Positions 1-64,000 of a DNA stretch of 64,000 bases are shown piece by piece. Source of the DNA: Gluconobacter wancherniae NBRC 103581 (GTDB taxonomy: Bacteria > Pseudomonadota > Alphaproteobacteria > Acetobacterales > Acetobacteraceae). The notes under the pieces are model-generated. The model had not been told where the DNA came from, did no database searches, and saw nothing but the letters and a program-made list of their open reading frames with translations. Position 1 is the stretch's first letter. Each line of letters starts with the position of its first letter. Location of the stretch: contig NZ_BJUZ01000001.1 of the NCBI RefSeq assembly GCF_007988885.1, positions 310,001-374,000 on the forward strand, read 5' to 3'. The translations under genes were made by a program, and so were the position numbers.

Positions 1-548
1 GCCTCAAGAGCGGCTTTCCAGTCCTTGATCGCGTCCTGTGTCAGGCCTTCGCGCTCCTCAACCTGGCCGAGAAGCATGTGCCCCATGGCATAATTCGGGT
101 CCGTCGCGGCCATGGATGTGACTTCGGCCTGAAGCTTGCGGATCATCTCCAGTGCTTTTGGATCCGGTGTCGTGTGCCGTTCTGAGAGTGGCTGCGGAGG
201 CAGGGATGGATGGCCGTTGACGATATAAAGGCCAAATGCTGCAAGAGGGATGAGGACAGCGATGCCGATGAGTGGTGTCAGGCTGCGTCCTGTTGCGGTT
301 TTCAGCTCAGGGTCGGCTGCTGCTTCATCGGCAGCCAGAAGGCGTCGCTGGATTTCCAGTCGTGCTGCATCAAATTCCTCGCCGTTCAGCAGGCCGATCG
401 TGCGATCCCGGTCGAGTTCCGTGAGTTGCCCTCTGTACAGGGCAAGCGCCGAGTCTCGTGCGTCCACGCGGTGGCGGACACGGCGCAGTCCCATAAGAGA
501 CGGAATAAGCACAATGGCCGCAACAATCAGGATTCCCAACCAGAACAA
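1..548 (-). CDS. ccmI: Cytochrome c maturation protein CcmI (CycH), 3' end outside window
   Basis: Last gene of the ccm operon, running off the left edge, so only the N-terminal ~182 residues are visible. CcmI is the membrane-bound apocytochrome c chaperone that presents the CxxCH peptide to the CcmF/CcmH ligation machinery on the periplasmic side. The frame opens with a hydrophobic segment (LFWLGILIVAAIVLI), then a short acidic/basic coiled region, a second membrane segment (PLIGIAVLIPLAAFGLYIV) and the start of TPR-like helices (ending GQVEEREGLTQDAIKDW). This two-TM plus TPR order is typical of CcmI. I chose the TTG at 548 because a GGGAG Shine-Dalgarno sits about 7 bases before it, overlapping the ccmH stop; no ATG or GTG is better placed. 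Confidence 0.85.
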   Translation of the reverse strand, partial: MFWLGILIVAAIVLIPSLMGLRRVRHRVDARDSALALYRGQLTELDRDRTIGLLNGEEFDAARLEIQRRLLAADEAAADPELKTATGRSLTPLIGIAVLIPLAAFGLYIVNGHPSLPPQPLSERHTTPDPKALEMIRKLQAEVTSMAATDPNYAMGHMLLGQVEEREGLTQDAIKDWKAALE

Positions 549-551
549 AAT

Positions 552-1010
552 CTACTCCCGGCCCGAAAGGGCATCCAGACGTGCGCGCTCATTATCTGTG
601 AGCGGCGAAGGGGTGGCGACACGGCGCATGGCCGTACGCCAGGCAATAAGAAGTCCTGCGATCAGAGCAACAAGCGGCATCAGCCACAAAAGTGCAGTGG
701 ACAGGGAGAAAGTGGGCGCAAGCCGGATAAATTCTCCGTAGCGCTGTGTCATCCAGTCCATGATCTGTTGGTCGCTCTTGCCTGCGGCGACCTGTTCACG
801 AACCACCTTGCGCAGATCACGGGCTAGGGGCGCACTGCTGTCCTCAATGCTTTCATTCTGACACACAAGGCAGCGCAGATGGGCGCCTATGGCCTCGGCG
901 CGCTTTTCCTGCGCCGGATTCGGCAGCATCTCGGACGGATCATCCACGGCAAAAGCCACGCCACCACAGACAAGACCCGCAGCAAGCAGGATAGCTGAAA
1001 GCCGTTTCAT
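552..1010 (-). CDS. ccmH: Cytochrome c maturation protein CcmH (CycL)
   Basis: Membrane-anchored thiol-disulfide protein that reduces or holds apocytochrome c for heme ligation. The 152-residue protein has a signal peptide (residues 1-21), the family motif LRCLVCQNESI with redox cysteines C47 and C50, and one C-terminal membrane span (about 103-124). This is the short single-domain CcmH, with the TPR part encoded separately by the next gene (ccmI), as usual in alphaproteobacteria. It starts at the base after the ccmG stop codon and its own stop abuts ccmI, so translation is probably coupled along the operon. Confidence 0.95.
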   Translation of the reverse strand: MKRLSAILLAAGLVCGGVAFAVDDPSEMLPNPAQEKRAEAIGAHLRCLVCQNESIEDSSAPLARDLRKVVREQVAAGKSDQQIMDWMTQRYGEFIRLAPTFSLSTALLWLMPLVALIAGLLIAWRTAMRRVATPSPLTDNERARLDALSGRE

Positions 1011-1565
1011 TCAGAGCCTCGCCAGATGCGGACGAATCTCGGACTCGAAGAGCGCTGGATCAAGGGCAGCACTTCCGTGCCAGACGATACGGCCGCCGGG
1101 CATCACCAGAAAACTCTCCGGGACGCCCGTCACGCCCCAGTCGATCGCAACCCGACCATGCCGGTCCGATGCGACGCGGGCATATGGTGTGCCATCACGC
1201 TTCACAAATGCGCTCGCATTTTCGGGTTTGTCTTCATAGGCCACGCCCCAGATTGGGAGGTCGCGCGATATGGCGCGCAGGCCAGGCATTTCCTGCACGC
1301 AGGGAATACACCAGGAAGCAAAGAAATTGACTAGAACCGGGCGTGTCTGGGCGCGGAGTTCGGCGTCCGTGAAGCCATCTCCCAAACCCGGTAGTCCGGG
1401 TATGGCGAAATTGGGGACAGGCTTGCCGACCTGAGGGTTGTTAATGGCGCGCGGATCAAAGGTGCCTGTGCGCATTCCACTCAGGATGCGCCAGAATCCC
1501 AGTCCCAGCACTCCGGCGCCAACGATGGGAAGCGCGGTGATGATACCGCGTCGGGTGGCGTTCAT
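1011..1565 (-). CDS. ccmG: Thiol:disulfide interchange protein CcmG (DsbE/CycY)
   Basis: Periplasmic thioredoxin-fold protein, tethered by an N-terminal membrane helix (about residues 9-28), that keeps the apocytochrome or CcmH cysteines reduced for heme attachment. The active site reads FFASWCIPC, with C86 and C89, followed by the conserved glutamate of the family (VQEMPGL). A cis-proline loop (VTGVPESF) lies near residue 150. The 184-residue length fits DsbE/CcmG. It sits between ccmF and ccmH in the standard operon order, 18 bases after ccmF. Confidence 0.95.
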   Translation of the reverse strand: MNATRRGIITALPIVGAGVLGLGFWRILSGMRTGTFDPRAINNPQVGKPVPNFAIPGLPGLGDGFTDAELRAQTRPVLVNFFASWCIPCVQEMPGLRAISRDLPIWGVAYEDKPENASAFVKRDGTPYARVASDRHGRVAIDWGVTGVPESFLVMPGGRIVWHGSAALDPALFESEIRPHLARL

Positions 1566-1583
1566 TCTCAGCCCCTTATCTGT

Positions 1584-3563
1584 TCAGGCACGAGCCATGT
1601 TGCGGATGCTGGAGCGCTTGGGGGCTCCAACCCGCAGGCGACGGTCCGAGAGGGAGAACGCGCCGCCAATGGCCATCACAAGCCCACCAAGCCACATCCA
1701 TGGTGCCAACGGGTTGCGGTGCAGGCGCAGGACGTAAGTGGTGTTTGCGCCAGAACCATGACGGTCCCCGATCACACCGTAAAGATCCGTAATCAGATTG
1801 GTGTGGATCGAGACTTCAGTTGTCGTCTGGTTCTGGGTGGTGAAGTCCCTGCGCTCGGGGTGCATGATTGTCACGAGACGGCCATTGTGATGGATTGCGA
1901 TGTCCGCCCGCATGGCTTTGTAATTCGGGCCGATACGGTCATGTACGTCCAGCAGGGTCCAGTCATCGCCGCCGAGGCTGCGTGTTTCGCCAACATGGAT
2001 TTCAACGATCGCATGCTCGGCCTGTGACATTCCGCAAAGACCCAGCACCACGATGCCGGCCCCGATATGTGCGAGTGCGGCGCCCCAGCTTGAGCGAGGC
2101 AGGGAGCGCGCACGGGCAATCATGCCCCGAACGCCAGTATGGCCAAGGCCCAGGCGGCGCAGAACGTCCGACACGGAAGCCGCAATCACCCAGATGGCCA
2201 GAATACCGCAGGCGACCGGGAGTATCCCGGAAAGCTTCCAGAAGCATAGTACGACACCAATAGCCGCAACACCTGTGGCGGCATAAAGATGCGAGAATGT
2301 TTTGGCGAGCTGCGCCCGTTTCCATGGAAGTGCCGTTCCGACGCCCATCGCAAGGAGTAGAGGCAGCGTGAGCGGAATGGTGGCGGAGTCAAAAAAGGGC
2401 TTGCCCACCGAGATCGTGCGCCCGAACAGAAGCTGCATGAATGGCGGGTACATGGTGCCCGTCACCACGACCGCGCAAATCGAGCACAACAGGATGTTGT
2501 TCAGGACCAGAGATCCTTCACGGGAGATCGGCGAGAACAGACCTCCCGACGTCAGTGACGGTGCGCGCCATGCAAACAGTGCCAGCGATCCGCCAATGAC
2601 CAGAGCCAGCAGGCCGAGAATGAACACGCCGCGTGCGGGGTCGTTAGCGAAGGCGTGGACCGAGTTCAGAATCCCGGAGCGGACAAGGAACGTGCCCGAG
2701 AGTGAGAATGAGAACGTCGCGATGGCAAGCAGGACCGTCCAGATTTTCAGGCCTTCGCGCTTTTCCACGACGATTGCGGAATGTACGAGGGCAGTGCCTG
2801 TAAGCCATGGGATCAGGGACGCATTTTCGACTGGATCCCAGAACCAGTAGCCACCCCATCCGAGGACATAATAGGACCACCAGGAACCCAGCGCGATCCC
2901 GCAGGTCAGGAAGCACCAGGCTGCGACTGCCCAAGGACGGACCCATCGGCCCCATGCGGCATCGACACGTCCCTCGATCAATGCGGCTACAGCGAACGCA
3001 AAAGGCACCGCGAAGCCGACATAGCCGGTGTAGAGAATAGGAGGGTGGAATGCGAGGCCGGGGTCCTGCAGAAGCGGGTTCATGCCCTGACCATCCATAG
3101 GGGCGGGGAACACCCGCTCGAATGGATCAGATGTCAGAAGGCAGAAGAGCTGGAAGCCTGCCGAAACCCCACCAAGGATCGCAAGGACACGGGCGCGAAG
3201 GATATCGGGGAGGTTGCGGCCGAAAACCGATACTGCCGCGCCGCAAAGGCCGAGAATGAGGGTCCATAGAAGGACAGAGCCCTCGTGATTTCCCCACACG
3301 CCGGTGATTTTATAGAGCAGCGGTTTAGCGATGGAGGAGTTAGCCGCGACGTTCTGGACTGAGAAATCGTCTCGTACGGCAGAGAGCACGAGGCATGCGA
3401 AAGACATTGCCAGAGCGATGAGCTGCGATACGGCAAGGTATGGGGCCAAGGCCACCATACGGCCATTGCGGCGGGCTGCTCCCCAGAGTGGGAGAACAAA
3501 CTGGACAAGCGCAAGAACGCAAGCGAGGGCCAGGGCAAAATGGCCCTGTTCAGGTCCGAACAT
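1584..3563 (-). CDS. ccmF: Cytochrome c heme lyase subunit CcmF
   Basis: Large polytopic membrane protein that, with CcmH and CcmI, forms the heme lyase attaching heme covalently to apocytochromes c in the periplasm. The 659-residue protein has many hydrophobic spans and the tryptophan-rich heme-handling segment GGYWFWDPVENASLIPWL around residues 233-250, diagnostic of the CcmF/CcmC/NrfE family. Family histidines lie nearby (for example WGNHEGS near residue 95). Length is typical. It starts 6 bases downstream of the ccmE stop. Confidence 0.97.
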   Translation of the reverse strand: MFGPEQGHFALALACVLALVQFVLPLWGAARRNGRMVALAPYLAVSQLIALAMSFACLVLSAVRDDFSVQNVAANSSIAKPLLYKITGVWGNHEGSVLLWTLILGLCGAAVSVFGRNLPDILRARVLAILGGVSAGFQLFCLLTSDPFERVFPAPMDGQGMNPLLQDPGLAFHPPILYTGYVGFAVPFAFAVAALIEGRVDAAWGRWVRPWAVAAWCFLTCGIALGSWWSYYVLGWGGYWFWDPVENASLIPWLTGTALVHSAIVVEKREGLKIWTVLLAIATFSFSLSGTFLVRSGILNSVHAFANDPARGVFILGLLALVIGGSLALFAWRAPSLTSGGLFSPISREGSLVLNNILLCSICAVVVTGTMYPPFMQLLFGRTISVGKPFFDSATIPLTLPLLLAMGVGTALPWKRAQLAKTFSHLYAATGVAAIGVVLCFWKLSGILPVACGILAIWVIAASVSDVLRRLGLGHTGVRGMIARARSLPRSSWGAALAHIGAGIVVLGLCGMSQAEHAIVEIHVGETRSLGGDDWTLLDVHDRIGPNYKAMRADIAIHHNGRLVTIMHPERRDFTTQNQTTTEVSIHTNLITDLYGVIGDRHGSGANTTYVLRLHRNPLAPWMWLGGLVMAIGGAFSLSDRRLRVGAPKRSSIRNMARA

Positions 3564-3569
3564 GAAAAA

Positions 3570-4100
3570 TCAGCCTCCGGTCTTTAAGGACTGGGTATCA
3601 GAGGCGGGCTTCTTCGCCGTCATGGTGTCCCAGCTTGAGGCATCTGGTGCCTTGCCAAAGCGCGGATCCCATTTTCCGGTGCGCTTGAGTTCGTCTGCAA
3701 CTTCTTTGGGCATGTATGTTTCATCATGTTTGGCGAGCACTTCGCTGGCGGTGAAATCACCATCCCGCTGGAGGCTGCCAAGGGCCACAACGCTTTGTCC
3801 TTCGCGGAACAGGTCGGGCAGGATGCCGGTGAAGTGCACCTCGATTGCCGCCTGTCCGTCTGTAATCTGGAAAGCGTTTACGGGCTCGCCGTTATGGGTT
3901 TCGCGGTGCAGGGAGCCCGCAACGACCATCCCGCCCAGCCGCACCGTCCGGTCTGCGGCGGGCGGGTGTGCCTTGAGCTGGGACGGGGCCATGAAGAAGA
4001 CGATATTCGATGAGAAAGCCCGGAGCGTGAGGCCAGCTGCCGAGCCGATACAGGCCACGCATGCAATGACCATCCACAGACGGCGTGTCTTGCGCTTCAT
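3570..4100 (-). CDS. ccmE: Cytochrome c maturation heme chaperone CcmE
   Basis: Periplasm-facing heme chaperone that binds heme covalently through a histidine and hands it to CcmF. The 176-residue protein has one N-terminal membrane anchor (about 8-28), an OB-fold beta domain and the signature LAKHDETYMP, where H125 is the heme-attaching histidine and Y129 the conserved tyrosine. The start ATG overlaps the ccmD stop by the sequence ATGA, indicating translational coupling. Confidence 0.97.
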   Translation of the reverse strand: MKRKTRRLWMVIACVACIGSAAGLTLRAFSSNIVFFMAPSQLKAHPPAADRTVRLGGMVVAGSLHRETHNGEPVNAFQITDGQAAIEVHFTGILPDLFREGQSVVALGSLQRDGDFTASEVLAKHDETYMPKEVADELKRTGKWDPRFGKAPDASSWDTMTAKKPASDTQSLKTGG

Positions 4101-4261
4101 GCTGCAGTTCCCCGGCGTCGGCTGTGGCCTTCAACAGCGGCTAAACGGGCTTTTGAACGCCTGAGGCGCAGCATCGCGCTGATGGCCAGAAAAGCCGAGC
4201 AACCCAGTGTCAGGGCGTAGGATGCCGCGATGTATTGCCAGTGAGCGGGAAGATTGGTCAT
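4097..4261 (-). CDS. ccmD: Heme exporter protein CcmD, 54 aa
   Basis: Small membrane protein that in the family helps release holo-CcmE from the CcmABC complex. The frame encodes 54 residues beginning MTNLPAHWQYIAASYALTLG: a single N-terminal membrane span followed by a basic tail (LRLRRSKARL), exactly the CcmD layout. It overlaps ccmC upstream and ccmE downstream by ATGA at both ends, so its place between ccmC and ccmE and its coupling are clear. Sequence similarity in this family is weak, so the call rests on size, topology and position. Confidence 0.9.
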   Translation of the reverse strand: MTNLPAHWQYIAASYALTLGCSAFLAISAMLRLRRSKARLAAVEGHSRRRGTAA

Positions 4262-5097
4262 GCGGCGTGCGTATCCGTGCGATCAAGGCGCGACCGTGCC
4301 AGAAGTTGGCGCGTGCGGCTTTCGTGGATGGCGGCGCTGAGCCGCGTGAAAATGACGGCGGCAACACCAAGCGTAAAGCCAAGCGTTGTGAGCAGCAGAG
4401 GCCACAGCATGGTCAGGGACATGGTGGGGGCGCCGGTCAGCGTGATGCTGTCTGGCTGGTGCAGGGTGTTCCACCATTGCACACTGAATTTGATGATCGG
4501 CAGGTCAACGGCACCTGCGAGCGCCAGAACAGCGGCGGCTTTCTGGCCGCGTGCGGGTTCGTCGAATGCGCGGATTAGGGCGATATGACCCAGATACAGG
4601 AAAAACAGGACCAGAACGGATGTCAGCCGTGCATCCCACACCCACCATGTCCCCCACATTGGCTCACCCCAAAGGGAGCCTGTGACAAGGCAAAGTGCGG
4701 CAGCGCAGGCTCCGACAGGACCAATCTCGATCGCAGCCAGATCAGCCAGAGGATGACGCCAAACCAGAGAAAGCACGCTGCAGACGGCAAGTCCGAGATA
4801 ACAGGAGGATGCGAGCCAGGCCATCGGCACATGCACGTACATGATGCGGACAGTCTCGCCTTGCTGCCAGTCTGCCGGAGCAAAGAACAGGCCCCACGCA
4901 ACTCCGGCGCCGAGAAATAGCAACGCTCCGGCTGTCAGCCAGGGGAGAAGGACGCGGGACAACCGCAGGAACTGCCCCGGATTGGCGTATCGATGGAGCA
5001 GATTGGGCGTGGCGCGCACGGGAACTTGCAACTCCGTAAAGGTTCCCGTTTGAAATAGTCCGAAGTACTCCGCGGCGAAAGGGGCGCGTTGTCTCAT
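4258..5097 (-). CDS. ccmC: Heme exporter / CcmE heme-loading protein CcmC
   Basis: Six-span membrane protein that presents heme to CcmE. The tryptophan-rich motif WGTWWVWDARLTS and the flanking conserved histidines (MYVHVPMAW; YLGHIALIRAF) identify it. The start is uncertain. ATG at 5097 gives 279 residues and leaves about 70 bases to the divergent EVE gene; an internal GTG at 5019 gives a length closer to typical CcmC and begins just before the conserved LHRYANPGQFLRLSR. It is the first gene of the operon here: no ccmA or ccmB lies directly upstream, so the ABC-transporter half is presumably encoded elsewhere. Confidence 0.93.
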   Translation of the reverse strand: MRQRAPFAAEYFGLFQTGTFTELQVPVRATPNLLHRYANPGQFLRLSRVLLPWLTAGALLFLGAGVAWGLFFAPADWQQGETVRIMYVHVPMAWLASSCYLGLAVCSVLSLVWRHPLADLAAIEIGPVGACAAALCLVTGSLWGEPMWGTWWVWDARLTSVLVLFFLYLGHIALIRAFDEPARGQKAAAVLALAGAVDLPIIKFSVQWWNTLHQPDSITLTGAPTMSLTMLWPLLLTTLGFTLGVAAVIFTRLSAAIHESRTRQLLARSRLDRTDTHAA

Positions 5098-5167
5098 TGT
5101 TCCGATCACTGTTATCACGTTTACCTGAGTGACGGGCAAATGGTCGTGTTCGGCGGAGGAGAAACGT

Positions 5168-5590
5168 GTGGCGTACTGGCTTGTAAAATCTGAACCCGAA
5201 GCATTTTCATGGGCACAGCAGGTGCATAATGTGGTCGAGCCATGGACGGGGGTGCGCAACTATCAGGCGCGCAACAATCTCGCAGCCATGAAGACTGGTG
5301 ATCTGGCGTTTTTTTACCACTCGGTCAGTGAGAAGCGTATCGTGGGCGTGGTTGAAGTGGTGCGGGAAGCTTATCCGGACCCTACGTCAGAAGACCCGCG
5401 ATGGGTCTGCGTTGATGTCAGGGCTTATGGAGCGTTCGGTAAGCCGATTAGCCTTGCAGGCATTAAGGCTGACCCAGAGCTTTCGGAAATGGCTCTTCTC
5501 AAGCAGTCACGCCTGTCTGTAGCGCCGGTAACGGATGATGAATTTCGGTATCTGACGGACCGGGGTGCGTGGGTCCGCCCGGCAAAGTAG
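5168..5590 (+). CDS. EVE-domain protein (PUA-like, YdcG/THYN1 family)
   Basis: Protein of about 140 residues with a complete EVE domain: it begins AYWLVKSEPEAFSW, followed by the WTGVRNYQARNNL segment and the GDLAFFYHS strand that form the ligand pocket. EVE domains resemble YTH/PUA domains and are thought to bind modified bases in RNA or DNA; the physiological ligand here is unknown. I chose GTG at 5168 because a strong GGAGGAG ribosome site lies 6 bases upstream and homologues start AYWLVKSEP; the open frame extends to 5129 but that leader is not conserved-looking. It is divergent from ccmC and transcribed alone. Confidence 0.9.
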   Translation: MAYWLVKSEPEAFSWAQQVHNVVEPWTGVRNYQARNNLAAMKTGDLAFFYHSVSEKRIVGVVEVVREAYPDPTSEDPRWVCVDVRAYGAFGKPISLAGIKADPELSEMALLKQSRLSVAPVTDDEFRYLTDRGAWVRPAK

Positions 5591-5613
5591 CCGGGCTGTC
5601 GCGAGTCTTAATC

Positions 5614-6108
5614 TTAGTGAATGGGGGATGCGTCCCCGTTCACCAGAATATTCGTCTGACCATTTGACGGATGCCCGGCATAGGTCGCGGGGGTGTCTTC
5701 GTTATAATAGGGCGATGTTACTGGGGCATTGAAAATGACCGGAACGCCGAAGATGCTGAAATGCGACGGCAGATTGTTCGGGCCGTTGGTTTTCTGCTCT
5801 GCGTTGGGGCCGGGCAAGCCTAGCGGCTCATGCGTTCGTACCGTGGCGCTGTAGTTGGCAAGAGCTGTCTCCGAGTCCTCGACCTCTTCATAACCATGTG
5901 GCGGTGGAGGGGCGCCACCATCGGGCAATGCGACCTGCTGGGCCGGTGTGAGAGGCTTCTGTGCAGTTGCGAGAGACGGCGTGGAAGGCGCAAGGGTATT
6001 CACTGCACCCGAAGCATGAGAATGATGCGGATGTGCTGCTATGGCCGGTGAGGCCAGCACGGTGGCTAGAATGGGGATGGAAAGGATCCACCTGGGCGAT
6101 GTGGTCAT
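5614..6108 (-). CDS. Secreted protein of unknown function
   Basis: Not recognised. The 164-residue product has a clear signal peptide (MTTSPRWILSIPILATVLAS, cleavage likely after PAIA near residue 25), a His-rich stretch just after it (AHPHHSHAS), a Pro/Ala-rich low-complexity middle and an Asn/Pro-rich C-terminal part ending TNILVNGDASPIH. No cysteines or catalytic motifs are apparent. The start at 6108 has an AAGGAGAG ribosome site; a longer frame upstream lacks one. It converges with the EVE gene (23 bases between stops). Probably periplasmic or envelope-associated, and lineage-restricted. Confidence 0.75.
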   Translation of the reverse strand: MTTSPRWILSIPILATVLASPAIAAHPHHSHASGAVNTLAPSTPSLATAQKPLTPAQQVALPDGGAPPPPHGYEEVEDSETALANYSATVRTHEPLGLPGPNAEQKTNGPNNLPSHFSIFGVPVIFNAPVTSPYYNEDTPATYAGHPSNGQTNILVNGDASPIH

Positions 6109-6227
6109 TTTGGTCACTCTCCTTCCCCTGAGGGCGCTGGCATGAAGCCCGATGCCCTCATGATACGTTATAAAGCTGGATACCGGGTAACTGGTTTCAG
6201 GTCTTACGAACAGGAGTTTTGATCGCC

Positions 6228-7058
6228 ATGACCGTAGAGAATGGCTCGCAGCTTCCAACCAGCCAATTTGCATCCCTCGCGCTGGATGGGGACTCGCTTG
6301 CACAGCTTCAGTCTGTTCTGGCGAAGGTTGAACAGGGGCGTGGCGTGCTGGTGCGTCTGGCTGACCTCATGGGGGGGGCGGTAGGGCAGGCTGCCCGACT
6401 CGGTCTGAAGGGTATAGGGCTGGCGCCGTCAGTTCAGGAAAAGATCCAGAAGACTGCCGAGATAGCCATCAGCCGCGCATTCAATGTCGCGATTGTCGGC
6501 ATCAACAACGACGTCCCTGCTGAGCGTGCGCCCTGGCGCGAGAATGCCGGTCAGGCGGCAGTTGCTGTTTCCGGCGCCTTGGGAGGGTTTGGTGGCATCA
6601 TCGGGATTGCCCCGGATATCGGCTTCACCACGCTCACCATCATGCGTGAGATCGCGCAGGTCGCACGCGAGGAGGGGGAGGACCTGCGGGACGAAGACAC
6701 GCGCCGCGCCTGTCTGGAAGTGTTTGCGCTCAGAAGTTTTGTCAGTGGTCGCAAGGATGAGGAAAACGAACTCGGCTTCTTCTCCGCTCGGGCTTTGCTA
6801 CGTGGTCGTCCGGTCGTGATGCTGGTTGCTGAGGTTGCCTCTCATTACGGCATTGGCCTGTCGCGTAAATTCGCAGTTCAGATGGTTCCTGTGGCCGGTG
6901 CGCTTTGTGGTGCGTCTTTGAATGCTGCGTTTCTGGCCCATTATCGCGCTGTTGCGCGGGCACATTTCACGATCCGTCGTCTGGAACGAAAGCATGGCGT
7001 GGCCGTTCGTGAAGCAGCGGAAGATATGCGGGAAGGGGCGTCCGAGACGTTTTCCTGA
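6228..7058 (+). CDS. EcsC-family protein
   Basis: The 276-residue protein carries an EcsC-like domain: a hydrophobic glycine-rich stretch (SGALGGFGGIIGIAPDIGFTTLTIMREIAQVAREEGEDL) followed by ALRSFVSGRKDEENELG and a second glycine/alanine-rich segment (VPVAGALCGASLNAAFL). EcsC was first seen next to a Bacillus ABC transporter, but its biochemical role is unknown. I prefer ATG at 6228 because the AGGAG at 6212-6216 is too close to the in-frame TTG at 6219. It is followed 32 bases later by a MAPEG protein, so the two are probably co-transcribed. Confidence 0.8.
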   Translation: MTVENGSQLPTSQFASLALDGDSLAQLQSVLAKVEQGRGVLVRLADLMGGAVGQAARLGLKGIGLAPSVQEKIQKTAEIAISRAFNVAIVGINNDVPAERAPWRENAGQAAVAVSGALGGFGGIIGIAPDIGFTTLTIMREIAQVAREEGEDLRDEDTRRACLEVFALRSFVSGRKDEENELGFFSARALLRGRPVVMLVAEVASHYGIGLSRKFAVQMVPVAGALCGASLNAAFLAHYRAVARAHFTIRRLERKHGVAVREAAEDMREGASETFS

Positions 7059-7090
7059 CGGTCTGCTGAACTGCATCGCAGGAGTAAAGA

Positions 7091-7480
7091 ATGTCTACGG
7101 GTCTGATATGGCTGGGCTGTACGCTTTTTCTGGCGTTAGCCCAGATATTCCTTGCAGCTGCGGCCAAGCGCCAGCAGGACAGCACAAGCTGGGCGATGGG
7201 CAATCGTGATGGCGAGCTGCCGCACTATACTGGTGTTGCTGCGCGTCTCAGCCGGGCGCAGCAGAACCTGTTCGAGACGCTGCCGATTTTTATCGGCGCG
7301 GTGCTGCTTGCCCATGTGTCGGGGCATGATGGCAGGATGGTCGCGTGGGGTGCGGGCCTCTATTTCTGGGCACGGGTGCTTTATGTTCCGGCCTATGCGT
7401 ATGGCTGGGGCCCGCGGCGGACAATGATATGGTTCGTCTCGATCCTGGGGCTACTTCTGGTGTTTGCCGGGCTGCTCTGA
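7091..7480 (+). CDS. MAPEG-family membrane protein
   Basis: The 129-residue protein has four hydrophobic segments and the MAPEG family pattern, including RLSRAQQNLFETLPIFIGAVLLAH in the second helix and a RVLYVPAYAYGW segment in the third. MAPEG proteins include eukaryotic glutathione/eicosanoid enzymes; the short bacterial members are mostly uncharacterised inner-membrane proteins. The conserved asparagine and glutamate in the NLFETLP helix are present. It lies directly downstream of the EcsC-like gene. Confidence 0.85.
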   Translation: MSTGLIWLGCTLFLALAQIFLAAAAKRQQDSTSWAMGNRDGELPHYTGVAARLSRAQQNLFETLPIFIGAVLLAHVSGHDGRMVAWGAGLYFWARVLYVPAYAYGWGPRRTMIWFVSILGLLLVFAGLL

Positions 7481-7503
7481 ACGCGAAAGAGCAGGCCGTG
7501 GTG

Positions 7504-7677
7504 TTATCCGCGCACCTGGTGGCTACGGGAACGCCAGAGATCCAAGGTCCCGGAGATCACAATCCCGATCAGGCAGACCACGGCGAGCATGGAAAACACG
7601 CCGTGCCAGCCCGGAGCGATCAGACGCAGTATTCCGATAATGACAAGACAGGTCGCATAAACAAAAGCGAGCGGCAT
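7504..7677 (-). CDS. Small two-span membrane protein, 57 aa
   Basis: A short open frame (57 residues, starting MPLAFVYATCLVIIGILRLI) with two hydrophobic helices separated by APGWHG and a basic, polar C-terminus (LWRSRSHQVRG). An AAGGGA ribosome site lies about 8 bases upstream of ATG 7677. It fills the otherwise empty space between the MAPEG gene and aat, with its stop 24 bases past the MAPEG stop in convergent orientation. Function unknown; the amphipathic layout and ribosome site argue for a real gene, though the frame is short. Confidence 0.65.
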   Translation of the reverse strand: MPLAFVYATCLVIIGILRLIAPGWHGVFSMLAVVCLIGIVISGTLDLWRSRSHQVRG

Positions 7678-7790
7678 GGTTTATTCCCTTGAAGCCGAAC
7701 CGGGCCTATCACAGTCAGATGTGCAAGCGCCAGAGATCTCTCTTCAAGTGTGCATTGAATATACAGAATTGTTGAAAAGACTTTGGCTTC

Positions 7791-8453
7791 ATGACTGACA
7801 TTACTCCGGAACTTGTCCTGAGAGCATATGCATCGGGTCTGTTTCCGATGGCGCCCGACCGGGACAGCCCTGAACTGGAATGGTATTCACCAGAGGAGCG
7901 CGGAATTCTTCCTCTGGACGGCATGATCGTATCGCGGAAGCTTATGAGGCTTGCTCTTTCGGGCAAATATTCGGTGTCTTCCGATACGGCCTTCGCAGAG
8001 GTGATGGATGCCTGCGCCGAACCAGCTCCCGGGCGTGAAGACACATGGATCAGCGAGCGCATTCGCGGTCTGTACTGCGCCCTGCATGGCATGGGGCAGG
8101 CGCATTCGGTTGAGGTCCGGCGCGATGGAAAGCTGGTAGGCGGGCTTTATGGGGTCTCCCTCGCCGGGGCTTTTTTCGGAGAGAGCATGTTCTCCCGTGA
8201 AAGCGATGTATCGAAGCTTGCGCTCGTTCATCTTGTCGCCGGACTGCAGAAGGGGCGCTATCGCCTTCTGGATACGCAGTATACAACGTCACATCTGACA
8301 GGGCTCGGGGGGATCGGCATTCCGGCCGATGATTACCGCGCCTTGCTTCATCAGGCTTTGACGGTCAAGGCGTCATGGCCATGTGATTTCAGTCTTTCCG
8401 CCTTGCGCGAGTTCATCGTGCCTCTGCGGCGACATTCGGGAGATCCGTCATGA
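7791..8453 (+). CDS. aat: Leucyl/phenylalanyl-tRNA--protein transferase
   Basis: Cytoplasmic enzyme that attaches Leu or Phe to proteins with N-terminal Lys or Arg, marking them for ClpS/ClpAP degradation (N-degron pathway). The 220-residue protein shows the Aat signature: YASGLFPMA near the N-terminus, WYSPEERGILPLD, the core segment HSVEVRRDGKLVGGLYGVSLAGAFFGESMFS, and LLDTQYTTSHLTGLGG. Length is normal for the alphaproteobacterial form. No strong ribosome site is visible. The stop overlaps the next start (ATGA), coupling it to two secreted proteins of unrelated type. Confidence 0.96.
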   Translation: MTDITPELVLRAYASGLFPMAPDRDSPELEWYSPEERGILPLDGMIVSRKLMRLALSGKYSVSSDTAFAEVMDACAEPAPGREDTWISERIRGLYCALHGMGQAHSVEVRRDGKLVGGLYGVSLAGAFFGESMFSRESDVSKLALVHLVAGLQKGRYRLLDTQYTTSHLTGLGGIGIPADDYRALLHQALTVKASWPCDFSLSALREFIVPLRRHSGDPS

Positions 8454-9262
8454 ACCTGTTCCTCAGTGGACGTTCCTTTGCCCTGGCTGCTGGCCTTATG
8501 CTCGCTGGCCAGTCCTTTTCCGCACATGCCGACGATCACCCTCGCCTCGCGCCGACGCGTGACGTCACCGTGACGTACCGTATGCTGGCGAGCAAAACGT
8601 CTCCGCAATCACAGGATGTGAAGGTCTATTTTTCCGGTTCGGGTGATTTGCTGCGTATTGATTCGTCCGATGGGCATGGCGTGACCATTCTCGATCGCCC
8701 GAACCAGAAAGTGACGCTCGTCATGCTGTCTCAGCGCGTCTACACGCAGTTTTCGCCGCGAGAAGGTCTGCGCAATCCGTTCCTGCTCGACCTGACGATG
8801 CATTATACGCCTGCCGGAGAAGGCAATATCGCAGGTGTTGCGTGCCATAAATGGTCCATCGATACGTCTCATGGCAAAGCGTCCGCCTGTGTCACTGAAG
8901 ACGGCGTGATCCTGTCTGAGAGCGGTGTGGACGCGGATGGTGTTGAGGGGTCACTCGTGGCGCAGAAGGTCTCTTATAATGATATTCCCGCCTCGCTCTT
9001 TCTGCCACCTGAAGGCTTTGAGCGGATTCAGCCTCATCACCGCATTCCTTCTTCCGGAGAGGCTTCTGGTGGGACGCAGGCAGCGCCGCCCGTTCCGGGT
9101 GCTCCAGTGGCTGGCGCCGTGGGGGCCACTTCGGGACAGCCTGCTCTCGCACCTCAGGATCTGAGTCAGCCTTCCGTTCCTAACGACTCCGCAGGCGATG
9201 GCACTACATCTCATGCCGATCAGCCTCCCAGTGGCCCTTCTGTTGCGGCGCCTCAGAAATGA
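8450..9262 (+). CDS. Secreted protein, paralogue of the next gene (DUF4412-like)
   Basis: Protein of 270 residues with a signal peptide (cleavage near residue 27 after SAHA). Residues ~35-195 form a beta-rich domain with the pattern DVTVTYRM...LLRIDS...GVTILDRPNQKV...GVACHKWSI...ACVTEDGVIL...PPEGFERI. Residues ~196-270 are a Pro/Ala/Gly-rich low-complexity tail. The same pattern recurs in the following gene, so the two are tandem paralogues. The domain resembles uncharacterised DUF4412-type periplasmic proteins, which I infer from layout only. It overlaps aat by 4 bases and the next gene by 4 bases. Confidence 0.75.
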   Translation: MNLFLSGRSFALAAGLMLAGQSFSAHADDHPRLAPTRDVTVTYRMLASKTSPQSQDVKVYFSGSGDLLRIDSSDGHGVTILDRPNQKVTLVMLSQRVYTQFSPREGLRNPFLLDLTMHYTPAGEGNIAGVACHKWSIDTSHGKASACVTEDGVILSESGVDADGVEGSLVAQKVSYNDIPASLFLPPEGFERIQPHHRIPSSGEASGGTQAAPPVPGAPVAGAVGATSGQPALAPQDLSQPSVPNDSAGDGTTSHADQPPSGPSVAAPQK

Positions 9263-9852
9263 GGTTGGTGTTTGCCCTTCTGCTGATTGCGTCGGCTGGC
9301 GTAGCACATGCACAGGTTATGGAAACTTCATCGTCAGCAGCTTCGGGTTCTGGCGGTGTCGCTCCTCTCGTCACGCCATTGCATGATGCGGATATTACCT
9401 ACCGCCTTGCCGGGCATGGTGATGTGCAGCTGCATCAGAGAATGCGCTGGACGAGTGCCACATGGCGCCAGCGTATTGACCCTGAGGGTTCTGCCACGAT
9501 CATGCTGACAGATTACAAGGCGCATAAACTCATGGTGCTGAATACGGCAGACCACAGCGTCGCGCTGACCGAGGCGCCGGGCGGGGCATTTTCGGCCCCT
9601 GGAACGCCTGCTTCCGGATCATGGCGCAAGGTCGGACCTGCCGTGATCGCGGGAGAAGCCTGCACGATTTGGGAAAGTGCGGATACGGACAATCATCCGA
9701 CCGATTTCTGTTACACGGATGATGGCCTGTTGCTGGGGGCCACACAGAGTGGCCGTCTGGTGGTGCAAGCTGTCTCAGTAGCGAGGGTTCCGCAGGATCC
9801 TCAGCTTTTTGAGCCGCCCGAAGGCTATCACCGCATTGAATCCGGGCACTGA
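9259..9852 (+). CDS. Secreted protein, paralogue of the preceding gene (DUF4412-like)
   Basis: Protein of 197 residues with a signal peptide (cleavage near residue 18, VAHA|QV). It aligns by eye with the gene upstream: DADITYRL, WRQRIDPEGSATIMLTDYKAHKLMVLN, IAGEACTIWES, DFCYTDDGLLLG and LFEPPEGYHRI match equivalent blocks. It lacks the Pro-rich tail. Two cysteines in the same positions as in the paralogue suggest a conserved disulfide. Function unknown; probably periplasmic. Confidence 0.75.
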   Translation: MRLVFALLLIASAGVAHAQVMETSSSAASGSGGVAPLVTPLHDADITYRLAGHGDVQLHQRMRWTSATWRQRIDPEGSATIMLTDYKAHKLMVLNTADHSVALTEAPGGAFSAPGTPASGSWRKVGPAVIAGEACTIWESADTDNHPTDFCYTDDGLLLGATQSGRLVVQAVSVARVPQDPQLFEPPEGYHRIESGH

Positions 9853-9922
9853 AACTCGCTGATCTGGGGTAAGGCTTTCTGTTACAATTGGTTTGAGAGC
9901 TGCCACCAAGCGGGCCTTTTCC

Positions 9923-9950
9923 TGCCATGATCGGATGGCATCTTTGTCTT
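9923..9950 (+). terminator. Weak hairpin with U-rich tail after the secreted pair
   Basis: The stem TGCCAT/ATGGCA with a six-base loop is followed by TCTTTGTCTT. It lies between the second secreted paralogue and the Gly/Pro-rich protein and could end the aat transcript. The stem is only 6 base pairs, so this is tentative. Confidence 0.35.
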
Positions 9951-10006
9951 GTAGCCAGCGCAGATGTTCGCATCCGATGCTGGTTTTGGATCAAGGAGAT
10001 TACGCC

Positions 10007-10408
10007 ATGCGTCGCATCACCCGTGCAGCTTTCCTCGCTGTGCCCCTGCTGATCGGCACGGCCGTCGTACCGAATGCATTTGTTCCACAGGCTCAGGCTG
10101 GCCATTGGCACGGTGGCTATGGCCCTGGCCCGCACTGGGGTGGCCCAGGACCCGGATATGGTGGCGGTCCCGGCTGGCGCGGTGGGCATCATGGCCATGG
10201 TGGCGCAGTTGTAGGCGGTCTGCTTGGTGGTCTGGCTCTCGGAATGGTCGGCGGTGCAATGCTGGCCCAGTCCGCTCCCCCTCCGGTAACCTATGTCCAG
10301 CCGCCGGTTGTGTACGCACCGCCTCCGCCGCCTGTTCGCTACATTCAGCCACCACCGGTTGCCGTATATCCTTCATACCCCGCCTACCCGGGTTACCCTG
10401 GATATTGA
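10007..10408 (+). CDS. Secreted Gly/His- and Pro/Tyr-rich envelope protein
   Basis: Protein of 133 residues: a signal peptide (to about residue 31, ending AQAG), a Gly/His/Trp-rich segment (HWHGGYGPGPHWGGPG and similar), a glycine-zipper-like hydrophobic segment (GGLLGGLALGMVGGAMLA) and a Pro/Tyr-rich tail (VVYAPPPPPVRYIQPPP). Such proteins are common in proteobacterial envelopes, but their role is unknown; the glycine-zipper could insert in a membrane. The start is fixed by AAGGAG 9 bases upstream of ATG 10007. Confidence 0.75.
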   Translation: MRRITRAAFLAVPLLIGTAVVPNAFVPQAQAGHWHGGYGPGPHWGGPGPGYGGGPGWRGGHHGHGGAVVGGLLGGLALGMVGGAMLAQSAPPPVTYVQPPVVYAPPPPPVRYIQPPPVAVYPSYPAYPGYPGY

Positions 10409-10473
10409 ACAAAGCGCGTTTCTCCGTCTTCCATGACTTGATCGTGGGAGACGGGTCAGGCAATCATGCTGGA

Positions 10474-10959
10474 ATGACAACTTCCAGCATTCAGACAGGC
10501 GACCGCGCCCCAGCTTTTTCCCTGCCTGCCTCTGCTGGTCGGACGGTAGACACTGCTTCCCTTAGTGGGAAACCCTACCTCCTCTATTTCTATCCGAAGG
10601 CTGATACTCCCGGCTGCACAACACAGGCATGTGGCATTCAGGAGGCTCTCCCTGCATTAGGAAAACTGGATCTGACCGTTATAGGTGTCAGCCCAGACGC
10701 CGTGGCGAAAATCGATCGGTTTGCAGGGAAGTTCGGCCTGACATTTCCGCTTGCTTCGGATGAGGATCACCAGCTTGCCGAGGCCTATGGGACATGGGTG
10801 GAGAAATCCATGTATGGCAAGACGTACATGGGGATGGAGCGCAGTTCGTTTCTCGTGGACGGAGACGGGATCGTGCGCAATATCTGGCGCAAGGTAAAGC
10901 CTGCGGACCATGCTGCACTTGTTGCCGAAGCTGCGCGGAACCTGACAGCGGAGGACTGA
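10474..10959 (+). CDS. bcp: Thioredoxin-dependent thiol peroxidase (BCP/PrxQ type peroxiredoxin)
   Basis: Cytoplasmic peroxiredoxin that reduces hydrogen peroxide and organic peroxides. The 161-residue protein has the family signature YFYPKADTPGCTTQACG, with peroxidatic C48 and the second cysteine C53 five residues on, as in E. coli BCP. A C-terminal SFLVDGDGIVRNIWRKV strand follows. ATG 10474 follows a GGA triplet and gives a normal family length; the longer upstream frame overlaps the preceding gene and is not conserved-looking. Confidence 0.93.
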   Translation: MTTSSIQTGDRAPAFSLPASAGRTVDTASLSGKPYLLYFYPKADTPGCTTQACGIQEALPALGKLDLTVIGVSPDAVAKIDRFAGKFGLTFPLASDEDHQLAEAYGTWVEKSMYGKTYMGMERSSFLVDGDGIVRNIWRKVKPADHAALVAEAARNLTAED

Positions 10960-11016
10960 AGTCCTTCTCATTTCACGGATAGCAACGAGGCCGAACACGT
11001 GCCGACGGGACCGTAG

Positions 11017-14000
11017 ATGGCCTTCTCAAACCCGAGCCGCCCCCAACTTAATCTGCCACGACATCTGCATGTTGCGCGCTGGGTGGCGATTGTCATCTTT
11101 TTCCCTGTCGCGATCTTTACGGCGATGGCCTCTGTGCTGCTATGGCAGCTTTCGCGCGGGCCTGTGGACGTTACGTTCGCATCCAAACTGTTCGAGCCGG
11201 TTGCAATTGCTTCGGGGCCACGGCCGGGCCATCCAGCAGGTCGTCTGAGGTGGTCGGACTTGAAAATTGCCTGGCAGCCATCCTCCAGAGGTGTTCCTTC
11301 AGGGCTTGTACTCGCTGCGCAGGATCTGAAAATTCTGCGTCTGGATGGGACGGTTGCGGATCGTGCGGCCGAAGCGGATACAGTCCTTTCGCTTTCAGCC
11401 CTGACCAAGGGAATTCTGTCTCCGCGAACCCTGCGGCTCAAAGGCGCGTATTTTGCTCTTCGCCGGGCACATGACGGCGATGTGGACCTCGATCTTCCGG
11501 ATCAGCAGCACAAAGGCCGTGGGACACCGATCCAGCTTATCCGCCTGACGGCGCTGGACGTGCAGGATGTGACCGTTACCATGACGGGATTGCCGAAGGG
11601 GCAGACACTCAGGCTGGGGCCGATAGAAGCGCATACCAGACTCTTCCCGATCGCGCGCCACTCCCACGATTTCGTCTGGACGGGGTGGGGAAAGACGACG
11701 TTGCAGATCGGCAGCGTAAAGACGCTTTTTTCAGCCCAGGGTTCACAATCCGGCGCGGCATCCCGCTGGACCGTCAGTAGCACCCCCATCACGCCATCAG
11801 ACCTTTCCGCTTTCGATCCAGCCCTTGCCCGGTGGGGTGTACCGGTTTCGATGCAGGCGGATCTGACACTCCCGGCCCATGGTGCCATGCCGCAACTGCG
11901 CGATATCCTGCTGCATTTGCGGGTTGGTGCGGGGCATATCGTGCAGAAAACACTGCCGCCGCTCGATATTCGTGAAGCGCATGCGGCCCTGCATCTCAAT
12001 ACGGATGCGCCGGGCCTTCTGGGGGCTACACGGTTAGAACTGACCGAGCTTACGCTAACGGTGGCAGATAGCGAAGGTGCTATTACGCATCTTGGTGCAT
12101 CGGGCAATGCACGTCTGGACGATTTACGCCATCCGCAAAGCATGGATGGCGATGCCGAAATCCATCTGGACGGCTTCAGCTTCGCAACGCTCGGCTCGCT
12201 CTGGCCTGAAAACGTGATGCGTGGTGCGCGACGCTGGATCGTGGGCAACATCACGGACGGGCATGGTGAAGGTCTGCACCTTCAGTCACACCTGCATGCC
12301 GCCGGAGGTCTCCAGCACATCAAGCCTACGACCGTACAGGGCAGTCTTGATGGCCATGGGCTTACAGCGCACTGGCTCCGGCCGATTGAACCCGCGACCG
12401 GGCTTGAAGCACATCTTGGTTTTGATGGCCCGGATGCGCTCGTGGTCAGTTTCGGGAAAGGTCAGCAACCTGATGGGAACGGCGGTCTGATCGCTGTCTC
12501 AGACGGAAATGTGCGCATCACGGGGCTGCTTGAAAAAGACCAGAGCGGCGATATCGACACCACGCTGCACGGGCCGTTATCGTCTTTCTTAACAATCCTT
12601 GCACATCCGCGCCTCCATTTGCTTTCGCGTCACCCGCTACCATTTACAAATCCGTCTGGTGATGTGGTTGCAAAGACGCGCCTGACGCTTCCCCTGACCA
12701 CACATCTCAAAAACAGTGACATGCATTTTCAGGCGAGCGCTGATTATGCTCATGTTCATCTTGGATCGGTGTTGTTCGGGCGTGTTATTGATGGTGCGTC
12801 AGGCAGGATGTCTGCGACGGAAGACGGCCTTGATCTTACGGGAGACGGCACACTTGGTGGTATCCAGACGCATGTCGCTCTGAAAGAGAATTTTCGTTTT
12901 GGAGCAAGCAGTCGGGTTGTTCAGGACATCACGGCTTCTGCCTTGATCGATCCTGATTCTGCGCAAATTGCGGGAATTGGTCCGAAAGGGTTGTTTACTG
13001 GGCAGGCGTCTATGATGGCGCATTATGTTCAGCGCGCGAATGACACGGCCGACCTTCTCCTGTCCCTGGATCTGGAGCATGCGGGTATAACGATTCCGAT
13101 CTGGGCTAAGCCAGAGGGAGAGCCGGCTCAGGCCTCAGGGCATCTGGCCTTTGCCGGTCATGACGTGACAGCACTTGATGAATTGCAGGCCCATGGGCGT
13201 ACGTTGTCCATTGCTGGGCGCGGGACGACTGTTGCTGGAAAGGTGAGGGGAATAATCCTTGAAGGTTTCCGCATCGGCCGCACACAGGGCGATGCCAGAA
13301 TAGATCTTCCCGAAACTGCCTCAGCGCCTGTGGGCGTGCATCTGGATGCGGACCCATTGGATCTGGCGCCGCTTTTCGCATCACCTGCTCCTACGCCAGA
13401 AAAGCCAAGGCATGCCCATAAGGACGAAACACCGTCAGGGGCCTGGTCTATCGACCTGCACGCCCCTCATGTCTTTTATGGACCTAAGGCAGCCGTTGGG
13501 GGTGTGGTTTCCCATTTTGAGCTGAGAAATGGGCAGCTTGTATCCGGGCAATTCGCGCTTGAAGCCCCTACACATTTGACCGCGACATTAAAGAATTCCG
13601 GACGAGAACATCCATTTCAGGCGGATATCAAGGATCTTGGCGCATTGCTTGCCGGGCTTGGTCTGTACGACCGCATTAGTGGTGGGGAAGCCCATCTGGA
13701 CGGTGTTTTTACGCCGGACCTGAAACCATTGGTCAGGCTGACTGATCGCGACATGAGCGTTTCGGGTTTTGGAGCAGGGCTGCCCCCGTTCAGGGGTAAG
13801 CTGGAGATGAGCCGTTTTGAGTTCCTCCACCCACCAGGTGCATTGACGGCGGTTTCGTTCCTGTCTCCGCTACACTGGGCAACGACCCATTCTGATCATT
13901 TTGAAGTTGATCGCTTATCCATGCCGATGCAGGTCGCGGGTAGGGTTTTGATGCTTCATGATGGCGTTATCGGTAACGGGGCACTGGGTGCAACGGTAAA

Positions 14001-14238
14001 AGGACCGATTGATCTCGATACTTCCGGGGTCAATCTGGAGGGCACAATCGTGCCGCTTTTCGGGCTTAATGCGCTACCAAGTCACCTGCCTGGCATCGGC
14101 CATGTTCTCACCCCGGAAAAGGGTGGTGGTATCCTTGCCGCTGCTTTCACGGTGCGTGGAACTGTGGGCGCACCGGAAGTATCCGTTAACCCGTTGACCA
14201 TGCTTTTACCTGGAATATTGCGTAATATTACTCATTAG
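11017..14238 (+). CDS. YhdP/AsmA-superfamily giant envelope protein (DUF3971-like)
   Basis: Protein of 1073 residues with one N-terminal membrane span (about 22-44), the rest predicted periplasmic and beta-rich. Repeated AsmA/TamB-type patterns occur: LDGTVADRAAEADTVLSLSALTKG near residue 110, WSIDLHAPHVFYG near 810, and the family terminal block AAFTVRGTVGAPEVSVNPL followed by PGILRNI. Long AsmA-like proteins such as YhdP and TamB form bridge-like grooves carrying phospholipids between inner and outer membranes; that role is inferred from family membership. Length fits the YhdP group. A second AsmA-type gene lies 2.6 kb downstream. Confidence 0.85.
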   Translation: MAFSNPSRPQLNLPRHLHVARWVAIVIFFPVAIFTAMASVLLWQLSRGPVDVTFASKLFEPVAIASGPRPGHPAGRLRWSDLKIAWQPSSRGVPSGLVLAAQDLKILRLDGTVADRAAEADTVLSLSALTKGILSPRTLRLKGAYFALRRAHDGDVDLDLPDQQHKGRGTPIQLIRLTALDVQDVTVTMTGLPKGQTLRLGPIEAHTRLFPIARHSHDFVWTGWGKTTLQIGSVKTLFSAQGSQSGAASRWTVSSTPITPSDLSAFDPALARWGVPVSMQADLTLPAHGAMPQLRDILLHLRVGAGHIVQKTLPPLDIREAHAALHLNTDAPGLLGATRLELTELTLTVADSEGAITHLGASGNARLDDLRHPQSMDGDAEIHLDGFSFATLGSLWPENVMRGARRWIVGNITDGHGEGLHLQSHLHAAGGLQHIKPTTVQGSLDGHGLTAHWLRPIEPATGLEAHLGFDGPDALVVSFGKGQQPDGNGGLIAVSDGNVRITGLLEKDQSGDIDTTLHGPLSSFLTILAHPRLHLLSRHPLPFTNPSGDVVAKTRLTLPLTTHLKNSDMHFQASADYAHVHLGSVLFGRVIDGASGRMSATEDGLDLTGDGTLGGIQTHVALKENFRFGASSRVVQDITASALIDPDSAQIAGIGPKGLFTGQASMMAHYVQRANDTADLLLSLDLEHAGITIPIWAKPEGEPAQASGHLAFAGHDVTALDELQAHGRTLSIAGRGTTVAGKVRGIILEGFRIGRTQGDARIDLPETASAPVGVHLDADPLDLAPLFASPAPTPEKPRHAHKDETPSGAWSIDLHAPHVFYGPKAAVGGVVSHFELRNGQLVSGQFALEAPTHLTATLKNSGREHPFQADIKDLGALLAGLGLYDRISGGEAHLDGVFTPDLKPLVRLTDRDMSVSGFGAGLPPFRGKLEMSRFEFLHPPGALTAVSFLSPLHWATTHSDHFEVDRLSMPMQVAGRVLMLHDGVIGNGALGATVKGPIDLDTSGVNLEGTIVPLFGLNALPSHLPGIGHVLTPEKGGGILAAAFTVRGTVGAPEVSVNPLTMLLPGILRNITH

Positions 14239-14269
14239 AAAATGATTATGTTTGTGCCGATAACATTAG

Positions 14270-14465
14270 CAGGGTTCACGACCAGACATATCGACATTGC
14301 CTTCACATGGCAGGCAGGTTGTGAAAGCAGCCCTTTTGCATGATGTCGGGAAGGTACTGTTTCCTGCGGAAATTCTGGACAATCCTTCCGCCTGCACGGC
14401 TTGAAATTTCCGTTCTGCAGAGTGTGTCGACCAGCAAGGTTCCGCAGTTCTGCTGAGAGGTCTAT
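14270..14465 (+). pseudogene. Probable relic of an HD-domain phosphohydrolase gene
   Basis: In the space between the YhdP-like gene and rarA, an open stretch at 14270-14404 translates to VVKAALLHDVGKVLFPAEIL, matching the HD-GYP/HD-domain core (AALLHDIGKIGIP-like) with the metal-binding His-Asp pair. It stops after 44 codons. A second fragment in another frame just before it (TTRHIDIAF) and one after it (PARLEISVLQS) resemble the flanking parts of such a domain. I read this as a decayed gene with frameshifts and deletions. The match is by eye and short. Confidence 0.45.
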
Positions 14466-14497
14466 GATCCCCCTCAGGGTATCAGGAGACTTCAAGA

Positions 14498-15889
14498 ATG
14501 GCGGACATGACCGATCTGTTTGGAGGCACGCCAGACAAAGGGCAGCGCGAGCGCCACGGTCAGGAGCGTCGTTCTGATAGAAATGTCGAAGCGCCGCGCA
14601 TGGCACCACGCTCTGCGCCTCGAACGCAGCCACTCGCCGACCGCCTTCGCCCTCGCTCCCTCGAGGATGTGCGAGGGCAGGAGCATCTCCTTGGCGCTGA
14701 GGGCACGATTACACGCATGCTGGCCCGAGGCACGCTGCCTAGCCTGATATTATGGGGTGGTCCGGGGTGCGGTAAGACGACGATTGCCAGATTGCTGGCC
14801 GGTCGGGCGGATCTTTACTTCTCGCAAATTTCGGCAGTGTTTTCTGGTGTTGCGGATCTGCGAAAGGCTTTTGATGAAGCCGACATGCGGCAGTCAGCAA
14901 CCGGCAAGGGAACGTTACTGTTCGTCGACGAGATCCATCGTTTCAACCGTGCGCAGCAGGATGGGTTTTTGCCCTATGTCGAGCGCGGAACGGTCGTTCT
15001 GATTGGTGCCACGACGGAGAATCCTTCCTTCGCGTTGAATGGAGCGCTGCTGTCCCGTTGCCAGGTTCTGGTGCTGAACCGCCTTGATGATGCCAGTCTG
15101 GACGCGTTGCTTGTTCGCGCAGAAAAGGCGACGGGGCGGGGGCTCCCGCTGGATCGGGAAGCGCGTGCGAGTCTGCGTGCCATGTCAGACGGGGATGGTC
15201 GCTATCTTCTGAATATGGTCGAGCAGATTGTGGCGCTCGATACCGATCGGCTGCTGACGCCTCGTGATCTTGCGGCAAGACTGTCGCGCCGGGCCATTCT
15301 CTATGATCGTGATCGGGACGAGCACTACAATCTGATTTCCGCGCTGCATAAATCTCTTCGTGGAAGTGATCCTGATGCGGCGCTTTACTGGTTTGCACGT
15401 ATGCTCGAAGGCGGAGAAGACCCGCGTTACATCGCGCGCCGACTGACGCGTTTTGCGGCAGAAGATGTGGGGCAGGCGGACCCTTCGGCCCTGCCGCTGG
15501 CGGTTGCGGCATGGCAGACTTACGAGCGCCTCGGCTCGCCTGAAGGGGAACTGGCGCTTGCTCAACTCGTGACGCATCTGGCCACGGCGCCGAAGTCGAA
15601 CGCTGTGTATGTGGCGTATAAAGCTGCGCGTCAGCTTGCGCGTCAGACCGGTAGCCTCATACCGCCTGCCCACATCCGAAATGCTCCGACCGAGCTCATG
15701 CGTAATCTCGGATACGGCAAGGGTTATGAGTACGATCATGACACTGAAGACGCATTTTCAGGACAGAATTATTTCCCAGATGGCATGGAACGGGCGACAC
15801 TTTATCGTCCTACTGAGCGAGGTCATGAAGGAAAAATCAGAAAACTTCTGGACATCCGGGCTGCCAAACGGGCATCCCGCGAGCCATGA
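14498..15889 (+). CDS. rarA: Replication-associated recombination protein RarA (MgsA), AAA ATPase
   Basis: Cytoplasmic AAA+ ATPase acting at stalled replication forks, related to clamp-loader subunits. The 463-residue protein has PLADRLRPRSLEDVRGQEHLLG, Walker A GGPGCGKTT (87-95), Walker B (FVDEIHRFNRAQQD), sensor I (IGATTENPSF) and the C-terminal RarA tetramerisation domain (NLISALHKSLRGSDPDAALYW; YGKGYEYDHD). An AGGAG lies about 9 bases before ATG 14498. The stop overlaps the rluC start (ATGA), beginning a coupled four-gene run rarA-rluC-asmA-atp12. Confidence 0.96.
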   Translation: MADMTDLFGGTPDKGQRERHGQERRSDRNVEAPRMAPRSAPRTQPLADRLRPRSLEDVRGQEHLLGAEGTITRMLARGTLPSLILWGGPGCGKTTIARLLAGRADLYFSQISAVFSGVADLRKAFDEADMRQSATGKGTLLFVDEIHRFNRAQQDGFLPYVERGTVVLIGATTENPSFALNGALLSRCQVLVLNRLDDASLDALLVRAEKATGRGLPLDREARASLRAMSDGDGRYLLNMVEQIVALDTDRLLTPRDLAARLSRRAILYDRDRDEHYNLISALHKSLRGSDPDAALYWFARMLEGGEDPRYIARRLTRFAAEDVGQADPSALPLAVAAWQTYERLGSPEGELALAQLVTHLATAPKSNAVYVAYKAARQLARQTGSLIPPAHIRNAPTELMRNLGYGKGYEYDHDTEDAFSGQNYFPDGMERATLYRPTERGHEGKIRKLLDIRAAKRASREP

Positions 15890-16875
15890 CAGTCGTTAAC
15901 CGTATCGTGACCGAAGACGAGGCCGATCTGCGCCTCGATCGCTGGTTCAGACGCCATTACCCGAACCTGACGCAGGGTGCGCTCCAGAAGCTGTGCCGAA
16001 CGGGGCAGGTCCGCGTGGATGGGGGGCGTGTTCAGACGAACATGCGCCTTGCACCCGGGCAGAGCGTGCGCATCCCGCCGCTTCCCGATATCAGCCAGCC
16101 AGCCCCACCGCCGCCGCCCGATCCGCGGCTTGCGCGCGAGATCGAGAAGATGGTCATTTATCGTGATGACCATCTGATCGTGCTCGACAAGCCGTCAGGC
16201 CTCGCGACTCAGGGCGGCCCAGGCATCACCAAGCATGTCGATATGATGCTCGAAGGCCTGCGCGAAGAAGGTGGCGACAGACCTCGGTTGGTGCATCGTA
16301 TTGACCGCGATACGTCAGGCATTCTGCTGATTGCCCGCACGCCAGGTGTTGCAGCCAAACTCGCTGCGGCTTTCCGTGGTCGTGATATTCGCAAGACATA
16401 CTGGGCCGTGGTCGTTGGTCGCCCGACACCTGATTCCGGTATTATCGACCAACCGCTTGCCAAGATCGGGGCAGGTGGGGCTGCCCTTGTGATCGCTGCT
16501 TCGCGTGATGAAGAAGATGCTGCTTCGGCCAAAAGTGAATACGAAACGCTCGATTCTGCCGGCAAGAAGCTCTCGTGGCTCGCTCTCTCTCCCCTGACGG
16601 GCCGCACACATCAGCTTCGTGTGCACTGCGAGACAATTGGCACGCCGATTCTGGGAGATCCGCGTTATGGCGGCAAGGCTGCACATCCGGAAGGATTTAC
16701 GGATCGGCTGCACCTTCACGCCCGTGAACTCGATATTCCACATCCTGCGGGTGGTCGTCTGACTGTCACGGCGGCATTGCCGCAACATATGCGTGAGACT
16801 TTTAAGGCGCTGGGCTTCACTGCGGGTGACACGCCTGCTCCCAAGCGCGTGAAAGGCAAAGGCGCAACGCGATGA
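15886..16875 (+). CDS. rluC: Ribosomal large-subunit pseudouridine synthase (RluC/RluD type)
   Basis: Converts specific uridines of 23S rRNA to pseudouridine. The 329-residue protein has an N-terminal S4 RNA-binding domain (LRLDRWFRRHYPNLTQGALQKLCR, about 16-62) and the catalytic domain with LVHRIDRDTSGILLIAR, in which D140 is the nucleophile; GRTHQLRVHCETIGTPILGDPRYG is the second conserved motif. S4-containing synthases of this length are RluC or RluD; RluC is the commoner alphaproteobacterial assignment, but the target sites are not proven by sequence. A basic tail (PKRVKGKGATR) ends the protein. Confidence 0.9.
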   Translation: MTVVNRIVTEDEADLRLDRWFRRHYPNLTQGALQKLCRTGQVRVDGGRVQTNMRLAPGQSVRIPPLPDISQPAPPPPPDPRLAREIEKMVIYRDDHLIVLDKPSGLATQGGPGITKHVDMMLEGLREEGGDRPRLVHRIDRDTSGILLIARTPGVAAKLAAAFRGRDIRKTYWAVVVGRPTPDSGIIDQPLAKIGAGGAALVIAASRDEEDAASAKSEYETLDSAGKKLSWLALSPLTGRTHQLRVHCETIGTPILGDPRYGGKAAHPEGFTDRLHLHARELDIPHPAGGRLTVTAALPQHMRETFKALGFTAGDTPAPKRVKGKGATR

Positions 16876-19436
16876 AAAAGATTGCCGGAGCACTGATCGT
16901 ACTGCTGGTGGTGATGGTGGGCGCCAGTGTCGCAGCGCATATGCTGATCGATCAGGCCGCCCTGCGACGCAATGTGGTTGCCGCTTTGCATCACCAAACG
17001 GGGCTCACGCTCCAGATGGAACGTTCAACGATCCAGCTTTTGCCCTGGCCTTCATTCGAGGCCGGGAATGTCGTCATGGTCAATGACGGTCAGAAGCCTT
17101 TGCTGACAGCTCGTTCAGTGCATGCCGGTATTTCGATGTTCGCGCTTCTTCACCGTGAAGTGAGGCTGCAGGATTTTGTTGTCGATGGCGCCCGTCTGTC
17201 TTTGCTTCGCAATGCAGATGGTCAGTACAATTGGTCGCTGACACCTGCACCTTCCGCTCAGTCTGTGAACCTGCCAGTTCCGACGCGTGCGGGAGAGCGT
17301 GTGGATGCGCACTGGGATATTTCTGTTGACGCCCTCCATCTGACAAATAGCAGCGTGGAATGGAAAGACAGTGTTTCCGGGCTGAGTGGTGGATTTGATG
17401 TCAGGCTGCTCGATCTGGCAGGTCTGCGCAGCCCCAGCCCGTGGATCAGTCTTCAGGGAGCTCACGGAGGGACGCCTTTTACGATGCAGGGGCATGTGGG
17501 AACACTTGCGCTTCTCCGCGACGGCTCTCTCCCCTGGACGTTTAGTCTTGGAACGACGCTCGGTACCGAGCCCCGGCGTGACTGGCTGAATGTCGATGGA
17601 CAGATACGCGATGCACGGCATCTTCATGGCATCAGCCTGACCTTGCAGGGAGAGTGGCCGTCCCTGAGAGATGCACATCGACTGTTTCCAAATGCAGGCT
17701 TGCCGGACGTACAGGGTATTGGTGGTCTTCTGACCATAGAAGATGATGTTGGCCCCGTTAACGTGTCATTCCGGAGCGTTCCTGAGGTTTTTCGGGCGTT
17801 GGTGCATGGGATACGTCCGACGCGCGTGCATCTGCACGTGGGGCAGGCTGCTCTGCGCGAGGATGTGTACCTCTCGAACGTTCATCTGGATGCGGATGGA
17901 CCTGCAGCAGAATTTGCCGTTGGAAGCGATGTCAGCTGGAAGAACGCAGCGTGGCGCGTTCAGGGGAGCGCAGGCACCTTGGAGCAGAGTACGGCGGCAT
18001 GGCAGAGTCATCTGCAAAGCGCGCTGCCTGTGGCATTTGAAATTCGCAGTCAGAATTTGACACTCTCGTCCGCGCTGAATTTCTCCAATTCCACCCCCCC
18101 GACTAACGCGCAGGACGGGGCTGTTTTTCACCTTGCCGGGACGGTGGGGGCGCAAAGCAGCCATCTGACGCTTGAAGGTGGTGCGCATATCCTGCATCTG
18201 CCGGGCGCATTGTTGAACGATGTGTCTCTGAAATCCGTGGCAGACACGACGGGCCTGAAGGACGTGCATCTGAGTGGTCTGTCCCTGCGCAGCAAGGAAG
18301 CTTCGGTTGATGGTGAGCTTGCGGCTGTGCAGTCGGGAGACAGTCCGCCTCTGATCACAGGCCAAATCCACGCTGCTGTCCTTGATCTGGATGCATTGCA
18401 GGGGCTTTGGCAGAAGCAGCCAACATCTGCCACTACGTCAAAGCCAGTCATGCTCCCCGGCATGGCGGGACAGGCAGAGAAAATTGTTGCTCCATCTGGC
18501 ACGCCTTCTCCTGAAGCCCGGAACCCTCATCATGACAGTGGCTTGTTGTCGGGTGGTGCGCCGGGGGAGAGTTCCCTGCTTGTCCGCCGTCTTCAGGCGC
18601 AGGATATGGATCTGCACCTTTCAATCGATCAGGCGCATTTTTATAGGCATGATTACACAGACCTCAAAACCCATCTGACGCTGTCAGGCGGCCATTTGCG
18701 CCTTGTTCCTATCAGTGGACAGGGGCAGGGCACGAACATGTCGGGCGAGTTGGATCTGGACGCAGGCGCACAGCCCGTGAAGGCTGTCATGCTCTTTCAG
18801 CCGCTGATCCTACCATCGGGACTGATGGAGCGGCTCCTTGGGCTGCCCGCGCTCCTTAGCGGCCCGGTACAGGCTGTTGGGGCACTGACGGGAGAAGGCG
18901 ATAGTATCGAGGCCCTCCAGAAAACGCTGAAAGGCCATCTGGGTCTATCGGTGGTTGACGGCAACATGGATGGCAAGATCCTTGCTGGCCTGGCAGGACC
19001 TGGGGCCGCGTCTCTGTTGGGAGATGGGTCGCGTCCGCTGCGGTGTATGGGTATTCATATGACGCTTGGCGATGGCACAGCTCTGATCGACACATTCGGA
19101 TTGCAGTCTGGCCGTTTCTCAACTGCCGGAACGGGGCAGCTTTCACTCGAAACAAAAGATGTGATTCTGCATCTTGTGCCTTCTGTTGATTTCGCAGGAG
19201 CTGGTGCATCTGCCTCCGTCCTGGTGACCGGCAGGCTTCCTGATCTTCATGCGCAGCAGGCACGGGATGGAACGGGAAGTTTCAATCTTACAATAGGAGG
19301 TGCGCCTCCCGCTGACCCGTGTGGAACTGCGCTTAATGCAGCGCGAGAAGGTTTGCCGGGGCCGGCCGTTCCGGCACTGACGCAGCATCATTCACATGCG
19401 AGCGACATTCTTCGCGCTCTGGGAGTTCTGCATTGA
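16872..19436 (+). CDS. AsmA-family envelope protein
   Basis: Protein of 854 residues with an N-terminal membrane span (about 4-22) and a long, beta-rich periplasmic region. The N-terminal part matches the AsmA domain (LIDQAALRRNVVAALHHQTGLTL ... PWPSFEAGNVVMVND ... SVHAGISMFALLHREVRLQDF). The C-terminal AsmA-like block reads LTGEGDSIEALQKTLKGHLGLSVVDGNMDGK and later LLGDGSRPLRCMGIHMTLGDG. Such proteins influence outer-membrane lipid composition. It overlaps rluC by ATGA and atp12 by TTGA, so it is translated within one polycistron. Confidence 0.88.
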   Translation: MKKIAGALIVLLVVMVGASVAAHMLIDQAALRRNVVAALHHQTGLTLQMERSTIQLLPWPSFEAGNVVMVNDGQKPLLTARSVHAGISMFALLHREVRLQDFVVDGARLSLLRNADGQYNWSLTPAPSAQSVNLPVPTRAGERVDAHWDISVDALHLTNSSVEWKDSVSGLSGGFDVRLLDLAGLRSPSPWISLQGAHGGTPFTMQGHVGTLALLRDGSLPWTFSLGTTLGTEPRRDWLNVDGQIRDARHLHGISLTLQGEWPSLRDAHRLFPNAGLPDVQGIGGLLTIEDDVGPVNVSFRSVPEVFRALVHGIRPTRVHLHVGQAALREDVYLSNVHLDADGPAAEFAVGSDVSWKNAAWRVQGSAGTLEQSTAAWQSHLQSALPVAFEIRSQNLTLSSALNFSNSTPPTNAQDGAVFHLAGTVGAQSSHLTLEGGAHILHLPGALLNDVSLKSVADTTGLKDVHLSGLSLRSKEASVDGELAAVQSGDSPPLITGQIHAAVLDLDALQGLWQKQPTSATTSKPVMLPGMAGQAEKIVAPSGTPSPEARNPHHDSGLLSGGAPGESSLLVRRLQAQDMDLHLSIDQAHFYRHDYTDLKTHLTLSGGHLRLVPISGQGQGTNMSGELDLDAGAQPVKAVMLFQPLILPSGLMERLLGLPALLSGPVQAVGALTGEGDSIEALQKTLKGHLGLSVVDGNMDGKILAGLAGPGAASLLGDGSRPLRCMGIHMTLGDGTALIDTFGLQSGRFSTAGTGQLSLETKDVILHLVPSVDFAGAGASASVLVTGRLPDLHAQQARDGTGSFNLTIGGAPPADPCGTALNAAREGLPGPAVPALTQHHSHASDILRALGVLH

Positions 19437-20125
19437 GTGCGCGCAAACGGTTCTGGAGTCTCGTCTCGGTAAAGCAGGACGAAGTAGGCTTCACGCCTCA
19501 GTTGGATGGTCGCCCCATTCGCTTGCCACAGGGGCATGTTTTGTCTGTGCAGTCTCATGCACTGGCTGATGCAATTGCGGACGAATGGAAGAGCATTGCC
19601 GAGGGGGCAGCTTTTACGCCCGAAGACCTGCCATTGACACGTATGGCCGGAACAATGATCGAGCGTGTTCGTCCTGATCTTATGGCAGCACGGGAAGCAC
19701 TGTTCAGATTCGCTGTTGATGATGGCCTTTGTTACCGCGCGTATGGCCGTGATCTTGAAGCGCATGAGCACGTCTTTTCATGGCTTAATCATCACGCAGT
19801 CCATCCAAATGTAACAGATGGCCTTATGCCGGTTGAGCAGTCCGATGCTTATTATGCCGCCGTCAGGCATCTGCTGGCTGAGCAGGATGAAGCATCACTC
19901 ACGGTTTTGGGTGTGCTGACGCAGGCCCTGGGAAGCCTCCTGCTATCTTTGGCTGTCGTTTCCGATGGCATAAATGAAGGCCAGGCGCGGTCTGTGGCCT
20001 GTGCTGATGAGGAGCATCAACTCTCGGTATGGGGGGGGGACGCAGAGCTTCAGCAGGCTATCGACAGACGTGCGGAAGATCTGCGCACAGCTATGAACTA
20101 CCTGCGTCTTTATCGTCACGTTTGA
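19433..20125 (+). CDS. ATP12-family chaperone for F1 ATP synthase assembly
   Basis: The 230-residue protein belongs to the ATP12 family, which in mitochondria binds the F1 alpha subunit during assembly; alphaproteobacteria carry the homologue. Signature parts: RKRFWSLVSVKQDEVGFTPQLDGRPIRLP, then ADAIADEWKSI near residue 50, and LTVLGVLTQALGSLLLSLAV and DEEHQLSVWGGDAE in the C-terminal helical domain. The start is TTG at 19433, overlapping the asmA stop (TTGA); no ATG is available in the conserved N-terminal part. Confidence 0.9.
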   Translation: MSARKRFWSLVSVKQDEVGFTPQLDGRPIRLPQGHVLSVQSHALADAIADEWKSIAEGAAFTPEDLPLTRMAGTMIERVRPDLMAAREALFRFAVDDGLCYRAYGRDLEAHEHVFSWLNHHAVHPNVTDGLMPVEQSDAYYAAVRHLLAEQDEASLTVLGVLTQALGSLLLSLAVVSDGINEGQARSVACADEEHQLSVWGGDAELQQAIDRRAEDLRTAMNYLRLYRHV

Positions 20126-20286
20126 AACATGCGTCCGAAAACGCACGATTTGTGGCGTTATCTTGCCACAATCGAAGCGGAGTAGAGGCGTGTCGGGTGA
20201 CAGAACGAGATAATTGGCAACTCGCTTCAGGAAGAGGGGCGTGCAATCTCAGATCATCTGACGCTGTATTTCGAGGAGTTTAAGTC

Positions 20287-20415
20287 ATGCATGCATCTGA
20301 ATGCCGTTCGTTGCATAGAATAAGTCGACGTCTCGTTGAGACCTGCTCGATGGGGGCGTGGCTCATGCTTGCTGCTACGCCCATTATTGTTGTTTTCTGC
20401 GCCATTCACGGTTGA
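20287..20415 (+). CDS. Possible 42-aa single-span membrane protein
   Basis: A short frame (MHASECRSLHRISRRLVETC then a hydrophobic segment AWLMLAATPIIVVFCAI) preceded by a GAGGAG ribosome site 8 bases before the ATG. A basic amphipathic start followed by one membrane helix suits a small inner-membrane protein. It ends 10 bases inside the convergent ada gene. It fills the space after atp12, where nothing else is evident. Short length keeps confidence moderate. Confidence 0.45.
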   Translation: MHASECRSLHRISRRLVETCSMGAWLMLAATPIIVVFCAIHG

Positions 20416-21500
20416 TCTGTCGTTTTGATTGGCTTCGAACAGAAGCCATGTTTGCGTTCATGTGTAAGAAGCCACTGTTTACGCCATAAGCCGCCTGCAT
20501 ATCCGGTCAGGGACCCATCTGCCCCTACGACGCGATGGCAAGGTACGATAATGGCAAGTGAGTTTGCACCATTTGCCCGTGCAACTGCTCGACTTGCCGT
20601 TGGTTGGCCCATCTGACGTGCAATTTCGCCATAAGAAATGGTTTTACCTGCCTCAATTGTCCGCAGGAAGTCCCATACGGTCCGTGTAAATGCGCTCCCA
20701 ATCTGCGCGATGGAGGTATGAAAAGCAGCAGAACGGCCGGAAAAATAGTCGGTCAGTTCGTTGCCGATAGACTCGATTACTGGTGTTTCCTTGAAATCGA
20801 TTGCTGATTTTGTAAGCGTTCGCAGGCGATTGAGCTCGTTGGGTAGTCCCTTCCGATCGCAGAACTCTAGCAAATGAAGCCTTGAGGAATCTCCAACTGC
20901 GAGCATGGTTCCGATCGGGGTATCGATCCAGCCTGCGTTAAGGAGGGTGCGGTGTTTGAGGCTCGCAGGCGTTTCACGGATGAGGCGCAGCAATGCGTCC
21001 CGGAAGCCACTGGCGGATTCATAACTGGCTTCCTGCTGAGCTGCCAGAACACTGCTTCCTTCCGAGAGCTGGGCCATTGCCAGTCCTGTGCGTTTCAGGC
21101 GTGCCAGTTCCAGAAATGTCATCCCGACATATCTCCGAAAGGCGCGACGGACAGTCGAGGGGTCCAGCCTATGGCGGGCAATGTCCTGCTCTGACCAGCG
21201 ATGGTGGGGGTTCTGGTCCAGCAGATCCAGCAGTTTGGCAACCGCTGGCTCACGGCGCTTTATCGTATCGAGTGGGCGGCAACGCTGACAGGGGCGAAAG
21301 CCAGCTTCAAAACATGCGGCGATCGTTGCTTGAAAAGACGCATTTTCCCTTCTTGGCTTTCGGGCAGGGCAGGTGAGCCGACAGAAAATCCCTGTGGTTT
21401 TGACGCAGACAAACGCATGCCCGTCATATGCCGGGTCTCGCGTCAGCAGCGCCTGATAAAGCGTGTCGTCATCGGGCAGGATAGAAGCGGGATGTAGCAT
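20406..21500 (-). CDS. ada: Ada: bifunctional methylated-DNA repair protein and AraC-type activator
   Basis: Repairs O6-methylguanine and methylphosphotriesters and, once methylated, activates its own regulon. The 364-residue protein has the N-terminal zinc domain with C40 (methyl acceptor), C44, C71 and C74, a central AraC-type helix-turn-helix (WSEQDIARHRLDPSTVRRAFRRYVGMTFLELAR) and a C-terminal methyltransferase domain with the active-site motif IVPCHRVVG (C321). The full three-part layout matches E. coli Ada. It stands alone, with a TGCGT-N6-ACGCA palindrome upstream that could be its operator. Confidence 0.96.
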   Translation of the reverse strand: MLHPASILPDDDTLYQALLTRDPAYDGHAFVCVKTTGIFCRLTCPARKPRRENASFQATIAACFEAGFRPCQRCRPLDTIKRREPAVAKLLDLLDQNPHHRWSEQDIARHRLDPSTVRRAFRRYVGMTFLELARLKRTGLAMAQLSEGSSVLAAQQEASYESASGFRDALLRLIRETPASLKHRTLLNAGWIDTPIGTMLAVGDSSRLHLLEFCDRKGLPNELNRLRTLTKSAIDFKETPVIESIGNELTDYFSGRSAAFHTSIAQIGSAFTRTVWDFLRTIEAGKTISYGEIARQMGQPTASRAVARANGANSLAIIVPCHRVVGADGSLTGYAGGLWRKQWLLTHERKHGFCSKPIKTTDQP

Positions 21501-21524
21501 TCCCGTTATATAAATCCTTCAGCC

Positions 21525-21540
21525 TGCGTTCAGTGACGCA
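21525..21540. promoter_or_regulatory. Palindrome TGCGT-N6-ACGCA upstream of ada
   Basis: A perfect 5+5 inverted repeat 25-40 bases before the ada start codon, with a TATATA element between it and the gene on the minus strand. The position suits an activator site for auto-regulated ada. Ada boxes in enterics look different (AAT-N6-GCAA type), so the assignment is inferred from place and symmetry only. Confidence 0.4.
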
Positions 21541-21562
21541 AATCGGGCATCTATTTTCCAAT

Positions 21563-21596
21563 AAAAAACCCAGAGCCTTTTGAGCTCCGGGTTTTT
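21563..21596 (-). terminator. Rho-independent terminator after ispDF
   Basis: Read on the minus strand, the stem AACCC-g-GAGC pairs with GCTC-t-GGGTT around a short A-rich loop and ends in a run of T. It lies 24 bases past the ispDF stop and before ada. The A-run on the other side makes it potentially bidirectional. Confidence 0.85.
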
Positions 21597-21619
21597 CAGA
21601 GGCAGTTTGGAAACTACGA

Positions 21620-22819
21620 TCAGGCTTCTTCGTCTTCTGGAACCATGATGCTCACGGTTGCCGTAGCGGCAATGCCTTCTTCCCGGCCCGTAAAGCCAAG
21701 GCGTTCTGACGTTGTGGCTTTCACCGAAATGCGACTCACCTTGACCTGAAGGAGATCGGCAAGACGCTGGCGCATGGTTTCTGCATGCGGGCCGATCTTG
21801 GGGCGTTCGCAGATCAGGGTGATGTCTGCGTTGACCAGCATGGCGCCGCGTGCACGGATTCTCTCACCGGCATGAACAAGGAAACGGGCGGAATCCATGT
21901 CCTTCCACTCGTTGTCGGTCGGTGGGAAATGACGTCCGATGTCGCCTTCTGCCAACGCGCCGTAAATTGCATCGCAAAGCGTATGAATTCCCACATCTGC
22001 ATCTGAATGGCCGGCCAGGCCCTTCGTGTGGGGGATTTCGATGCCGCAGAGGATGAGCTTGCGGCCTTCCTCAAATGCATGGACGTCGTAGCCCAGACCA
22101 ACCCGCGGCAGCAGGTTTCGGTCGATTACACCTTCAAGACGCATCAGGTCCTCCGCAACAGTCAGTTTGATATTGTCTTCCGAACCCGCCACGATTGCGA
22201 CCGGATGGCCAGCCTGTTCAAGCAGGGCTGCATCGTCGGTGCGGGCATCGCGATGGGTGCGGTGAAGTTCAAGCAGGGTTTGAAAACGGAAGCCCTGTGG
22301 GGTTTGTGCACGCCACAATCCGTCTCTCGGAACAGTGCCGGTAATGACACCATCTCTGGCGCTTTTGATCGTGTCGATGACTGCGACCGCAGGGATCACG
22401 CCCTCATGCTGCTTGAGAGCATCGATAACGTTCTGCACGACCTGCGCAGGTACGCAGGGACGGGCACCATCATGAACCAGAACCAGATCTGGTGGCTCAG
22501 GGAGCAGAGCCAGGGCTTCCAGCCCAGCCCGGACACTGTCATGGCGTTCTGCGCCACCAGCGACTGCCGGAAGAATGTCCAGACCTGCAAGGCTCTCAGC
22601 GAGCAAGGGATCATCGCCCACAGGAAGCAGAACATCGACATGCGGCATCAGGGCGAGTGCTGCCCGGCGGATGACAGGTTTCCCCCTAAGCATCCGGAAC
22701 TGCTTGCTGGAGCCGGACGCAGAGGGTGAAGCATCGAAACGCCGGCCACGACCGGCAGCGAGAAGAAGGGCAGCGATACGCATGGGGGCAGGAATGGGCT
22801 GCCGAGCCTTTTCCGTCAA
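21620..22819 (-). CDS. ispDF: Bifunctional IspDF (MEP cytidylyltransferase / MECDP synthase)
   Basis: Catalyses two steps of the non-mevalonate isoprenoid pathway: CTP-dependent activation of MEP (IspD, residues 1 to ~235) and cyclisation to MECDP (IspF, ~236-399). IspD shows [28 protein letters not shown] and [17 protein letters not shown]. IspF shows [36 protein letters not shown] and [19 protein letters not shown]. The IspD-IspF fusion without IspE is common in alphaproteobacteria. It is the last gene of a metZ-apaG-ispDF run (33-base gap to apaG) and is followed by a terminator. Confidence 0.97.
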
Positions 22820-22852
22820 GATGCCCGCATCAACACGTATCGTGCGATATGC

Positions 22853-23326
22853 TTAGTGAATGAGGTCGATGTGGTGCGGGCTATCGAGGCTGAAGGCCGG
22901 GATTTGGGCATCAAAGCGGCTGGCGGAGGCGGGCAGGAAGATGTGATAAACCCCGCTCATGAAGCCTGTTGGCGTTTCCAGCATTGCACCCGAAGTGTAT
23001 TCGAATACCTCTTTCGGTCCGATAACGGGCTGCTCGCCGACCACGCCGTCACCATGGACGTGCTCGACACGACCGCGCCCATCCACGATTTCCCAACTGC
23101 GGGAGAGCACCTGAACCGTGTGCTTGCTGCCGTTTTCGATGGTGATGTGATACGCCCACGCAAACCGGTGTTCTTCTGGCTGGGACTGGTCGTCCAGCCA
23201 GAATGTCCGTACCGTGACTTTCACGCCTTTTGTGGTCGCGCTGAAGCGTGGAGCACTCTCCATAGCTTCAGCAAGGGCGTGTTCAGGGTCACTCATGAGT
23301 TCAGGCTGGGATGGATTTTCGGACAT
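22853..23326 (-). CDS. apaG: ApaG-family protein
   Basis: The 157-residue protein has an ApaG domain (fibronectin-type-III-like fold): FAWAYHITIENGSKHTVQVLSRSWEIVDGRGRVEHVHGDGVVGEQPVI followed by FEYTSGAMLETPTGFMSGVYHI. ApaG is widespread and linked to cobalt/magnesium sensitivity phenotypes, but its function is not settled. Family members usually begin near residue 25 here, so the true start may be the internal ATG eleven codons in (MSDPEHALAEAM). It follows metZ by 31 bases. Confidence 0.93.
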   Translation of the reverse strand: MSENPSQPELMSDPEHALAEAMESAPRFSATTKGVKVTVRTFWLDDQSQPEEHRFAWAYHITIENGSKHTVQVLSRSWEIVDGRGRVEHVHGDGVVGEQPVIGPKEVFEYTSGAMLETPTGFMSGVYHIFLPASASRFDAQIPAFSLDSPHHIDLIH

Positions 23327-23357
23327 TCAGCCTTCTTAATGCTATCATGCACGTTTG

Positions 23358-24548
23358 TCAGGCCTGACGTGCAGCTTCGACGCCACGGGTCAGGTCTGCA
23401 ATCAGATCAGCAGCATCTTCAAGACCAACAGACAGGCGGATCACGCCTGCAGTAATGCCCAGTTTTGCACGCTCTTCCGCGCTGACACGCATGTGTGTTG
23501 TCGTCGCGGGGTGTGTCGCGAGGGTCCGGGCATCTCCGAGGTTATTGGAAATAGCGACCAGATCAAATGCATTGAGACATGCAAAAGCGCCAGCCTGTCC
23601 ATTCTCGACTTCAAAAGCCACAAGAGAGCCACCATCATTCATCTGCTGGCGCGCAATTTCGGCCTGCGGGTGGTCTGCGCGGCCCGGATAGCGGACCTGA
23701 ACCACCCCAGGGAGAGCTGCGAGAGCATCTGCAACGGTGGCCGCGTTGGCAGCCATGGCTTTTGTGCGGAGTTGAAGGGTTTCAAGCCCCTTCAACAGAA
23801 TCCATGCATTGAAGGGCGAAAGCGCATTGCCCGTGTTGCGAGTGAAGGGCTGAAGCGTTTCCTTGATCCATGTCTCAGAACCCAGAACGGCGCCACCAAG
23901 AACGCGACCCTGACCATCGATATGTTTTGTGCATGAATATAGTACTACATCGGCGCCGAGCTTCAGCGGATGCTGACCAAGCGGGGATGCAAACACGTTG
24001 TCGACCATCAGCAATGCACCTGCCTTGTGGGCAAGATCGGCGATGCGCCGGATATCCAGCACGTCCAGCATCGGGTTGGAGGGGCTTTCAATCAGAACCG
24101 CGGCTGTCGGGCGGGAGAGGGCTTTTTCCCAAGCGGCATAATCGTCACCATCGACGAGTTCGGTTTCAATGCCATAGCGGGGAAGCAGAGATGTGACGAT
24201 CCAGTAGCAGGAACCAAAGATCGCACGGGATGCAACCACGCGCTCGCCAGTCTTGACGTGAGCCAAAAGGGCTGACGACACTGCGCCCATGCCAGTGGAT
24301 GTGGCGATACACGCATCAGCGCCTTCGAGGAGTGCCAGACGTTCCTGCAGGGTGTCGACCGTGGGGTTTCCAAAACGGGAATACTGGAAATGCTCGACAT
24401 CGCCGGTGAAGGTTGCAGCAGCCTGTTCGGCGCTATCATATACAAAACCGGATGTCAGAAAGATTGCTTCAGATGTCTCGCCGAACTCGGTACGGTTCGG
24501 GGCATCGTGAAGAAGGCGTGTTGCGGTACGCCAGTTTTTTGAAGACAT
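23358..24548 (-). CDS. metZ: O-succinylhomoserine sulfhydrylase MetZ
   Basis: PLP enzyme making homocysteine directly from O-succinylhomoserine and sulfide, for methionine synthesis. The 396-residue protein shows the Cys/Met-metabolism family features: YSRFGNPTVDTLQERLALLEGA, SPSNPMLDVLDI, and the cofactor lysine K208 in YSCTKHIDGQGR. MetZ rather than MetB or MetC is indicated by the N-terminal TRLLHDAPNRTEFGETSEAIFLTSGFVYDSAEQA block. ATG 24548 has GGAGGG about 8 bases upstream; the open frame extends into the leader but that part is riboswitch. It is controlled by a SAM-II riboswitch upstream. Confidence 0.94.
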   Translation of the reverse strand: MSSKNWRTATRLLHDAPNRTEFGETSEAIFLTSGFVYDSAEQAAATFTGDVEHFQYSRFGNPTVDTLQERLALLEGADACIATSTGMGAVSSALLAHVKTGERVVASRAIFGSCYWIVTSLLPRYGIETELVDGDDYAAWEKALSRPTAAVLIESPSNPMLDVLDIRRIADLAHKAGALLMVDNVFASPLGQHPLKLGADVVLYSCTKHIDGQGRVLGGAVLGSETWIKETLQPFTRNTGNALSPFNAWILLKGLETLQLRTKAMAANAATVADALAALPGVVQVRYPGRADHPQAEIARQQMNDGGSLVAFEVENGQAGAFACLNAFDLVAISNNLGDARTLATHPATTTHMRVSAEERAKLGITAGVIRLSVGLEDAADLIADLTRGVEAARQA

Positions 24549-24632
24549 GTTCAGTCCCTCCATCGGGCCATTCGCTGAATTTTTGCGAGTGGCGTTTTGG
24601 CGGGCCGTGGAAGTCCTGGAGTCATTAAGACA

Positions 24633-24692
24633 CAGGGCCTCTTTAGCGCAGTTATTTAGCCTCGCCGCAAGCCGGCCGCTCAAATCACGAGG
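24633..24692 (-). promoter_or_regulatory. SAM-II riboswitch (metA motif) in the metZ leader
   Basis: On the minus strand the leader reads CCUCG then UGAUUUGAGCGGCCGGCUUG, CGG, CGAGG, then GCUAAAUAACUGCGCUAAAG and AGGCC. Stem P1 is CCUCG (24692-24688) with CGAGG (24664-24660). The conserved UGAUUU in the loop, UUGC before the closing strand, and the twin UAAA and GCUAAA elements in the 3' tail match SAM-II. The loop GGCC can pair with the 3' GGCC to make the pseudoknot. SAM-II shuts off methionine genes when S-adenosylmethionine is abundant, usually by hiding the ribosome site; here that site is about 72 bases further on. Confidence 0.85.
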
Positions 24693-24727
24693 ATCATTCG
24701 GGATTTATGGTCCCTAAGACGGCATGG

Positions 24728-24756
24728 ACTATGCTGCGATGTGGAAGAGGCGTCAA
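24728..24756 (-). promoter_or_regulatory. Promoter of metZ
   Basis: Minus strand: -35 TTGACG, a 17-base spacer and -10 CATAGT, placing the transcription start about 30 bases before the SAM-II riboswitch. Spacing and -35 are good; the -10 matches four of six positions. Confidence 0.6.
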
Positions 24757-24761
24757 CCTCT

Positions 24762-24777
24762 CTGCAATGGATTGCAG
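24762..24777. promoter_or_regulatory. Palindrome CTGCAA-TGGA-TTGCAG upstream of metZ promoter
   Basis: A perfect 6+6 inverted repeat six bases upstream of the metZ -35 box and 34 bases before the tRNA-Gly gene. Its place suits an activator or repressor site for metZ; it could instead be incidental. No regulator can be named from sequence. Confidence 0.4.
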
Positions 24778-24811
24778 GCGACGGCAGAAGCGATTATAGG
24801 CAAAGCCGAGT

Positions 24812-24885
24812 GCGGGTGTAGTTCAATGGTAGAACGGCAGCTTCCCAAGCTGCATACGAGGGTTCGATTCCCTTCACCCGCTCCA
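24812..24885 (+). tRNA. tRNA-Gly, anticodon CCC
   Basis: A full cloverleaf can be drawn: acceptor GCGGGTG/CACCCGC, D-arm GTTC/GAAC with loop AATGGTA, anticodon stem GCAGC/GCTGC with loop TTCCCAA (anticodon CCC), a four-base variable loop, T-arm with TTCGATT loop, discriminator T and encoded CCA. The gene reads opposite to metZ. Confidence 0.97.
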
Positions 24886-24903
24886 CAAACTCCTGAAAAC
24901 TGG

Positions 24904-25449
24904 TTAGTTGGGGCCATTCATCTTTGGCATCGGTGGTGCGCTCAGCGTGTCCTGATACTGGTGGCCGTCCCAGATCCAGCGGTCATTTTTGCCGACCAGC
25001 AGGTCGCTCATGCCGCGATGGCGTGTCGGAAGAACGGAAATATCGCCATTCACCGAATCAAGAACGGTCGTCCATTTGTTGTTGTGGCGCAAATATACAG
25101 ATGTCGTGCAGCCTGCTGATCCGCAAAGGCGTGCAGATTGAAGTTGGACGAAAAGAGCCTCGTCGTTCTTGCCGGATGAGAGCGGGGCAGACCCTACAAG
25201 CACGACGGGGGCGTCATGATGCTTTGCAGCATCCTGCAGGTCGCTCTCATTCAGCTTGCGTGCATCAACGTCCAGCGCGGTTCCGGGATTTGCGGTCAGA
25301 ATGACCGGACGGCTGCCTGAAAAGGCCGAGGCGCCATGCTTGCGCGCGCTATGATGACCATGCGTCGCGGCAGATGCCAGCGGCGAGAGGGCAAAGAGAA
25401 GGGCTGCGAGAGCCGAACAACGTGAGGAAAGCTGCAGGATCGACATCAT
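24904..25449 (-). CDS. Secreted protein of unknown function
   Basis: Not recognised. The 181-residue protein has a signal peptide (MMSILQLSSRCSALAALLFA, cleavage near residue 28 after ASAA), a His-rich stretch (THGHHSARKHG), and a compact domain with two cysteines five apart (RLCGSAGCTTSVYLR) and aromatic strands (KNDRWIWDGHQYQD). It may start at the second codon (MSILQ). Probably periplasmic with one disulfide. It lies 18 bases past the end of the opposing tRNA-Gly, and about 50 bases separate it from the next gene. Confidence 0.72.
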   Translation of the reverse strand: MMSILQLSSRCSALAALLFALSPLASAATHGHHSARKHGASAFSGSRPVILTANPGTALDVDARKLNESDLQDAAKHHDAPVVLVGSAPLSSGKNDEALFVQLQSARLCGSAGCTTSVYLRHNNKWTTVLDSVNGDISVLPTRHRGMSDLLVGKNDRWIWDGHQYQDTLSAPPMPKMNGPN

Positions 25450-25498
25450 TGCATCCTAACACGAAAACGCATTGTGCGATCCATGTTGTCACGTAATT

Positions 25499-26248
25499 TC
25501 ATTCGTGGCGCAGTGTCACCACCAGAACATCACGATGGGCAGGCTTCGTCACATCCACAGGCTTCACGGCCGTCACGCCGTGATAGACGCGGTGGTCGTC
25601 CACCAATGCTGCATCCATGGGGTCTACCAGTGTGAACGAGCCCAGCATTTCGCGGTCAGCCCCGTGGATGGTCGTGATGCCCTGCTCGACATTTTCACGG
25701 CCAATCATCAGGACCATCACCCAGTCCACGCCATCGCGGTGCATTCCCTCCGGAGTGGGGAGGCCCTCACTTTCCGGACTTGCCTCGATGCGAAACTGAT
25801 GTACCTCCGCATGCCAGACTGGCGGACGTTCAACATGTGGCGTCAGTTTGTCTGCCATGCGGCTGAATGAATGGAGCACGGATTGCAGTACGGGGTGATC
25901 GGCAATCCCGTCTTCAATCTGACGGAACCAGCGCTCGACACCACCATTGAGGAGATTATGGTCGCGGCTCTGATAATGAGGCTGATGTTTTTTGCGGCGG
26001 ATTTCTTCTGGAGAAATGGAGAATGTCGCATAGCGCCTACGACGATATCGGCCGCCATCGGCCATGTATCGATCCAGCCCCAGCCGGTTCCAGCTATCGG
26101 CAAAGCCTGACCAGTCCGTCAGGCCATAACTCTCAAGAAGCGGGCGCGTCGTTGCTGCGCGCAGAAAGGTAAAGCCCTGATCGAGAAGCGTGTTCTCGAT
26201 CTCGCTCATAACTGCGGCAGGCGGGGCGGGAAGATGCACATCACTCAT
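25499..26248 (-). CDS. 2OG-Fe(II) dioxygenase family protein (PF10014/BsmA type)
   Basis: The 249-residue protein matches the 2OG-Fe dioxygenase family that includes bacterial L-isoleucine/leucine hydroxylases and biofilm protein BsmA. Key features are YRRRRYATFSI, PPVWHAEVHQFRIEA, the iron-binding HRDGVD (His-x-Asp), and a distal VYHGVTAV histidine followed by an arginine in HRDVLVVTLRHE for 2-oxoglutarate. A free amino acid is the likely substrate by analogy, but it cannot be read from the sequence. Single gene between a secreted protein and ndh. Confidence 0.88.
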   Translation of the reverse strand: MSDVHLPAPPAAVMSEIENTLLDQGFTFLRAATTRPLLESYGLTDWSGFADSWNRLGLDRYMADGGRYRRRRYATFSISPEEIRRKKHQPHYQSRDHNLLNGGVERWFRQIEDGIADHPVLQSVLHSFSRMADKLTPHVERPPVWHAEVHQFRIEASPESEGLPTPEGMHRDGVDWVMVLMIGRENVEQGITTIHGADREMLGSFTLVDPMDAALVDDHRVYHGVTAVKPVDVTKPAHRDVLVVTLRHE

Positions 26249-26299
26249 GGTAATTCATATAGGTCGGCGCATCTTCAATACACACCAGTAAAAAACTTA

Positions 26300-27529
26300 T
26301 TAGGAGCGCAGATCGGGTTTTACTGGCGAAAAGTGCTCTTTGAGAGTGGTGCAGATCGTCCGGCCCAGACCGATAATGCCAGCCTGATGCTGCCGATATA
26401 GCCCTTCATGGATGAGGCGTGCGCCAAGGCCGGTCAGGCCGCCGCCGCCAAAGCTGCGTTTTGCATCCAGCATGCCCCATCCATTGTAGTCGCCCAACGC
26501 AACGACAGCGCCGCGATCATGATAGACGAATGGGGACGGTGTCTGGCCGGAAACCAGTTGGGGGAGGATCTTGCCAACATACTGGCCCTGTTGACGCGCT
26601 GCCTGTGCTGTGGGTGCTACAGGGGCAGCATCAATGCGGGAGCAATCGCCAATGGCGAGAATGCGGGGGTCGTTTGTGGTTTGCAGGGTTTCCGTTACGG
26701 CAAGCTGTCCGGCACGGCCGCGCTCAAGCTCACCAAACAGCGATGTAGCATCAGAAGCCTTGACCCCGGCTGCCCAGACGCGAAGCGTTGAGGGAATGTG
26801 CTCGCCGGTTTTGAGATTGAAGCCGGTCTCATCCGCGCCGACGACCATGCAGCCGGTACGGACATGTACGCCCAGAGCTTCAAGCTGCCTGGAGGCTTGT
26901 TCGGAAACAGCTTCCGGGAAGGCAGGAAGAATGCGTGGGCCGGTTTCGATCAGAACTGCATCCAGGAGTTGTTTGCGGGCTGCGGGGCCAAAACCGGGCG
27001 CATCATCAATGGATTTGCAGAGTTCGGCCACAAGCTGAACGCCTGTAGCGCCACCGCCTACGATGCCCAGCGAAAGCTTCTTGCCGGCCGCGCGTGCGGT
27101 TTGTACGGCTTCACGGAATGTCGCAAACAGCGCGTCGGCATCTTTGAGACTGTCGATGAACAGGCAGTTGTCAACAACACCGGGAATGCCGAAATCGTTG
27201 GCACGCGATCCAAGGGCTGCAACCAGATAATCGTAGGGCAGGGTTGTGCCGTTTTCGAGCGTGACGGTACGGGCCTCACGATCAATTGCGGTAGGCACCG
27301 TCTGTGCGAATGTGAAGCCGAACTTGCTTGCGGTTTCCGTGAACGGAATGCAGTTGTTCGCGTGGGCCATTGTTCCGGCTGCGAATTCGTGCAGCGAAGG
27401 CTTCCAGAAATGGACCGGACTGCGATCGACCAGGGTCAGGGAGATGTTCTGCCGACGGGCGAGCGTGGTCGCGACTTCCAGACCTCCGACGCCGCCACCA
27501 AGAACAATGACGCGAGTTGCAGCAGACAT
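26300..27529 (-). CDS. ndh: Type II NADH dehydrogenase (NDH-2)
   Basis: Single-subunit, non-proton-pumping flavoenzyme passing electrons from NADH to ubiquinone at the inner membrane. The 409-residue protein has two dinucleotide-binding sites, VIVLGGGVGGLEVAT (FAD) and LGIVGGGATGVQLVAEL (NADH), plus ILAIGDCSRIDAAPVAPTAQAA and a C-terminal amphipathic region. ATG 27529 has GAGGA about 8 bases upstream; the ATG five codons earlier has none. Acetic acid bacteria depend heavily on NDH-2, so this is likely a central respiratory enzyme. Confidence 0.93.
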   Translation of the reverse strand: MSAATRVIVLGGGVGGLEVATTLARRQNISLTLVDRSPVHFWKPSLHEFAAGTMAHANNCIPFTETASKFGFTFAQTVPTAIDREARTVTLENGTTLPYDYLVAALGSRANDFGIPGVVDNCLFIDSLKDADALFATFREAVQTARAAGKKLSLGIVGGGATGVQLVAELCKSIDDAPGFGPAARKQLLDAVLIETGPRILPAFPEAVSEQASRQLEALGVHVRTGCMVVGADETGFNLKTGEHIPSTLRVWAAGVKASDATSLFGELERGRAGQLAVTETLQTTNDPRILAIGDCSRIDAAPVAPTAQAARQQGQYVGKILPQLVSGQTPSPFVYHDRGAVVALGDYNGWGMLDAKRSFGGGGLTGLGARLIHEGLYRQHQAGIIGLGRTICTTLKEHFSPVKPDLRS

Positions 27530-27637
27530 GGACCGTTTCCTCATAGTCAGAACACACGCAGCCGTGCAGTAACGTGCTACCGGGGGGCGCGTGGACGCAC
27601 AACCCCCAGCTTCATCACCTTCTGCTGATAGCTTTTT

Positions 27638-28873
27638 TCAGCTGCGGTAAGCACCATTGATATCGATGTAGCCGTGCGTCAGGTCGCAGGTCCACACGCG
27701 GGCCTCGCCTTCACCAAGCCCCAGATCAACGGCAATCTCGATTTCCTGCCCACGCATATGCGCCACGACGGGTGTCTCGTCGTAACCTTCGACCACAGTG
27801 CCATTGCGGGCGATCCATGTGCCGCCAACGCCTACTGAAAGTGTGTCGCGGTCCGCAGGTTCGCCGCTTTTGCCAACAGCCATGACGACGCGGCCCCAGT
27901 TTGCGTCTTCACCTGCGATCGCTGTTTTAACGAGCGGTGAATTGGCAACGGAAAGCGCAATCTTATGGGCGGAAATATTAGATGTTGCACCCGTTACAGC
28001 AACGCGAATCTGTTTGGTAGCGCCTTCGCCGTCACGTACGACCAGAAGGGCAAGCTCAAGAAGCAGATCGTTGAATGCGAGGGTGAATTCGGCCAGTTCG
28101 GGATCGTGAACGCCTGTGACGGGTTCATTGTCCGCGGCGCCTGTCGCAAAGGCGAGGAGCATGTCGGACGTGGACGTGTCCGAGTCGACCGTAATGGAGT
28201 TGAAGCTGGGGCCTACGCCGGAAGAGAGTAGTGACTGCAGGACGTTCTGGGGCAGCTTTGCGTCCGTCATGACATAGGCCAGCATGGTGGCCATGTCTGG
28301 AGCAATCATGCCCGATCCCTTGGCTATGCCTTGGATACGGACTGGCGTTTTGCCGATATGGACATCTCTGCGGGCAGCCTTGGGGAAGGTGTCCGTTGTC
28401 ATGATTGCGCGGGCGGCTTCTTCCCAGTTCGCATCAGCGAGTGCGGCTTCGGCTGCGGGGAGCGCATTGATGATGCGGTCCTGTGGCAGTTTTTCGCCGA
28501 TGACGCCGGTTGATGCGAGAAAGACGTCCTGTGGAAGGCAGTGGAGCAGCTTGCCTACAGCTTCAGCGCAGGCTTCTACCGTCTCGACACCAGCCTGACC
28601 TGTGAAGACGTTTGCATTGCCAGAATTAACGAGAAGCGCTCTGGCGTAGGGAGTGGTGACTGCCGTTTTGCACCATTGGATCGGTGCACCCGGACAGGCG
28701 TTTTTTGTGAATACCCCGGCCACAATTGTGCCGGGGGTAAACTCTGCCAGCATCAGGTCTGTGCGACCCTGATATCGGATGCCGGCAGCGACGGCTGAGA
28801 GCCGCACGCCGGATACTGTTGCGAGGTCCGGTAGGGGACGTGACAGCGGCGAAACGGCGTGCGGTGCTCCCAT
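27638..28873 (-). CDS. argJ: Bifunctional ArgJ (ornithine acetyltransferase / N-acetylglutamate synthase)
   Basis: Transfers acetyl from N-acetylornithine to glutamate in the cyclic arginine pathway and can also make N-acetylglutamate from acetyl-CoA. The 411-residue precursor self-cleaves before the nucleophile T196 in APDMATMLAYVMTDA. Further family parts: NAFTGQ-like NANVFTGQAGVE, AKGSGMIAP and the C-terminal EARVWTCDLTHGYIDINGAY. It starts 4 bases past the stop of the parvulin gene, so the two are co-transcribed. Confidence 0.96.
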   Translation of the reverse strand: MGAPHAVSPLSRPLPDLATVSGVRLSAVAAGIRYQGRTDLMLAEFTPGTIVAGVFTKNACPGAPIQWCKTAVTTPYARALLVNSGNANVFTGQAGVETVEACAEAVGKLLHCLPQDVFLASTGVIGEKLPQDRIINALPAAEAALADANWEEAARAIMTTDTFPKAARRDVHIGKTPVRIQGIAKGSGMIAPDMATMLAYVMTDAKLPQNVLQSLLSSGVGPSFNSITVDSDTSTSDMLLAFATGAADNEPVTGVHDPELAEFTLAFNDLLLELALLVVRDGEGATKQIRVAVTGATSNISAHKIALSVANSPLVKTAIAGEDANWGRVVMAVGKSGEPADRDTLSVGVGGTWIARNGTVVEGYDETPVVAHMRGQEIEIAVDLGLGEGEARVWTCDLTHGYIDINGAYRS

Positions 28874-28877
28874 GGTC

Positions 28878-29810
28878 TTAGTGCTTGGCAGGCGCAGCAG
28901 CAGGTGCTGGCGTCGTTGGGATCGGCTTACCCTGTGCGTCGAAATGCACGATTTTGACCTGCGCTTCAGCTGCCTGAACGATCTTGCGAACGTCGTCGCG
29001 GATCAACTGCTGGCGAACCTGATCATGAACCTGATCGAAGCTCGGGACCGGAACCGTACGGGTGCCGAGAACCTGAATCACGTGCCAGCCATACTGGGTG
29101 TGAATCGGTGTCTGGGAAATGGAGTTAACCTTCATGGAGAACGCTGCATCCGAGAATGCCGGAAGCATGTCGCCCTTCTTGAACCAGCCCAGATCGCCAC
29201 CATTGGCGCCGCCCGACCCCTTGTCCTTGGAAAGCTGAGCAGCAAGCTTTGCGAAATCGCCGCCCTTGTTAAGCTGCTTGATGATGTCCTGAGCCTGTGC
29301 CTCGGTCTCTACGAGAATGTGGCGGGCATGGACTTGTTCTTCCGGCTTCTGGTTTGCGTAATGCGACTGATAATAATCGTGCAGCGCAGAATCGGTTACG
29401 AGCGGGGAGACCTTCTGCTCGAGATACGCGTTCTGAAGCGCACCGTCAGCGGCAGCCTGCATTGCAGCCTTCACGTCTGGCTTCTGGTCCAGGCCCTCCT
29501 TTGCAGCAACCAGCTGGATCGCCTTCTGGTCAACCAGCTGGTTGACAAGGATCGGCACCAGTACGGAAGGCTGAAGCTGGCGGGCTTGCGGGGGCAGGTT
29601 GCCGGCGGCGCGCTGAACGTCTGCAAGCGTGATCTTCTGACCGTTGACGGTGGCGATCACCATGTTCGGGTTCGGAGGTGTTGCAGGTGCTGCCGCGGCA
29701 GCAGGTGCAGCTGCGGGGGCAGCAGCAGGAGCTGCGAACGCGGAATGAGCCGTTACCGACGTGCCAGCCAGAAGAGCAGCGCAGGCGATGGTGGAGCGGG
29801 TAAGCCGCAT
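28878..29810 (-). CDS. Periplasmic parvulin-type peptidyl-prolyl isomerase
   Basis: Folding catalyst for exported proteins (PpiC/SurA/PrsA relatives). The 310-residue protein has a signal peptide (to about residue 27), an Ala/Pro-rich linker, an N-terminal helical chaperone segment (NGQKITLADVQRAAGNLPPQ) and a parvulin domain (VHARHILVETEAQAQDIIKQL ... GGDLGWFKKGDMLPAFSDAAF ... QYGWHVIQVL), then a charged helix and a second Ala/Pro-rich tail. Located opposite secA across a 291-base region; the neighbouring secretion gene fits a role in envelope protein maturation. Confidence 0.92.
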   Translation of the reverse strand: MRLTRSTIACAALLAGTSVTAHSAFAAPAAAPAAAPAAAAAPATPPNPNMVIATVNGQKITLADVQRAAGNLPPQARQLQPSVLVPILVNQLVDQKAIQLVAAKEGLDQKPDVKAAMQAAADGALQNAYLEQKVSPLVTDSALHDYYQSHYANQKPEEQVHARHILVETEAQAQDIIKQLNKGGDFAKLAAQLSKDKGSGGANGGDLGWFKKGDMLPAFSDAAFSMKVNSISQTPIHTQYGWHVIQVLGTRTVPVPSFDQVHDQVRQQLIRDDVRKIVQAAEAQVKIVHFDAQGKPIPTTPAPAAAPAKH

Positions 29811-29979
29811 GTAGATCTACCTCGAATATGATTGAGGGGTGAGAATGGCCTGCACCATGACAAAGCCTGCTTCCCCCTGCAAGAGTGCCGCCCGTTACCA
29901 TTCGGTCACGCTGCTGCTATTGCGGGTATGATATGGCTCCCGGACCGAACGTGAATGGTACTGGATGTGGCCTTCTCCA

Positions 29980-30008
29980 TTGACCCTTGGCGGTCCGGGT
30001 CCTATCTC
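29980..30008 (+). promoter_or_regulatory. Probable secA promoter
   Basis: -35 TTGACC, a 17-base spacer and -10 TATCTC, about 95 bases before the secA start, within the 291-base divergent region between the parvulin gene and secA. The rest of that region shows no gene or clear structure. Confidence 0.5.
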
Positions 30009-30101
30009 CACCAGACGTGAAAATCGTTATCGCCTGTGATGGCACGCTCTTCTTCGAGAGGAGGCGTGGTGTTTCAGGGGGTCGGCATCTCAAGGTTCAC
30101 C

Positions 30102-32810
30102 ATGTTCGCAAGCCTCGCCCGCGTCCTTTTCGGTTCTGCCAATGATCGCTCGCTCAAGGCGTATCAACGCCGTGTGCCTGAAATCAATGTGCTTGAGCCG
30201 GGGGTGCAGGGCCTTACTGACGATCAGCTCCGCCACAAAACGGTGGAGTTCCGCGAACGCCTGCAAAAAGGCGAGACGTTGGACGGATTGTTGCCAGAAG
30301 CTTTCGCAGTCTGCCGTGAGGCTTCAAAACGTGTGCTTGGAAAGCGCCATTTCGATGTTCAGCTCATCGGTGGAATGGTGCTGCATTCAGGTCGTATTGC
30401 CGAAATGCGGACGGGTGAAGGCAAGACCCTCGTTGCGACGCTGGCCGTGTATCTGAATGCCCTTGCTGGCAAGGGCGTCCATGTCGTGACGGTCAATGAT
30501 TACCTTGCGCGCCGCGACGCCGAAGAAATGGCGATCCTGTATGGATTTCTTGGCCTGAGCACCGGGGTCATCATTCCGAATCTGTCCGACGACGAGCGCC
30601 GGGCCGCATATGCCGCAGATATCACCTACGGGACGAACAACGAGTTCGGTTTCGATTATCTGCGCGACAACATGAAATATTCCCTGGCCGAAATGGTGCA
30701 GCGGCCCTTCAACCACGCCATCGTGGACGAAGTGGACAGTATCCTCATCGATGAGGCGCGTACGCCGCTGATCATTTCCGGCCCGGCTGACGACAGCTCG
30801 GATCTCTATCGTTCCGTCGATCTGGTCGTGGGGCGGCTGGTCAACGAGGCTGATACTTTCGACAAGGATGAGAAGATGCGCTCCGTCATCCTGACGGAAA
30901 GCGGCTCGGATCGCGTTGAGGAAATGCTGAGTGAAGCTGGCGTTCTTCAGGAAGGTGGCCTCTACGATATCCATAACGTGGCTGTAGTTCATCATGTTCA
31001 GCAGTCGCTGCGTGCGCATACGCTGTTTACCCGGGACGTCGATTACATTGTCCGCGAAGGCAAGGTGATCATCATTGATGAATTCACCGGCCGTATGATG
31101 GACGGGCGTCGCTATTCAGATGGTTTGCATCAGGCTCTGGAAGCCAAGGAACGCGTCGAGATCCAGCAGGAAAACCAGACGCTGGCCTCAATCACCTTCC
31201 AGAATTATTTCCGTCTCTACCCGAAGCTTTCCGGCATGACCGGAACGGCAATGACGGAAGCAGACGAATTTGCCGAAATCTACAATCTCGAAGTTGTAGA
31301 AATTCCCACGAACCTGCCCGTAAAACGCATCGACACCGATGATGAAGTTTATCTGACAGCGGGTGAGAAATATAACGCGGTCGCCAAGCTCATTCAGGAA
31401 GTCAGCGCCAAGGGGCAGCCGATCCTTGTCGGCACGACGTCCATCGAGAAAAGTGAGTATCTCTCACAGCTTCTTGCCAAGCGCGGTATCAAACACAACG
31501 TGCTCAATGCGCGCCATCACGAGAAAGAGGCTTCCATTGTTGCGCAGGCGGGGTCTCCATCTGCCATTACGATTGCCACGAACATGGCGGGTCGTGGAAC
31601 CGACATCAAGCTGGGTGGCAACATCGAGATGCTGGTGAAGGCCAGCACCGAGGGCGTTGAAGACGAGAGTACGCATAGCGAAATCGAACAGCAGGTTCGT
31701 CAGGTTGTCGAAGCAAATCATGCGACCGTTCACGAGGCGGGTGGTCTGTATGTGATCGGCACTGAACGCCATGAAAGTCGCCGCGTTGATAACCAGCTTC
31801 GTGGCCGTTCCGGTCGTCAGGGTGATCCGGGTAACTCCCGCTTCTTCCTGTCTCTGGAAGACGATTTGATCCGCATTTTCGGTACTGACCGCATGGGCGG
31901 CATGATGCAGAAAATGGGTCTGAAGGAAGGCGAGGCCATTGTTCATCCCTGGTTGAACAAGGCTCTGGAAAAGGCGCAGAAGAAGGTCGAAGCGCGTAAC
32001 TTCGATATGCGCAAGAACACCCTCAAATATGACGACGTCATGAATGACCAGCGCAAGGAAGTTTATGCCCAGCGCCGGGAATACATGGCATCTGACGACG
32101 TATCGGGCATTCTTGCGGAACTGCGCCTCCATACGATCGAAGACATTGTCCATGCTCACATCCCGGAAAAGGCGTTTGCCGAGGCATGGGATGTTGCGGG
32201 GCTTGGGGCCGAGATCGAGCGCGTCCTCAACATGAATCTTCCAATTGCCGATTGGTCCCGTGAAGACGGAATGGATGCGGAGGGCATGATTGGCCGTATC
32301 GATGCGGAAGCCGTGAAGGCTCAGGCCGCGCGTACCGCCAATATGGGCCCGGACATCATGCGCCTGATCGAAAAGCAGGTTCTGCTCACGACTTTTGATG
32401 GCGTATGGAAAGAGCATCTTCACGGTCTGGACCAGCTACGGCAGGGCATTGGCCTGCGTGCCTACGGTCAGCGTGATCCGCTGAACGAGTACAAGCACGA
32501 AGCTTTCCAGATGTTTACGGCAATGCTTGATGACATGCGCCTGCGGGTGACGCAGACGATGTCCCGCATTCAGGCCGTAACTGAGCCGGCGCCGTTCCCG
32601 GTCATCGAAGGGCAGGGCGTGGCACCGAACGGGGAACTGTCTGCTCCTCCCGCCGCCCACCCCGATACGCATCACCCGGCTATGATGCCGGTTGGAGCGG
32701 AGCCGGACTCGGATACTTTGCGTCGCTGGAATGAAGGAACGCCACGCAACGCGCTGTGCCCCTGTGGTTCAGGTCAGAAGTTCAAACACTGTCATGGAAG
32801 GCTCATCTGA
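30102..32810 (+). CDS. secA: Preprotein translocase ATPase SecA
   Basis: Motor ATPase driving proteins through SecYEG. The 902-residue protein has Walker A MRTGEGKT (102-109), the DEAD-like [21 protein letters not shown], the helicase motif [35 protein letters not shown], and the C-terminal zinc motif with C886, C888, C897 and H898 that binds SecB and lipids. I chose ATG 30102 (AAGG 6 bases upstream; [11 protein letters not shown] matches homologues) rather than the in-frame ATG 66 bases upstream. Confidence 0.98.
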
Positions 32811-32842
32811 GCCTCTGACACCCGAGGAAGAAGGAGCGACCC

Positions 32843-33592
32843 ATGGCTGGTCATTCGCAATTCAAAAACATCATGCACCGCAAGGGCGCGCAGGACGCAA
32901 AGCGCGCCAAGCAGTTCGCCAAGGTATTGCGCGAAATCACGGTCGCCACGCGCTCAGGTCTGCCTGAACCGTCTTCCAATCCGCGTTTGCGTGCAGCCAT
33001 TACAGCGGCGCGTGAAGTCAACATGCCAAAGGACAATATCGACCGCGCCATCAAGAAGGCATCCGGTGCTGCGGGCGGCGATGATTATGTGGAAGTCCGC
33101 TATGAAGGCTACGGCCCTGCTGGTGTGGCGATCATTGTTGAAGGCCTGACCGACAACCGCAACCGTACGGCCTCTGATGTCCGTGCTGCATTCTCCAAGT
33201 ATGGCGGATCAATGGGAGAGACGAATTCGGTCTCGTTCATGTTCCAGCGTCTGGGCGTCATCACATATCCGGTGAGCGTCGCCTCTGAGGATGACATGCT
33301 TGAAGCCGCGATCGAAGCTGGTGCTGACAACGTAGAGACCACCGACGAAGTACATGAGGTCACCACGGCCATGGAATCGTTCTTCACGGTGCGCGATGCG
33401 CTCGAAAGCCGTTTTGGAGAGCCGCATTCATCCAAGCTGGACTGGCGCCCCGAGAACTCGGTACCGCTCGATGAGGAAAAGGCACGTTCTGTGCTGAAAC
33501 TGATCGACGTTCTGGAAGAGAATGACGACGTACAGTCGGTTTACGCCAATTTTGATCTGTCCGACGAAGTGGCTCAGGCGCTCGCCGCTTGA
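32843..33592 (+). CDS. yebC: YebC/TACO1-family protein
   Basis: The 249-residue protein is a typical YebC ([22 protein letters not shown] at the N-terminus; [43 protein letters not shown]). Members act as DNA-binding regulators and, in recent work on relatives, as ribosome-associated factors that relieve stalling on proline stretches. It precedes ruvC with a TTGA overlap, the usual yebC-ruvCAB order. Confidence 0.96.
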
Positions 33593-34095
33593 TCCGTCTG
33601 ATGGGAATCGACCCCGGCCTGCGCTTCATGGGCTGGGGAATTATTGATGTGGACGGCAATCGCCTGAAGCATGTGGCAGACGGCGTAATCGCAACGGATA
33701 GCGGGGAATCCGTCCCCCTGCGCCTTTGCGAACTGCATGGTGGTCTGACCCGCCTCATCGAATATTACAAGCCGCTCGAAGCTGCCGTGGAGGAGACTTA
33801 CGTCAACCGTAACGGTTCTTCGACTTTGAAGCTTGGGTATGCCCGTGGTGTGGCTCTTTTAACGCCTGCGCATGCAGGCCTGCCGGTTGCGGAATATGGC
33901 GCGATGACAGTCAAGCGGTCTGTCGTTGGCACGGGGGCAGCAACCAAGGAGCAGGTGGCGATGATGGTTCGCCGTCTGTTGCCCGGTGCAGCCATCCTGA
34001 AAGCAGATGCGTCCGATGCGCTGGCTGTTGCCATCTGTCATGCGCATCACCGTGAAAGTGCACGGCACGTAGCAAGTGGGACACGCATGGCATGA
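33589..34095 (+). CDS. ruvC: Holliday junction resolvase RuvC
   Basis: Endonuclease cutting Holliday junctions symmetrically. The 168-residue protein has the RNase-H-like core: [12 protein letters not shown] (first catalytic Asp), [22 protein letters not shown] (catalytic Glu) and [16 protein letters not shown] (final Asp pair). The start is either TTG 33589 (overlapping the yebC stop) or ATG 33601, four codons later; both keep the catalytic aspartate. The stop overlaps ruvA. Confidence 0.96.
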
Positions 34096-34694
34096 TCGGA
34101 CAGCTGACGGGCCTTGTGGGGCAGGTTGAGAACGAGCGTTGTATCATTGACGTCAATGGCGTTGGCTATGTCGTTTCTGCGTCTACGCGCACTCTGAGTG
34201 TGCTTCCACGCCCACCTGAAGTGGCGCGTGTTCTCGTCGAGACGGTTGTGCGCGAAGATGCGATCCAGCTTTTTGGTTTTGCGACCTCTGAAGAGCGGGA
34301 CTGGTTTCGTTTGCTGACGACCGTTCAGGGGGTGGGGGCCAAAGTTGCGCTTGCAATTCTGTCCGTTGGGAGTGCAGGCGAACTGCTGCTGGGCATAAAT
34401 GCTGGCGACAAAACCACGTTTACCCGCGCTGCGGGCGTTGGTCCGCGCTTGGCTGAGCGTATTCTGACTGAGTTGCGGAACAAGGTCGCCAAAATGCCGG
34501 GCGGCGGCACAGCAGCCCCGGCCATGGGTATTGTCAGTGGGCCGAGCGTTGAGAATGACGCGTTGCTCGCTCTAGCGGGACTTGGATTTCGGCGGGCTGA
34601 GGCGTGGCCTGTTCTGAGCCGTGTGCTGACCGAAAACGAGAATGCCACGCTTGATCTGGCGATCCGTCTCAGCCTGAAGGAGCTGGCCAGATGA
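34092..34694 (+). CDS. ruvA: Holliday junction branch migration protein RuvA
   Basis: Tetrameric Holliday-junction-binding subunit of RuvAB. The 200-residue protein begins [26 protein letters not shown] (OB fold), has two helix-hairpin-helix motifs ([36 protein letters not shown]) and the RuvB-binding domain III ([19 protein letters not shown]). Start and stop overlap neighbours by ATGA. Confidence 0.97.
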
Positions 34695-35740
34695 GCGAAT
34701 TTCGCGAGACAGACGCCAACCGACTGCCCGAAGATGCACCGGAAGCGGGCCTTCGCCCCCAGACGCTGGCAGATTTTACTGGGCAGAAAGCAAGCCGGGA
34801 AAATCTCTCCATATTCATCGAAGCAGCGAAAGTTCGCGGCGAAGCACTGGATCATGTCCTGCTCCATGGCCCCCCGGGTTTGGGCAAGACGACGCTCGCA
34901 CAGATTGTGGCGAGAGAGCTGGGTGTTGGTTTTCGTGCAACGTCCGGACCTGTCATTCAGCGGGCTGGGGATCTTGCCGCAATCCTGACCAACCTGCAGC
35001 CACGCGATGTTCTGTTCATTGATGAAATCCATCGCCTGCAGCCTGCGATTGAAGAAGTCCTTTATCCAGCGATGGAGGATTTCCAGCTCGATCTCATCAT
35101 TGGAGAGGGGCCAGCGGCGCGTTCCGTTCGAATTGATCTCGCTCCCTTTACGCTTGTCGCCGCAACAACGCGTGCGGGCCTTTTGGCGACGCCGCTCCGT
35201 GATCGTTTTGGGATTCCGCTGCGGCTTGTTTTTTATACGCCTGACGAACTCCGTACGATTGTCTCACGCGCTGCTGAAAAACTGGGCATGCGCCTGACGG
35301 CAGAAGGCGCGGAAGAAATCGCGCGCCGTTCCAGAGGGACGCCGCGTATTGCGGGCCGTCTCCTGCGACGGGTCCGGGATTTCGCGCTTGTGTCGAAGCA
35401 CGCGGTTGTCGATCGGCCACTCGCAGATGCGGCCCTCTCGCGGTTGGAAGTTGATGAAATCGGCCTGGACGCAATGGATCGCCGATATCTGCGACGTATA
35501 GCCGAGCATCATCATGGTGGGCCGGTGGGCGTCGAAACGCTGGCTGCGGCTCTGGCTGAGGCTCGGGACACGCTTGAAGACGTGGTTGAGCCATATCTGA
35601 TCCAGGAGGGGCTGGTCCTGCGGACGTCACGCGGGCGGATGCTGGGGGAAGCAGGATGGAGACATCTGGGCTTGGTACCGCCCTCGGGGAATCCTGTGGA
35701 TCTACTCTCCTCGTTGGATGCAGAGGATAGTCCTTCGTAA
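34691..35740 (+). CDS. ruvB: Holliday junction branch migration ATPase RuvB
   Basis: Hexameric AAA+ motor that drives branch migration with RuvA. The 349-residue protein has [11 protein letters not shown] (Walker A, 60-70), [23 protein letters not shown] (Walker B and onward), [20 protein letters not shown] (sensor 1 and arginine finger region) and a C-terminal winged helix ([17 protein letters not shown]). Normal length. The next gene, ybgC, starts 13 bases downstream. Confidence 0.98.
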
Positions 35741-35753
35741 GGAAAATAAAGAC

Positions 35754-36179
35754 ATGGCAACGCATAAGGTAACTTTCCGCGTCTATTACGAAGACACGGA
35801 TGCTGGCGGGATTGTCTATCACGCGCGCTACCTGGGTTTTGCCGAGCGAGCGCGTGGAGAAGCCATGCGTGCAGTTGATGCCTCTGTAATGGAACTGCTG
35901 AATGATTTCGGACTGTGTTTCGTCGTGCGGCAGGCATCACTGCGCTATCGGGCGCCACTCCGACTCGACGATCTGATGGAAATCGAGACGGCTTTGATAG
36001 AAATGACGCCAGCGCGCCTTAAACTTTGTCAAACAATCCGTAACGCCGGTGGAGAGAGAGAAACCGCAGTCGTTGTAGATGTGGAACTGGCGTGTTTGCG
36101 TGCGGCAGACATGAAACCTGCCAAAATTCCGCCTCGGTGGCGTGATGCAATCCAAAAATTGGAGGCGGGAGAGGCCTGA
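35754..36179 (+). CDS. ybgC: Tol-Pal associated acyl-CoA thioesterase YbgC
   Basis: Hot-dog-fold thioesterase at the head of the tol-pal cluster, linked to phospholipid metabolism. The 141-residue protein has the 4HBT active-site motif YYEDTDAGGIVYHARYL, with D16 the catalytic residue and H23 nearby. I chose ATG 35754 (AAGGA upstream; ATHKVTFRVYYEDTD matches homologues) over the in-frame ATG within the end of ruvB. Confidence 0.94.
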   Translation: MATHKVTFRVYYEDTDAGGIVYHARYLGFAERARGEAMRAVDASVMELLNDFGLCFVVRQASLRYRAPLRLDDLMEIETALIEMTPARLKLCQTIRNAGGERETAVVVDVELACLRAADMKPAKIPPRWRDAIQKLEAGEA

Positions 36180-36257
36180 ACCATCTTCCCCGTCGTCTCA
36201 TGAAGTGCGATGGAGAGTCCCGGCCCTGAAGGGGCGGGATCTGGACAGGAGAGAACA

Positions 36258-37013
36258 GTGGATCATGCGGTGAGTTCAAGTGCGCTTGAGGCGGTCAGTG
36301 CGACCGGTCTGTCGCCTCTGGACCTGTTCCTGCACGCTTCCATCGTCGTGAAGCTGGTGATGCTGGGGCTTATCCTGTGCAGCGCCTTCGTTTGGGCGAT
36401 TATTGCAGAGAAAGTCATTTTGATCCGTCGCGTGAACCGCGAAGCTACGGAATTTGAAGACAGGTTCTGGTCTGGCGGATCGCTGGATGATCTTTACGAA
36501 TCTGATGGCGCCCGTCCGACGCACCCTGTTGCGGCCGTGTTTGGTGCTGCTATGGGTGAGTGGCGTCGTTCTGCCCGTATTTCTGGTGTTGATCTTGCAC
36601 GCGGTGGCGTACGTGACCGCATTGACCGTGCGATCAACATTACCGTTGCCCGCGAAACCGAGCGTCTTGAGCGCCATGTGATTTTTCTGGCCACGATTGG
36701 CCCGGTTGCACCGTTCGTTGGTCTTTTCGGGACGGTCTGGGGCATCATGCATGCGTTCGGATCGATCGCGTCCATGCACAATACCAATCTTTCGGTTGTT
36801 GCGCCGGGTATTTCCGAAGCACTTTTTGCAACGGCCATTGGCCTTGTGACCGCTATTCCGGCCTATATCTCCTACAACCTGATCAGCAATTCCTTTGGGA
36901 ACTTTGCTGAACGGATGGATGCGTTCGGTACGGAGTTCGCGGCAATTCTGTCTCGTCAGTCTGAAGAGCGTGGCGATGAGCCTGCATCTTCTCGCAGCAG
37001 CGGAAAGGTCTGA
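36258..37013 (+). CDS. tolQ: Tol-Pal system membrane protein TolQ
   Basis: Inner-membrane proton-channel subunit (MotA/ExbB family) of the Tol-Pal machine that constricts the outer membrane during division. The 251-residue protein has three spans: about 20-45 (LDLFLHASIVVKLVMLGLIL), 137-160 (FLATIGPVAPFVGLFGTVWG) and 172-195. The signature FVGLFGTVWGIMHAF and AIGLVTAIPAYISYN are present. The start is GTG at 36258, with AGGAG 6 bases upstream; a longer frame to 36210 lacks support. Confidence 0.96.
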   Translation: MDHAVSSSALEAVSATGLSPLDLFLHASIVVKLVMLGLILCSAFVWAIIAEKVILIRRVNREATEFEDRFWSGGSLDDLYESDGARPTHPVAAVFGAAMGEWRRSARISGVDLARGGVRDRIDRAINITVARETERLERHVIFLATIGPVAPFVGLFGTVWGIMHAFGSIASMHNTNLSVVAPGISEALFATAIGLVTAIPAYISYNLISNSFGNFAERMDAFGTEFAAILSRQSEERGDEPASSRSSGKV

Positions 37014-37016
37014 GCC

Positions 37017-37451
37017 ATGGCGATGTCCGCAGGTGGCGGGCGTGCGCGCGGCCGGCGCAAACGCCCCGCATCCGAAATCAACGTCACGCCGCTGGTGGAC
37101 GTCATGCTCGTGCTGCTCATCATCTTCATGGTGACGGCGCCTATGATGACCAGTGGTGTGAATGTCGATCTGCCAAAGACAGATGCGAGCCCTGTCAACG
37201 CTGATACGAAACCGATCACCGTATCCATCAAGAGTGATGGCTCCCTGTTTCTGGGGGATGATCCCGTAACGTCCGACCAGCTTGTGGACCAGCTCAAGTC
37301 CCAGGCCCAGAATGACCCGAATCATCGTATCTTTGTCCGTGCCGATGCTCATATCGATTACGGGCAGGTGATGCAGGTGATGGGTCAGATTACTTCTGGC
37401 GGGTTTACCCATGTCGCGCTTCTGGCGCAGCAGCCCCAGAGCGGGCCGTAA
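37017..37451 (+). CDS. tolR: Tol-Pal system protein TolR
   Basis: ExbD-family partner of TolQ with one membrane span (about 23-45) carrying the conserved proton-path aspartate D28 in TPLVDVMLVLLIIFMV. The periplasmic domain (VNVDLPKTDASP; FVRADAHIDYGQVMQVMGQI) is typical. The 144-residue protein begins 3 bases after the tolQ stop. Confidence 0.97.
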   Translation: MAMSAGGGRARGRRKRPASEINVTPLVDVMLVLLIIFMVTAPMMTSGVNVDLPKTDASPVNADTKPITVSIKSDGSLFLGDDPVTSDQLVDQLKSQAQNDPNHRIFVRADAHIDYGQVMQVMGQITSGGFTHVALLAQQPQSGP

Positions 37452-37465
37452 GAGGAACTACTGCC

Positions 37466-38464
37466 GTGGTCCGTCCACGTCGCTCGGACAAGCGCCGCTT
37501 TCGCTTCGCGCTGTCCGCCTCGGTCTGCGTTCACGCAGCACTGATCGGGTATCTTGTTGCGCGTATCCCCTATGAGAAGCCACCTGAGCCGCCGGAGCCC
37601 CCGGCGGTTGAGATGGAGTTCGAGAAGGCTGGTCCGCCGACCCATCCCGTCAAGGCTGACAAGCCTGCCGATAAACCTGCGCCAGCACCTGCGCCGGTGA
37701 AGACAGACGCGCCTCCTGCGCCGACGCCTCCAGAAAAGGCGCCGACGGAAGAGCCGCCTCCGCCGCCTCCACCGCCCCAGCCCGTGCCGCCTCCGCCGGA
37801 AACTCATCCGGAGAAGCTGCCACCGATGAAGCTACCGCCGAAGATGACGGAGCCGACGCCAGAGCCTGTCCCGGCATCTCCGCCGAAGCCGTCTCCGCCG
37901 TCTAAATCTACCATGGTGGCGCCTCCAATGCCGCAGACAGCGGAGAAGGCCGCCAAACTGCCTGATACGCCGACGTTCTCGCACATCACGCAACCGAATG
38001 CCGCGAAGAAGACGCAGGCAGACAGCCATTCGCTGCTGGCTACGCTTGATAGTTTTCGTGCGGATCAGAAGCAGAGCCATGCCCCCAAGGCGCATGCCAA
38101 CCCGCCTCAAGGTGGTGCGCCAGGAGGCGGTGGTGTTCCAAACGGCGATATCACGCGTGGTTTGAGTGTTTCGGATCAGAAGGCAATCGGTGGCTCCGTA
38201 CGGCGTTGCTACACGGAAGATACCGAGGCACGGAACTATGCGACCTTTGTCGCGCATATGATCGTAACCGTTGATGCGACGGGTGAGGCGCGTCTGGTGC
38301 AGTTTGCTCCGGATACCGCAGCGAAGATGAACAGTGATCCGTCATATCGTGTGCTTGCCGAGCGCGCCCGAGATGCGGTCCTGAGTCCGACCTGTGCTCA
38401 TCTGCCCATCCCCTCCAATCTGCTCGGCCAGACGCATCAGCTGCGCTTTGTCTTCAGGCCGTAA
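37466..38464 (+). CDS. tolA: TolA: Tol-Pal energy-transducing periplasm-spanning protein
   Basis: The 332-residue protein has one N-terminal span (about 14-33), a long Pro/Lys/Glu-rich spacer (about 38-175; PEPPEPPAVEMEFEKAGPP, PPPPPPQPVPPPPETHPEKL) and a compact C-terminal domain (GGSVRRCYTEDTEARNYATF ... YRVLAERARDAVLSPTCAHL), with paired cysteines. Unlike enteric TolA, the spacer is proline-rich rather than an Ala/Lys helix. Start is GTG with AGAGGA upstream. TolB begins 17 bases later. Confidence 0.9.
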   Translation: MVRPRRSDKRRFRFALSASVCVHAALIGYLVARIPYEKPPEPPEPPAVEMEFEKAGPPTHPVKADKPADKPAPAPAPVKTDAPPAPTPPEKAPTEEPPPPPPPPQPVPPPPETHPEKLPPMKLPPKMTEPTPEPVPASPPKPSPPSKSTMVAPPMPQTAEKAAKLPDTPTFSHITQPNAAKKTQADSHSLLATLDSFRADQKQSHAPKAHANPPQGGAPGGGGVPNGDITRGLSVSDQKAIGGSVRRCYTEDTEARNYATFVAHMIVTVDATGEARLVQFAPDTAAKMNSDPSYRVLAERARDAVLSPTCAHLPIPSNLLGQTHQLRFVFRP

Positions 38465-38480
38465 TCCTAGAGGAAACCTC

Positions 38481-39839
38481 ATGTCCTTCATTTCCGATAC
38501 CGAAGCCGAGGCTCTGGGCGCGCTGTTGTCGCGTCGTGCCATGCTGGGGGCAACGGCTGCAGGTGGTCTGCTGGCCACACCTCTTTCCGCTTTTGCGCAG
38601 GCTGCAGCATCTGGCCCGGGCGATGCTGAAATTACGGTTGATCAGGCGCGTCAGGCTCCGATTCCTATCGTCATTCCGAGCTTTGGCGCCGGGCTGGGCG
38701 AACAGATCTCTGGCGTTATTTCCAGCGATCTTGAGAGCACGGGCCTCTTCAAAATCATGGGTGGTACGGTCCCCAGTGGTTCTACGCCAGATTTCGCTGC
38801 CCTGAAGGCTCAGGGTGCACGTGCGGCTGTTGCAGGTAGTGCAGTGGGCAGTGGCAGTGTCCGTGTTGAAATGCGCCTGTGGAACGTCGTTGCGGGGCAG
38901 CAGCTTCAGGGCACTGCTTACACGGCATCGAATGCAAACTGGCGCCGTATCGCGCACATCATTGCCGATGTCATCTATGAGCGCATGCTGGGTGAGAAAG
39001 GGTATTTCGATACCCGTATCGCCTATATTTCCCGTACGGGCCCTCGGCGCCATCAGATCACGCGTCTCGCACTGATGGATCAGGATGGTGCGAATCAGCG
39101 GATGCTTACGACGGGCCAGTGGCTGACGCTGACGCCGCGTTTCAATCCGGTGCGCGACCAGATCGCTTTCATGTCCTACGCCAATAATCGTCCGCGGGTG
39201 TACCTGTTTGATCTTGGTTCGGGTCGTCAGCAGATTCTGGGTGAGTTCGACGGGATTTCATTTGCACCACGTTTCGCACCGAATGGTGGGTCTGTGGTGC
39301 TCTCTGCCACGCGAGGCGGGGGATCGGACATTTATGTTGTGGATCTCGGATCACGGGCAAAGCATCAGATCACGAACTCAGGTGGCGCGATTGATACGAG
39401 CCCGTGCTTCAGCCCGGATGGCAGTCAGATTGTTTTTAACTCAGATCGTGGTGGCAGCCCCCAGCTTTACATCATGAGTGCTTCGGGTGGTGCAGCCCGT
39501 CGTATTTCGTATGGCAGCGGGCAATATGGCTCGCCTGTATGGTCTCCACGTGGGGATCTGATTGCCTTTACGCGGATTGGCGGTGGTGGATTCTCCCTCG
39601 GTGTTATGAATCCGGACGGGACGGGTGAGCGGATACTGACGCAGGGCTTCACTGTGGAGAGCCCAACGTTCTGCCCTAATGGTCGCGTGCTCGCCTTCTG
39701 CCGCCAGAGCGCATCGCGTGCAGGTGGTGCAGGTTTTGCTTCGGGCATTGGTACAATTGATATCACCGGATTCAACGAGCGCCCGCTGCGTACGGCTACG
39801 GGTGCTTCCGACCCTGCATGGTCGCCGCTAAACGGTTGA
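38481..39839 (+). CDS. tolB: Tol-Pal periplasmic beta-propeller protein TolB
   Basis: Periplasmic partner of Pal and TolA. The 452-residue protein has an N-terminal alpha/beta domain (about 60-180) and repeated propeller blades, e.g. SPCFSPDGSQIVFNSDRGGSPQLYIM and SPVWSPRGDLIAFTRIGGGGFSLGVM. The signal region LLSRRAMLGATAAGGLLATP carries a twin-arginine motif (SRRAML), suggesting Tat rather than Sec export, unlike classic TolB. AGAGGA lies before ATG 38481. A terminator follows the stop. Confidence 0.95.
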   Translation: MSFISDTEAEALGALLSRRAMLGATAAGGLLATPLSAFAQAAASGPGDAEITVDQARQAPIPIVIPSFGAGLGEQISGVISSDLESTGLFKIMGGTVPSGSTPDFAALKAQGARAAVAGSAVGSGSVRVEMRLWNVVAGQQLQGTAYTASNANWRRIAHIIADVIYERMLGEKGYFDTRIAYISRTGPRRHQITRLALMDQDGANQRMLTTGQWLTLTPRFNPVRDQIAFMSYANNRPRVYLFDLGSGRQQILGEFDGISFAPRFAPNGGSVVLSATRGGGSDIYVVDLGSRAKHQITNSGGAIDTSPCFSPDGSQIVFNSDRGGSPQLYIMSASGGAARRISYGSGQYGSPVWSPRGDLIAFTRIGGGGFSLGVMNPDGTGERILTQGFTVESPTFCPNGRVLAFCRQSASRAGGAGFASGIGTIDITGFNERPLRTATGASDPAWSPLNG

Positions 39840-39849
39840 TGATTAGGCC

Positions 39850-39885
39850 AGCCGGAATACCAAATGGGGTTTTTCCGGCTGTTTT
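39850..39885 (+). terminator. Terminator of the ybgC-tolQRAB transcript
   Basis: Stem AGCCGGAA/TTCCGGCT with a 15-base loop, followed by GTTTTGTG, 11 bases past the tolB stop. It separates tolB from pal. Confidence 0.65.
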
Positions 39886-40393
39886 GTGAGGCGTTGAAAT
39901 TCATTGCTTGGTTGAATGTTTTCGACTGAGATACCCAGACGACTATGTCGTGGCCATGCTCGGGCCTTTCACGCTCCGCGAATGACGGCGGGGGAGAATC
40001 TGCATGCGGAATTTCTCTCCTGCCAGTGCCACAACCGTGACGCTGGGCAGGTGCGCAAGGGACGCATGTTTCAAAACTGTCATATTGGCGCGGTTCAGTG
40101 ATTGTGGCTGAATTCTGCCATATTCATGAAAAAGAGTGTTGCATTTAAGTCGCGCGCGCTGGTTTCGAAGCGGAATCGATTATTCGGAGGCTTTCAGGGC
40201 CTTTCAGAATCCTTGACCACAGCTCAGACAAGTGGGTATGGGCGCTTTGTGGCCGGTGTTCTTCGGAGCGCACAGCAGAGAGGCAGTCCTGTGGGATTCC
40301 ACTGTTGTGAACGAACAGGAAATACGGTCCGGAACCACGCGGCATTTTCCGCATTAAGGTCCCCTTAAAGGACCGTTCTCAGGATTGAGACAC
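39886..40393 (+). other. 508-base non-coding region before pal
   Basis: No convincing gene is visible: the open frames here are short and lack ribosome sites. Two adjacent inverted repeats lie around 39994-40051 (GAGAA...TTCTC, then CCTGCCAG...CTGGGCAGG), which could fold as an RNA. A possible promoter is TTGACC at about 40213 with TATGGG 18 bases later. An exact TTAA-N7-TTAA lies at 40354-40368. The pal leader is therefore likely long or has several starts. Confidence 0.4.
40354..40368. promoter_or_regulatory. Exact CtrA-box pattern TTAA-N7-TTAA before pal
   Basis: TTAA, seven bases GGTCCCC, TTAA, ending 25 bases before the pal start codon. The pattern equals the CtrA recognition consensus known in Caulobacter and other alphaproteobacteria, and a CtrA gene is present in this window. 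The flanking GGTCC/GGACC also forms a small hairpin, so an mRNA-structure reading is possible. Confidence 0.5.
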
Positions 40394-40873
40394 ATGAAGT
40401 TCAAGGTGTTCGGCGCGCTTGGTCTGGCGCTTGTTCTCGCAGCCTGCTCTGATGGTAATACCAACAAGGGTGACAGCACCGGTGCAGGTGCAGCAACTCA
40501 GGAAGCCGGTCCGGTTCCTGGCAGCGAAGCTGACCTGGTTGCCAACGTTGGCGATCGCGTTTTCTTCGAGCTGAACCAGAACCAGCTCTCTTCTGATGCA
40601 CGTGCGATCCTCGACAAGCAGGCAGCATGGCTCGCCCGCTACCCGCAGGTCAGCATCCAGCTTGCTGGTAACTGCGATGATCGCGGCACGGAAGAGTACA
40701 ACATTGCACTCGGCCAGCGCCGTGCAAACGCTGCTCGCGACTATCTGGTCGCCAAGGGCGTGAGCGCATCGCGCATCACCACAATCTCTTACGGCAAGGA
40801 CCGTCCGACCGCCGATGGCGATGACGAACAGTCCTGGTCCCAGAACCGTAACGCGATCACTTCGGTTCAGTGA
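40394..40873 (+). CDS. pal: Peptidoglycan-associated lipoprotein Pal
   Basis: Outer-membrane lipoprotein that binds peptidoglycan and TolB. The 159-residue protein has a lipoprotein signal with lipobox LVLAAC (lipidated C18), a Gly/Thr-rich linker and an OmpA-C-like domain (GDRVFFELNQNQLSSDARAIL; GNCDDRGTEEYNIALGQRRA), carrying the diaminopimelate-binding Asp/Arg pair. ATG 40394 has AGGA 10 bases upstream. The gene is split from tolB by a terminator and 550 bases, so it is probably expressed from its own promoter. Confidence 0.97.
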   Translation: MKFKVFGALGLALVLAACSDGNTNKGDSTGAGAATQEAGPVPGSEADLVANVGDRVFFELNQNQLSSDARAILDKQAAWLARYPQVSIQLAGNCDDRGTEEYNIALGQRRANAARDYLVAKGVSASRITTISYGKDRPTADGDDEQSWSQNRNAITSVQ

Positions 40874-40908
40874 ACCCAGGTATCCGTTTCCGGGTCTGAA
40901 ACATGAAG

Positions 40909-40946
40909 CCGGCCGGGGGAGCTTATCCCCCGGCCGGTTTTGTTTT
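40909..40946 (+). terminator. Strong terminator after pal
   Basis: A 12-base-pair GC-rich stem (CCGGCCGGGGGA with TCCCCCGGCCGG, loop GCTTA) followed by TTTTGTTTT, about 35 bases past the pal stop. Confidence 0.95.
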
Positions 40947-41030
40947 ATGCAGTGAGCAGAATGCATCCGCCCGCGTCCGAGAACATGTGTTCCGGCATCA
41001 GGACTGGCGGACTGTCTCAGGAGAGTCTTC

Positions 41031-41900
41031 ATGTTGCTGTCCCGTTCTTTCCGCAACCTGATGATGGGAACGGCTTTTGCTGTTTCCCTGACAGCCACAC
41101 AGGTTCTCGCGCAGGATGCCCCTGATGGCGGACAGTTGACGTCTCGCGAGGCAATAGCTCTTCAGGATCAGATCGCGTCTCTGCGTCAGCAGGTTTCGCA
41201 GGTTCAGAATGCGCCAATGCCTGCGCCCAGCGCGTCCTCCGGATCTTCGTCAGGGAGCTCGGATAGCAGTAGCCTTACGGCGCAGCTTCTGGAGCGTGTT
41301 TCTGCCCTTGAAGAACAAAACCGCCAGATGCGTGGCGAGCTTGATCAACTGACGAATTCCGTTAAGGAAAATCAGGCATCTGTTTCGAAGCAGATTTCAG
41401 ACATGCAGTTTGCCGCTCAAAATGGAACAGCGGCTGGCAGTGCAGGAGCTGCATCGGCGCCGTCTCCGGCCAAGACCGAGAACGCACCTGCTGCAGGTAC
41501 ATCCGCGCAACCCAAAACTGCTCTTGAAGCGCTGGATCAGGGTAAGCTTGCACTGAAGGCAGGCGATTACACGACGTCTGAAAGCGATGCCCGCTTTGCG
41601 ATCAAGACCGCGCATAGTGTTCCGGGTAAAATGGATGCACAGTTTCTTCTGGCGCAATCCCTTGCGGGGCAGAAGCAGTATCGGGAATCTGCAGTCGCTT
41701 ATTATGACGCGTATAATAAGTCTCCGAAATCGGCAAAGGCTCAGGATTCATTGCTCGGAGTTGCGGCTTCTCTCATCGCAATGGGTGACAAGAATTCTGC
41801 CTGCCAGGCACTTGATAAGCTGAAGGCAGAATTTCCGTCCCCAGCTCCACGCGTGAAAGCTGCAGAGACGACGTTCCGTGGTCGGGCTGCCTGTCACTGA
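41031..41900 (+). CDS. cpoB: Cell-division coordinator CpoB (YbgF), tol-pal cluster
   Basis: Periplasmic protein coordinating Tol-Pal with peptidoglycan synthesis at division. The 289-residue protein has a signal peptide (cleavage near residue 24 after VLAQ), an N-terminal coiled coil (about 35-115, LTAQLLERVSALEEQNRQMRG), an Ala/Pro-rich linker and three TPR repeats (ALEALDQGKLALKAGDYTTSE onward). It lies after the pal terminator. Its last 23 bases overlap the annotated tilS start. Confidence 0.9.
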   Translation: MLLSRSFRNLMMGTAFAVSLTATQVLAQDAPDGGQLTSREAIALQDQIASLRQQVSQVQNAPMPAPSASSGSSSGSSDSSSLTAQLLERVSALEEQNRQMRGELDQLTNSVKENQASVSKQISDMQFAAQNGTAAGSAGAASAPSPAKTENAPAAGTSAQPKTALEALDQGKLALKAGDYTTSESDARFAIKTAHSVPGKMDAQFLLAQSLAGQKQYRESAVAYYDAYNKSPKSAKAQDSLLGVAASLIAMGDKNSACQALDKLKAEFPSPAPRVKAAETTFRGRAACH

Positions 41901-43125
41901 TCTGAATGCTCCCATCGGGCCGGACGAATTCTCGGCTTTGATGGAGAGGCTCGGTCCATGGCCTGCTGATTCTCGCCTCTCACCGGTCGCAATCGCTGTT
42001 TCGGGTGGCGCTGATTCAATGGCGCTTGCGGTGCTGGCGCTGCGCTGGCGTCAGTCGATTATGGCACTGGTTGTGGACCATGCCCTTCGTCCTGAATCTG
42101 CTAATGAAGCACGACTGACGGCGCAGCGTCTCAGCGATGTGGGCATTCCGGTAAAAATCCTTACCCTTGATGCCTTTCCTGCTGGACGTATGCAGGAAAG
42201 GGCCAGAGGTGCACGTTTTGCTGCGATAGAGCAGGCGGCGGTCGAGCTAGGGTGCACTGATCTGCTGGTTGCACATCATCTGTCCGATCAGGAAGAAACC
42301 GTATGGATGCGGTATGTCGGTGGCAGTGGTCCGTCAGGTCTGGCTGGCATGGCGCCGCAGAGCATTCGTGGGCGTATCAGGGTTGTGCGGCCTTTGCTGG
42401 AGGTTCATCCCGCACGATTGCGCGCAACACTTCTGGCAGCAGGAGTTGCGTGGATTGAAGATCCATCCAACCAGAACCGTCGTTTCGAACGCGTGCGCTG
42501 GCGGCAGGATCTGACATCCGGTCAGCGAAGTGCAGCCCATAGTATGAGAGCCGAAGCGGTACGAAAACGGTTGGGTGATGATGCAGATCTCGCCGAAATT
42601 CTTGCCCAGCATGCCCAATGGCATGCTGAAGGGTGGGTATCTCTTGAGCGTGCCGGATTGAACGAAACTGTTGTCGCGTCGCTCATCCGGTTGGTTGGTA
42701 ATCAAAATTATCGGCCTTCGCGAGAGAGCGTTCGCCGTTTGCTGGAGCAGCCGGAAGGCGCTTTGGGAGGGGTTCTTATGCGTCAGGCCGGGCGCTGGGG
42801 AGATGGCCTTATCTTCATTCGTGAGGAACGTGCATGTGAGGGAGCAATCGCCGCAAACTCCGATGCCGTTTGGGATGGCCGCTGGCGCTATCTGGGGAGC
42901 GAGGACGGAGAAATTGCAGGGCTTCGAGAGGCAGCGTCGCATCTTGATGCGCGTGCACTTGGCTGCCCTGCTTCCGTAATCCGGACATTGCCGGGGATCT
43001 GGCGCGATGGCTGCCTGATGGCACTTCCTGATCTTCTGGATGAAGGGTCAGGTGCGCCTTTTGTTTGGGCAGGGAATGTGCCTGCGACCGGGGAAAGCGT
43101 TTTTGACGCAGAAAAAGACCTCTAA
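41878..43125 (+). CDS. tilS: tRNA(Ile)-lysidine synthase TilS
   Basis: Modifies C34 of tRNA-Ile(CAU) to lysidine so that it reads AUA. The 415-residue protein has the PP-loop motif AIAVSGGADSMALAV (S42-S47), DHALRPES, and HHLSDQEETVWMRYVGGSGPSGLAGM of the N-type ATP-pyrophosphatase core. The C-terminal part is short compared with E. coli. The start may be GTG 41878 (overlapping cpoB) or ATG 41941, 21 codons later; neither has a strong ribosome site. It precedes ftsH, the common tilS-ftsH order. Confidence 0.92.
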   Translation: MVGLPVTDLNAPIGPDEFSALMERLGPWPADSRLSPVAIAVSGGADSMALAVLALRWRQSIMALVVDHALRPESANEARLTAQRLSDVGIPVKILTLDAFPAGRMQERARGARFAAIEQAAVELGCTDLLVAHHLSDQEETVWMRYVGGSGPSGLAGMAPQSIRGRIRVVRPLLEVHPARLRATLLAAGVAWIEDPSNQNRRFERVRWRQDLTSGQRSAAHSMRAEAVRKRLGDDADLAEILAQHAQWHAEGWVSLERAGLNETVVASLIRLVGNQNYRPSRESVRRLLEQPEGALGGVLMRQAGRWGDGLIFIREERACEGAIAANSDAVWDGRWRYLGSEDGEIAGLREAASHLDARALGCPASVIRTLPGIWRDGCLMALPDLLDEGSGAPFVWAGNVPATGESVFDAEKDL

Positions 43126-43281
43126 AATGCAGTGAAATGCGTTTTCCTGTCCCTATGGGGTAGGATCGTGGGCTGGACCGCCTATGTTAGGAAACAACGC
43201 TAAACGTGATCGACCGCCCGTCCGGCGAGGAAAAGCCCTCCTGGTAACTGACGGACAGTCCGAAGGACGACAGAGAGCAAG

Positions 43282-45186
43282 ATGAACAATTTAGGCCGTA
43301 ATGTTGCGATCTGGGTGGTCATCATCGTGGTCGGAATGGCAGTGCTGACCGCCTTCCAGCCCGGTGGTAACCAGCACGTTGCCCAGCAGATCGCCTATTC
43401 CGATTTCATTCACGATGTGGATCAGCATCAGGTCCGCTCAGTGGTGATTCAGGAGCAGAATGTTTCCGGGACGCTGACAAACGGCACGTCCTTTGAGACT
43501 TATGCCCCTATGGACCCGGGTCTTCCGTCCCGTCTGACGGCTGCGGGCGTCGAAGTGACCGCCAAGCCGATGCAGAGCGATGAGAGCCCGATCCTGCGTT
43601 ATGTCGGTGCATATCTTCCAATCCTGCTTCTGCTGGGCTTGTGCTTCATGGTTTTTCGCCAGATGCAGGGTGGCGGCGGTCGTGCGATGGGCTTTGGCAA
43701 GTCCCGTGCCCGTCTGCTTACGGAAAAGCAGGGCCGTATCACGTTCGATGATGTTGCAGGTATTGACGAAGCGAAGACTGAGCTTGAAGAAATTGTTGAA
43801 TTTCTGAAGGACCCACAGAAGTTTACCCGTCTTGGTGGAAAGATCCCTAAGGGCGCTCTTCTGGTTGGCCCTCCGGGTACGGGTAAGACGCTGCTCGCAC
43901 GCGCTATTGCAGGTGAGGCAAACGTTCCGTTCTTCACGATTTCCGGTTCTGACTTTGTTGAGATGTTTGTGGGTGTCGGTGCATCCCGCGTGCGCGACAT
44001 GTTCGAGCAGGGCAAGAAGTCTGCGCCGTGCATCATCTTCATCGACGAAATCGATGCTGTAGGTCGTCATCGTGGTGCCGGTCTGGGTGGTGGTAACGAC
44101 GAGCGCGAGCAGACTCTCAACCAGATGCTGGTCGAGATGGACGGCTTTGAAAGCAATGAAGGGGTTATCCTAATTGCTGCGACCAATCGTCCCGATGTTC
44201 TGGATCCTGCGCTTCTGCGTCCAGGCCGTTTCGACCGTCAGGTTGTTGTACCAAATCCTGATGTTGCAGGCCGTGAAAAGATCCTGCGCGTGCATATGAA
44301 GAAGGTACCGCTCTCTTCAGACGTTGATCCGAAGATCATTGCACGTGGAACTCCTGGTTTCTCCGGTGCGGATCTGGCTAACCTTGTGAACGAAGCGGCT
44401 CTTCTGGCAGCCCGTCAGGGCCGTCGGACCGTTTCCATGGCGCAGTTTGAAGAAGCAAAAGACAAGGTCATGATGGGGGCGGAGCGCCGTTCCATGGTTA
44501 TGACCGAGGACGAGAAGCGCTCTACGGCCTATCATGAGTCAGGCCATGCACTTTGCGCGGTCTTCACACCGGGAAGCGACCCGATCCATAAAGCGACGAT
44601 CGTTCCTCGTGGGCGTGCACTTGGTCTGGTGATGACGCTGCCCGAGAAGGATAATATTTCCTACAGCCGCAAATGGTGCCTGGCGCGTCTTGTTATTGCC
44701 ATGGGTGGCCGCGTAGCTGAGGAAATCGTTTTTGGCCACGATGAAGTCAGTGCTGGTGCATCAGGCGATATCAAGAGCGCGACAGACATTGCCCGCCGGA
44801 TGATTACCGAGTGGGGCATGAGCGACAAGCTTGGCATGATTGCGTATGGCGACAATGGACAGGAAGTGTTCCTGGGTCACTCTGTGGCGCAGAACAAGAA
44901 TGTTTCTGAACACACGGCGCGCGAAATTGACAAGGAAATCAAGGAGCTGATTGATACGGCCTATGCTCAGGCACGTTCGCTTCTCCTGACGCATATCGAT
45001 GATCTGCATCGCCTAACGGCAGCTCTTCTGGAATACGAAACCCTTACGGGGGATGAAGTTGGTCGTATCATTCGGGGGGAAGCCATCGAGCGCCCTTCAG
45101 ATGATGACCAGCTTCCAGACAATCGCCGCGCTTCAGTGCCGACGTCACGGCCGGGGGCATTTGATCCGGCTCCTCAGGCAGGTTAA
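43282..45186 (+). CDS. ftsH: ATP-dependent membrane zinc protease FtsH
   Basis: Membrane-anchored AAA+ protease that degrades regulatory and unfolded membrane proteins. The 634-residue protein has two spans (about 7-24 and 107-126) around a periplasmic domain, Walker A GPPGTGKT (196-203), Walker [12 protein letters not shown], the [23 protein letters not shown] and the zinc site HESGH (418-422). Normal length. It is followed by a terminator, so glmM has its own start region. Confidence 0.98.
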
Positions 45187-45209
45187 GCAGCCTGTCAGTC
45201 GCTTTACGA

Positions 45210-45252
45210 GGCGCGTCATGAGAGGAAAATTCCTCCCGTGCCGCGCCTTTTT
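45210..45252 (+). terminator. Terminator after ftsH
   Basis: Outer stem GGCGCG/CGCGCC with an inner stem GAGGAA/TTCCTC and a following T5 run, 24 bases past the ftsH stop and 33 bases before glmM. Confidence 0.8.
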
Positions 45253-45284
45253 CATATTGATCGCAACAGCAGGATTTACAGAGA

Positions 45285-46640
45285 ATGGCCAGCAAAAGGG
45301 CTCTGTTCGGTACCGACGGAATCAGAGGAACAGCCAACACCGCGCCGATGACCGTCGAGATAGCGCAGAGGCTCGGACAGGCTGCTGGCCTGTATTTCAT
45401 GCGAGGTCAGAATCGCCATAGCGTCGTTCTAGGGAAAGATACGCGTCTTTCTGGCTATATGATCGAGTGTGCGTTGGTTGCTGGATTTCTCTCTGCGGGC
45501 ATGGATGTAACGCTTGTCGGTCCGCTGCCCACACCCGCGATCGCAATGCTGACAAGATCTTTGCGTGCGGATCTGGGTGTCATGATTTCGGCGTCCCACA
45601 ATCCTTTTACCGATAATGGCATAAAGCTTTTTGGCCCTGACGGCTTCAAGCTTTCGGATGAGGTTGAAGCCGAGATCGAGGCACTGATGGATGAGGATCT
45701 TTCAGGGCGCCTCGCGTCTCCGGCACTGATCGGCAAGGCATCACGGCTCAATGATGCCGCTGGCCGGTATATCGAAAATGCCAAGGCGTCATTTCCGCGG
45801 GGGTTGCGTCTTGATGGCCTCAAGATTGTTCTGGATTGCGCGAATGGTTCAGCCTATCGCGTTGCGCCTACGGCGTTGTGGGAACTTGGCGCGGAAGTTA
45901 TTCGCATTGGGTGTTCTCCTGATGGTTTGAACATTAATGATGGTGTCGGCTCCACCCATCCAGAGACGCTTTGTGCAGCCGTTAAGGAACATGGGGCGCA
46001 TTTCGGAATAGCGCTCGATGGAGATGCGGACCGTGTTCTGATCACGGATGAAAAAGGCCAGCTTGTTGATGGGGATCAGATCCTTGCGTTGATTGCTCGC
46101 TTCTGGAAGCAGCATGGGCGTTTGCGGGGCAACACGGTTGTCGCCACAGTGATGTCCAACATGGGTCTTGAAAAATCACTGGAAGCAGATGGGATGGAGC
46201 TTCAGCGCACTGCTGTCGGTGATCGCTATGTGGTTGAGCGCATGCGCGAAATCGGGTCCAACCTCGGTGGTGAGCAGTCGGGCCACATGGTGCTTTCCGA
46301 CTATGCAACAACAGGGGATGGGTTGATCGCAGCACTTCAGGTTCTTGCGGTTTCAGTTGAAACCAGGAAGCCTGCGAGCGAGGTGTGCCAGGTATTCAAG
46401 CCTTTCCCGCAGCTCCTTAAAAATGTCCGCTATTCCGGCCCGAGCCCGCTGAACATGCCCGAGATTGCAAGTGCAAAGGCTTGGGCAGAAGAGCGACTGG
46501 CGGGACATGGGCGTCTGGTTCTGAGAGCGAGTGGAACTGAGCCACTGATTCGCGTGATGGCCGAAGCTGAAGATGAAGCACTGGTTACGGAAGTTGTTGA
46601 CCACGTCTGTGATGCCATTCGTGCACTTGCGGCCATTTGA
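45285..46640 (+). CDS. glmM: Phosphoglucosamine mutase GlmM
   Basis: Interconverts glucosamine-6-phosphate and glucosamine-1-phosphate for UDP-GlcNAc, peptidoglycan and lipopolysaccharide synthesis. The 451-residue protein shows [12 protein letters not shown], the phosphoserine loop [13 protein letters not shown] (S104), the metal loop [13 protein letters not shown] and the sugar loop GGEQSGHMV, with [14 protein letters not shown] for phosphate binding. Length typical. It precedes thiD with little or no gap. Confidence 0.98.
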
Positions 46641-46645
46641 TTCCG

Positions 46646-47461
46646 ATGCGCGGACGTGTTCTGACCATAGCTGGGAGTGATTCCGGTGGAGGTGCTGGAA
46701 TTCAGGCTGATCTGAAGGCAATCACGGCTCTTGGCGGGTTTGGTATGAGCGCTATCACGGCGCTTACGGCACAGAACACCTGCGGCGTGGAGGGTGTTCA
46801 CATCGTCCCGCCTGCTTTCGTCCGACAGCAGATTGACGTTGTTCAGAAAGATCTTGGTATCGATTGTATCAAGACGGGCATGCTTGCGACGGCGGAAATC
46901 GTTAACGTCGTGGCGGATGCCGTGAGTGAATTTTATACGCTGCCTTTGATACTTGATCCCGTTATCGTTTCAACAAGTGGCGTGACTCTGCTCTCCGAGG
47001 ACGCTGTGGAAGCGATCATGTCGCGTCTGCTGGTGCGCGCTACGGTCGTTACCCCGAACATTCCCGAAGCCGAACGCATGACGGGAATGAAGATACGTGA
47101 TGTCGAGGGAATGCGTACTGCTGCTGCTTGTCTTTTGGAAAAAGGTGCGCAGGCTGTTCTTCTTAAGGGTGGTCATCTGCCGGGAGGAGACCTCACCGAC
47201 CTGCTCGTGACGTCAAGGGGAGAAGTCCTGTGGAGTGATGCGCGGATAGAAACGCGACATACACATGGGACGGGCTGTACTTTGGCCAGTGCAATTGCAA
47301 CGGGTATTGCGCAGGAGTTATCGCTTGAAGAGGCAGTGACACGCGCTCGAAAATATCTGAGGCGGGCGATTGCCAATGCGCCAGAATATGGTTCCTGTTC
47401 TGGGCCGATCAATCATGCGGTGACGATCGACCCTGAATGGTCTGCCAAGTCGGGAAATTGA
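46646..47461 (+). CDS. thiD: Hydroxymethylpyrimidine/phosphomethylpyrimidine kinase ThiD
   Basis: Phosphorylates HMP and HMP-P in thiamine synthesis. The ~271-residue protein has the ribokinase-like TIAGSDSGGGAGIQADLKA start, TAQNTCGV, DPVIVSTSG, TPNIPEAERMTG, VLLKGGHLPG and the anion-hole/catalytic RHTHGTGCTLASAIA. The start is ATG 46646 or TTG 46637, which overlaps the glmM stop (TTGA) and would couple translation; neither has a clear ribosome site. Confidence 0.95.
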   Translation: MRGRVLTIAGSDSGGGAGIQADLKAITALGGFGMSAITALTAQNTCGVEGVHIVPPAFVRQQIDVVQKDLGIDCIKTGMLATAEIVNVVADAVSEFYTLPLILDPVIVSTSGVTLLSEDAVEAIMSRLLVRATVVTPNIPEAERMTGMKIRDVEGMRTAAACLLEKGAQAVLLKGGHLPGGDLTDLLVTSRGEVLWSDARIETRHTHGTGCTLASAIATGIAQELSLEEAVTRARKYLRRAIANAPEYGSCSGPINHAVTIDPEWSAKSGN

Positions 47462-47464
47462 AAC

Positions 47465-48205
47465 TTAGGCTACAACTTCAGTTGCAGCTTCTTCTTTGAG
47501 GCGAGTGGCTGGTACTGGGGCATCTGTCCGGGAGTTTTCATCGCGCATGATGTAGCCACGGCCCCAGACTGTCGCGATCAGGTCACTTGCACCCACTGCC
47601 TGAAGTTTGCGGCGAAGCTTGCAGATAAAGACGTCAATGATCTTCATCTCTGGCTCGTCGATGCCACCATAAAGATGATTGAGGAATGCGTCCTTCGTCA
47701 GGACAGCGCCCTTACGAAGGACCAGAAGCTCAAGGATTGCGTATTCCTTGCCGGTCAGGTGCAGGGGCTTGCCATGGACTGTGACGTTTTTGCCGTTCAG
47801 ATCCAGTTCAAGCGCACCCACCTGGAGGCGAGGCTCAGAGAAACCGCGTGAACGACGCATCAGAGCCTGAGAGCGGGCAATCAATTCTCCGCTGTCGTAT
47901 GGCTTGGTCATATAGTCATCTGCACCAGCCGAGAACGCGCTGATCTTTGCCTGTGGGCGAACGAGCCCGGACAGAACAAGGATTGGTGTGGAGATGCGTG
48001 CGAGGCGTGCACGACGAATGACTTCGTAGCCTTCGATGTCATTCAGAATTAATTCCAGAATGACAAGGTCATAATCATAGTGACGAAGCATTTCGACCGC
48101 TTCTTCACCCGATGCCGTGTGGTCCACGGTAAAGGATGCTGTGCGCAGCGTCTGAGTGAGGCTGGCTGCGGAATTCAGATCGCTTTCAACGAGAAGGATA
48201 CGCAC
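47465..48205 (-). CDS. ctrA: CtrA-type response regulator with Glu at the phosphorylation site
   Basis: OmpR-type regulator orthologous to CtrA, the alphaproteobacterial cell-cycle/motility master regulator. From GTG 48205 (GGGAG 7 bases upstream) the numbering aligns one-to-one with Caulobacter CtrA: residue 51 is Glu (codon GAA at 48055-48053), not the phospho-accepting Asp, and residue 8 of the acidic pocket is Ser instead of Asp. The lysine in DDYMTKPY and serine in LVLSG are kept. The DNA-binding domain (LTGKEYAILELLVLRKGAVL, NHLYGGIDEPEMKIIDVFICKL, ETVWGRGY-like ATVWGRGYIMRD) is almost unchanged, so DNA recognition should be standard. The C-terminus is longer and ends in VVA, not the ClpXP-recognised AA. 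It faces fliI. Confidence 0.9.
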   Translation of the reverse strand: MRILLVESDLNSAASLTQTLRTASFTVDHTASGEEAVEMLRHYDYDLVILELILNDIEGYEVIRRARLARISTPILVLSGLVRPQAKISAFSAGADDYMTKPYDSGELIARSQALMRRSRGFSEPRLQVGALELDLNGKNVTVHGKPLHLTGKEYAILELLVLRKGAVLTKDAFLNHLYGGIDEPEMKIIDVFICKLRRKLQAVGASDLIATVWGRGYIMRDENSRTDAPVPATRLKEEAATEVVA

Positions 48206-48274
48206 TTTACAACTCCCGGCTTGGTGAACCAATAGTTACTACCTAAGGTTGTTGGTGTCGATATATATAAACCG

Positions 48275-48293
48275 AAAATCGTAAAAAAATCGT
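48275..48293. repeat. Direct repeat AAAATCGT, 11-base period, upstream of ctrA
   Basis: AAAATCGT occurs at 48275-48282 and 48286-48293, one helical turn apart, next to an ATATATATAA element, in the ctrA-fliI intergenic region. Same-face spacing suits a dimeric regulator or polymerase contact; it may simply be AT-rich promoter sequence. Confidence 0.35.
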
Positions 48294-48317
48294 CACAGCG
48301 GTGATTTTATTGGTTCT

Positions 48318-48333
48318 TTAGGTTTTTATTAAC
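48318..48333. promoter_or_regulatory. CtrA-box-like site upstream of fliI
   Basis: TTAG, seven bases, TTAAC, differing from TTAA-N7-TTAAC in one position. It lies 68 bases before the fliI start and about 113 bases from the ctrA start, in the shared regulatory region. Flagellar genes are classic CtrA targets in alphaproteobacteria, and ctrA is the adjacent gene. Confidence 0.5.
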
Positions 48334-48400
48334 CATCCTCGCGTAGGGTTCAGATGTTGAGAAAGCCTTGGAAACTGCCACATAAACGGGAGTAAGCGAC

Positions 48401-49741
48401 ATGGGGAGCACGATCTATGATGAGTTCCTCCGGGTTGTATCCTCGGTTGCGGTTGATGGGGCCATTGGCAGCGTTCAGGATGTTAACGGTCTCTGTATGA
48501 CCGTTTGTGGCCTTGATGGGCTCCTGTCGATCGGTGATAGAATCGCTGTTGCAACGCGTTCTGGAAAATTTATACAATCAGAGGTTGTTGGTTTCGAAGG
48601 CGGCCGCGCGAGGGTGATGGCCTTCGGTCCGCTGGATGGTATCGGTCCCGGGTGTGAGGCAAGAATTCGTCTTTCATCCCGCGGAACTGGTATTCCCGTA
48701 AATGAACACTGGCTTGGGCGCGTGGTCGACCCGCTCGGCAACCCTATAGATGAGAAGGGCCCTCTTTCGCGCTCAACTCATCTTCAGCCGTTGCGTGTTG
48801 CCCCTCCGAATGCGGCCTCCAGATCCAGATTGGGGCCGCGTCTTGATCTGGGCGTTCGAGCACTCGATGCATTCACAACCTGTCGGAAAGGACAGCGGTT
48901 GGGGCTGTTTGCAGGGTCTGGCGTGGGAAAATCGACCCTATTGTCCATGCTGGCCAAGGGAGCTGGCTGTGACGTGGCAGTCATTGCTCTCGTCGGGGAG
49001 CGTGGTCGTGAAGTCCGTGAATTCATCGAAGACGACCTCGGCCCCGAGGGTATGGCACGGAGTGTCGTTGTGATCGCGACATCTGATGCGCCGCCGCTGA
49101 TGCGTCGTGAGGCAGCCGTTTCTGCGATGAGTATTGCCGAGTATTTTCGTGATCAAGGGAAGTCGGTTCTGTTGCTCATGGACAGTGTCACACGATACTG
49201 CATGGCGTTGCGTGAGATTGGCCTTTCAGCCGGTGAGCCCCCAGCAACGCGTGGCTACCCGCCATCAGTGTTTGCAGAGCTGCCCCGCCTTCTGGAGCGC
49301 GCTGGACCGGGTGCGGCTGATCAGGGGATGATTACGGCACTTTTCACTGTTCTGGTGGAGGGTGATGATCATAACGAGCCGGTTGCAGACGCAGTGCGTG
49401 GTATTCTGGACGGCCATATCGTTCTGGATCGGCGTATCGGAGAGCAGGGGCGGTATCCGGCAATTGATGTCCTGAGATCGCTTTCGCGTGCCGTTCCGGG
49501 ATGTAACAGTACAAATGAAAATGCTCTGACACGCCGCGCACGAGCGGTCATGGCAACGTATGAGCGCATGGCGGACATGATCCGGCTGGGTGCTTACAAG
49601 AATGGCACGGAGCGCGATGTGGATGAGGCAATTCGCCTTATGCCCGCACTTGAGCGCTTCCTCGCGCAGGAACGCGATGAGCGTTCGACGTGTGCACAGG
49701 CGTTCAGCCAACTTTCCGATATCATGAAAATGGCTCTCTGA
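48401..49741 (+). CDS. fliI: Flagellar export ATPase FliI
   Basis: Cytoplasmic ATPase (F1-beta-like) energising flagellar type III export. The 446-residue protein has Walker A LFAGSGVGKST (to about residue 179), ALVGERGREVREFIEDDLG, LLMDSVTRYCMALREIGLSAGEPPATRGYPPSVF and DGHIVLDRRIGEQGRYPAIDVLRSLSR, which are FliI signatures. Normal length. It is followed 20 bases later by fliJ, and preceded by a CtrA-box-like site. Confidence 0.97.
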   Translation: MGSTIYDEFLRVVSSVAVDGAIGSVQDVNGLCMTVCGLDGLLSIGDRIAVATRSGKFIQSEVVGFEGGRARVMAFGPLDGIGPGCEARIRLSSRGTGIPVNEHWLGRVVDPLGNPIDEKGPLSRSTHLQPLRVAPPNAASRSRLGPRLDLGVRALDAFTTCRKGQRLGLFAGSGVGKSTLLSMLAKGAGCDVAVIALVGERGREVREFIEDDLGPEGMARSVVVIATSDAPPLMRREAAVSAMSIAEYFRDQGKSVLLLMDSVTRYCMALREIGLSAGEPPATRGYPPSVFAELPRLLERAGPGAADQGMITALFTVLVEGDDHNEPVADAVRGILDGHIVLDRRIGEQGRYPAIDVLRSLSRAVPGCNSTNENALTRRARAVMATYERMADMIRLGAYKNGTERDVDEAIRLMPALERFLAQERDERSTCAQAFSQLSDIMKMAL

Positions 49742-49761
49742 GCCTTGGGAGTTTTTGAGCC

Positions 49762-50187
49762 ATGAGAGCAACACCTCTCGATACGCTGCTTACTTTGCGC
49801 AAGCATGAACTTCAGGCAGTCGAGCGCACATTCAGCGAAGCATTAAGCCAGGAGGCTGACGCAGCGGCCGAGGTTGCCCGGGCAGAACGCCATCTGATTG
49901 AAGAGCAGAAAATGGCGTCTGATCCACTGGCGGATGATGGTGCGGTTGAAGCCTTCAGTCGCTGGCTTCCTGTTGGTCGCGCCGCCATCAATTCAGCGCG
50001 CCACAATGAAAAGAATGCCGGGCTGGCACGAGAGATTGCGAAATCCGCTCTTATGATGGCCCGGGCCGCCGTTGAGACAGTCGAGACATTGCAAAAAAAA
50101 CGCAGGGCGGAGGAGGATGCCGCAGCCCTGCGACGTGAACAGAATGTGCTGGACGAGGTGGGTGCCCGTCAGAGTGGTGGCAATTGA
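49762..50187 (+). CDS. fliJ: Flagellar export chaperone FliJ-like
   Basis: Protein of 141 residues predicted to be almost entirely helical coiled coil (PLDTLLTLRKHELQAVERTF ... ETLQKKRRAEEDAAALRREQ), matching FliJ in size and type; FliJ sequence similarity is always low, so the name rests on position behind fliI and helical character. Its last 19 bases overlap the convergent unknown gene on the other strand. Confidence 0.8.
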   Translation: MRATPLDTLLTLRKHELQAVERTFSEALSQEADAAAEVARAERHLIEEQKMASDPLADDGAVEAFSRWLPVGRAAINSARHNEKNAGLAREIAKSALMMARAAVETVETLQKKRRAEEDAAALRREQNVLDEVGARQSGGN

Positions 50188-50594
50188 TCGCCCTGCCGTA
50201 AGATCTGGGAAAGCTGGGCCGCTGTTCCTATTAACGCGCAGGCGACGGGGTGCTCGGTATCGCGGACAAAGGCGAGAACGAGTGTTGGGTCGCTTGCGAA
50301 CAGATCACTTTCAAGGTTGAAAACAGGGCTGTTACGCCTGTCGGACACGGCAGCTTCCGCCGCATGCGCAAGGATGCGCCCTGCTGCACGTTCTAGTGCA
50401 GGCAGGACGATTTCATGAGGCTTTTCGCTGTCTTTGGCATACAGCGACACCAGTTCTTCCCATCCATCGCGCGTCACGAACGCAGGGACGCCGTCTGATG
50501 GTGTCTTGCGTTCTGCACGCAGGATTGTACCCGACTGAGCTAAGCCCACGACATCGATAACAGGCAGGGTGTTTGGGTCAAGTGAAACAGACAT
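50169..50594 (-). CDS. Unknown cytosolic protein
   Basis: Not recognised. The 141-residue protein has no signal peptide or membrane span and reads as a mixed alpha/beta domain (SVSLDPNTLPVIDVVGLAQSG; DGWEELVSLYAKD; SDPTLVLAFVRDTEHPVACALIGTAAQLSQILRQ). It overlaps fliJ tail-to-tail by 19 bases and is followed on the minus strand, in diverging distance of 15 bases, by a secreted protein. A flagellar role is possible from position only. Confidence 0.65.
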   Translation of the reverse strand: MSVSLDPNTLPVIDVVGLAQSGTILRAERKTPSDGVPAFVTRDGWEELVSLYAKDSEKPHEIVLPALERAAGRILAHAAEAAVSDRRNSPVFNLESDLFASDPTLVLAFVRDTEHPVACALIGTAAQLSQILRQGDQLPPL

Positions 50595-50608
50595 GAATGT
50601 GCAAGGTC

Positions 50609-51127
50609 TCAGTGCGGAGGGTTGCCCATGGCCTGCATAAGAGCGTTGACCTGTTCGGGGTGAGCCTGAAACAGGGCAACATTTGCAGGGTTGGGAGAAG
50701 GGAGGCCTGCGGGGAGCTGGCCGTTGCTGGCGGCGATGGTCATTCCAAATGCGGTCATGCCCATCACGAAGCTTTCAGGTGTGAAGCCATGTTCACGCAG
50801 GATGGGCTCCAGACCAGAGATACGTGTCATCTGGTGGATAGTGGCTTCCAGACTCATGCCCTGAGAGCTTGGGGGCTGAATGCCGTTCTGGCTCAGTTCC
50901 CCGAGTGTCGCAGAGGCGCGGTTCATGAAATCTGCAGGAAGCGGATACTGCATGGCACGCGTGATGTCTGCACGCACTTGAGGGGGCATTTGGGCTGCGC
51001 TGTTGCCAGGTTGCCCGTCCACTTCTGTTTGGCTTTGTACGCCTTGTGCGCAGGCCGTCGAGATAGAAAGCGGAAAGGCAGAGGCGAGCAGGAGGGCACA
51101 GAGCCCGCCTGTAATGTTTCTGATCAT
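50609..51127 (-). CDS. Secreted protein of unknown function
   Basis: Protein of 172 residues with a signal peptide (MIRNITGGLCALLLASAFPL, cleavage near residue 28, ACAQ), then a Gln/Asn-rich linker and a helical, Met-rich domain (PQVRADITRAMQYPLPADFMNR; MTRISGLEPILREHGFTPESFVMGMTAFG). Not recognised. The ATG overlaps the stop of the M29 aminopeptidase (ATGA), so the two are coupled despite no obvious functional link. Confidence 0.72.
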   Translation of the reverse strand: MIRNITGGLCALLLASAFPLSISTACAQGVQSQTEVDGQPGNSAAQMPPQVRADITRAMQYPLPADFMNRASATLGELSQNGIQPPSSQGMSLEATIHQMTRISGLEPILREHGFTPESFVMGMTAFGMTIAASNGQLPAGLPSPNPANVALFQAHPEQVNALMQAMGNPPH

Positions 51128-52371
51128 GCTGTCACCCATTCGCCGGCACGCATCAGGGGCGTGCGGCTTCCATCCTTAAGGCCGTCCAGATTGATTTTGT
51201 CCGAGCCGATCATCCAGTCAATGTGAATGAGGGAATCGTTTGCACCGCGTTCGATCAGTTGTTCCGGAGACTGGCCTTCAATGTCGAAAAGGCATTTTGT
51301 GTAGGCCTGTCCAAGGGCGATATGGCTGGAGGCATTCTCGTCAAAGAGCGTGTTGCGATACAGAATTCCGCTGCTGGAAATCGGTGAGCCGTGTGGGACA
51401 AGGGCGACCTCGCCGATGCGTCGTGCACCTTCATCGGTATCCAGAATGCGCCCCAGGACATCCTGCCCCTTGCTTGCATGTGCTTCGACGATCCGCCCAC
51501 CTTCGAAGCGAACTGCGATGTTATCAATCAGGGAACCCTGATGGAACAGCGGTTTCGTACTGCAAACCGTGCCTTCAACGCGAAGGCGATGAGGGGTTGT
51601 GAAGATCTCTTCCGTCGGGATGTTGGGATTACAGATAATGCCGTTACCAGCCTTTTCCGAACCGCCCGCCCAGGCATGGCCATCTGCCAGACCCACTGTC
51701 AGATCGGTGCCAGGGCCTGCAAAATGCAGGGCATCAAACCGGCTGTCATTCATGAGTTTGGCGCGGGCGTGCAGGGCCGCGTTATGGGCTGTCCAGTCTG
51801 CGACGGGATCGGCGACATCAACGCGTGATGCCTTGAAAATACCGTTCCAGAGCGCTTTGAGCGCCTCATCGGGTGCCAGATCAGGGAAAACCTGTGCGGC
51901 CCATGCCGGTGTGGCGCAGGCCACAATATTCCAGTTCACGGCAAATTGCGTGATGAGTTCCATGGCGGGGCGGTTGGCCTTGGAACTAGCACGGTTGGCA
52001 CGTGAAATGCGCTCTGGGCTCTGATCGCGCAGCAGGGTCGGGTTTGAGCCTGTGATCGCCATGCGGGCCGCGCCCTCACGGAAGGCGCGGGCGACACCGT
52101 CGGCCATCCATACGGGCGCAGTGTCGAAGGCATCGTCCGGAGCGTGCTGAAAGCGCGCGAGCGTTGTTTCGTCGTCTGAATAGAATGTTGTGACCAGCGA
52201 TGCGCCAGCTTTGTAGGCGTGTTCTGTAATGCGGCGCACGAGTGCCACTGCGTCCAGCGGTGCTGTGATGAGAACCTGCTGGCCATGGGCTACATTCAGG
52301 CCAATCCGGACAGCGACTTCACCGAGCCGATCGAGAAGCTGTTCATGCGACAACGTAGGGGAAGAGGGCAC
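51124..52371 (-). CDS. M29-family metallo-aminopeptidase
   Basis: Cytoplasmic leucyl aminopeptidase of the thermophilic-type M29 family. The 415-residue protein has the N-terminal motif LLDRLGEVAVRIGLNVAHGQQVLI, the metal-site blocks NIPTEEIFTTPHRLRVEGTV, GEVALVPHGSPISSSGILYRNTLFDENASSHIALGQ and DSLIHIDWMIGSDKINLDG, with the conserved Glu, His and Asp ligands. Typical length. It is divergent from the glycosyltransferase-like gene. Confidence 0.92.
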   Translation of the reverse strand: MPSSPTLSHEQLLDRLGEVAVRIGLNVAHGQQVLITAPLDAVALVRRITEHAYKAGASLVTTFYSDDETTLARFQHAPDDAFDTAPVWMADGVARAFREGAARMAITGSNPTLLRDQSPERISRANRASSKANRPAMELITQFAVNWNIVACATPAWAAQVFPDLAPDEALKALWNGIFKASRVDVADPVADWTAHNAALHARAKLMNDSRFDALHFAGPGTDLTVGLADGHAWAGGSEKAGNGIICNPNIPTEEIFTTPHRLRVEGTVCSTKPLFHQGSLIDNIAVRFEGGRIVEAHASKGQDVLGRILDTDEGARRIGEVALVPHGSPISSSGILYRNTLFDENASSHIALGQAYTKCLFDIEGQSPEQLIERGANDSLIHIDWMIGSDKINLDGLKDGSRTPLMRAGEWVTA

Positions 52372-52506
52372 GTCGGACTCTTTCTCAGTGATAAATTCCC
52401 TCCAATCGTGGGGGTTGCCGCGCAGAAGCGCAAGGCGCGGGCGTTATGGTGGATGCGATGGCGCTGTGGCAGTGACAGAGTGCTGATGTGAAACTAGATT
52501 TCGCCT

Positions 52507-53304
52507 ATGCAGCCTGGACTTCATATTTTTGGCGATGATGGCGTGCCTGGTCAGCGGCCGTTTGATGTGGCGGTGGTCATGCCCACCCTGTTGAGACCAT
52601 CCATTTTCCATGCGTTGCGTTCTGTGTTCGCGCAAATTGGCGATCTCCGTGTGCAGGTGATGATCGGGTTGGATCAGCCTCCTCCCGAGCAGGCAGAGCA
52701 GCTTCTGAAGGCTGCGTTGCAGACGCGGCCTTCCGGCTGGTGTGTGCATGTATTGTGGCCGGGATATTCAACATCCCAGCGTCATGGGGGCTTTGGTAAA
52801 GCGAAGGATGGCGGCGTGTTGCGGTCTGTATTGAGCCAGCTCTCCAATGCATCGCGTATTGCTTATCTGGATGATGACAATTGGTGGGCGCCTGAGCATC
52901 TCTCGGGGTTGCTGGGCGCGATTGAAGGGCATGACTGGGCGTGGTCAGGGCGCTGGTTCATGCATCCGCGGACGCTCAAGCCCATCTGTCCCGATATCTG
53001 GGAGTCTGCGGGTCCGGGGGAGGGAATTTTTTCAGAGCGGTTTGGGGGATTCGTGGATCCAAACTGTCTGATGATTGACCGTTGCCGCGTGCCTCAGGTG
53101 CTGGATCTCTGGAACCGGCCACTTGAGGATGATCCGACGCAGATGACGGCAGACAGGACTGTATTTGCGGCACTGAAGGCGCTGGATGGGCGGCCTAGCG
53201 GGAAATATTCCACATTTTATGTGATGCGCGAAACAGACGGGATGCATCCGGTGCGTCTGAATGTCATGGGGCAGAAATGGGAGGAAGCCGGGCGTCATGC
53301 ATGA
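52507..53304 (+). CDS. Glycosyltransferase-like protein (GT-A fold)
   Basis: The 265-residue protein begins with a GT2-like FDVAVVMPTLLRPSIFHALRSVF strand-helix and carries a DxD-type metal motif in RIAYLDDDNWWAPEHL, followed by aromatic acceptor-side segments (WAWSGRWFMHP; GFVDPNCLMIDRC). The pattern fits a small GT-A glycosyltransferase; donor and acceptor are unknown. No membrane span. No clear ribosome site precedes ATG 52507, so the start is tentative. Confidence 0.75.
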   Translation: MQPGLHIFGDDGVPGQRPFDVAVVMPTLLRPSIFHALRSVFAQIGDLRVQVMIGLDQPPPEQAEQLLKAALQTRPSGWCVHVLWPGYSTSQRHGGFGKAKDGGVLRSVLSQLSNASRIAYLDDDNWWAPEHLSGLLGAIEGHDWAWSGRWFMHPRTLKPICPDIWESAGPGEGIFSERFGGFVDPNCLMIDRCRVPQVLDLWNRPLEDDPTQMTADRTVFAALKALDGRPSGKYSTFYVMRETDGMHPVRLNVMGQKWEEAGRHA

Positions 53305-53323
53305 TGCCCGGTTCCAGCTCCGT

Positions 53324-53608
53324 TCAGATGGAGCGGCGTGGTGGCGTCCGGCGGGGATTGTTCGGGCGCTCGGATTTTGATGGCTGACGCGCCTTGTCTT
53401 CGATGCGTGCTGCCTTGTCGCGGGCGCTGGCGCGGAGTTCTGTCTCCAGTTCGCGGATGCGGCGCTGGATGCTCTCCTTCAGTGCGGGCGATGTGTGCGA
53501 CTTCATCGTGGAGAGGGTCTCCTTGAGGTCGCGAAGCTGCTTTTCTTTTTCCGCCTGATTGCGGCGGATCGGCTGGTTGTCCGAGAGTTGTCCGTGAAAT
53601 GCGCGCAT
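53324..53608 (-). CDS. Small basic coiled-coil protein
   Basis: Protein of 94 residues, unrecognised: residues ~15-70 form a charged helix (NQAEKEKQLRDLKETLSTMK; SIQRRIRELETELRASARDK), followed by a basic Pro/Arg-rich tail (RPNNPRRTPPRRSI). Coiled-coil character and basic tail suggest a nucleic-acid or protein adaptor. It lies 45 bases downstream of a structured RNA-like element. Confidence 0.65.
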   Translation of the reverse strand: MRAFHGQLSDNQPIRRNQAEKEKQLRDLKETLSTMKSHTSPALKESIQRRIRELETELRASARDKAARIEDKARQPSKSERPNNPRRTPPRRSI

Positions 53609-53652
53609 GACTCTGTTTCAGTCTTTCAACATGAAGCTTCATGACAACGAAT

Positions 53653-53704
53653 GGGCCTCCCGCACGTATGCGGGACGGACGCAGAGACTGCGCCCGTGTG
53701 GCCC
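53653..53704. ncRNA. Three-way-junction RNA-like element, strand unknown
   Basis: A 52-base stretch folds neatly: outer stem GGGCC/GGCCC, hairpin 1 CCCGCA-CGTA-TGCGGG, hairpin 2 ACGG-A-CGCAG-AGA-CTGCG-C-CCGT. Nearly every base is paired. It lies in the 150-base gap between hisC and the small coiled-coil gene, beside further hairpins (GGCGG/CCGCC). Read on the minus strand it sits in the hisC-to-coiled-coil transcript; it may be a processing site, attenuator or small RNA. Confidence 0.55.
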
Positions 53705-53758
53705 TTGATCATCATGAGTATGATGGCGGCTAACCGCCAGGGTTCAAATGATTCCGGA

Positions 53759-54820
53759 TCAGCTTGAGAGGATGGTCTGTAGCGTCTTGATCAGTCGGTT
53801 ACAGGCTTCGTCAGTGCCGATCGTGATGCGCAGCCAGTCTTGGATGCGCGGGGTAGAAAGATGCCGGACCAGAATCGAACGCTCGCGCAATGCTGCGGCA
53901 AGGGATCCGGCCGGGTGCGCTGGGTGACGCACGAGAACGAAGTTGGCACAGGATGGCAGGACTTGGAAGCCGAGATTTTCCAGTTCCGGCACAAGCCTGT
54001 CACGACTTTGCATGACGCGGCGCGTGATGGCTTCCAGCCACTCCCTATCTTCGATGGCGGCAATAGCTCCCTGCTGCGCCGGGCGGGAGAGCGGGTAGGA
54101 GTTGAAGCTGTCCTTCACGCGGATCAAGCCTTCGATCAACTCTGGTGAGCCGATGGCAAAACCCACGCGCAGGCCTGCAAGTGCATAGGATTTGGAGAGA
54201 GTCTGGACAACGAGGAGGTTGTCATAGCGATGCGTCAGGTCGATGGCGGAGTCTGCGCCGAAGTCAACATAGGCTTCATCAATGACGACGGTCCGATCAG
54301 GGTGCCGTTTCAGAACGCTTTCGATGGCGTCCAGCGAGAGGGCGATGCCGGTATTGGCATTAGGGTTTGCAATCGCAATGCCGCCACAGGGGCCTTCATA
54401 GGCATCAATGTCGATCTCGAATTTATCGTTTAGAGGGATGTGTCGGTATGGTTGATCGAACAGGCCGCAATAAACGGGATAAAAGCCGTATGTGACGTCC
54501 GAGAAGAGAAGTGGGGCGTCATTGTGGAACAATGCGCGAAAGGTATGTGCCAGCACTTCGTCGGAACCATTTCCGACGAACACGCGCTCCGGACTGGTTC
54601 CGAATCGGGTGGCGATGGTCTCGCGAAGGGCTTGTGCCGTAGGATCGGGATACAGGCGTAGGCTGTCTTCTGCCGAATCCTTTATGGCTTCCAGTACTTT
54701 TGGGCTGGGGCCGTAGGGAGACTCGTTGGTGTTGAGCTTCAGAAGGTCTGCGAGTCGGGGCTGCTCTCCCGGGATGTAGGGGTGAAGGCCGTGGACGCGG
54801 CTGTTCCAGAAACGGCTCAT
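53759..54820 (-). CDS. hisC: Histidinol-phosphate aminotransferase
   Basis: PLP aminotransferase of histidine synthesis. The 353-residue protein has LKLNTNESPYGPSPKVLEAI near the N-terminus, FVGNGSDEVL, NPNANTGI, the cofactor lysine K210 in VVQTLSKSYALAGLRVGF, and RLTIG-like LRITIGTDEACNRLI at the end. It could also serve tyrosine/phenylalanine transamination. Its ATG overlaps the stop of the ankyrin gene (ATGA). Confidence 0.95.
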   Translation of the reverse strand: MSRFWNSRVHGLHPYIPGEQPRLADLLKLNTNESPYGPSPKVLEAIKDSAEDSLRLYPDPTAQALRETIATRFGTSPERVFVGNGSDEVLAHTFRALFHNDAPLLFSDVTYGFYPVYCGLFDQPYRHIPLNDKFEIDIDAYEGPCGGIAIANPNANTGIALSLDAIESVLKRHPDRTVVIDEAYVDFGADSAIDLTHRYDNLLVVQTLSKSYALAGLRVGFAIGSPELIEGLIRVKDSFNSYPLSRPAQQGAIAAIEDREWLEAITRRVMQSRDRLVPELENLGFQVLPSCANFVLVRHPAHPAGSLAAALRERSILVRHLSTPRIQDWLRITIGTDEACNRLIKTLQTILSS

Positions 54821-55320
54821 GCCTCTTTGCTTTCCGCGAAAAGTCCCGTGAGGAGCTGACGCTGGGCCAGATCACGCGATGTTGTGCCGTCCGCGTCTTC
54901 GAGATCCGGATTGGCGCCTGAGGCCAGAAGCTGGCGGGCCATGTCTTCGCGGCCGAACATGATGGCAAACATCAGCGGCGTACGGCCTGCATGATTGGCA
55001 TGATCGACGTTCGCACCCTTTTCGATGAGGAGCGCTGCAATGTCCTGCAAGCCCTTGAAAGCCACGCCTGACAGCGCGGTTGCGCCTTTCAGATCCGTGG
55101 CTTCTGGATTCGCCCCGCGATCGAGCAGCAGGCGGGCGGCTTCGATATGACCGTTATAGGTTGCCACGATCAGGGCAGTGTAGCCGCGGCTGTCTGCGGC
55201 ATCGGGCGTCATGCCCGCGTCGAGGAACTGTGTCAGGAGGTCCGTGTCGCCCTCTCGGGCGGCATCGATGAACAGGGCAGTGATCTGTTCGGGAGTGAAA
55301 TTGATGTTCGGTGTGCTCAT
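54817..55320 (-). CDS. Ankyrin-repeat protein
   Basis: The 167-residue protein consists of about four ankyrin repeats (REGDTDLLTQFLDAGMTPDA; RGYTALIVATYNGHIEAARLLLDRGANPEA; ATALSGVAFKGLQDIAALLIEKGANVD; GRTPLMFAIMFGREDMARQLLASGANPD). No signal peptide. A partner cannot be inferred. ATG 55320 has GGAAG upstream; an in-frame GTG four codons earlier is less likely. Translationally coupled to hisC. Confidence 0.85.
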   Translation of the reverse strand: MSTPNINFTPEQITALFIDAAREGDTDLLTQFLDAGMTPDAADSRGYTALIVATYNGHIEAARLLLDRGANPEATDLKGATALSGVAFKGLQDIAALLIEKGANVDHANHAGRTPLMFAIMFGREDMARQLLASGANPDLEDADGTTSRDLAQRQLLTGLFAESKEA

Positions 55321-55356
55321 GACGGCTTCCACGCAGGGACAATCAGTCTGGTCAGA

Positions 55357-56379
55357 CTAGCGGCTTGTGCGCGGGGGAGGAAGCGTCCGGCTTTCGCCAT
55401 TGTCCAGCACTTCAAAACGGCCGGCATGATGATGCATCGCAATCTTCAGTCTTCCAGCGGGTTCAAGAATGCCCTCATCGGTTAACTGGAACGTGTTGAA
55501 ATGTATGCCAATCGCGTTGTTCGTACCCAGAGCCTCGAAAGTTTTTACCGCCTCTTCCGGGCACATATGCACACGGCGCATCAGGTCTCGGGGGGCATAG
55601 GCGCCGATCGGGATCAGGGCGAGATCCGGCACGCCACAGCGCTGGCGGATGACATCGAAGTGCTTTCCCCAAGCCGTATCGCCTGCGAAAAACACGCGAT
55701 GGTCATCGGCTTCGATCATGAAGCTGCCCCAGAGCGCGCGGTTGCTGTCGAAAGGTGTGCGTGCGCTACCGTGGAGCGCCGGTGTTGCAGTGATGCAGGC
55801 CCCGTCAACATTCAGGCTTTCCCACCAGTCCAGCTCAACGATGCGTGGCAGACCTGCTTTTTCGAGGTGGCGCCTGTTTCCTAGGAAGGAGATGCATAGT
55901 GGATCATCCCTGCCTGCGAGGTGCCTGAGCGTCGGTAAGTCCAGGTGATCATAGTGGCAATGTGACACCAGGATAATGTCGATCGGGGGCAGATCGTTCA
56001 GGGGCAGCCCGGGTTCGCGAACGCGCTTTGGCCCCATGTTGCGGAAGGGAGAGCAGCGCTCCGAAAAGATCGGATCAGTAATGATCCTCAGTGGCTGACG
56101 CTCCTTTCGGCCGAACTGCAAGAGCACGGTTGCGTGATTAATGAACGTTGCCACGCACTCTCCAGGCTTAGGGGAGGGGAGCGGGTACATCGCGGTCGGG
56201 GGAAGGGCGTCTGGCCAGCGCGGACGAAGGCCCATTTGCCAGCGAAAGATGTTGCGGGCGCGTTCAGGCGCAGTTTTCGGGGATAAATGCTCGTCTGGCC
56301 TGTAGCAGGGCGGGTTGAAAAAGCGTTCTCCGTTGAAGTGCGCGTCTGCGCTTTCGAGCAAAAGATCGTGTTCACTCAT
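55357..56379 (-). CDS. Metallo-beta-lactamase-fold hydrolase (UlaG/NAPE-PLD-like)
   Basis: The ~340-residue protein has the metallo-beta-lactamase zinc motif SHCHYDHLDLPTL, FINHATVLLQFG upstream, FAGDTAWGKHFDVI downstream (bridging Asp), and a distal GIHFNTFQLTDEG histidine. The architecture matches UlaG-type and NAPE-PLD-like hydrolases; the substrate is unknown. ATG 56379 has AGGA upstream. It is divergent from tkt across 118 bases. Confidence 0.85.
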   Translation of the reverse strand: MSEHDLLLESADAHFNGERFFNPPCYRPDEHLSPKTAPERARNIFRWQMGLRPRWPDALPPTAMYPLPSPKPGECVATFINHATVLLQFGRKERQPLRIITDPIFSERCSPFRNMGPKRVREPGLPLNDLPPIDIILVSHCHYDHLDLPTLRHLAGRDDPLCISFLGNRRHLEKAGLPRIVELDWWESLNVDGACITATPALHGSARTPFDSNRALWGSFMIEADDHRVFFAGDTAWGKHFDVIRQRCGVPDLALIPIGAYAPRDLMRRVHMCPEEAVKTFEALGTNNAIGIHFNTFQLTDEGILEPAGRLKIAMHHHAGRFEVLDNGESRTLPPPRTSR

Positions 56380-56496
56380 ATGGTTTGTCCTGTCAGGCAT
56401 TGCGTCCGGCGCGACTTCGGGTCATGCCGTGGCAGAGAACTTCGAGGTCATTTTCGCGTCTTACCTCGATCGTCACAAGCCGGAGACACTTTTCCG

Positions 56497-58554
56497 ATGA
56501 GTAAGCTTCCCGAGCTCGGTATTAATACCATCCGCACTCTGTCCATGGACGCCGTCGAGCGTGCAAATTCCGGGCATCCCGGAACGGCCATGGCACTGGC
56601 CCCGGCCATGTACGCCCTTTGGCAGCACGATCTGAATTACGATCCTGCCGATCCCCTCTGGCCTGCACGTGATCGCTTCGTGCTGTCAGTCGGCCATGCT
56701 TCCATGCTGCTGTATTCGACAATCTTCCTCACCGGTATCCGTGATATTCAGGACGGCAAGGTTGTGGATCGTCCCGCACTGACCGTCGAGGATCTGACGC
56801 AGTTCCGCCAGCTGGACTCGCGGACACCGGGTCATCCGGAATATCGCTTCACGGCGGGCGTCGAGACCACCACCGGTCCGCTTGGGCAGGGTTGCGGTAA
56901 CTCCGTCGGTATGGCGATGGCCGAGAAATGGCTGGCCGCGCGCTATAACCGCCCTGGCTTCCAGCTGTTCGACTACCATGTGACGGTGTTCTGTGGTGAC
57001 GGCGACATGATGGAAGGCGTTGCTTCTGAAGCAGCTTCCACGGCTGGCCATCTTGGACTTGGCAATCTGACCTGGGTCTATGACTCGAACCAGATTTCCA
57101 TCGAAGGTTCCACGGACCTTGCTCTGACGGAAAATGTTGGCAAGCGCTTTGAGGCGTATGGCTGGCACGTTCAGACACTGACCGATGGTAATGATGTCGA
57201 AGCCATTCTCGGTGCGCTCCGTGCAGCCAAGGCTGTTACCGATCGTCCGAGCTTGATCGTGCTCAAGACCGTCATCGGCTATGGCGCGCCAAAGAAGGCT
57301 GGTACGGCGTCAGCGCATGGCGAGCCTCTCGGTGGGGAAGAAATCAAGGGTGCAAAGGCCGCTTATGGTTGGCCTGCAGATGCCCCTGCATTCTTCGTAC
57401 CTGAAGGGGTATCGGAGCATTTTGCTGAAGGTATCGGCAAGCGTGGTGCAGCAGCCAGCGCGCAGTGGCGCGAGTTGTTCTCTGCATACCGTGATGCTCA
57501 TCCTGAGCTGGCAGCCGAGCTGGACTGTATCTTTGAGAACCGCCTGCCTGCGGACTGGGATAAGGACATTCCGGTATTCCCAGCAGACGCCAAGGGCATT
57601 GCTTCCCGCCAGAGCTCCGGACAGGTGCTCAACGCCGTTGCCAAGAACCTGCCATGGATGATCGGTGGTTCTGCTGATCTGACGCCGTCCACGAAGACGG
57701 ACATCAAAGGTGGCGGGTCTTTTCAGCCAGAGCGCTGGGGTGGCACCTACGGAGGCCGCAACATCCATTTCGGTGTGCGCGAGCACGCGATGGGTTCCAT
57801 CTGTAACGGTATCGCGCTGGCAGGCCTGCGCGCTTACGGTTCCGGCTTCCTGATCTTCTCGGATTACATGAAGGCCCCGATCCGTCTGTCGGCCATTATG
57901 GAGCTTCCGGTACTCTACGTCTTCACCCATGACTCCATCGGTGTTGGCGAAGATGGCCCGACCCATCAGCCGATTGAGCAGCTTGCGCAGCTTCGCGCCA
58001 CGCCGGGTATCATGACGATCCGTCCGTCCGATGCGAACGAAGTGGCCGAAGCATGGCGCGTTCTCGTGCCGCTGACGCACAAGCCTGCGGTGCTGGTGCT
58101 CAGCCGCCAGAATCTGCCCACGATCGATCGTACGAAGTATGCACCGGTCTCCGGGCTGGCTCGTGGGGCTTATGTTCTGGCCAGCTGTGAAGGTAAGCCA
58201 GATGTGATCCTGATGGCTTCGGGCTCTGAAGTGTCTCTGGTTGTGGATGCTTATGAGAAGCTCACAGCAGAGGGAATCAAGGCGCGCGTGGTCTCTTTCC
58301 CAAGCTTCGACCTCTTTGAAGAGCAGGATCAGGCTTATCGCGATTCCGTGCTTCCGCCGGACGTGATTGGACGTGTCGCTGTGGAACAGGCAGCAGCATT
58401 CGGGTGGGACCGTTACGTTGGTCTTGGTGGCTCGATTATCGCCATGAATTCTTTTGGCGCATCGGCACCGCTGGCAGCACTGCTCACGAAGTTCGGCTTT
58501 ACGCCTGAAGCAGTTTATGGCGCGGCGAAGCAGCAGGCTTCACGCGGCAAGTAA
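56497..58554 (+). CDS. tkt: Transketolase
   Basis: Thiamine-diphosphate enzyme moving two-carbon units in the pentose phosphate pathway. The 685-residue protein shows ANSGHPGTAMALAP, the cofactor motif GDGDMMEGVASEAASTAGHL with YDSNQISIEG, and a pyrimidine-side THDSIGVGEDGPTHQPIEQL block. ATG 56497 (GGAG 12 bases upstream) matches homologue starts MSKLPELGINTIRTLS; an earlier in-frame start overlaps the divergent gene and is unsupported. First gene of the pathway operon. Confidence 0.98.
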   Translation: MSKLPELGINTIRTLSMDAVERANSGHPGTAMALAPAMYALWQHDLNYDPADPLWPARDRFVLSVGHASMLLYSTIFLTGIRDIQDGKVVDRPALTVEDLTQFRQLDSRTPGHPEYRFTAGVETTTGPLGQGCGNSVGMAMAEKWLAARYNRPGFQLFDYHVTVFCGDGDMMEGVASEAASTAGHLGLGNLTWVYDSNQISIEGSTDLALTENVGKRFEAYGWHVQTLTDGNDVEAILGALRAAKAVTDRPSLIVLKTVIGYGAPKKAGTASAHGEPLGGEEIKGAKAAYGWPADAPAFFVPEGVSEHFAEGIGKRGAAASAQWRELFSAYRDAHPELAAELDCIFENRLPADWDKDIPVFPADAKGIASRQSSGQVLNAVAKNLPWMIGGSADLTPSTKTDIKGGGSFQPERWGGTYGGRNIHFGVREHAMGSICNGIALAGLRAYGSGFLIFSDYMKAPIRLSAIMELPVLYVFTHDSIGVGEDGPTHQPIEQLAQLRATPGIMTIRPSDANEVAEAWRVLVPLTHKPAVLVLSRQNLPTIDRTKYAPVSGLARGAYVLASCEGKPDVILMASGSEVSLVVDAYEKLTAEGIKARVVSFPSFDLFEEQDQAYRDSVLPPDVIGRVAVEQAAAFGWDRYVGLGGSIIAMNSFGASAPLAALLTKFGFTPEAVYGAAKQQASRGK

Positions 58555-58565
58555 GGAGAGTAAAC

Positions 58566-61436
58566 GTGGCAGACACGATCTCTAAAACCGGGCTTAACGA
58601 GGTTGGCAGCGCTCTGCGCGGCCTCGAAAAATTCGGTCAATCACCCTGGCTGGATTTCATTCAGCGCAGCTTCACGGAAAACGGCAGCCTCAAGAAGCTG
58701 GTGGAGGAGGACGGCCTACGGGGCGTCACTTCCAACCCGGCCATTTTCGAGAAGGCGATCGGTCACGGGACGGAATATGATCCCGCGATCCGGACTCTTC
58801 TCGATCGTGAGCCGCTTTCAGCAGGCGCGCTCTACGAGCAGCTCGCAATTGATGACATCCGTGCAGCCTGCGGTGTTCTGCGTCCGGTCTTCGATGAAAC
58901 GAAGGGACTGGACGGTTATGTGAGCCTTGAGGTTTCGCCGTACCTCGCATTCGATGCGAAGGGTACGATTGCTGAGGCCCGCCGTCTGTGGAAAGCAGTC
59001 GAGCGCCAGAACCTCATGATCAAGATCCCGGGGACGCCCGAGGGCACGGGTGCGGTTCGCGAAGCAATCGCGGATGGCATCAGCGTCAACGTGACGCTTC
59101 TGTTCTCTCTCGACGCGTACAAGGGCGTTCTGGAAGCATATATTTCCGGCCTGGAAGACCGCGCGTCCAAGGGTGAGGACATCTCTCGCATCTCCAGCGT
59201 TGCATCGTTCTTCGTCAGTCGTATCGATGGCAAGATTGATGGCGAAATTGATCGTCGTCTTTCCGAAAATCATGCTGACAGCGCTGCTCTCAAGGCTCTC
59301 CGTGGCAAGGTCGCCATCGCGAATGCGAAGGTTGCCTACCAGCATTACCTTGAGGTCAAAAAGAGTGCGCGCTGGCAGGCTCTTGCCGCCAAGGGTGCAA
59401 ACCCGCAGCGTCTGCTGTGGGCCAGCACAGGCACCAAGGACAAGGCTTATTCCGATGTCCTTTATGTCGAGGAACTGATTGGTCCGGAGACGGTCAACAC
59501 CATTCCGCCAGCAACGTTCGACGCGTTCCGTGATCACGGCAAGCTTCGTGCGAGCCTTGAAGAAAACGTTGAGGATGCGGTTCATGTGATGGCAGAGGCC
59601 AAGCGCCTCGGTCTTGATCTGGATGGCGTGACGGCAAAGCTCGTCAAGGATGGCTGTGAGGCATTCTCGGAATCCTTCGACACACTTCTTGGTGCAGTGG
59701 AGGCCAAGCGGGAAGCTGTCCTGGGAAAGCGTTTACTGAGCGTCTCCGCTGACCTTCCGTCTGATCTTAAGGACGCTGTCGCAGGTGCGACGAAGGAGTG
59801 GAGCCGCAGCGGAAAGGTTCGCCGCATCTGGGCGCGCGATGCTTCCGTGTGGACGAATGGTCCCGAAGCTGACTGGCTTGCATGGCTGACGATCGTACAG
59901 GATCGGCTGGCTCATATTGACGAGCTTGAAGTTTTCGCCCGTGAAGCGCGGTCTCGTGGGTACTCGGACATCCTGCTACTTGGCATGGGTGGTTCGAGCC
60001 TCGGGCCTGAGGTTCTGGCAGAAACATTTGGCAAGGCTGCAGGCTGGCCAACGCTTCATGTTCTCGACAGCACCGACCCGCAGCAGGTCAAGACGCTTGA
60101 GAAAGCGATTGATCCGGCAAAAACGCTGTTCATCGTTGCGAGCAAATCCGGTGGTACGCTTGAGCCGAACATCATGTTCGCGCATTTCTGGGCTGTAGCC
60201 GAGAAAGCTCTTGGAAAGGCACCTGGCGAGAATTTTGTCGCCATTACCGATCCTGGCTCGAACATGCAGAAGGTTGCAGAGGGCAAGGGGTTCTGGCGCA
60301 TCTTCTACGGTAATCCGAAGATTGGTGGCCGCTACTCGGTTCTCTCGAATTTCGGGCTGGTTCCAGCTGCTGCAAGTGGCATCGACGTTCGTGCGTTTCT
60401 CCAGAGCACGCTGCTCATGGTTGAATCATGCGACGGTGGTGCTCCAGCAGCAGTCAATCCGGGCACGCAGCTCGGCCTGATCCTGGGCGTTGCTGGAAAG
60501 ACCTTTGGGCGTGACAAGGTAACAATCGTTGCTTCCAAGGGTATTGCATCTCTTGGTGCATGGCTTGAGCAGCTGATTGCTGAGAGCACCGGCAAGATCG
60601 GCAAGGGGTTGATCCCCATTGACGAAGAGACGCTTGGCGCGCCGGAAGTTTACGGCAAAGACCGTGTTTTCGTTGATCTGCGTCTTGGCAGTGATGCTGC
60701 TGATTCCAGACTTGCTGCCCTGCGTGCAGCGGGGGCTCCGGTTGTAACAGTAACGCTTCCTGAGGCTATTCAGATCGGGCAGGCGTTCTTCCTGTTTGAA
60801 TTTGCAACAGCAGTTGTCGGGTCGGTTCTGGAAATCGATCCGTTTGATCAGCCGGATGTCGAATTCAGCAAAGTCGAAACACGCAAGCTGACGGACGCGT
60901 ACGCTGAAAGTGGCACGTTGCCGCCGGAAGCTCCGTTTGCGACAGACGGTGCTCTGTCTTTCTATGCTGATGCGAAAAATACGGCGGCCTTGGGCAAGGG
61001 GGACGCGGTCTCCATCCTGAAGGCGCATTTTGATCGTGTTGGCCCGGGCGATTATGTTGGTCTGCTTGCCTATATCGAGCGTGATCCGCAGACCCGGGAA
61101 TGGGCGCAGTCTGTTCGTCTCGCGTTGCGTGATGCGTTGCACGTTGCTACGGCAGCCCAGTTCGGACCCCGGTTCCTGCATTCGACAGGCCAGGCCTACA
61201 AGGGCGGACCCGATAGCGGTGTGTTCCTGCAGGTGACGGCTCAGGATGCGGCAGATGTGCCGGTTCCTGGTGCAGCATACAGCTTCGGTGTCGTGAAGGC
61301 AGCGCAGGCTCGGGGTGATTTTGAAGTGCTTGCGGCGCGTGGTCGCCGTGCGCTGCGGGTGCATATCACGGGTTCGCTTCAGGACGGTCTGAAGACGCTA
61401 TCCGATGCAATCCTTGCAGCTCTAAAGGGAGAGTAA
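58566..61436 (+). CDS. Bifunctional transaldolase / glucose-6-phosphate isomerase
   Basis: A fusion of two sugar-phosphate enzymes, 956 residues. Residues 1 to ~370 are transaldolase: TSNPAIFEKAI and the Schiff-base lysine K153 in LMIKIPGTPEGTGAV. Residues ~385-956 are glucose-6-phosphate isomerase: LLLGMGGSSLGPEVLAET, VASKSGGTLEPNIMF, and LGAWLEQLIAESTGK later. The fusion is known in acetic acid bacteria and relatives. Start GTG 58566, 11 bases after tkt, with AAGGAGAG upstream. Ends 3 bases before gnd. Confidence 0.96.
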   Translation: MADTISKTGLNEVGSALRGLEKFGQSPWLDFIQRSFTENGSLKKLVEEDGLRGVTSNPAIFEKAIGHGTEYDPAIRTLLDREPLSAGALYEQLAIDDIRAACGVLRPVFDETKGLDGYVSLEVSPYLAFDAKGTIAEARRLWKAVERQNLMIKIPGTPEGTGAVREAIADGISVNVTLLFSLDAYKGVLEAYISGLEDRASKGEDISRISSVASFFVSRIDGKIDGEIDRRLSENHADSAALKALRGKVAIANAKVAYQHYLEVKKSARWQALAAKGANPQRLLWASTGTKDKAYSDVLYVEELIGPETVNTIPPATFDAFRDHGKLRASLEENVEDAVHVMAEAKRLGLDLDGVTAKLVKDGCEAFSESFDTLLGAVEAKREAVLGKRLLSVSADLPSDLKDAVAGATKEWSRSGKVRRIWARDASVWTNGPEADWLAWLTIVQDRLAHIDELEVFAREARSRGYSDILLLGMGGSSLGPEVLAETFGKAAGWPTLHVLDSTDPQQVKTLEKAIDPAKTLFIVASKSGGTLEPNIMFAHFWAVAEKALGKAPGENFVAITDPGSNMQKVAEGKGFWRIFYGNPKIGGRYSVLSNFGLVPAAASGIDVRAFLQSTLLMVESCDGGAPAAVNPGTQLGLILGVAGKTFGRDKVTIVASKGIASLGAWLEQLIAESTGKIGKGLIPIDEETLGAPEVYGKDRVFVDLRLGSDAADSRLAALRAAGAPVVTVTLPEAIQIGQAFFLFEFATAVVGSVLEIDPFDQPDVEFSKVETRKLTDAYAESGTLPPEAPFATDGALSFYADAKNTAALGKGDAVSILKAHFDRVGPGDYVGLLAYIERDPQTREWAQSVRLALRDALHVATAAQFGPRFLHSTGQAYKGGPDSGVFLQVTAQDAADVPVPGAAYSFGVVKAAQARGDFEVLAARGRRALRVHITGSLQDGLKTLSDAILAALKGE

Positions 61437-61439
61437 GGC

Positions 61440-62435
61440 ATGCGTATCGGTATCGTTGGACTGGGACGAATGGGCGGCAACATCGCCATTCGTCTTACCC
61501 GTCATGGTCATGACGTCGTAGTGCATGACCGTTCGGCTGATGTGACGGTCAAAATCGCAGGTCGTTGTGAGGAAAACCGGGCGCAGGCTGTTGCGAGCGT
61601 TGCTGAAATGGCAACGGCCCTCGAGGGTGGCCGCCGCATTGTCTGGGTTATGCTTCCGGCAGGCGCCATCACCGAGGCTTGTATTCAGGAGCTTAAAACG
61701 CTCCTGAGCGAAGGTGATATCGTTATTGATGGTGGCAACAGCTACTACAAGGACGATATGCGTCGTGCGGAAGAATTGCGTGAGCACGGCATTTCCTATG
61801 TGGATGTCGGTACGTCAGGCGGAGTGTGGGGCCTCGATCGCGGTTACTGCATGATGTACGGCGGTACCAAGGATGCAACGGATCATATTGATCCGATCCT
61901 TGCTGCCTTGGCACCTGGAGCCGGTGACGTTGTGCGTACTCCCAACCGCGACGGATCAAACCTCGATCCGCGGGCGGAGCAGGGTTATCTGCATTGTGGT
62001 CCGGCAGGCTCGGGCCATTTTGTAAAAATGGTCCATAACGGGATTGAGTACGGCATGATGCAGGCCTTCGCTGAAGGCTTTGACATCATGAAGAGCAAGA
62101 ACTCGCCTGTTCTGGCCGAGAAAGAGCGCTTTGATCTCAACATGGCCGATATCGCCGAAGTCTGGCGTCGCGGCAGTGTTGTGTCGTCCTGGCTGCTGGA
62201 TCTGACAGCAGAGGCACTTGCGAAGTCCGGGGAACTCTCGGAATTCTCGGGTGAGGTGTCTGATTCCGGTGAAGGTCGCTGGACGATCGAGGCCGCGATT
62301 GAGGAAGATGTGCCTGCTCCGGTTATGACGGCTGCGCTGTTTACGCGCTTCCGTTCACGTTCGGGCAATAATTTCGCCGAGAAAATCCTTTCGGCGCAGC
62401 GTTTCGGCTTCGGCGGTCACGTCGAGAAAAAATAA
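61440..62435 (+). CDS. gnd: 6-Phosphogluconate dehydrogenase, short (decarboxylating) form
   Basis: Oxidises 6-phosphogluconate to ribulose-5-phosphate and CO2. At 331 residues it is the short type (GntZ/YqeC group) rather than the ~470-residue form. It has [48 protein letters not shown] and [21 protein letters not shown] (with the catalytic Lys-His-Asn). At the end of beta-2, VVVHDRSAD places Asp30 where NADP-preferring enzymes have Asn-Arg-Ser/Thr, suggesting NAD use. Confidence 0.96.
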
Positions 62436-62458
62436 AAGACAGCCTGAGAGTGGTATTC

Positions 62459-62487
62459 GGGGGCATGACCAGTATGGTTGTGCCCCC
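62459..62487 (+). other. Hairpin between gnd and the HAD gene
   Basis: GGGGGCA and TGCCCCC pair around an inner ACCA-GTA-TGGT stem, 24 bases past the gnd stop and 28 bases before the next start. No T-run follows, so it is more likely an mRNA-stability or processing element than a terminator. Confidence 0.5.
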
Positions 62488-62514
62488 TCCCGGAGCTGAC
62501 CGACAAGGACAATT

Positions 62515-63375
62515 ATGTCTGTTGATCTCGACGCCATACACGCTGGCCTTCCTGCTGTGACCGATACTGTGCGCCTTGTCGTTTCCGATATGGATGGCAC
62601 CATCCTGACGCCGCACAAGGAACTTGCTCCGTCAACGCTTCAGGCTGTGAAGGCCCTGCAGGAAGCAGGCATCACGCTTTGTCTTGCGAGTGCGCGTCCG
62701 CCAGCCAGCATGCTTCCCTATGTTCGCAAGCTCGGGCTTGCCAGCCAGAATGCCGGTTTTAATGGCGGCATTATTTTTGCACCTGATGGCACGTTCAGCG
62801 TCAACCGTGTTCTTCCCCGCGATGCAGTGAAAATCATGTGTGACATGCTGCATGTGCACAAGGTCGAAACATGGCTCCTGACCGGCGAGGAATGGCTTGT
62901 TAAAGACGCGGCCACTCCTTTTGTCGAGCATGAGCGCAGGCATACGGGTCTTGTCCCACGTCAGGTAGACAATCTTTACGATCATTTCGAAGGTGTCGGA
63001 AAGGTCATGGGGATCAGCACGGACTATGACCTTGTTGAGCGTATGGAAACCGAAATCGGTGTCATGCTCAAGGGGGAGGCGAGTGTGCGTCGTTCAAACG
63101 AAAGCATGCTTGATATAACGCCGGTGCTTGCGAACAAAGGCGAAGCACTGAGGGCGCTGTCTGATCTTTATGGTGTGCGTCCTGAAGAGACGGCGTGCAT
63201 TGGGGATGCGCCAAACGATCTTTCCATGTTTGCAGTTTCGGGGCTGAGCATTGCGATGGGTCAGGCAACTGATGACATCAAGGCCAACGCACAGTTCGTG
63301 ACTGACACCAACGAGCGGAACGGTTGGGCTTCTGCCGTATCCCGCTTCATTCTGCCGAGGGCTCCCAAGAAATGA
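62515..63375 (+). CDS. HAD-superfamily hydrolase, Cof/YbiV-like
   Basis: The 286-residue protein has the HAD catalytic motif VVSDMDGTILTP (nucleophile D25, acid D27), a C2-type cap and the distal IGDAPNDLSMFAVSG motif for magnesium. Such Cof-type enzymes are usually sugar-phosphate or cofactor phosphatases with broad specificity. Placed between gnd and pgl, it may act on a pathway intermediate or damage product; this is inference. Its stop overlaps pgl (ATGA). Confidence 0.88.
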   Translation: MSVDLDAIHAGLPAVTDTVRLVVSDMDGTILTPHKELAPSTLQAVKALQEAGITLCLASARPPASMLPYVRKLGLASQNAGFNGGIIFAPDGTFSVNRVLPRDAVKIMCDMLHVHKVETWLLTGEEWLVKDAATPFVEHERRHTGLVPRQVDNLYDHFEGVGKVMGISTDYDLVERMETEIGVMLKGEASVRRSNESMLDITPVLANKGEALRALSDLYGVRPEETACIGDAPNDLSMFAVSGLSIAMGQATDDIKANAQFVTDTNERNGWASAVSRFILPRAPKK

Positions 63376-64000
63376 CGACCGATATGAGACATGCCGTTGT
63401 GGAAACACTGCCTGATTCAGAGGCTGTGGCACTGCGGATGGCGGATCTCCTCATCAGGGGAGTTGAGGCCAAGACCGACGGCCCTTTCCGTGTCGCGTTG
63501 TCGGGGGGCTCGACGCCCAAAAGACTCTTTGAAATTCTCGCCAAGCCATCAGTTGCCAAGCTCCTGCCATGGGACCGGATTGAGATTTTCTACGGGGACG
63601 AACGCCACGTTCCTGAAACCCATGCCGATAGCAATCATGCCGTCAGTAACGCTGTGTTGATTTCGCAGGTGCCGATCCCGGCTGCGAATGTCCATCCGAT
63701 GCCGACGTCTGCGACGGTCGCTGAAGATGCCATCAGTTACCAGCGGACGCTTCAGCAGGCATATGGTGCGACCATTTTGGAGCCGGGCCGCCCGCTCTTT
63801 GATCTGGTGATGCTGGGTCTTGGTACAGATGGCCATACCGCGTCGCTTTTTCCGGGTGAACCAGTGCTTTCGGAAAAGGATGCGTGGGTTTCCACGGCTG
63901 CCCCGAAAACTGCACCTCATGAGCGCGTCACGCTGACATATCCTGCGATCCATTCAAGCGCGCTTGTGGTCTTTTTGGTGACGGGTGCGAGCAAGGTTGA
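63372..64000 (+). CDS. pgl: 6-Phosphogluconolactonase, 3' end outside window
   Basis: Hydrolyses 6-phosphogluconolactone to 6-phosphogluconate. The visible ~209 residues carry the family motifs FRVALSGGSTPKRLFEIL, EIFYGDERHVP and LVMLGLGTDGHTASLFPG, with the active-site His in GHTASLFP; the right edge cuts the last ~30 residues. ATG 63372 overlaps the HAD stop. Last visible gene of the pentose-phosphate operon. Confidence 0.95.
   Translation, partial: MTTDMRHAVVETLPDSEAVALRMADLLIRGVEAKTDGPFRVALSGGSTPKRLFEILAKPSVAKLLPWDRIEIFYGDERHVPETHADSNHAVSNAVLISQVPIPAANVHPMPTSATVAEDAISYQRTLQQAYGATILEPGRPLFDLVMLGLGTDGHTASLFPGEPVLSEKDAWVSTAAPKTAPHERVTLTYPAIHSSALVVFLVTGASKV

What the first reader, a model, noticed from the sequence alone, without database searches (positions are those of the whole stretch)
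47465..48205. CtrA homologue that is a natural D51E phosphomimetic
Aligned without gaps from its GTG start, residue 51 is Glu where Caulobacter CtrA has the phospho-accepting Asp (codon GAA at 48055-48053), and residue 8 of the acidic pocket is Ser instead of Asp. The DNA-binding half is nearly identical to CtrA. In Caulobacter the engineered D51E form is constitutively active without its phosphorelay. The lineage may thus have cut CtrA free from the CckA-ChpT input and control it by synthesis or proteolysis instead.
Basis: partly seen in the sequence, partly recalled or inferred. Interest (0 to 1): 0.85.

Follow-up and report, generated by a model that had tools for sequence, protein, structure and literature searches.

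The report
Phosphorelay-free CtrA in acetic acid bacteria
In acetic acid bacteria the master regulator CtrA has lost the site where its switch phosphate is attached, and the proteins that used to add that phosphate appear to be missing too, so a regulator known for being switched on and off may now work permanently in the "on" shape.

Summary
The window gene is the only CtrA orthologue found in its genome; residue 51 is Glu, residue 8 Ser. Of 44 readable loci titled as acetic acid bacteria, 41 have E51 and three A51; eight other Acetobacteraceae-like loci of the same search have D51. No ChpT, RcdA or clear CckA orthologue was found here. Of 116 Acetobacteraceae genomes read, all 24 with ChpT have a canonical receiver; 86 of 92 without it do not. 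The main E51 clade lost the phosphotransfer half of the site (D51, acid pair, P55) but keeps S/T79, Y98 and K/R101 in 64 of 64 rows, and its DNA-binding half stays constrained. This fits a locked-on pseudo-receiver. Against a strict mimic, E51 became Ala or Asp inside the clade and other ChpT-less lineages have Arg or His. The known proteolysis route is not supported: RcdA is absent and the Ala-Ala tail is mostly gone, though the window protein ends VVA. Activity and its control are untested, and few independent losses underlie the association.

The parts
47465..48205 (-). ctrA orthologue, 246 aa, receiver + OmpR/PhoB-type DNA-binding domain
   Evidence: Pfam Response_reg 72.3 bits and Trans_reg_C 74.5 bits; best NCBIfam model CtrA NF045991 326.7 bits, below its cut-off of 350; single copy
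47849..48205 (-). receiver domain, residues 1-119, predicted intact (beta-alpha)5 fold
   Evidence: AlphaFold2 model, pLDDT 84-96 per 10-residue block over residues 1-120; closest folds are receivers incl. CtrA 4qpj_C
47540..47827 (-). DNA-binding domain, residues 127-222
48053..48055 (-). codon 51 GAA = Glu instead of the phospho-accepting Asp
   Evidence: alignments
48182..48184 (-). codon 8 AGC = Ser instead of the acid-pair Asp
47969..47971 (-). Ser79, retained activation residue
47912..47914 (-). Tyr98, retained aromatic switch residue
47903..47905 (-). Lys101, retained
48318..48332 (-). CtrA-box-like element TTAA-N7-CTAA, 127 nt upstream of the start, in the ctrA-fliI divergent intergenic region
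   Evidence: within one mismatch of TTAA-N7-TTAA at -127 to -129 in 18 of 18 Gluconobacter-type loci, exact in 4; not at that place in the Neokomagataea loci L026-L028; alignment of 14
48401..49741 (+). fliI, flagellar export ATPase, divergent neighbour
   Evidence: TIGR03498 634.9 bits, over cut-off; its homologue is adjacent to ctrA in D51 loci L249, L250 and (cut off) L043
49762..50187 (+). fliJ
   Evidence: Pfam FliJ 46.6 bits, over cut-off; NCBIfam FliJ 43 bits, under its cut-off of 50.45

Best explanation
It is the orthologue of CtrA turned into a pseudo-receiver regulator. Shown: phosphotransfer residues lost, the relay proteins ChpT and CckA not found, DNA-binding domain under constraint. 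Inferred: Glu51 sits where phospho-Asp would be, contacts Ser79 and Lys101, holds Tyr98 in the active position and so keeps the receiver in its dimerising, DNA-binding form without phosphate; CtrA output is then set by how much protein is made (perhaps with self-binding at the conserved box between ctrA and fliI) rather than by a kinase. Inferred order: the relay was lost and D51E fixed early in the acetic acid bacteria, then Asp8, Pro55 and the Ala-Ala tail decayed.
For: E51 in 41 of 44 readable acetic-acid-bacteria loci. No ChpT: with model A1 true ChpT scores 70-280 bits, E51 genomes at most 40.5 and other ChpT-less genomes at most 42.9, in kinases (PF10090). No clear CckA orthologue: with A2, nine D51 controls 358-1037 bits, best E51 genome 329 (G148; 323 in the main clade), window genome 298; in the tree 13 CckA rows form one clade (100/100) and the five hits taken from four E51 genomes lie outside it. 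ChpT+ genomes 24 of 24 canonical; ChpT- genomes 6 of 92. Split decay in 64 E51 rows: acid pair intact 6, P55 12, R14 3 (canonical rows 37 by definition, 37 and 34 of 37), but S/T79, Y98 and K/R101 64 each. Columns conserved at 95% or more: receiver 47 in canonical, 31 in E51; DNA-binding 51 and 48. All six E51 rows with intact D8D9 keep a VAA tail, which fits stepwise decay. Glu as a partial phosphomimetic in other regulators: PMC12632262, sections 7 and 18 read.
Against: E51 was replaced by Ala (L057, L071, L072; G066) and by Asp without an acid pair (G060/G184, G046/G126) inside the clade, so the charge or its length is not always needed. ChpT changes at least six times on the tree but only one independent pair lies on well supported branches, so the association is strong in counts and weak in independent events. 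D51 without ChpT occurs in 22 genomes read, 6 of them fully canonical. In the kinase tree the window's own hybrid L146 is sister to the CckA clade, with weak support (66/48). PMC2877005 reported cckA present but chpT missing in that group by best reciprocal hits (passage). No activity, DNA-binding or oligomer data.
Confidence: 0.68

Rival explanations
1. Plain decay: after the relay was lost the receiver drifts under relaxed selection, Glu is just the commonest tolerated substitute, and activity comes from the DNA-binding domain or from constitutive dimerisation.
For: E to A and E to D changes inside the clade; R, H, N, G, S at 51 in other ChpT-less lineages; receiver diverges faster relative to the DNA-binding half at larger distances (mean receiver distance 0.380 against 0.246 at DNA-binding distance 0.15-0.25).
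Against: S/T79, Y98 and K/R101 are kept in 64 of 64 rows of the main E51 clade (66 of 73 of all E51 rows with Y or F allowed at 98), while 2 of 20 rows with residues other than Asp or Glu keep them; Glu persists over the deep splits of the clade; at small distances the receiver is not faster (0.174 against 0.203).
Confidence: 0.22
2. CtrA is still phosphorylated, at another residue or by another kinase or small phospho-donor.
For: Other hybrid kinases exist in the genome (L146, L151), and PMC2877005 suggested replacement of ChpT by other phosphotransferases in groups without it (passage). D9 and K101 remain here.
Against: Both the acceptor Asp and Asp8 of the metal-binding pair are gone in the window protein and conserved R14 has changed; no kinase gene lies beside ctrA (and names).
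Confidence: 0.05
3. The receiver has been re-used as a site for a protein partner or small ligand that switches CtrA.
For: The receiver is not lost: 31 of 119 columns stay at 95% or more in the E51 set and the fold is predicted intact; the review PMC12632262 treats partner-bound and directly regulated pseudo-receivers (outline and two sections read).
Against: No partner or ligand was found or looked for beyond neighbours; a permanent dimer interface would also conserve the receiver.
Confidence: 0.12

Closest known systems
CtrA of Caulobacter and other alphaproteobacteria (CckA-ChpT-CtrA phosphorelay)
   Same: Orthologous by descent: same two domains, best CtrA model, divergent fliI neighbour as in D51 relatives, conserved DNA-binding half
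   Different: No phospho-acceptor Asp, acid pair broken, no ChpT, no clear CckA orthologue, no RcdA, Ala-Ala tail mostly lost in the clade
Engineered CtrA D51E of Caulobacter
   Same: The same substitution; used as a phosphomimetic allele in PMC12186491 (passages read)
   Different: Natural, lineage-wide, in a background without the relay, with further decay at D8, R14 and P55
Atypical OmpR/PhoB regulators with pseudo-receivers (ChxR, HP1043 and others)
   Same: Receiver without phosphotransfer residues in front of an OmpR-type DNA-binding domain (abstract starts in the listing; PMC12632262 sections)
   Different: Here the clade can be set against canonical, ChpT-bearing relatives in the same family; neither pseudo-receiver paper names CtrA (0 occurrences in PMC12632262 and PMC4395418)

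Membership tests
CtrA orthologue | Receiver plus Trans_reg_C domain in one protein | tested here: met
CtrA orthologue | NCBIfam CtrA model over its curated cut-off | tested here: inconclusive
   best of 85 families but 326.7 bits against a cut-off of 350
CtrA orthologue | Shared genome position with canonical CtrA of the same family | tested here: met
   ctrA divergent from fliI in the window and in D51 loci L249 and L250 (fliI named)
CckA-ChpT-CtrA phosphorelay | Phospho-accepting Asp51 with acid pair | tested here: not met
   E51, S8
CckA-ChpT-CtrA phosphorelay | ChpT in the genome | tested here: not met
   no match to PF10090; with A1 only kinase background, best 25.9 bits
CckA-ChpT-CtrA phosphorelay | CckA orthologue in the genome | tested here: not met
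   297.8 bits against 358-1037 in controls; both own hybrids outside the CckA clade, L146 as a weakly supported sister; NCBIfam CckA models far under their cut-off
Pseudo-receiver / atypical response regulator | Receiver fold lacking key phosphotransfer residues | tested here: met
   predicted fold; residues
Pseudo-receiver / atypical response regulator | Activity without phosphorylation | not testable with these tools
   needs DNA-binding and in vivo assays
ClpXP-RcdA-CpdR proteolysis of CtrA | RcdA present | tested here: not met
   no match to PF07323 in the genome; Caulobacter vibrioides rings among the controls
ClpXP-RcdA-CpdR proteolysis of CtrA | CpdR present | tested here: inconclusive
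   23 receiver matches listed; the stand-alone ones judged by eye only

The most novel reading that the evidence does not exclude
A whole branch of the Acetobacteraceae runs a locked-on CtrA: a permanent ion pair between positions 51 and 101 stands in for the phosphate. In most rows it is E51 with K/R101, and it was rebuilt with reversed charges as R51 with D101 (six rows of one clade) and H51 with D101 (two rows of another). Phosphorelay loss, receiver locking and loss of the degradation tail together turned a cell-cycle oscillator into a level-set regulator.
Probability: 0.3. Interest if true: 0.85.

Novelty: new variant of a known kind. Interest (0 to 1): 0.68.

Why it matters
CtrA is the textbook case of a phosphorelay-driven, degraded and rebuilt cell-cycle regulator. 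Missing chpT, and often cckA, in Rhodospirillales had been reported (PMC2877005, PMC8116508, passages read) and left open, with a replacement phosphotransferase or undetected genes suggested. The receiver residues point to another answer for this family: where ChpT is gone, CtrA has mostly given up being phosphorylated. The family also offers natural intermediates (E51 with D8 intact, E51 with S8, A51) for testing how a response regulator becomes independent of its kinase, in cultivable acetic acid bacteria.

Tried and rejected
A second canonical CtrA: none found in the genome. CckA-like hybrids L146 and L151 as hidden CckA: they score at the level of paralogues (G047 carries a 323.9-bit paralogue beside a 504-bit CckA) and lie outside the CckA clade, L146 as its weakly supported sister. 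ChpT missed by Pfam: real in some D51 genomes (G164, G109, G270, G284, G294 found only with A1), so I re-tested with A1 all 132 of 299 genomes with no or weak (E over 1e-4) PF10090 match, plus nine controls, before counting.

CtrA box upstream of pal (40354-40368, exact TTAA-N7-TTAA): not conserved in the six relatives in which pal was found, taken as chance. 'CtrA kept only for flagella': rejected, since nine E51 genomes have no FlhA match (G008, G070, G073, G101, G135, G189, G222, G226, G254). I first took Bombella as flagella-less from the ctrA locus; one search shows FlhA whole in five of seven genomes of that group, split in one and absent in one, so I dropped it. Independent-pair test: too few events to decide. 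G003 and G291 score 358-361 for CckA, barely over the background of 337, and gave no row in the tree. The first kinase tree lost its CckA rows to a too strict pattern and was replaced. Rows left out before counts: partial CtrA loci L066, L068-L070, L194, L205, L216, L217 from the tree, and duplicates (153 of 176 rows kept); six long-branch rows from the second tree; nine E51 rows outside the main clade from the 64-row set (L186, L195, L210-L214, L225, L226); L193 and outgroup rows from the 37 canonical rows. G244 counted as ChpT-negative although it has a 40.6-bit fragment. Of the 80 loci, 47 were counted as acetic acid bacteria by title, 8 as other Acetobacteraceae-like, and 25 (other groups or paralogues) were not counted. 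L154, L296, L300-L305, L315 and L316 were fetched and gave nothing used. Paper searches; among the titles and abstract starts listed I saw none reporting E51 or a pseudo-receiver in CtrA, but listings were capped and subscription papers are not held.

Full report
What is there. The minus strand of the window from 48205 to 47465 encodes a 246-residue response regulator with a receiver and an OmpR-type DNA-binding domain. It is CtrA: best NCBIfam model CtrA at 326.7 bits, although under the cut-off of 350, and divergent from fliI as in D51 relatives L249 and L250. The genome (2.78 Mb, 99.88% complete) shows no second copy; the next regulator is 37% identical. Residue 51 is Glu (GAA, 48055-48053), residue 8 Ser (AGC, 48184-48182), while Ser79, Tyr98 and Lys101 are kept. 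The nearest named relatives are Gluconobacter species at 76-83% identity.

How widespread. Of 47 loci titled as acetic acid bacteria (some are MAGs) found by similarity, 44 can be read at residue 51: 41 Glu, 3 Ala, 0 Asp. They span Gluconobacter, Neokomagataea, Tanticharoenia, Acetobacter, Brytella, Acidomonas, Swaminathania, Asaia, Saccharibacter and Bombella; the Ala cases are Bombella and Parasaccharibacter. Eight other loci of the same search, MAGs mostly titled Acetobacteraceae or Rhodospirillales, have D51 with an intact acid pair. Among the 120 best proteins of a large database 43 have Glu, 75 Asp and 2 Asn. Both sets were gathered by similarity to the query and are biased towards it.

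The relay. ChpT: PF10090 matched 185 of 299 family genomes, none of the seven of the window's genus. Because Pfam is not fully sensitive I built a family-specific model from six sequences (A1) and searched 80 and then 61 genomes. True ChpT scores 70 to 280 bits; two of the nine controls (G003, G291) are in the model by construction. E51 genomes show at most 40.5 bits, in kinase-length frames. CckA: a model of seven sequences (A2) scores 358-1037 bits in the nine D51 controls (G197 and G045 by construction; G003 and G291 only just over background) and at most 329 in E51 genomes, 298 in this one (at most 16 candidates per genome were scored). A careful tree puts 13 CckA rows in one clade (100/100) and leaves five hits from four E51 genomes outside; the window's L146 is its sister with weak support, 66/48. 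An earlier survey by best reciprocal hits reported cckA present without chpT in this part of the tree (PMC2877005), which my result does not bear out here. RcdA is absent in this genome. I saw no DivK or CpdR among its 23 receiver matches, by eye only. GcrA, CcrM, SciP and DivL were not searched for.

Association. In 116 genomes with residue 51 read, all 24 ChpT-positive ones have D8, D9 or E9, D51 and K101. Of 92 ChpT-negative ones six do (G013, G039, G087, G163, G227, G244), and only G013 and G227 of these are in genomes at least 90% complete. Residue 51 without ChpT: 51 Glu, 22 Asp, 9 Arg, 4 Ala, 3 His, 1 Asn, 1 Gly, 1 Ser. These counts are not independent: on the CtrA tree ChpT needs at least six changes and residue 51 fourteen, and the independent-pair test has one pair on well supported branches, too few to decide.

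What was lost and what was kept. Among 64 E51 rows of the main clade the acid pair is intact in 6, Pro55 in 12, Arg14 in 3 (canonical rows: 37 by definition, 37 and 34 of 37). S/T79, Y98 and K/R101 are kept in 64 each. Over all 73 E51 rows, 66 keep the three (Y or F at 98); of 20 rows with residues other than Asp or Glu two do. So the part of the site that accepts and transfers phosphate decayed and the part that senses it stayed. Receiver columns conserved at 95% fell from 47 to 31; DNA-binding columns went from 51 to 48. The receiver is still predicted as an intact fold (pLDDT 84-96), closest to other receivers including CtrA from a complex with a phosphotransferase (4qpj_C). The C-terminal Ala-Ala is present in 28 of 37 canonical and 8 of 64 E51 rows; with the looser [AVLI]A the counts are 35 and 15, and the window protein, ending VVA, is in the looser class. 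The six E51 rows that still have D8 and D9 all end in VAA. In the ctrA-fliI intergenic region an element within one mismatch of TTAA-N7-TTAA lies at -127 to -129 in 18 of 18 Gluconobacter-type loci while its spacer changes; other genera do not show it at that place.

Mechanism and doubt. I read this as a phosphorelay-free CtrA with a locked-on receiver. The uncoupling is well supported; the mimic step is inference. Against it: Glu is lost to Ala or Asp inside the clade, and ChpT-less relatives have Arg51 with Asp101 or His51 with Asp101, which fits either decay or an ion pair rebuilt with reversed charges. CtrA is not kept only for motility: nine E51 genomes have no FlhA match.

Known or new. 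Brilli 2010 (PMC2877005) and a 2021 study (PMC8116508) reported missing chpT and, in the second, cckA in many Rhodospirillales (passages read). Pseudo-receivers and Glu at the acceptor position are a known kind (PMC12632262, sections 7 and 18; PMC4395418, passages); neither mentions CtrA. The searches listed in Tried and rejected showed no report of E51 CtrA. I therefore call it a new variant of a known kind.

Noticed in passing
L199-L204 (R51/D101), L190-L191 (H51/D101): Charge reversal between positions 51 and 101 of CtrA in two other ChpT-less lineages, as if an ion pair had been kept with its charges swapped.
   Followed up: partly
G029, G077, G100, G116, G117, G144, G157, G200, G210: Nine of the twelve genomes without a CtrA match were tested for FlhA; eight lack it, G210 has it.
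   Followed up: partly
L210-L214: CtrA-like proteins at about 40-43% identity with E51 but Ile101, in genomes without an FlhA match; perhaps a separate route to a pseudo-receiver.
   Followed up: no
L225, L226: E51 with His8 in genus g81, which groups with the D51 clade in the tree: a likely independent D51E event.
   Followed up: no
   Followed up: no
L151 827-4638: Two overlapping kinase genes in the window's genome, REC-HK and REC-HK-REC, the second CckA-like in its kinase part.
   Followed up: partly
48206-48290: The leader just upstream of ctrA (ATTTTACG...TATCGACA...ACAACCTTGGGTAGTAAC) is almost invariant in 14 Gluconobacter-type loci, more than the CtrA-like box itself; no function assigned.
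   Followed up: no
50169-50594: Small conserved gene beside fliJ, still next to ctrA in Bombella L053 where fliI and fliJ are gone from the locus; no Pfam or NCBIfam match.
   Followed up: no
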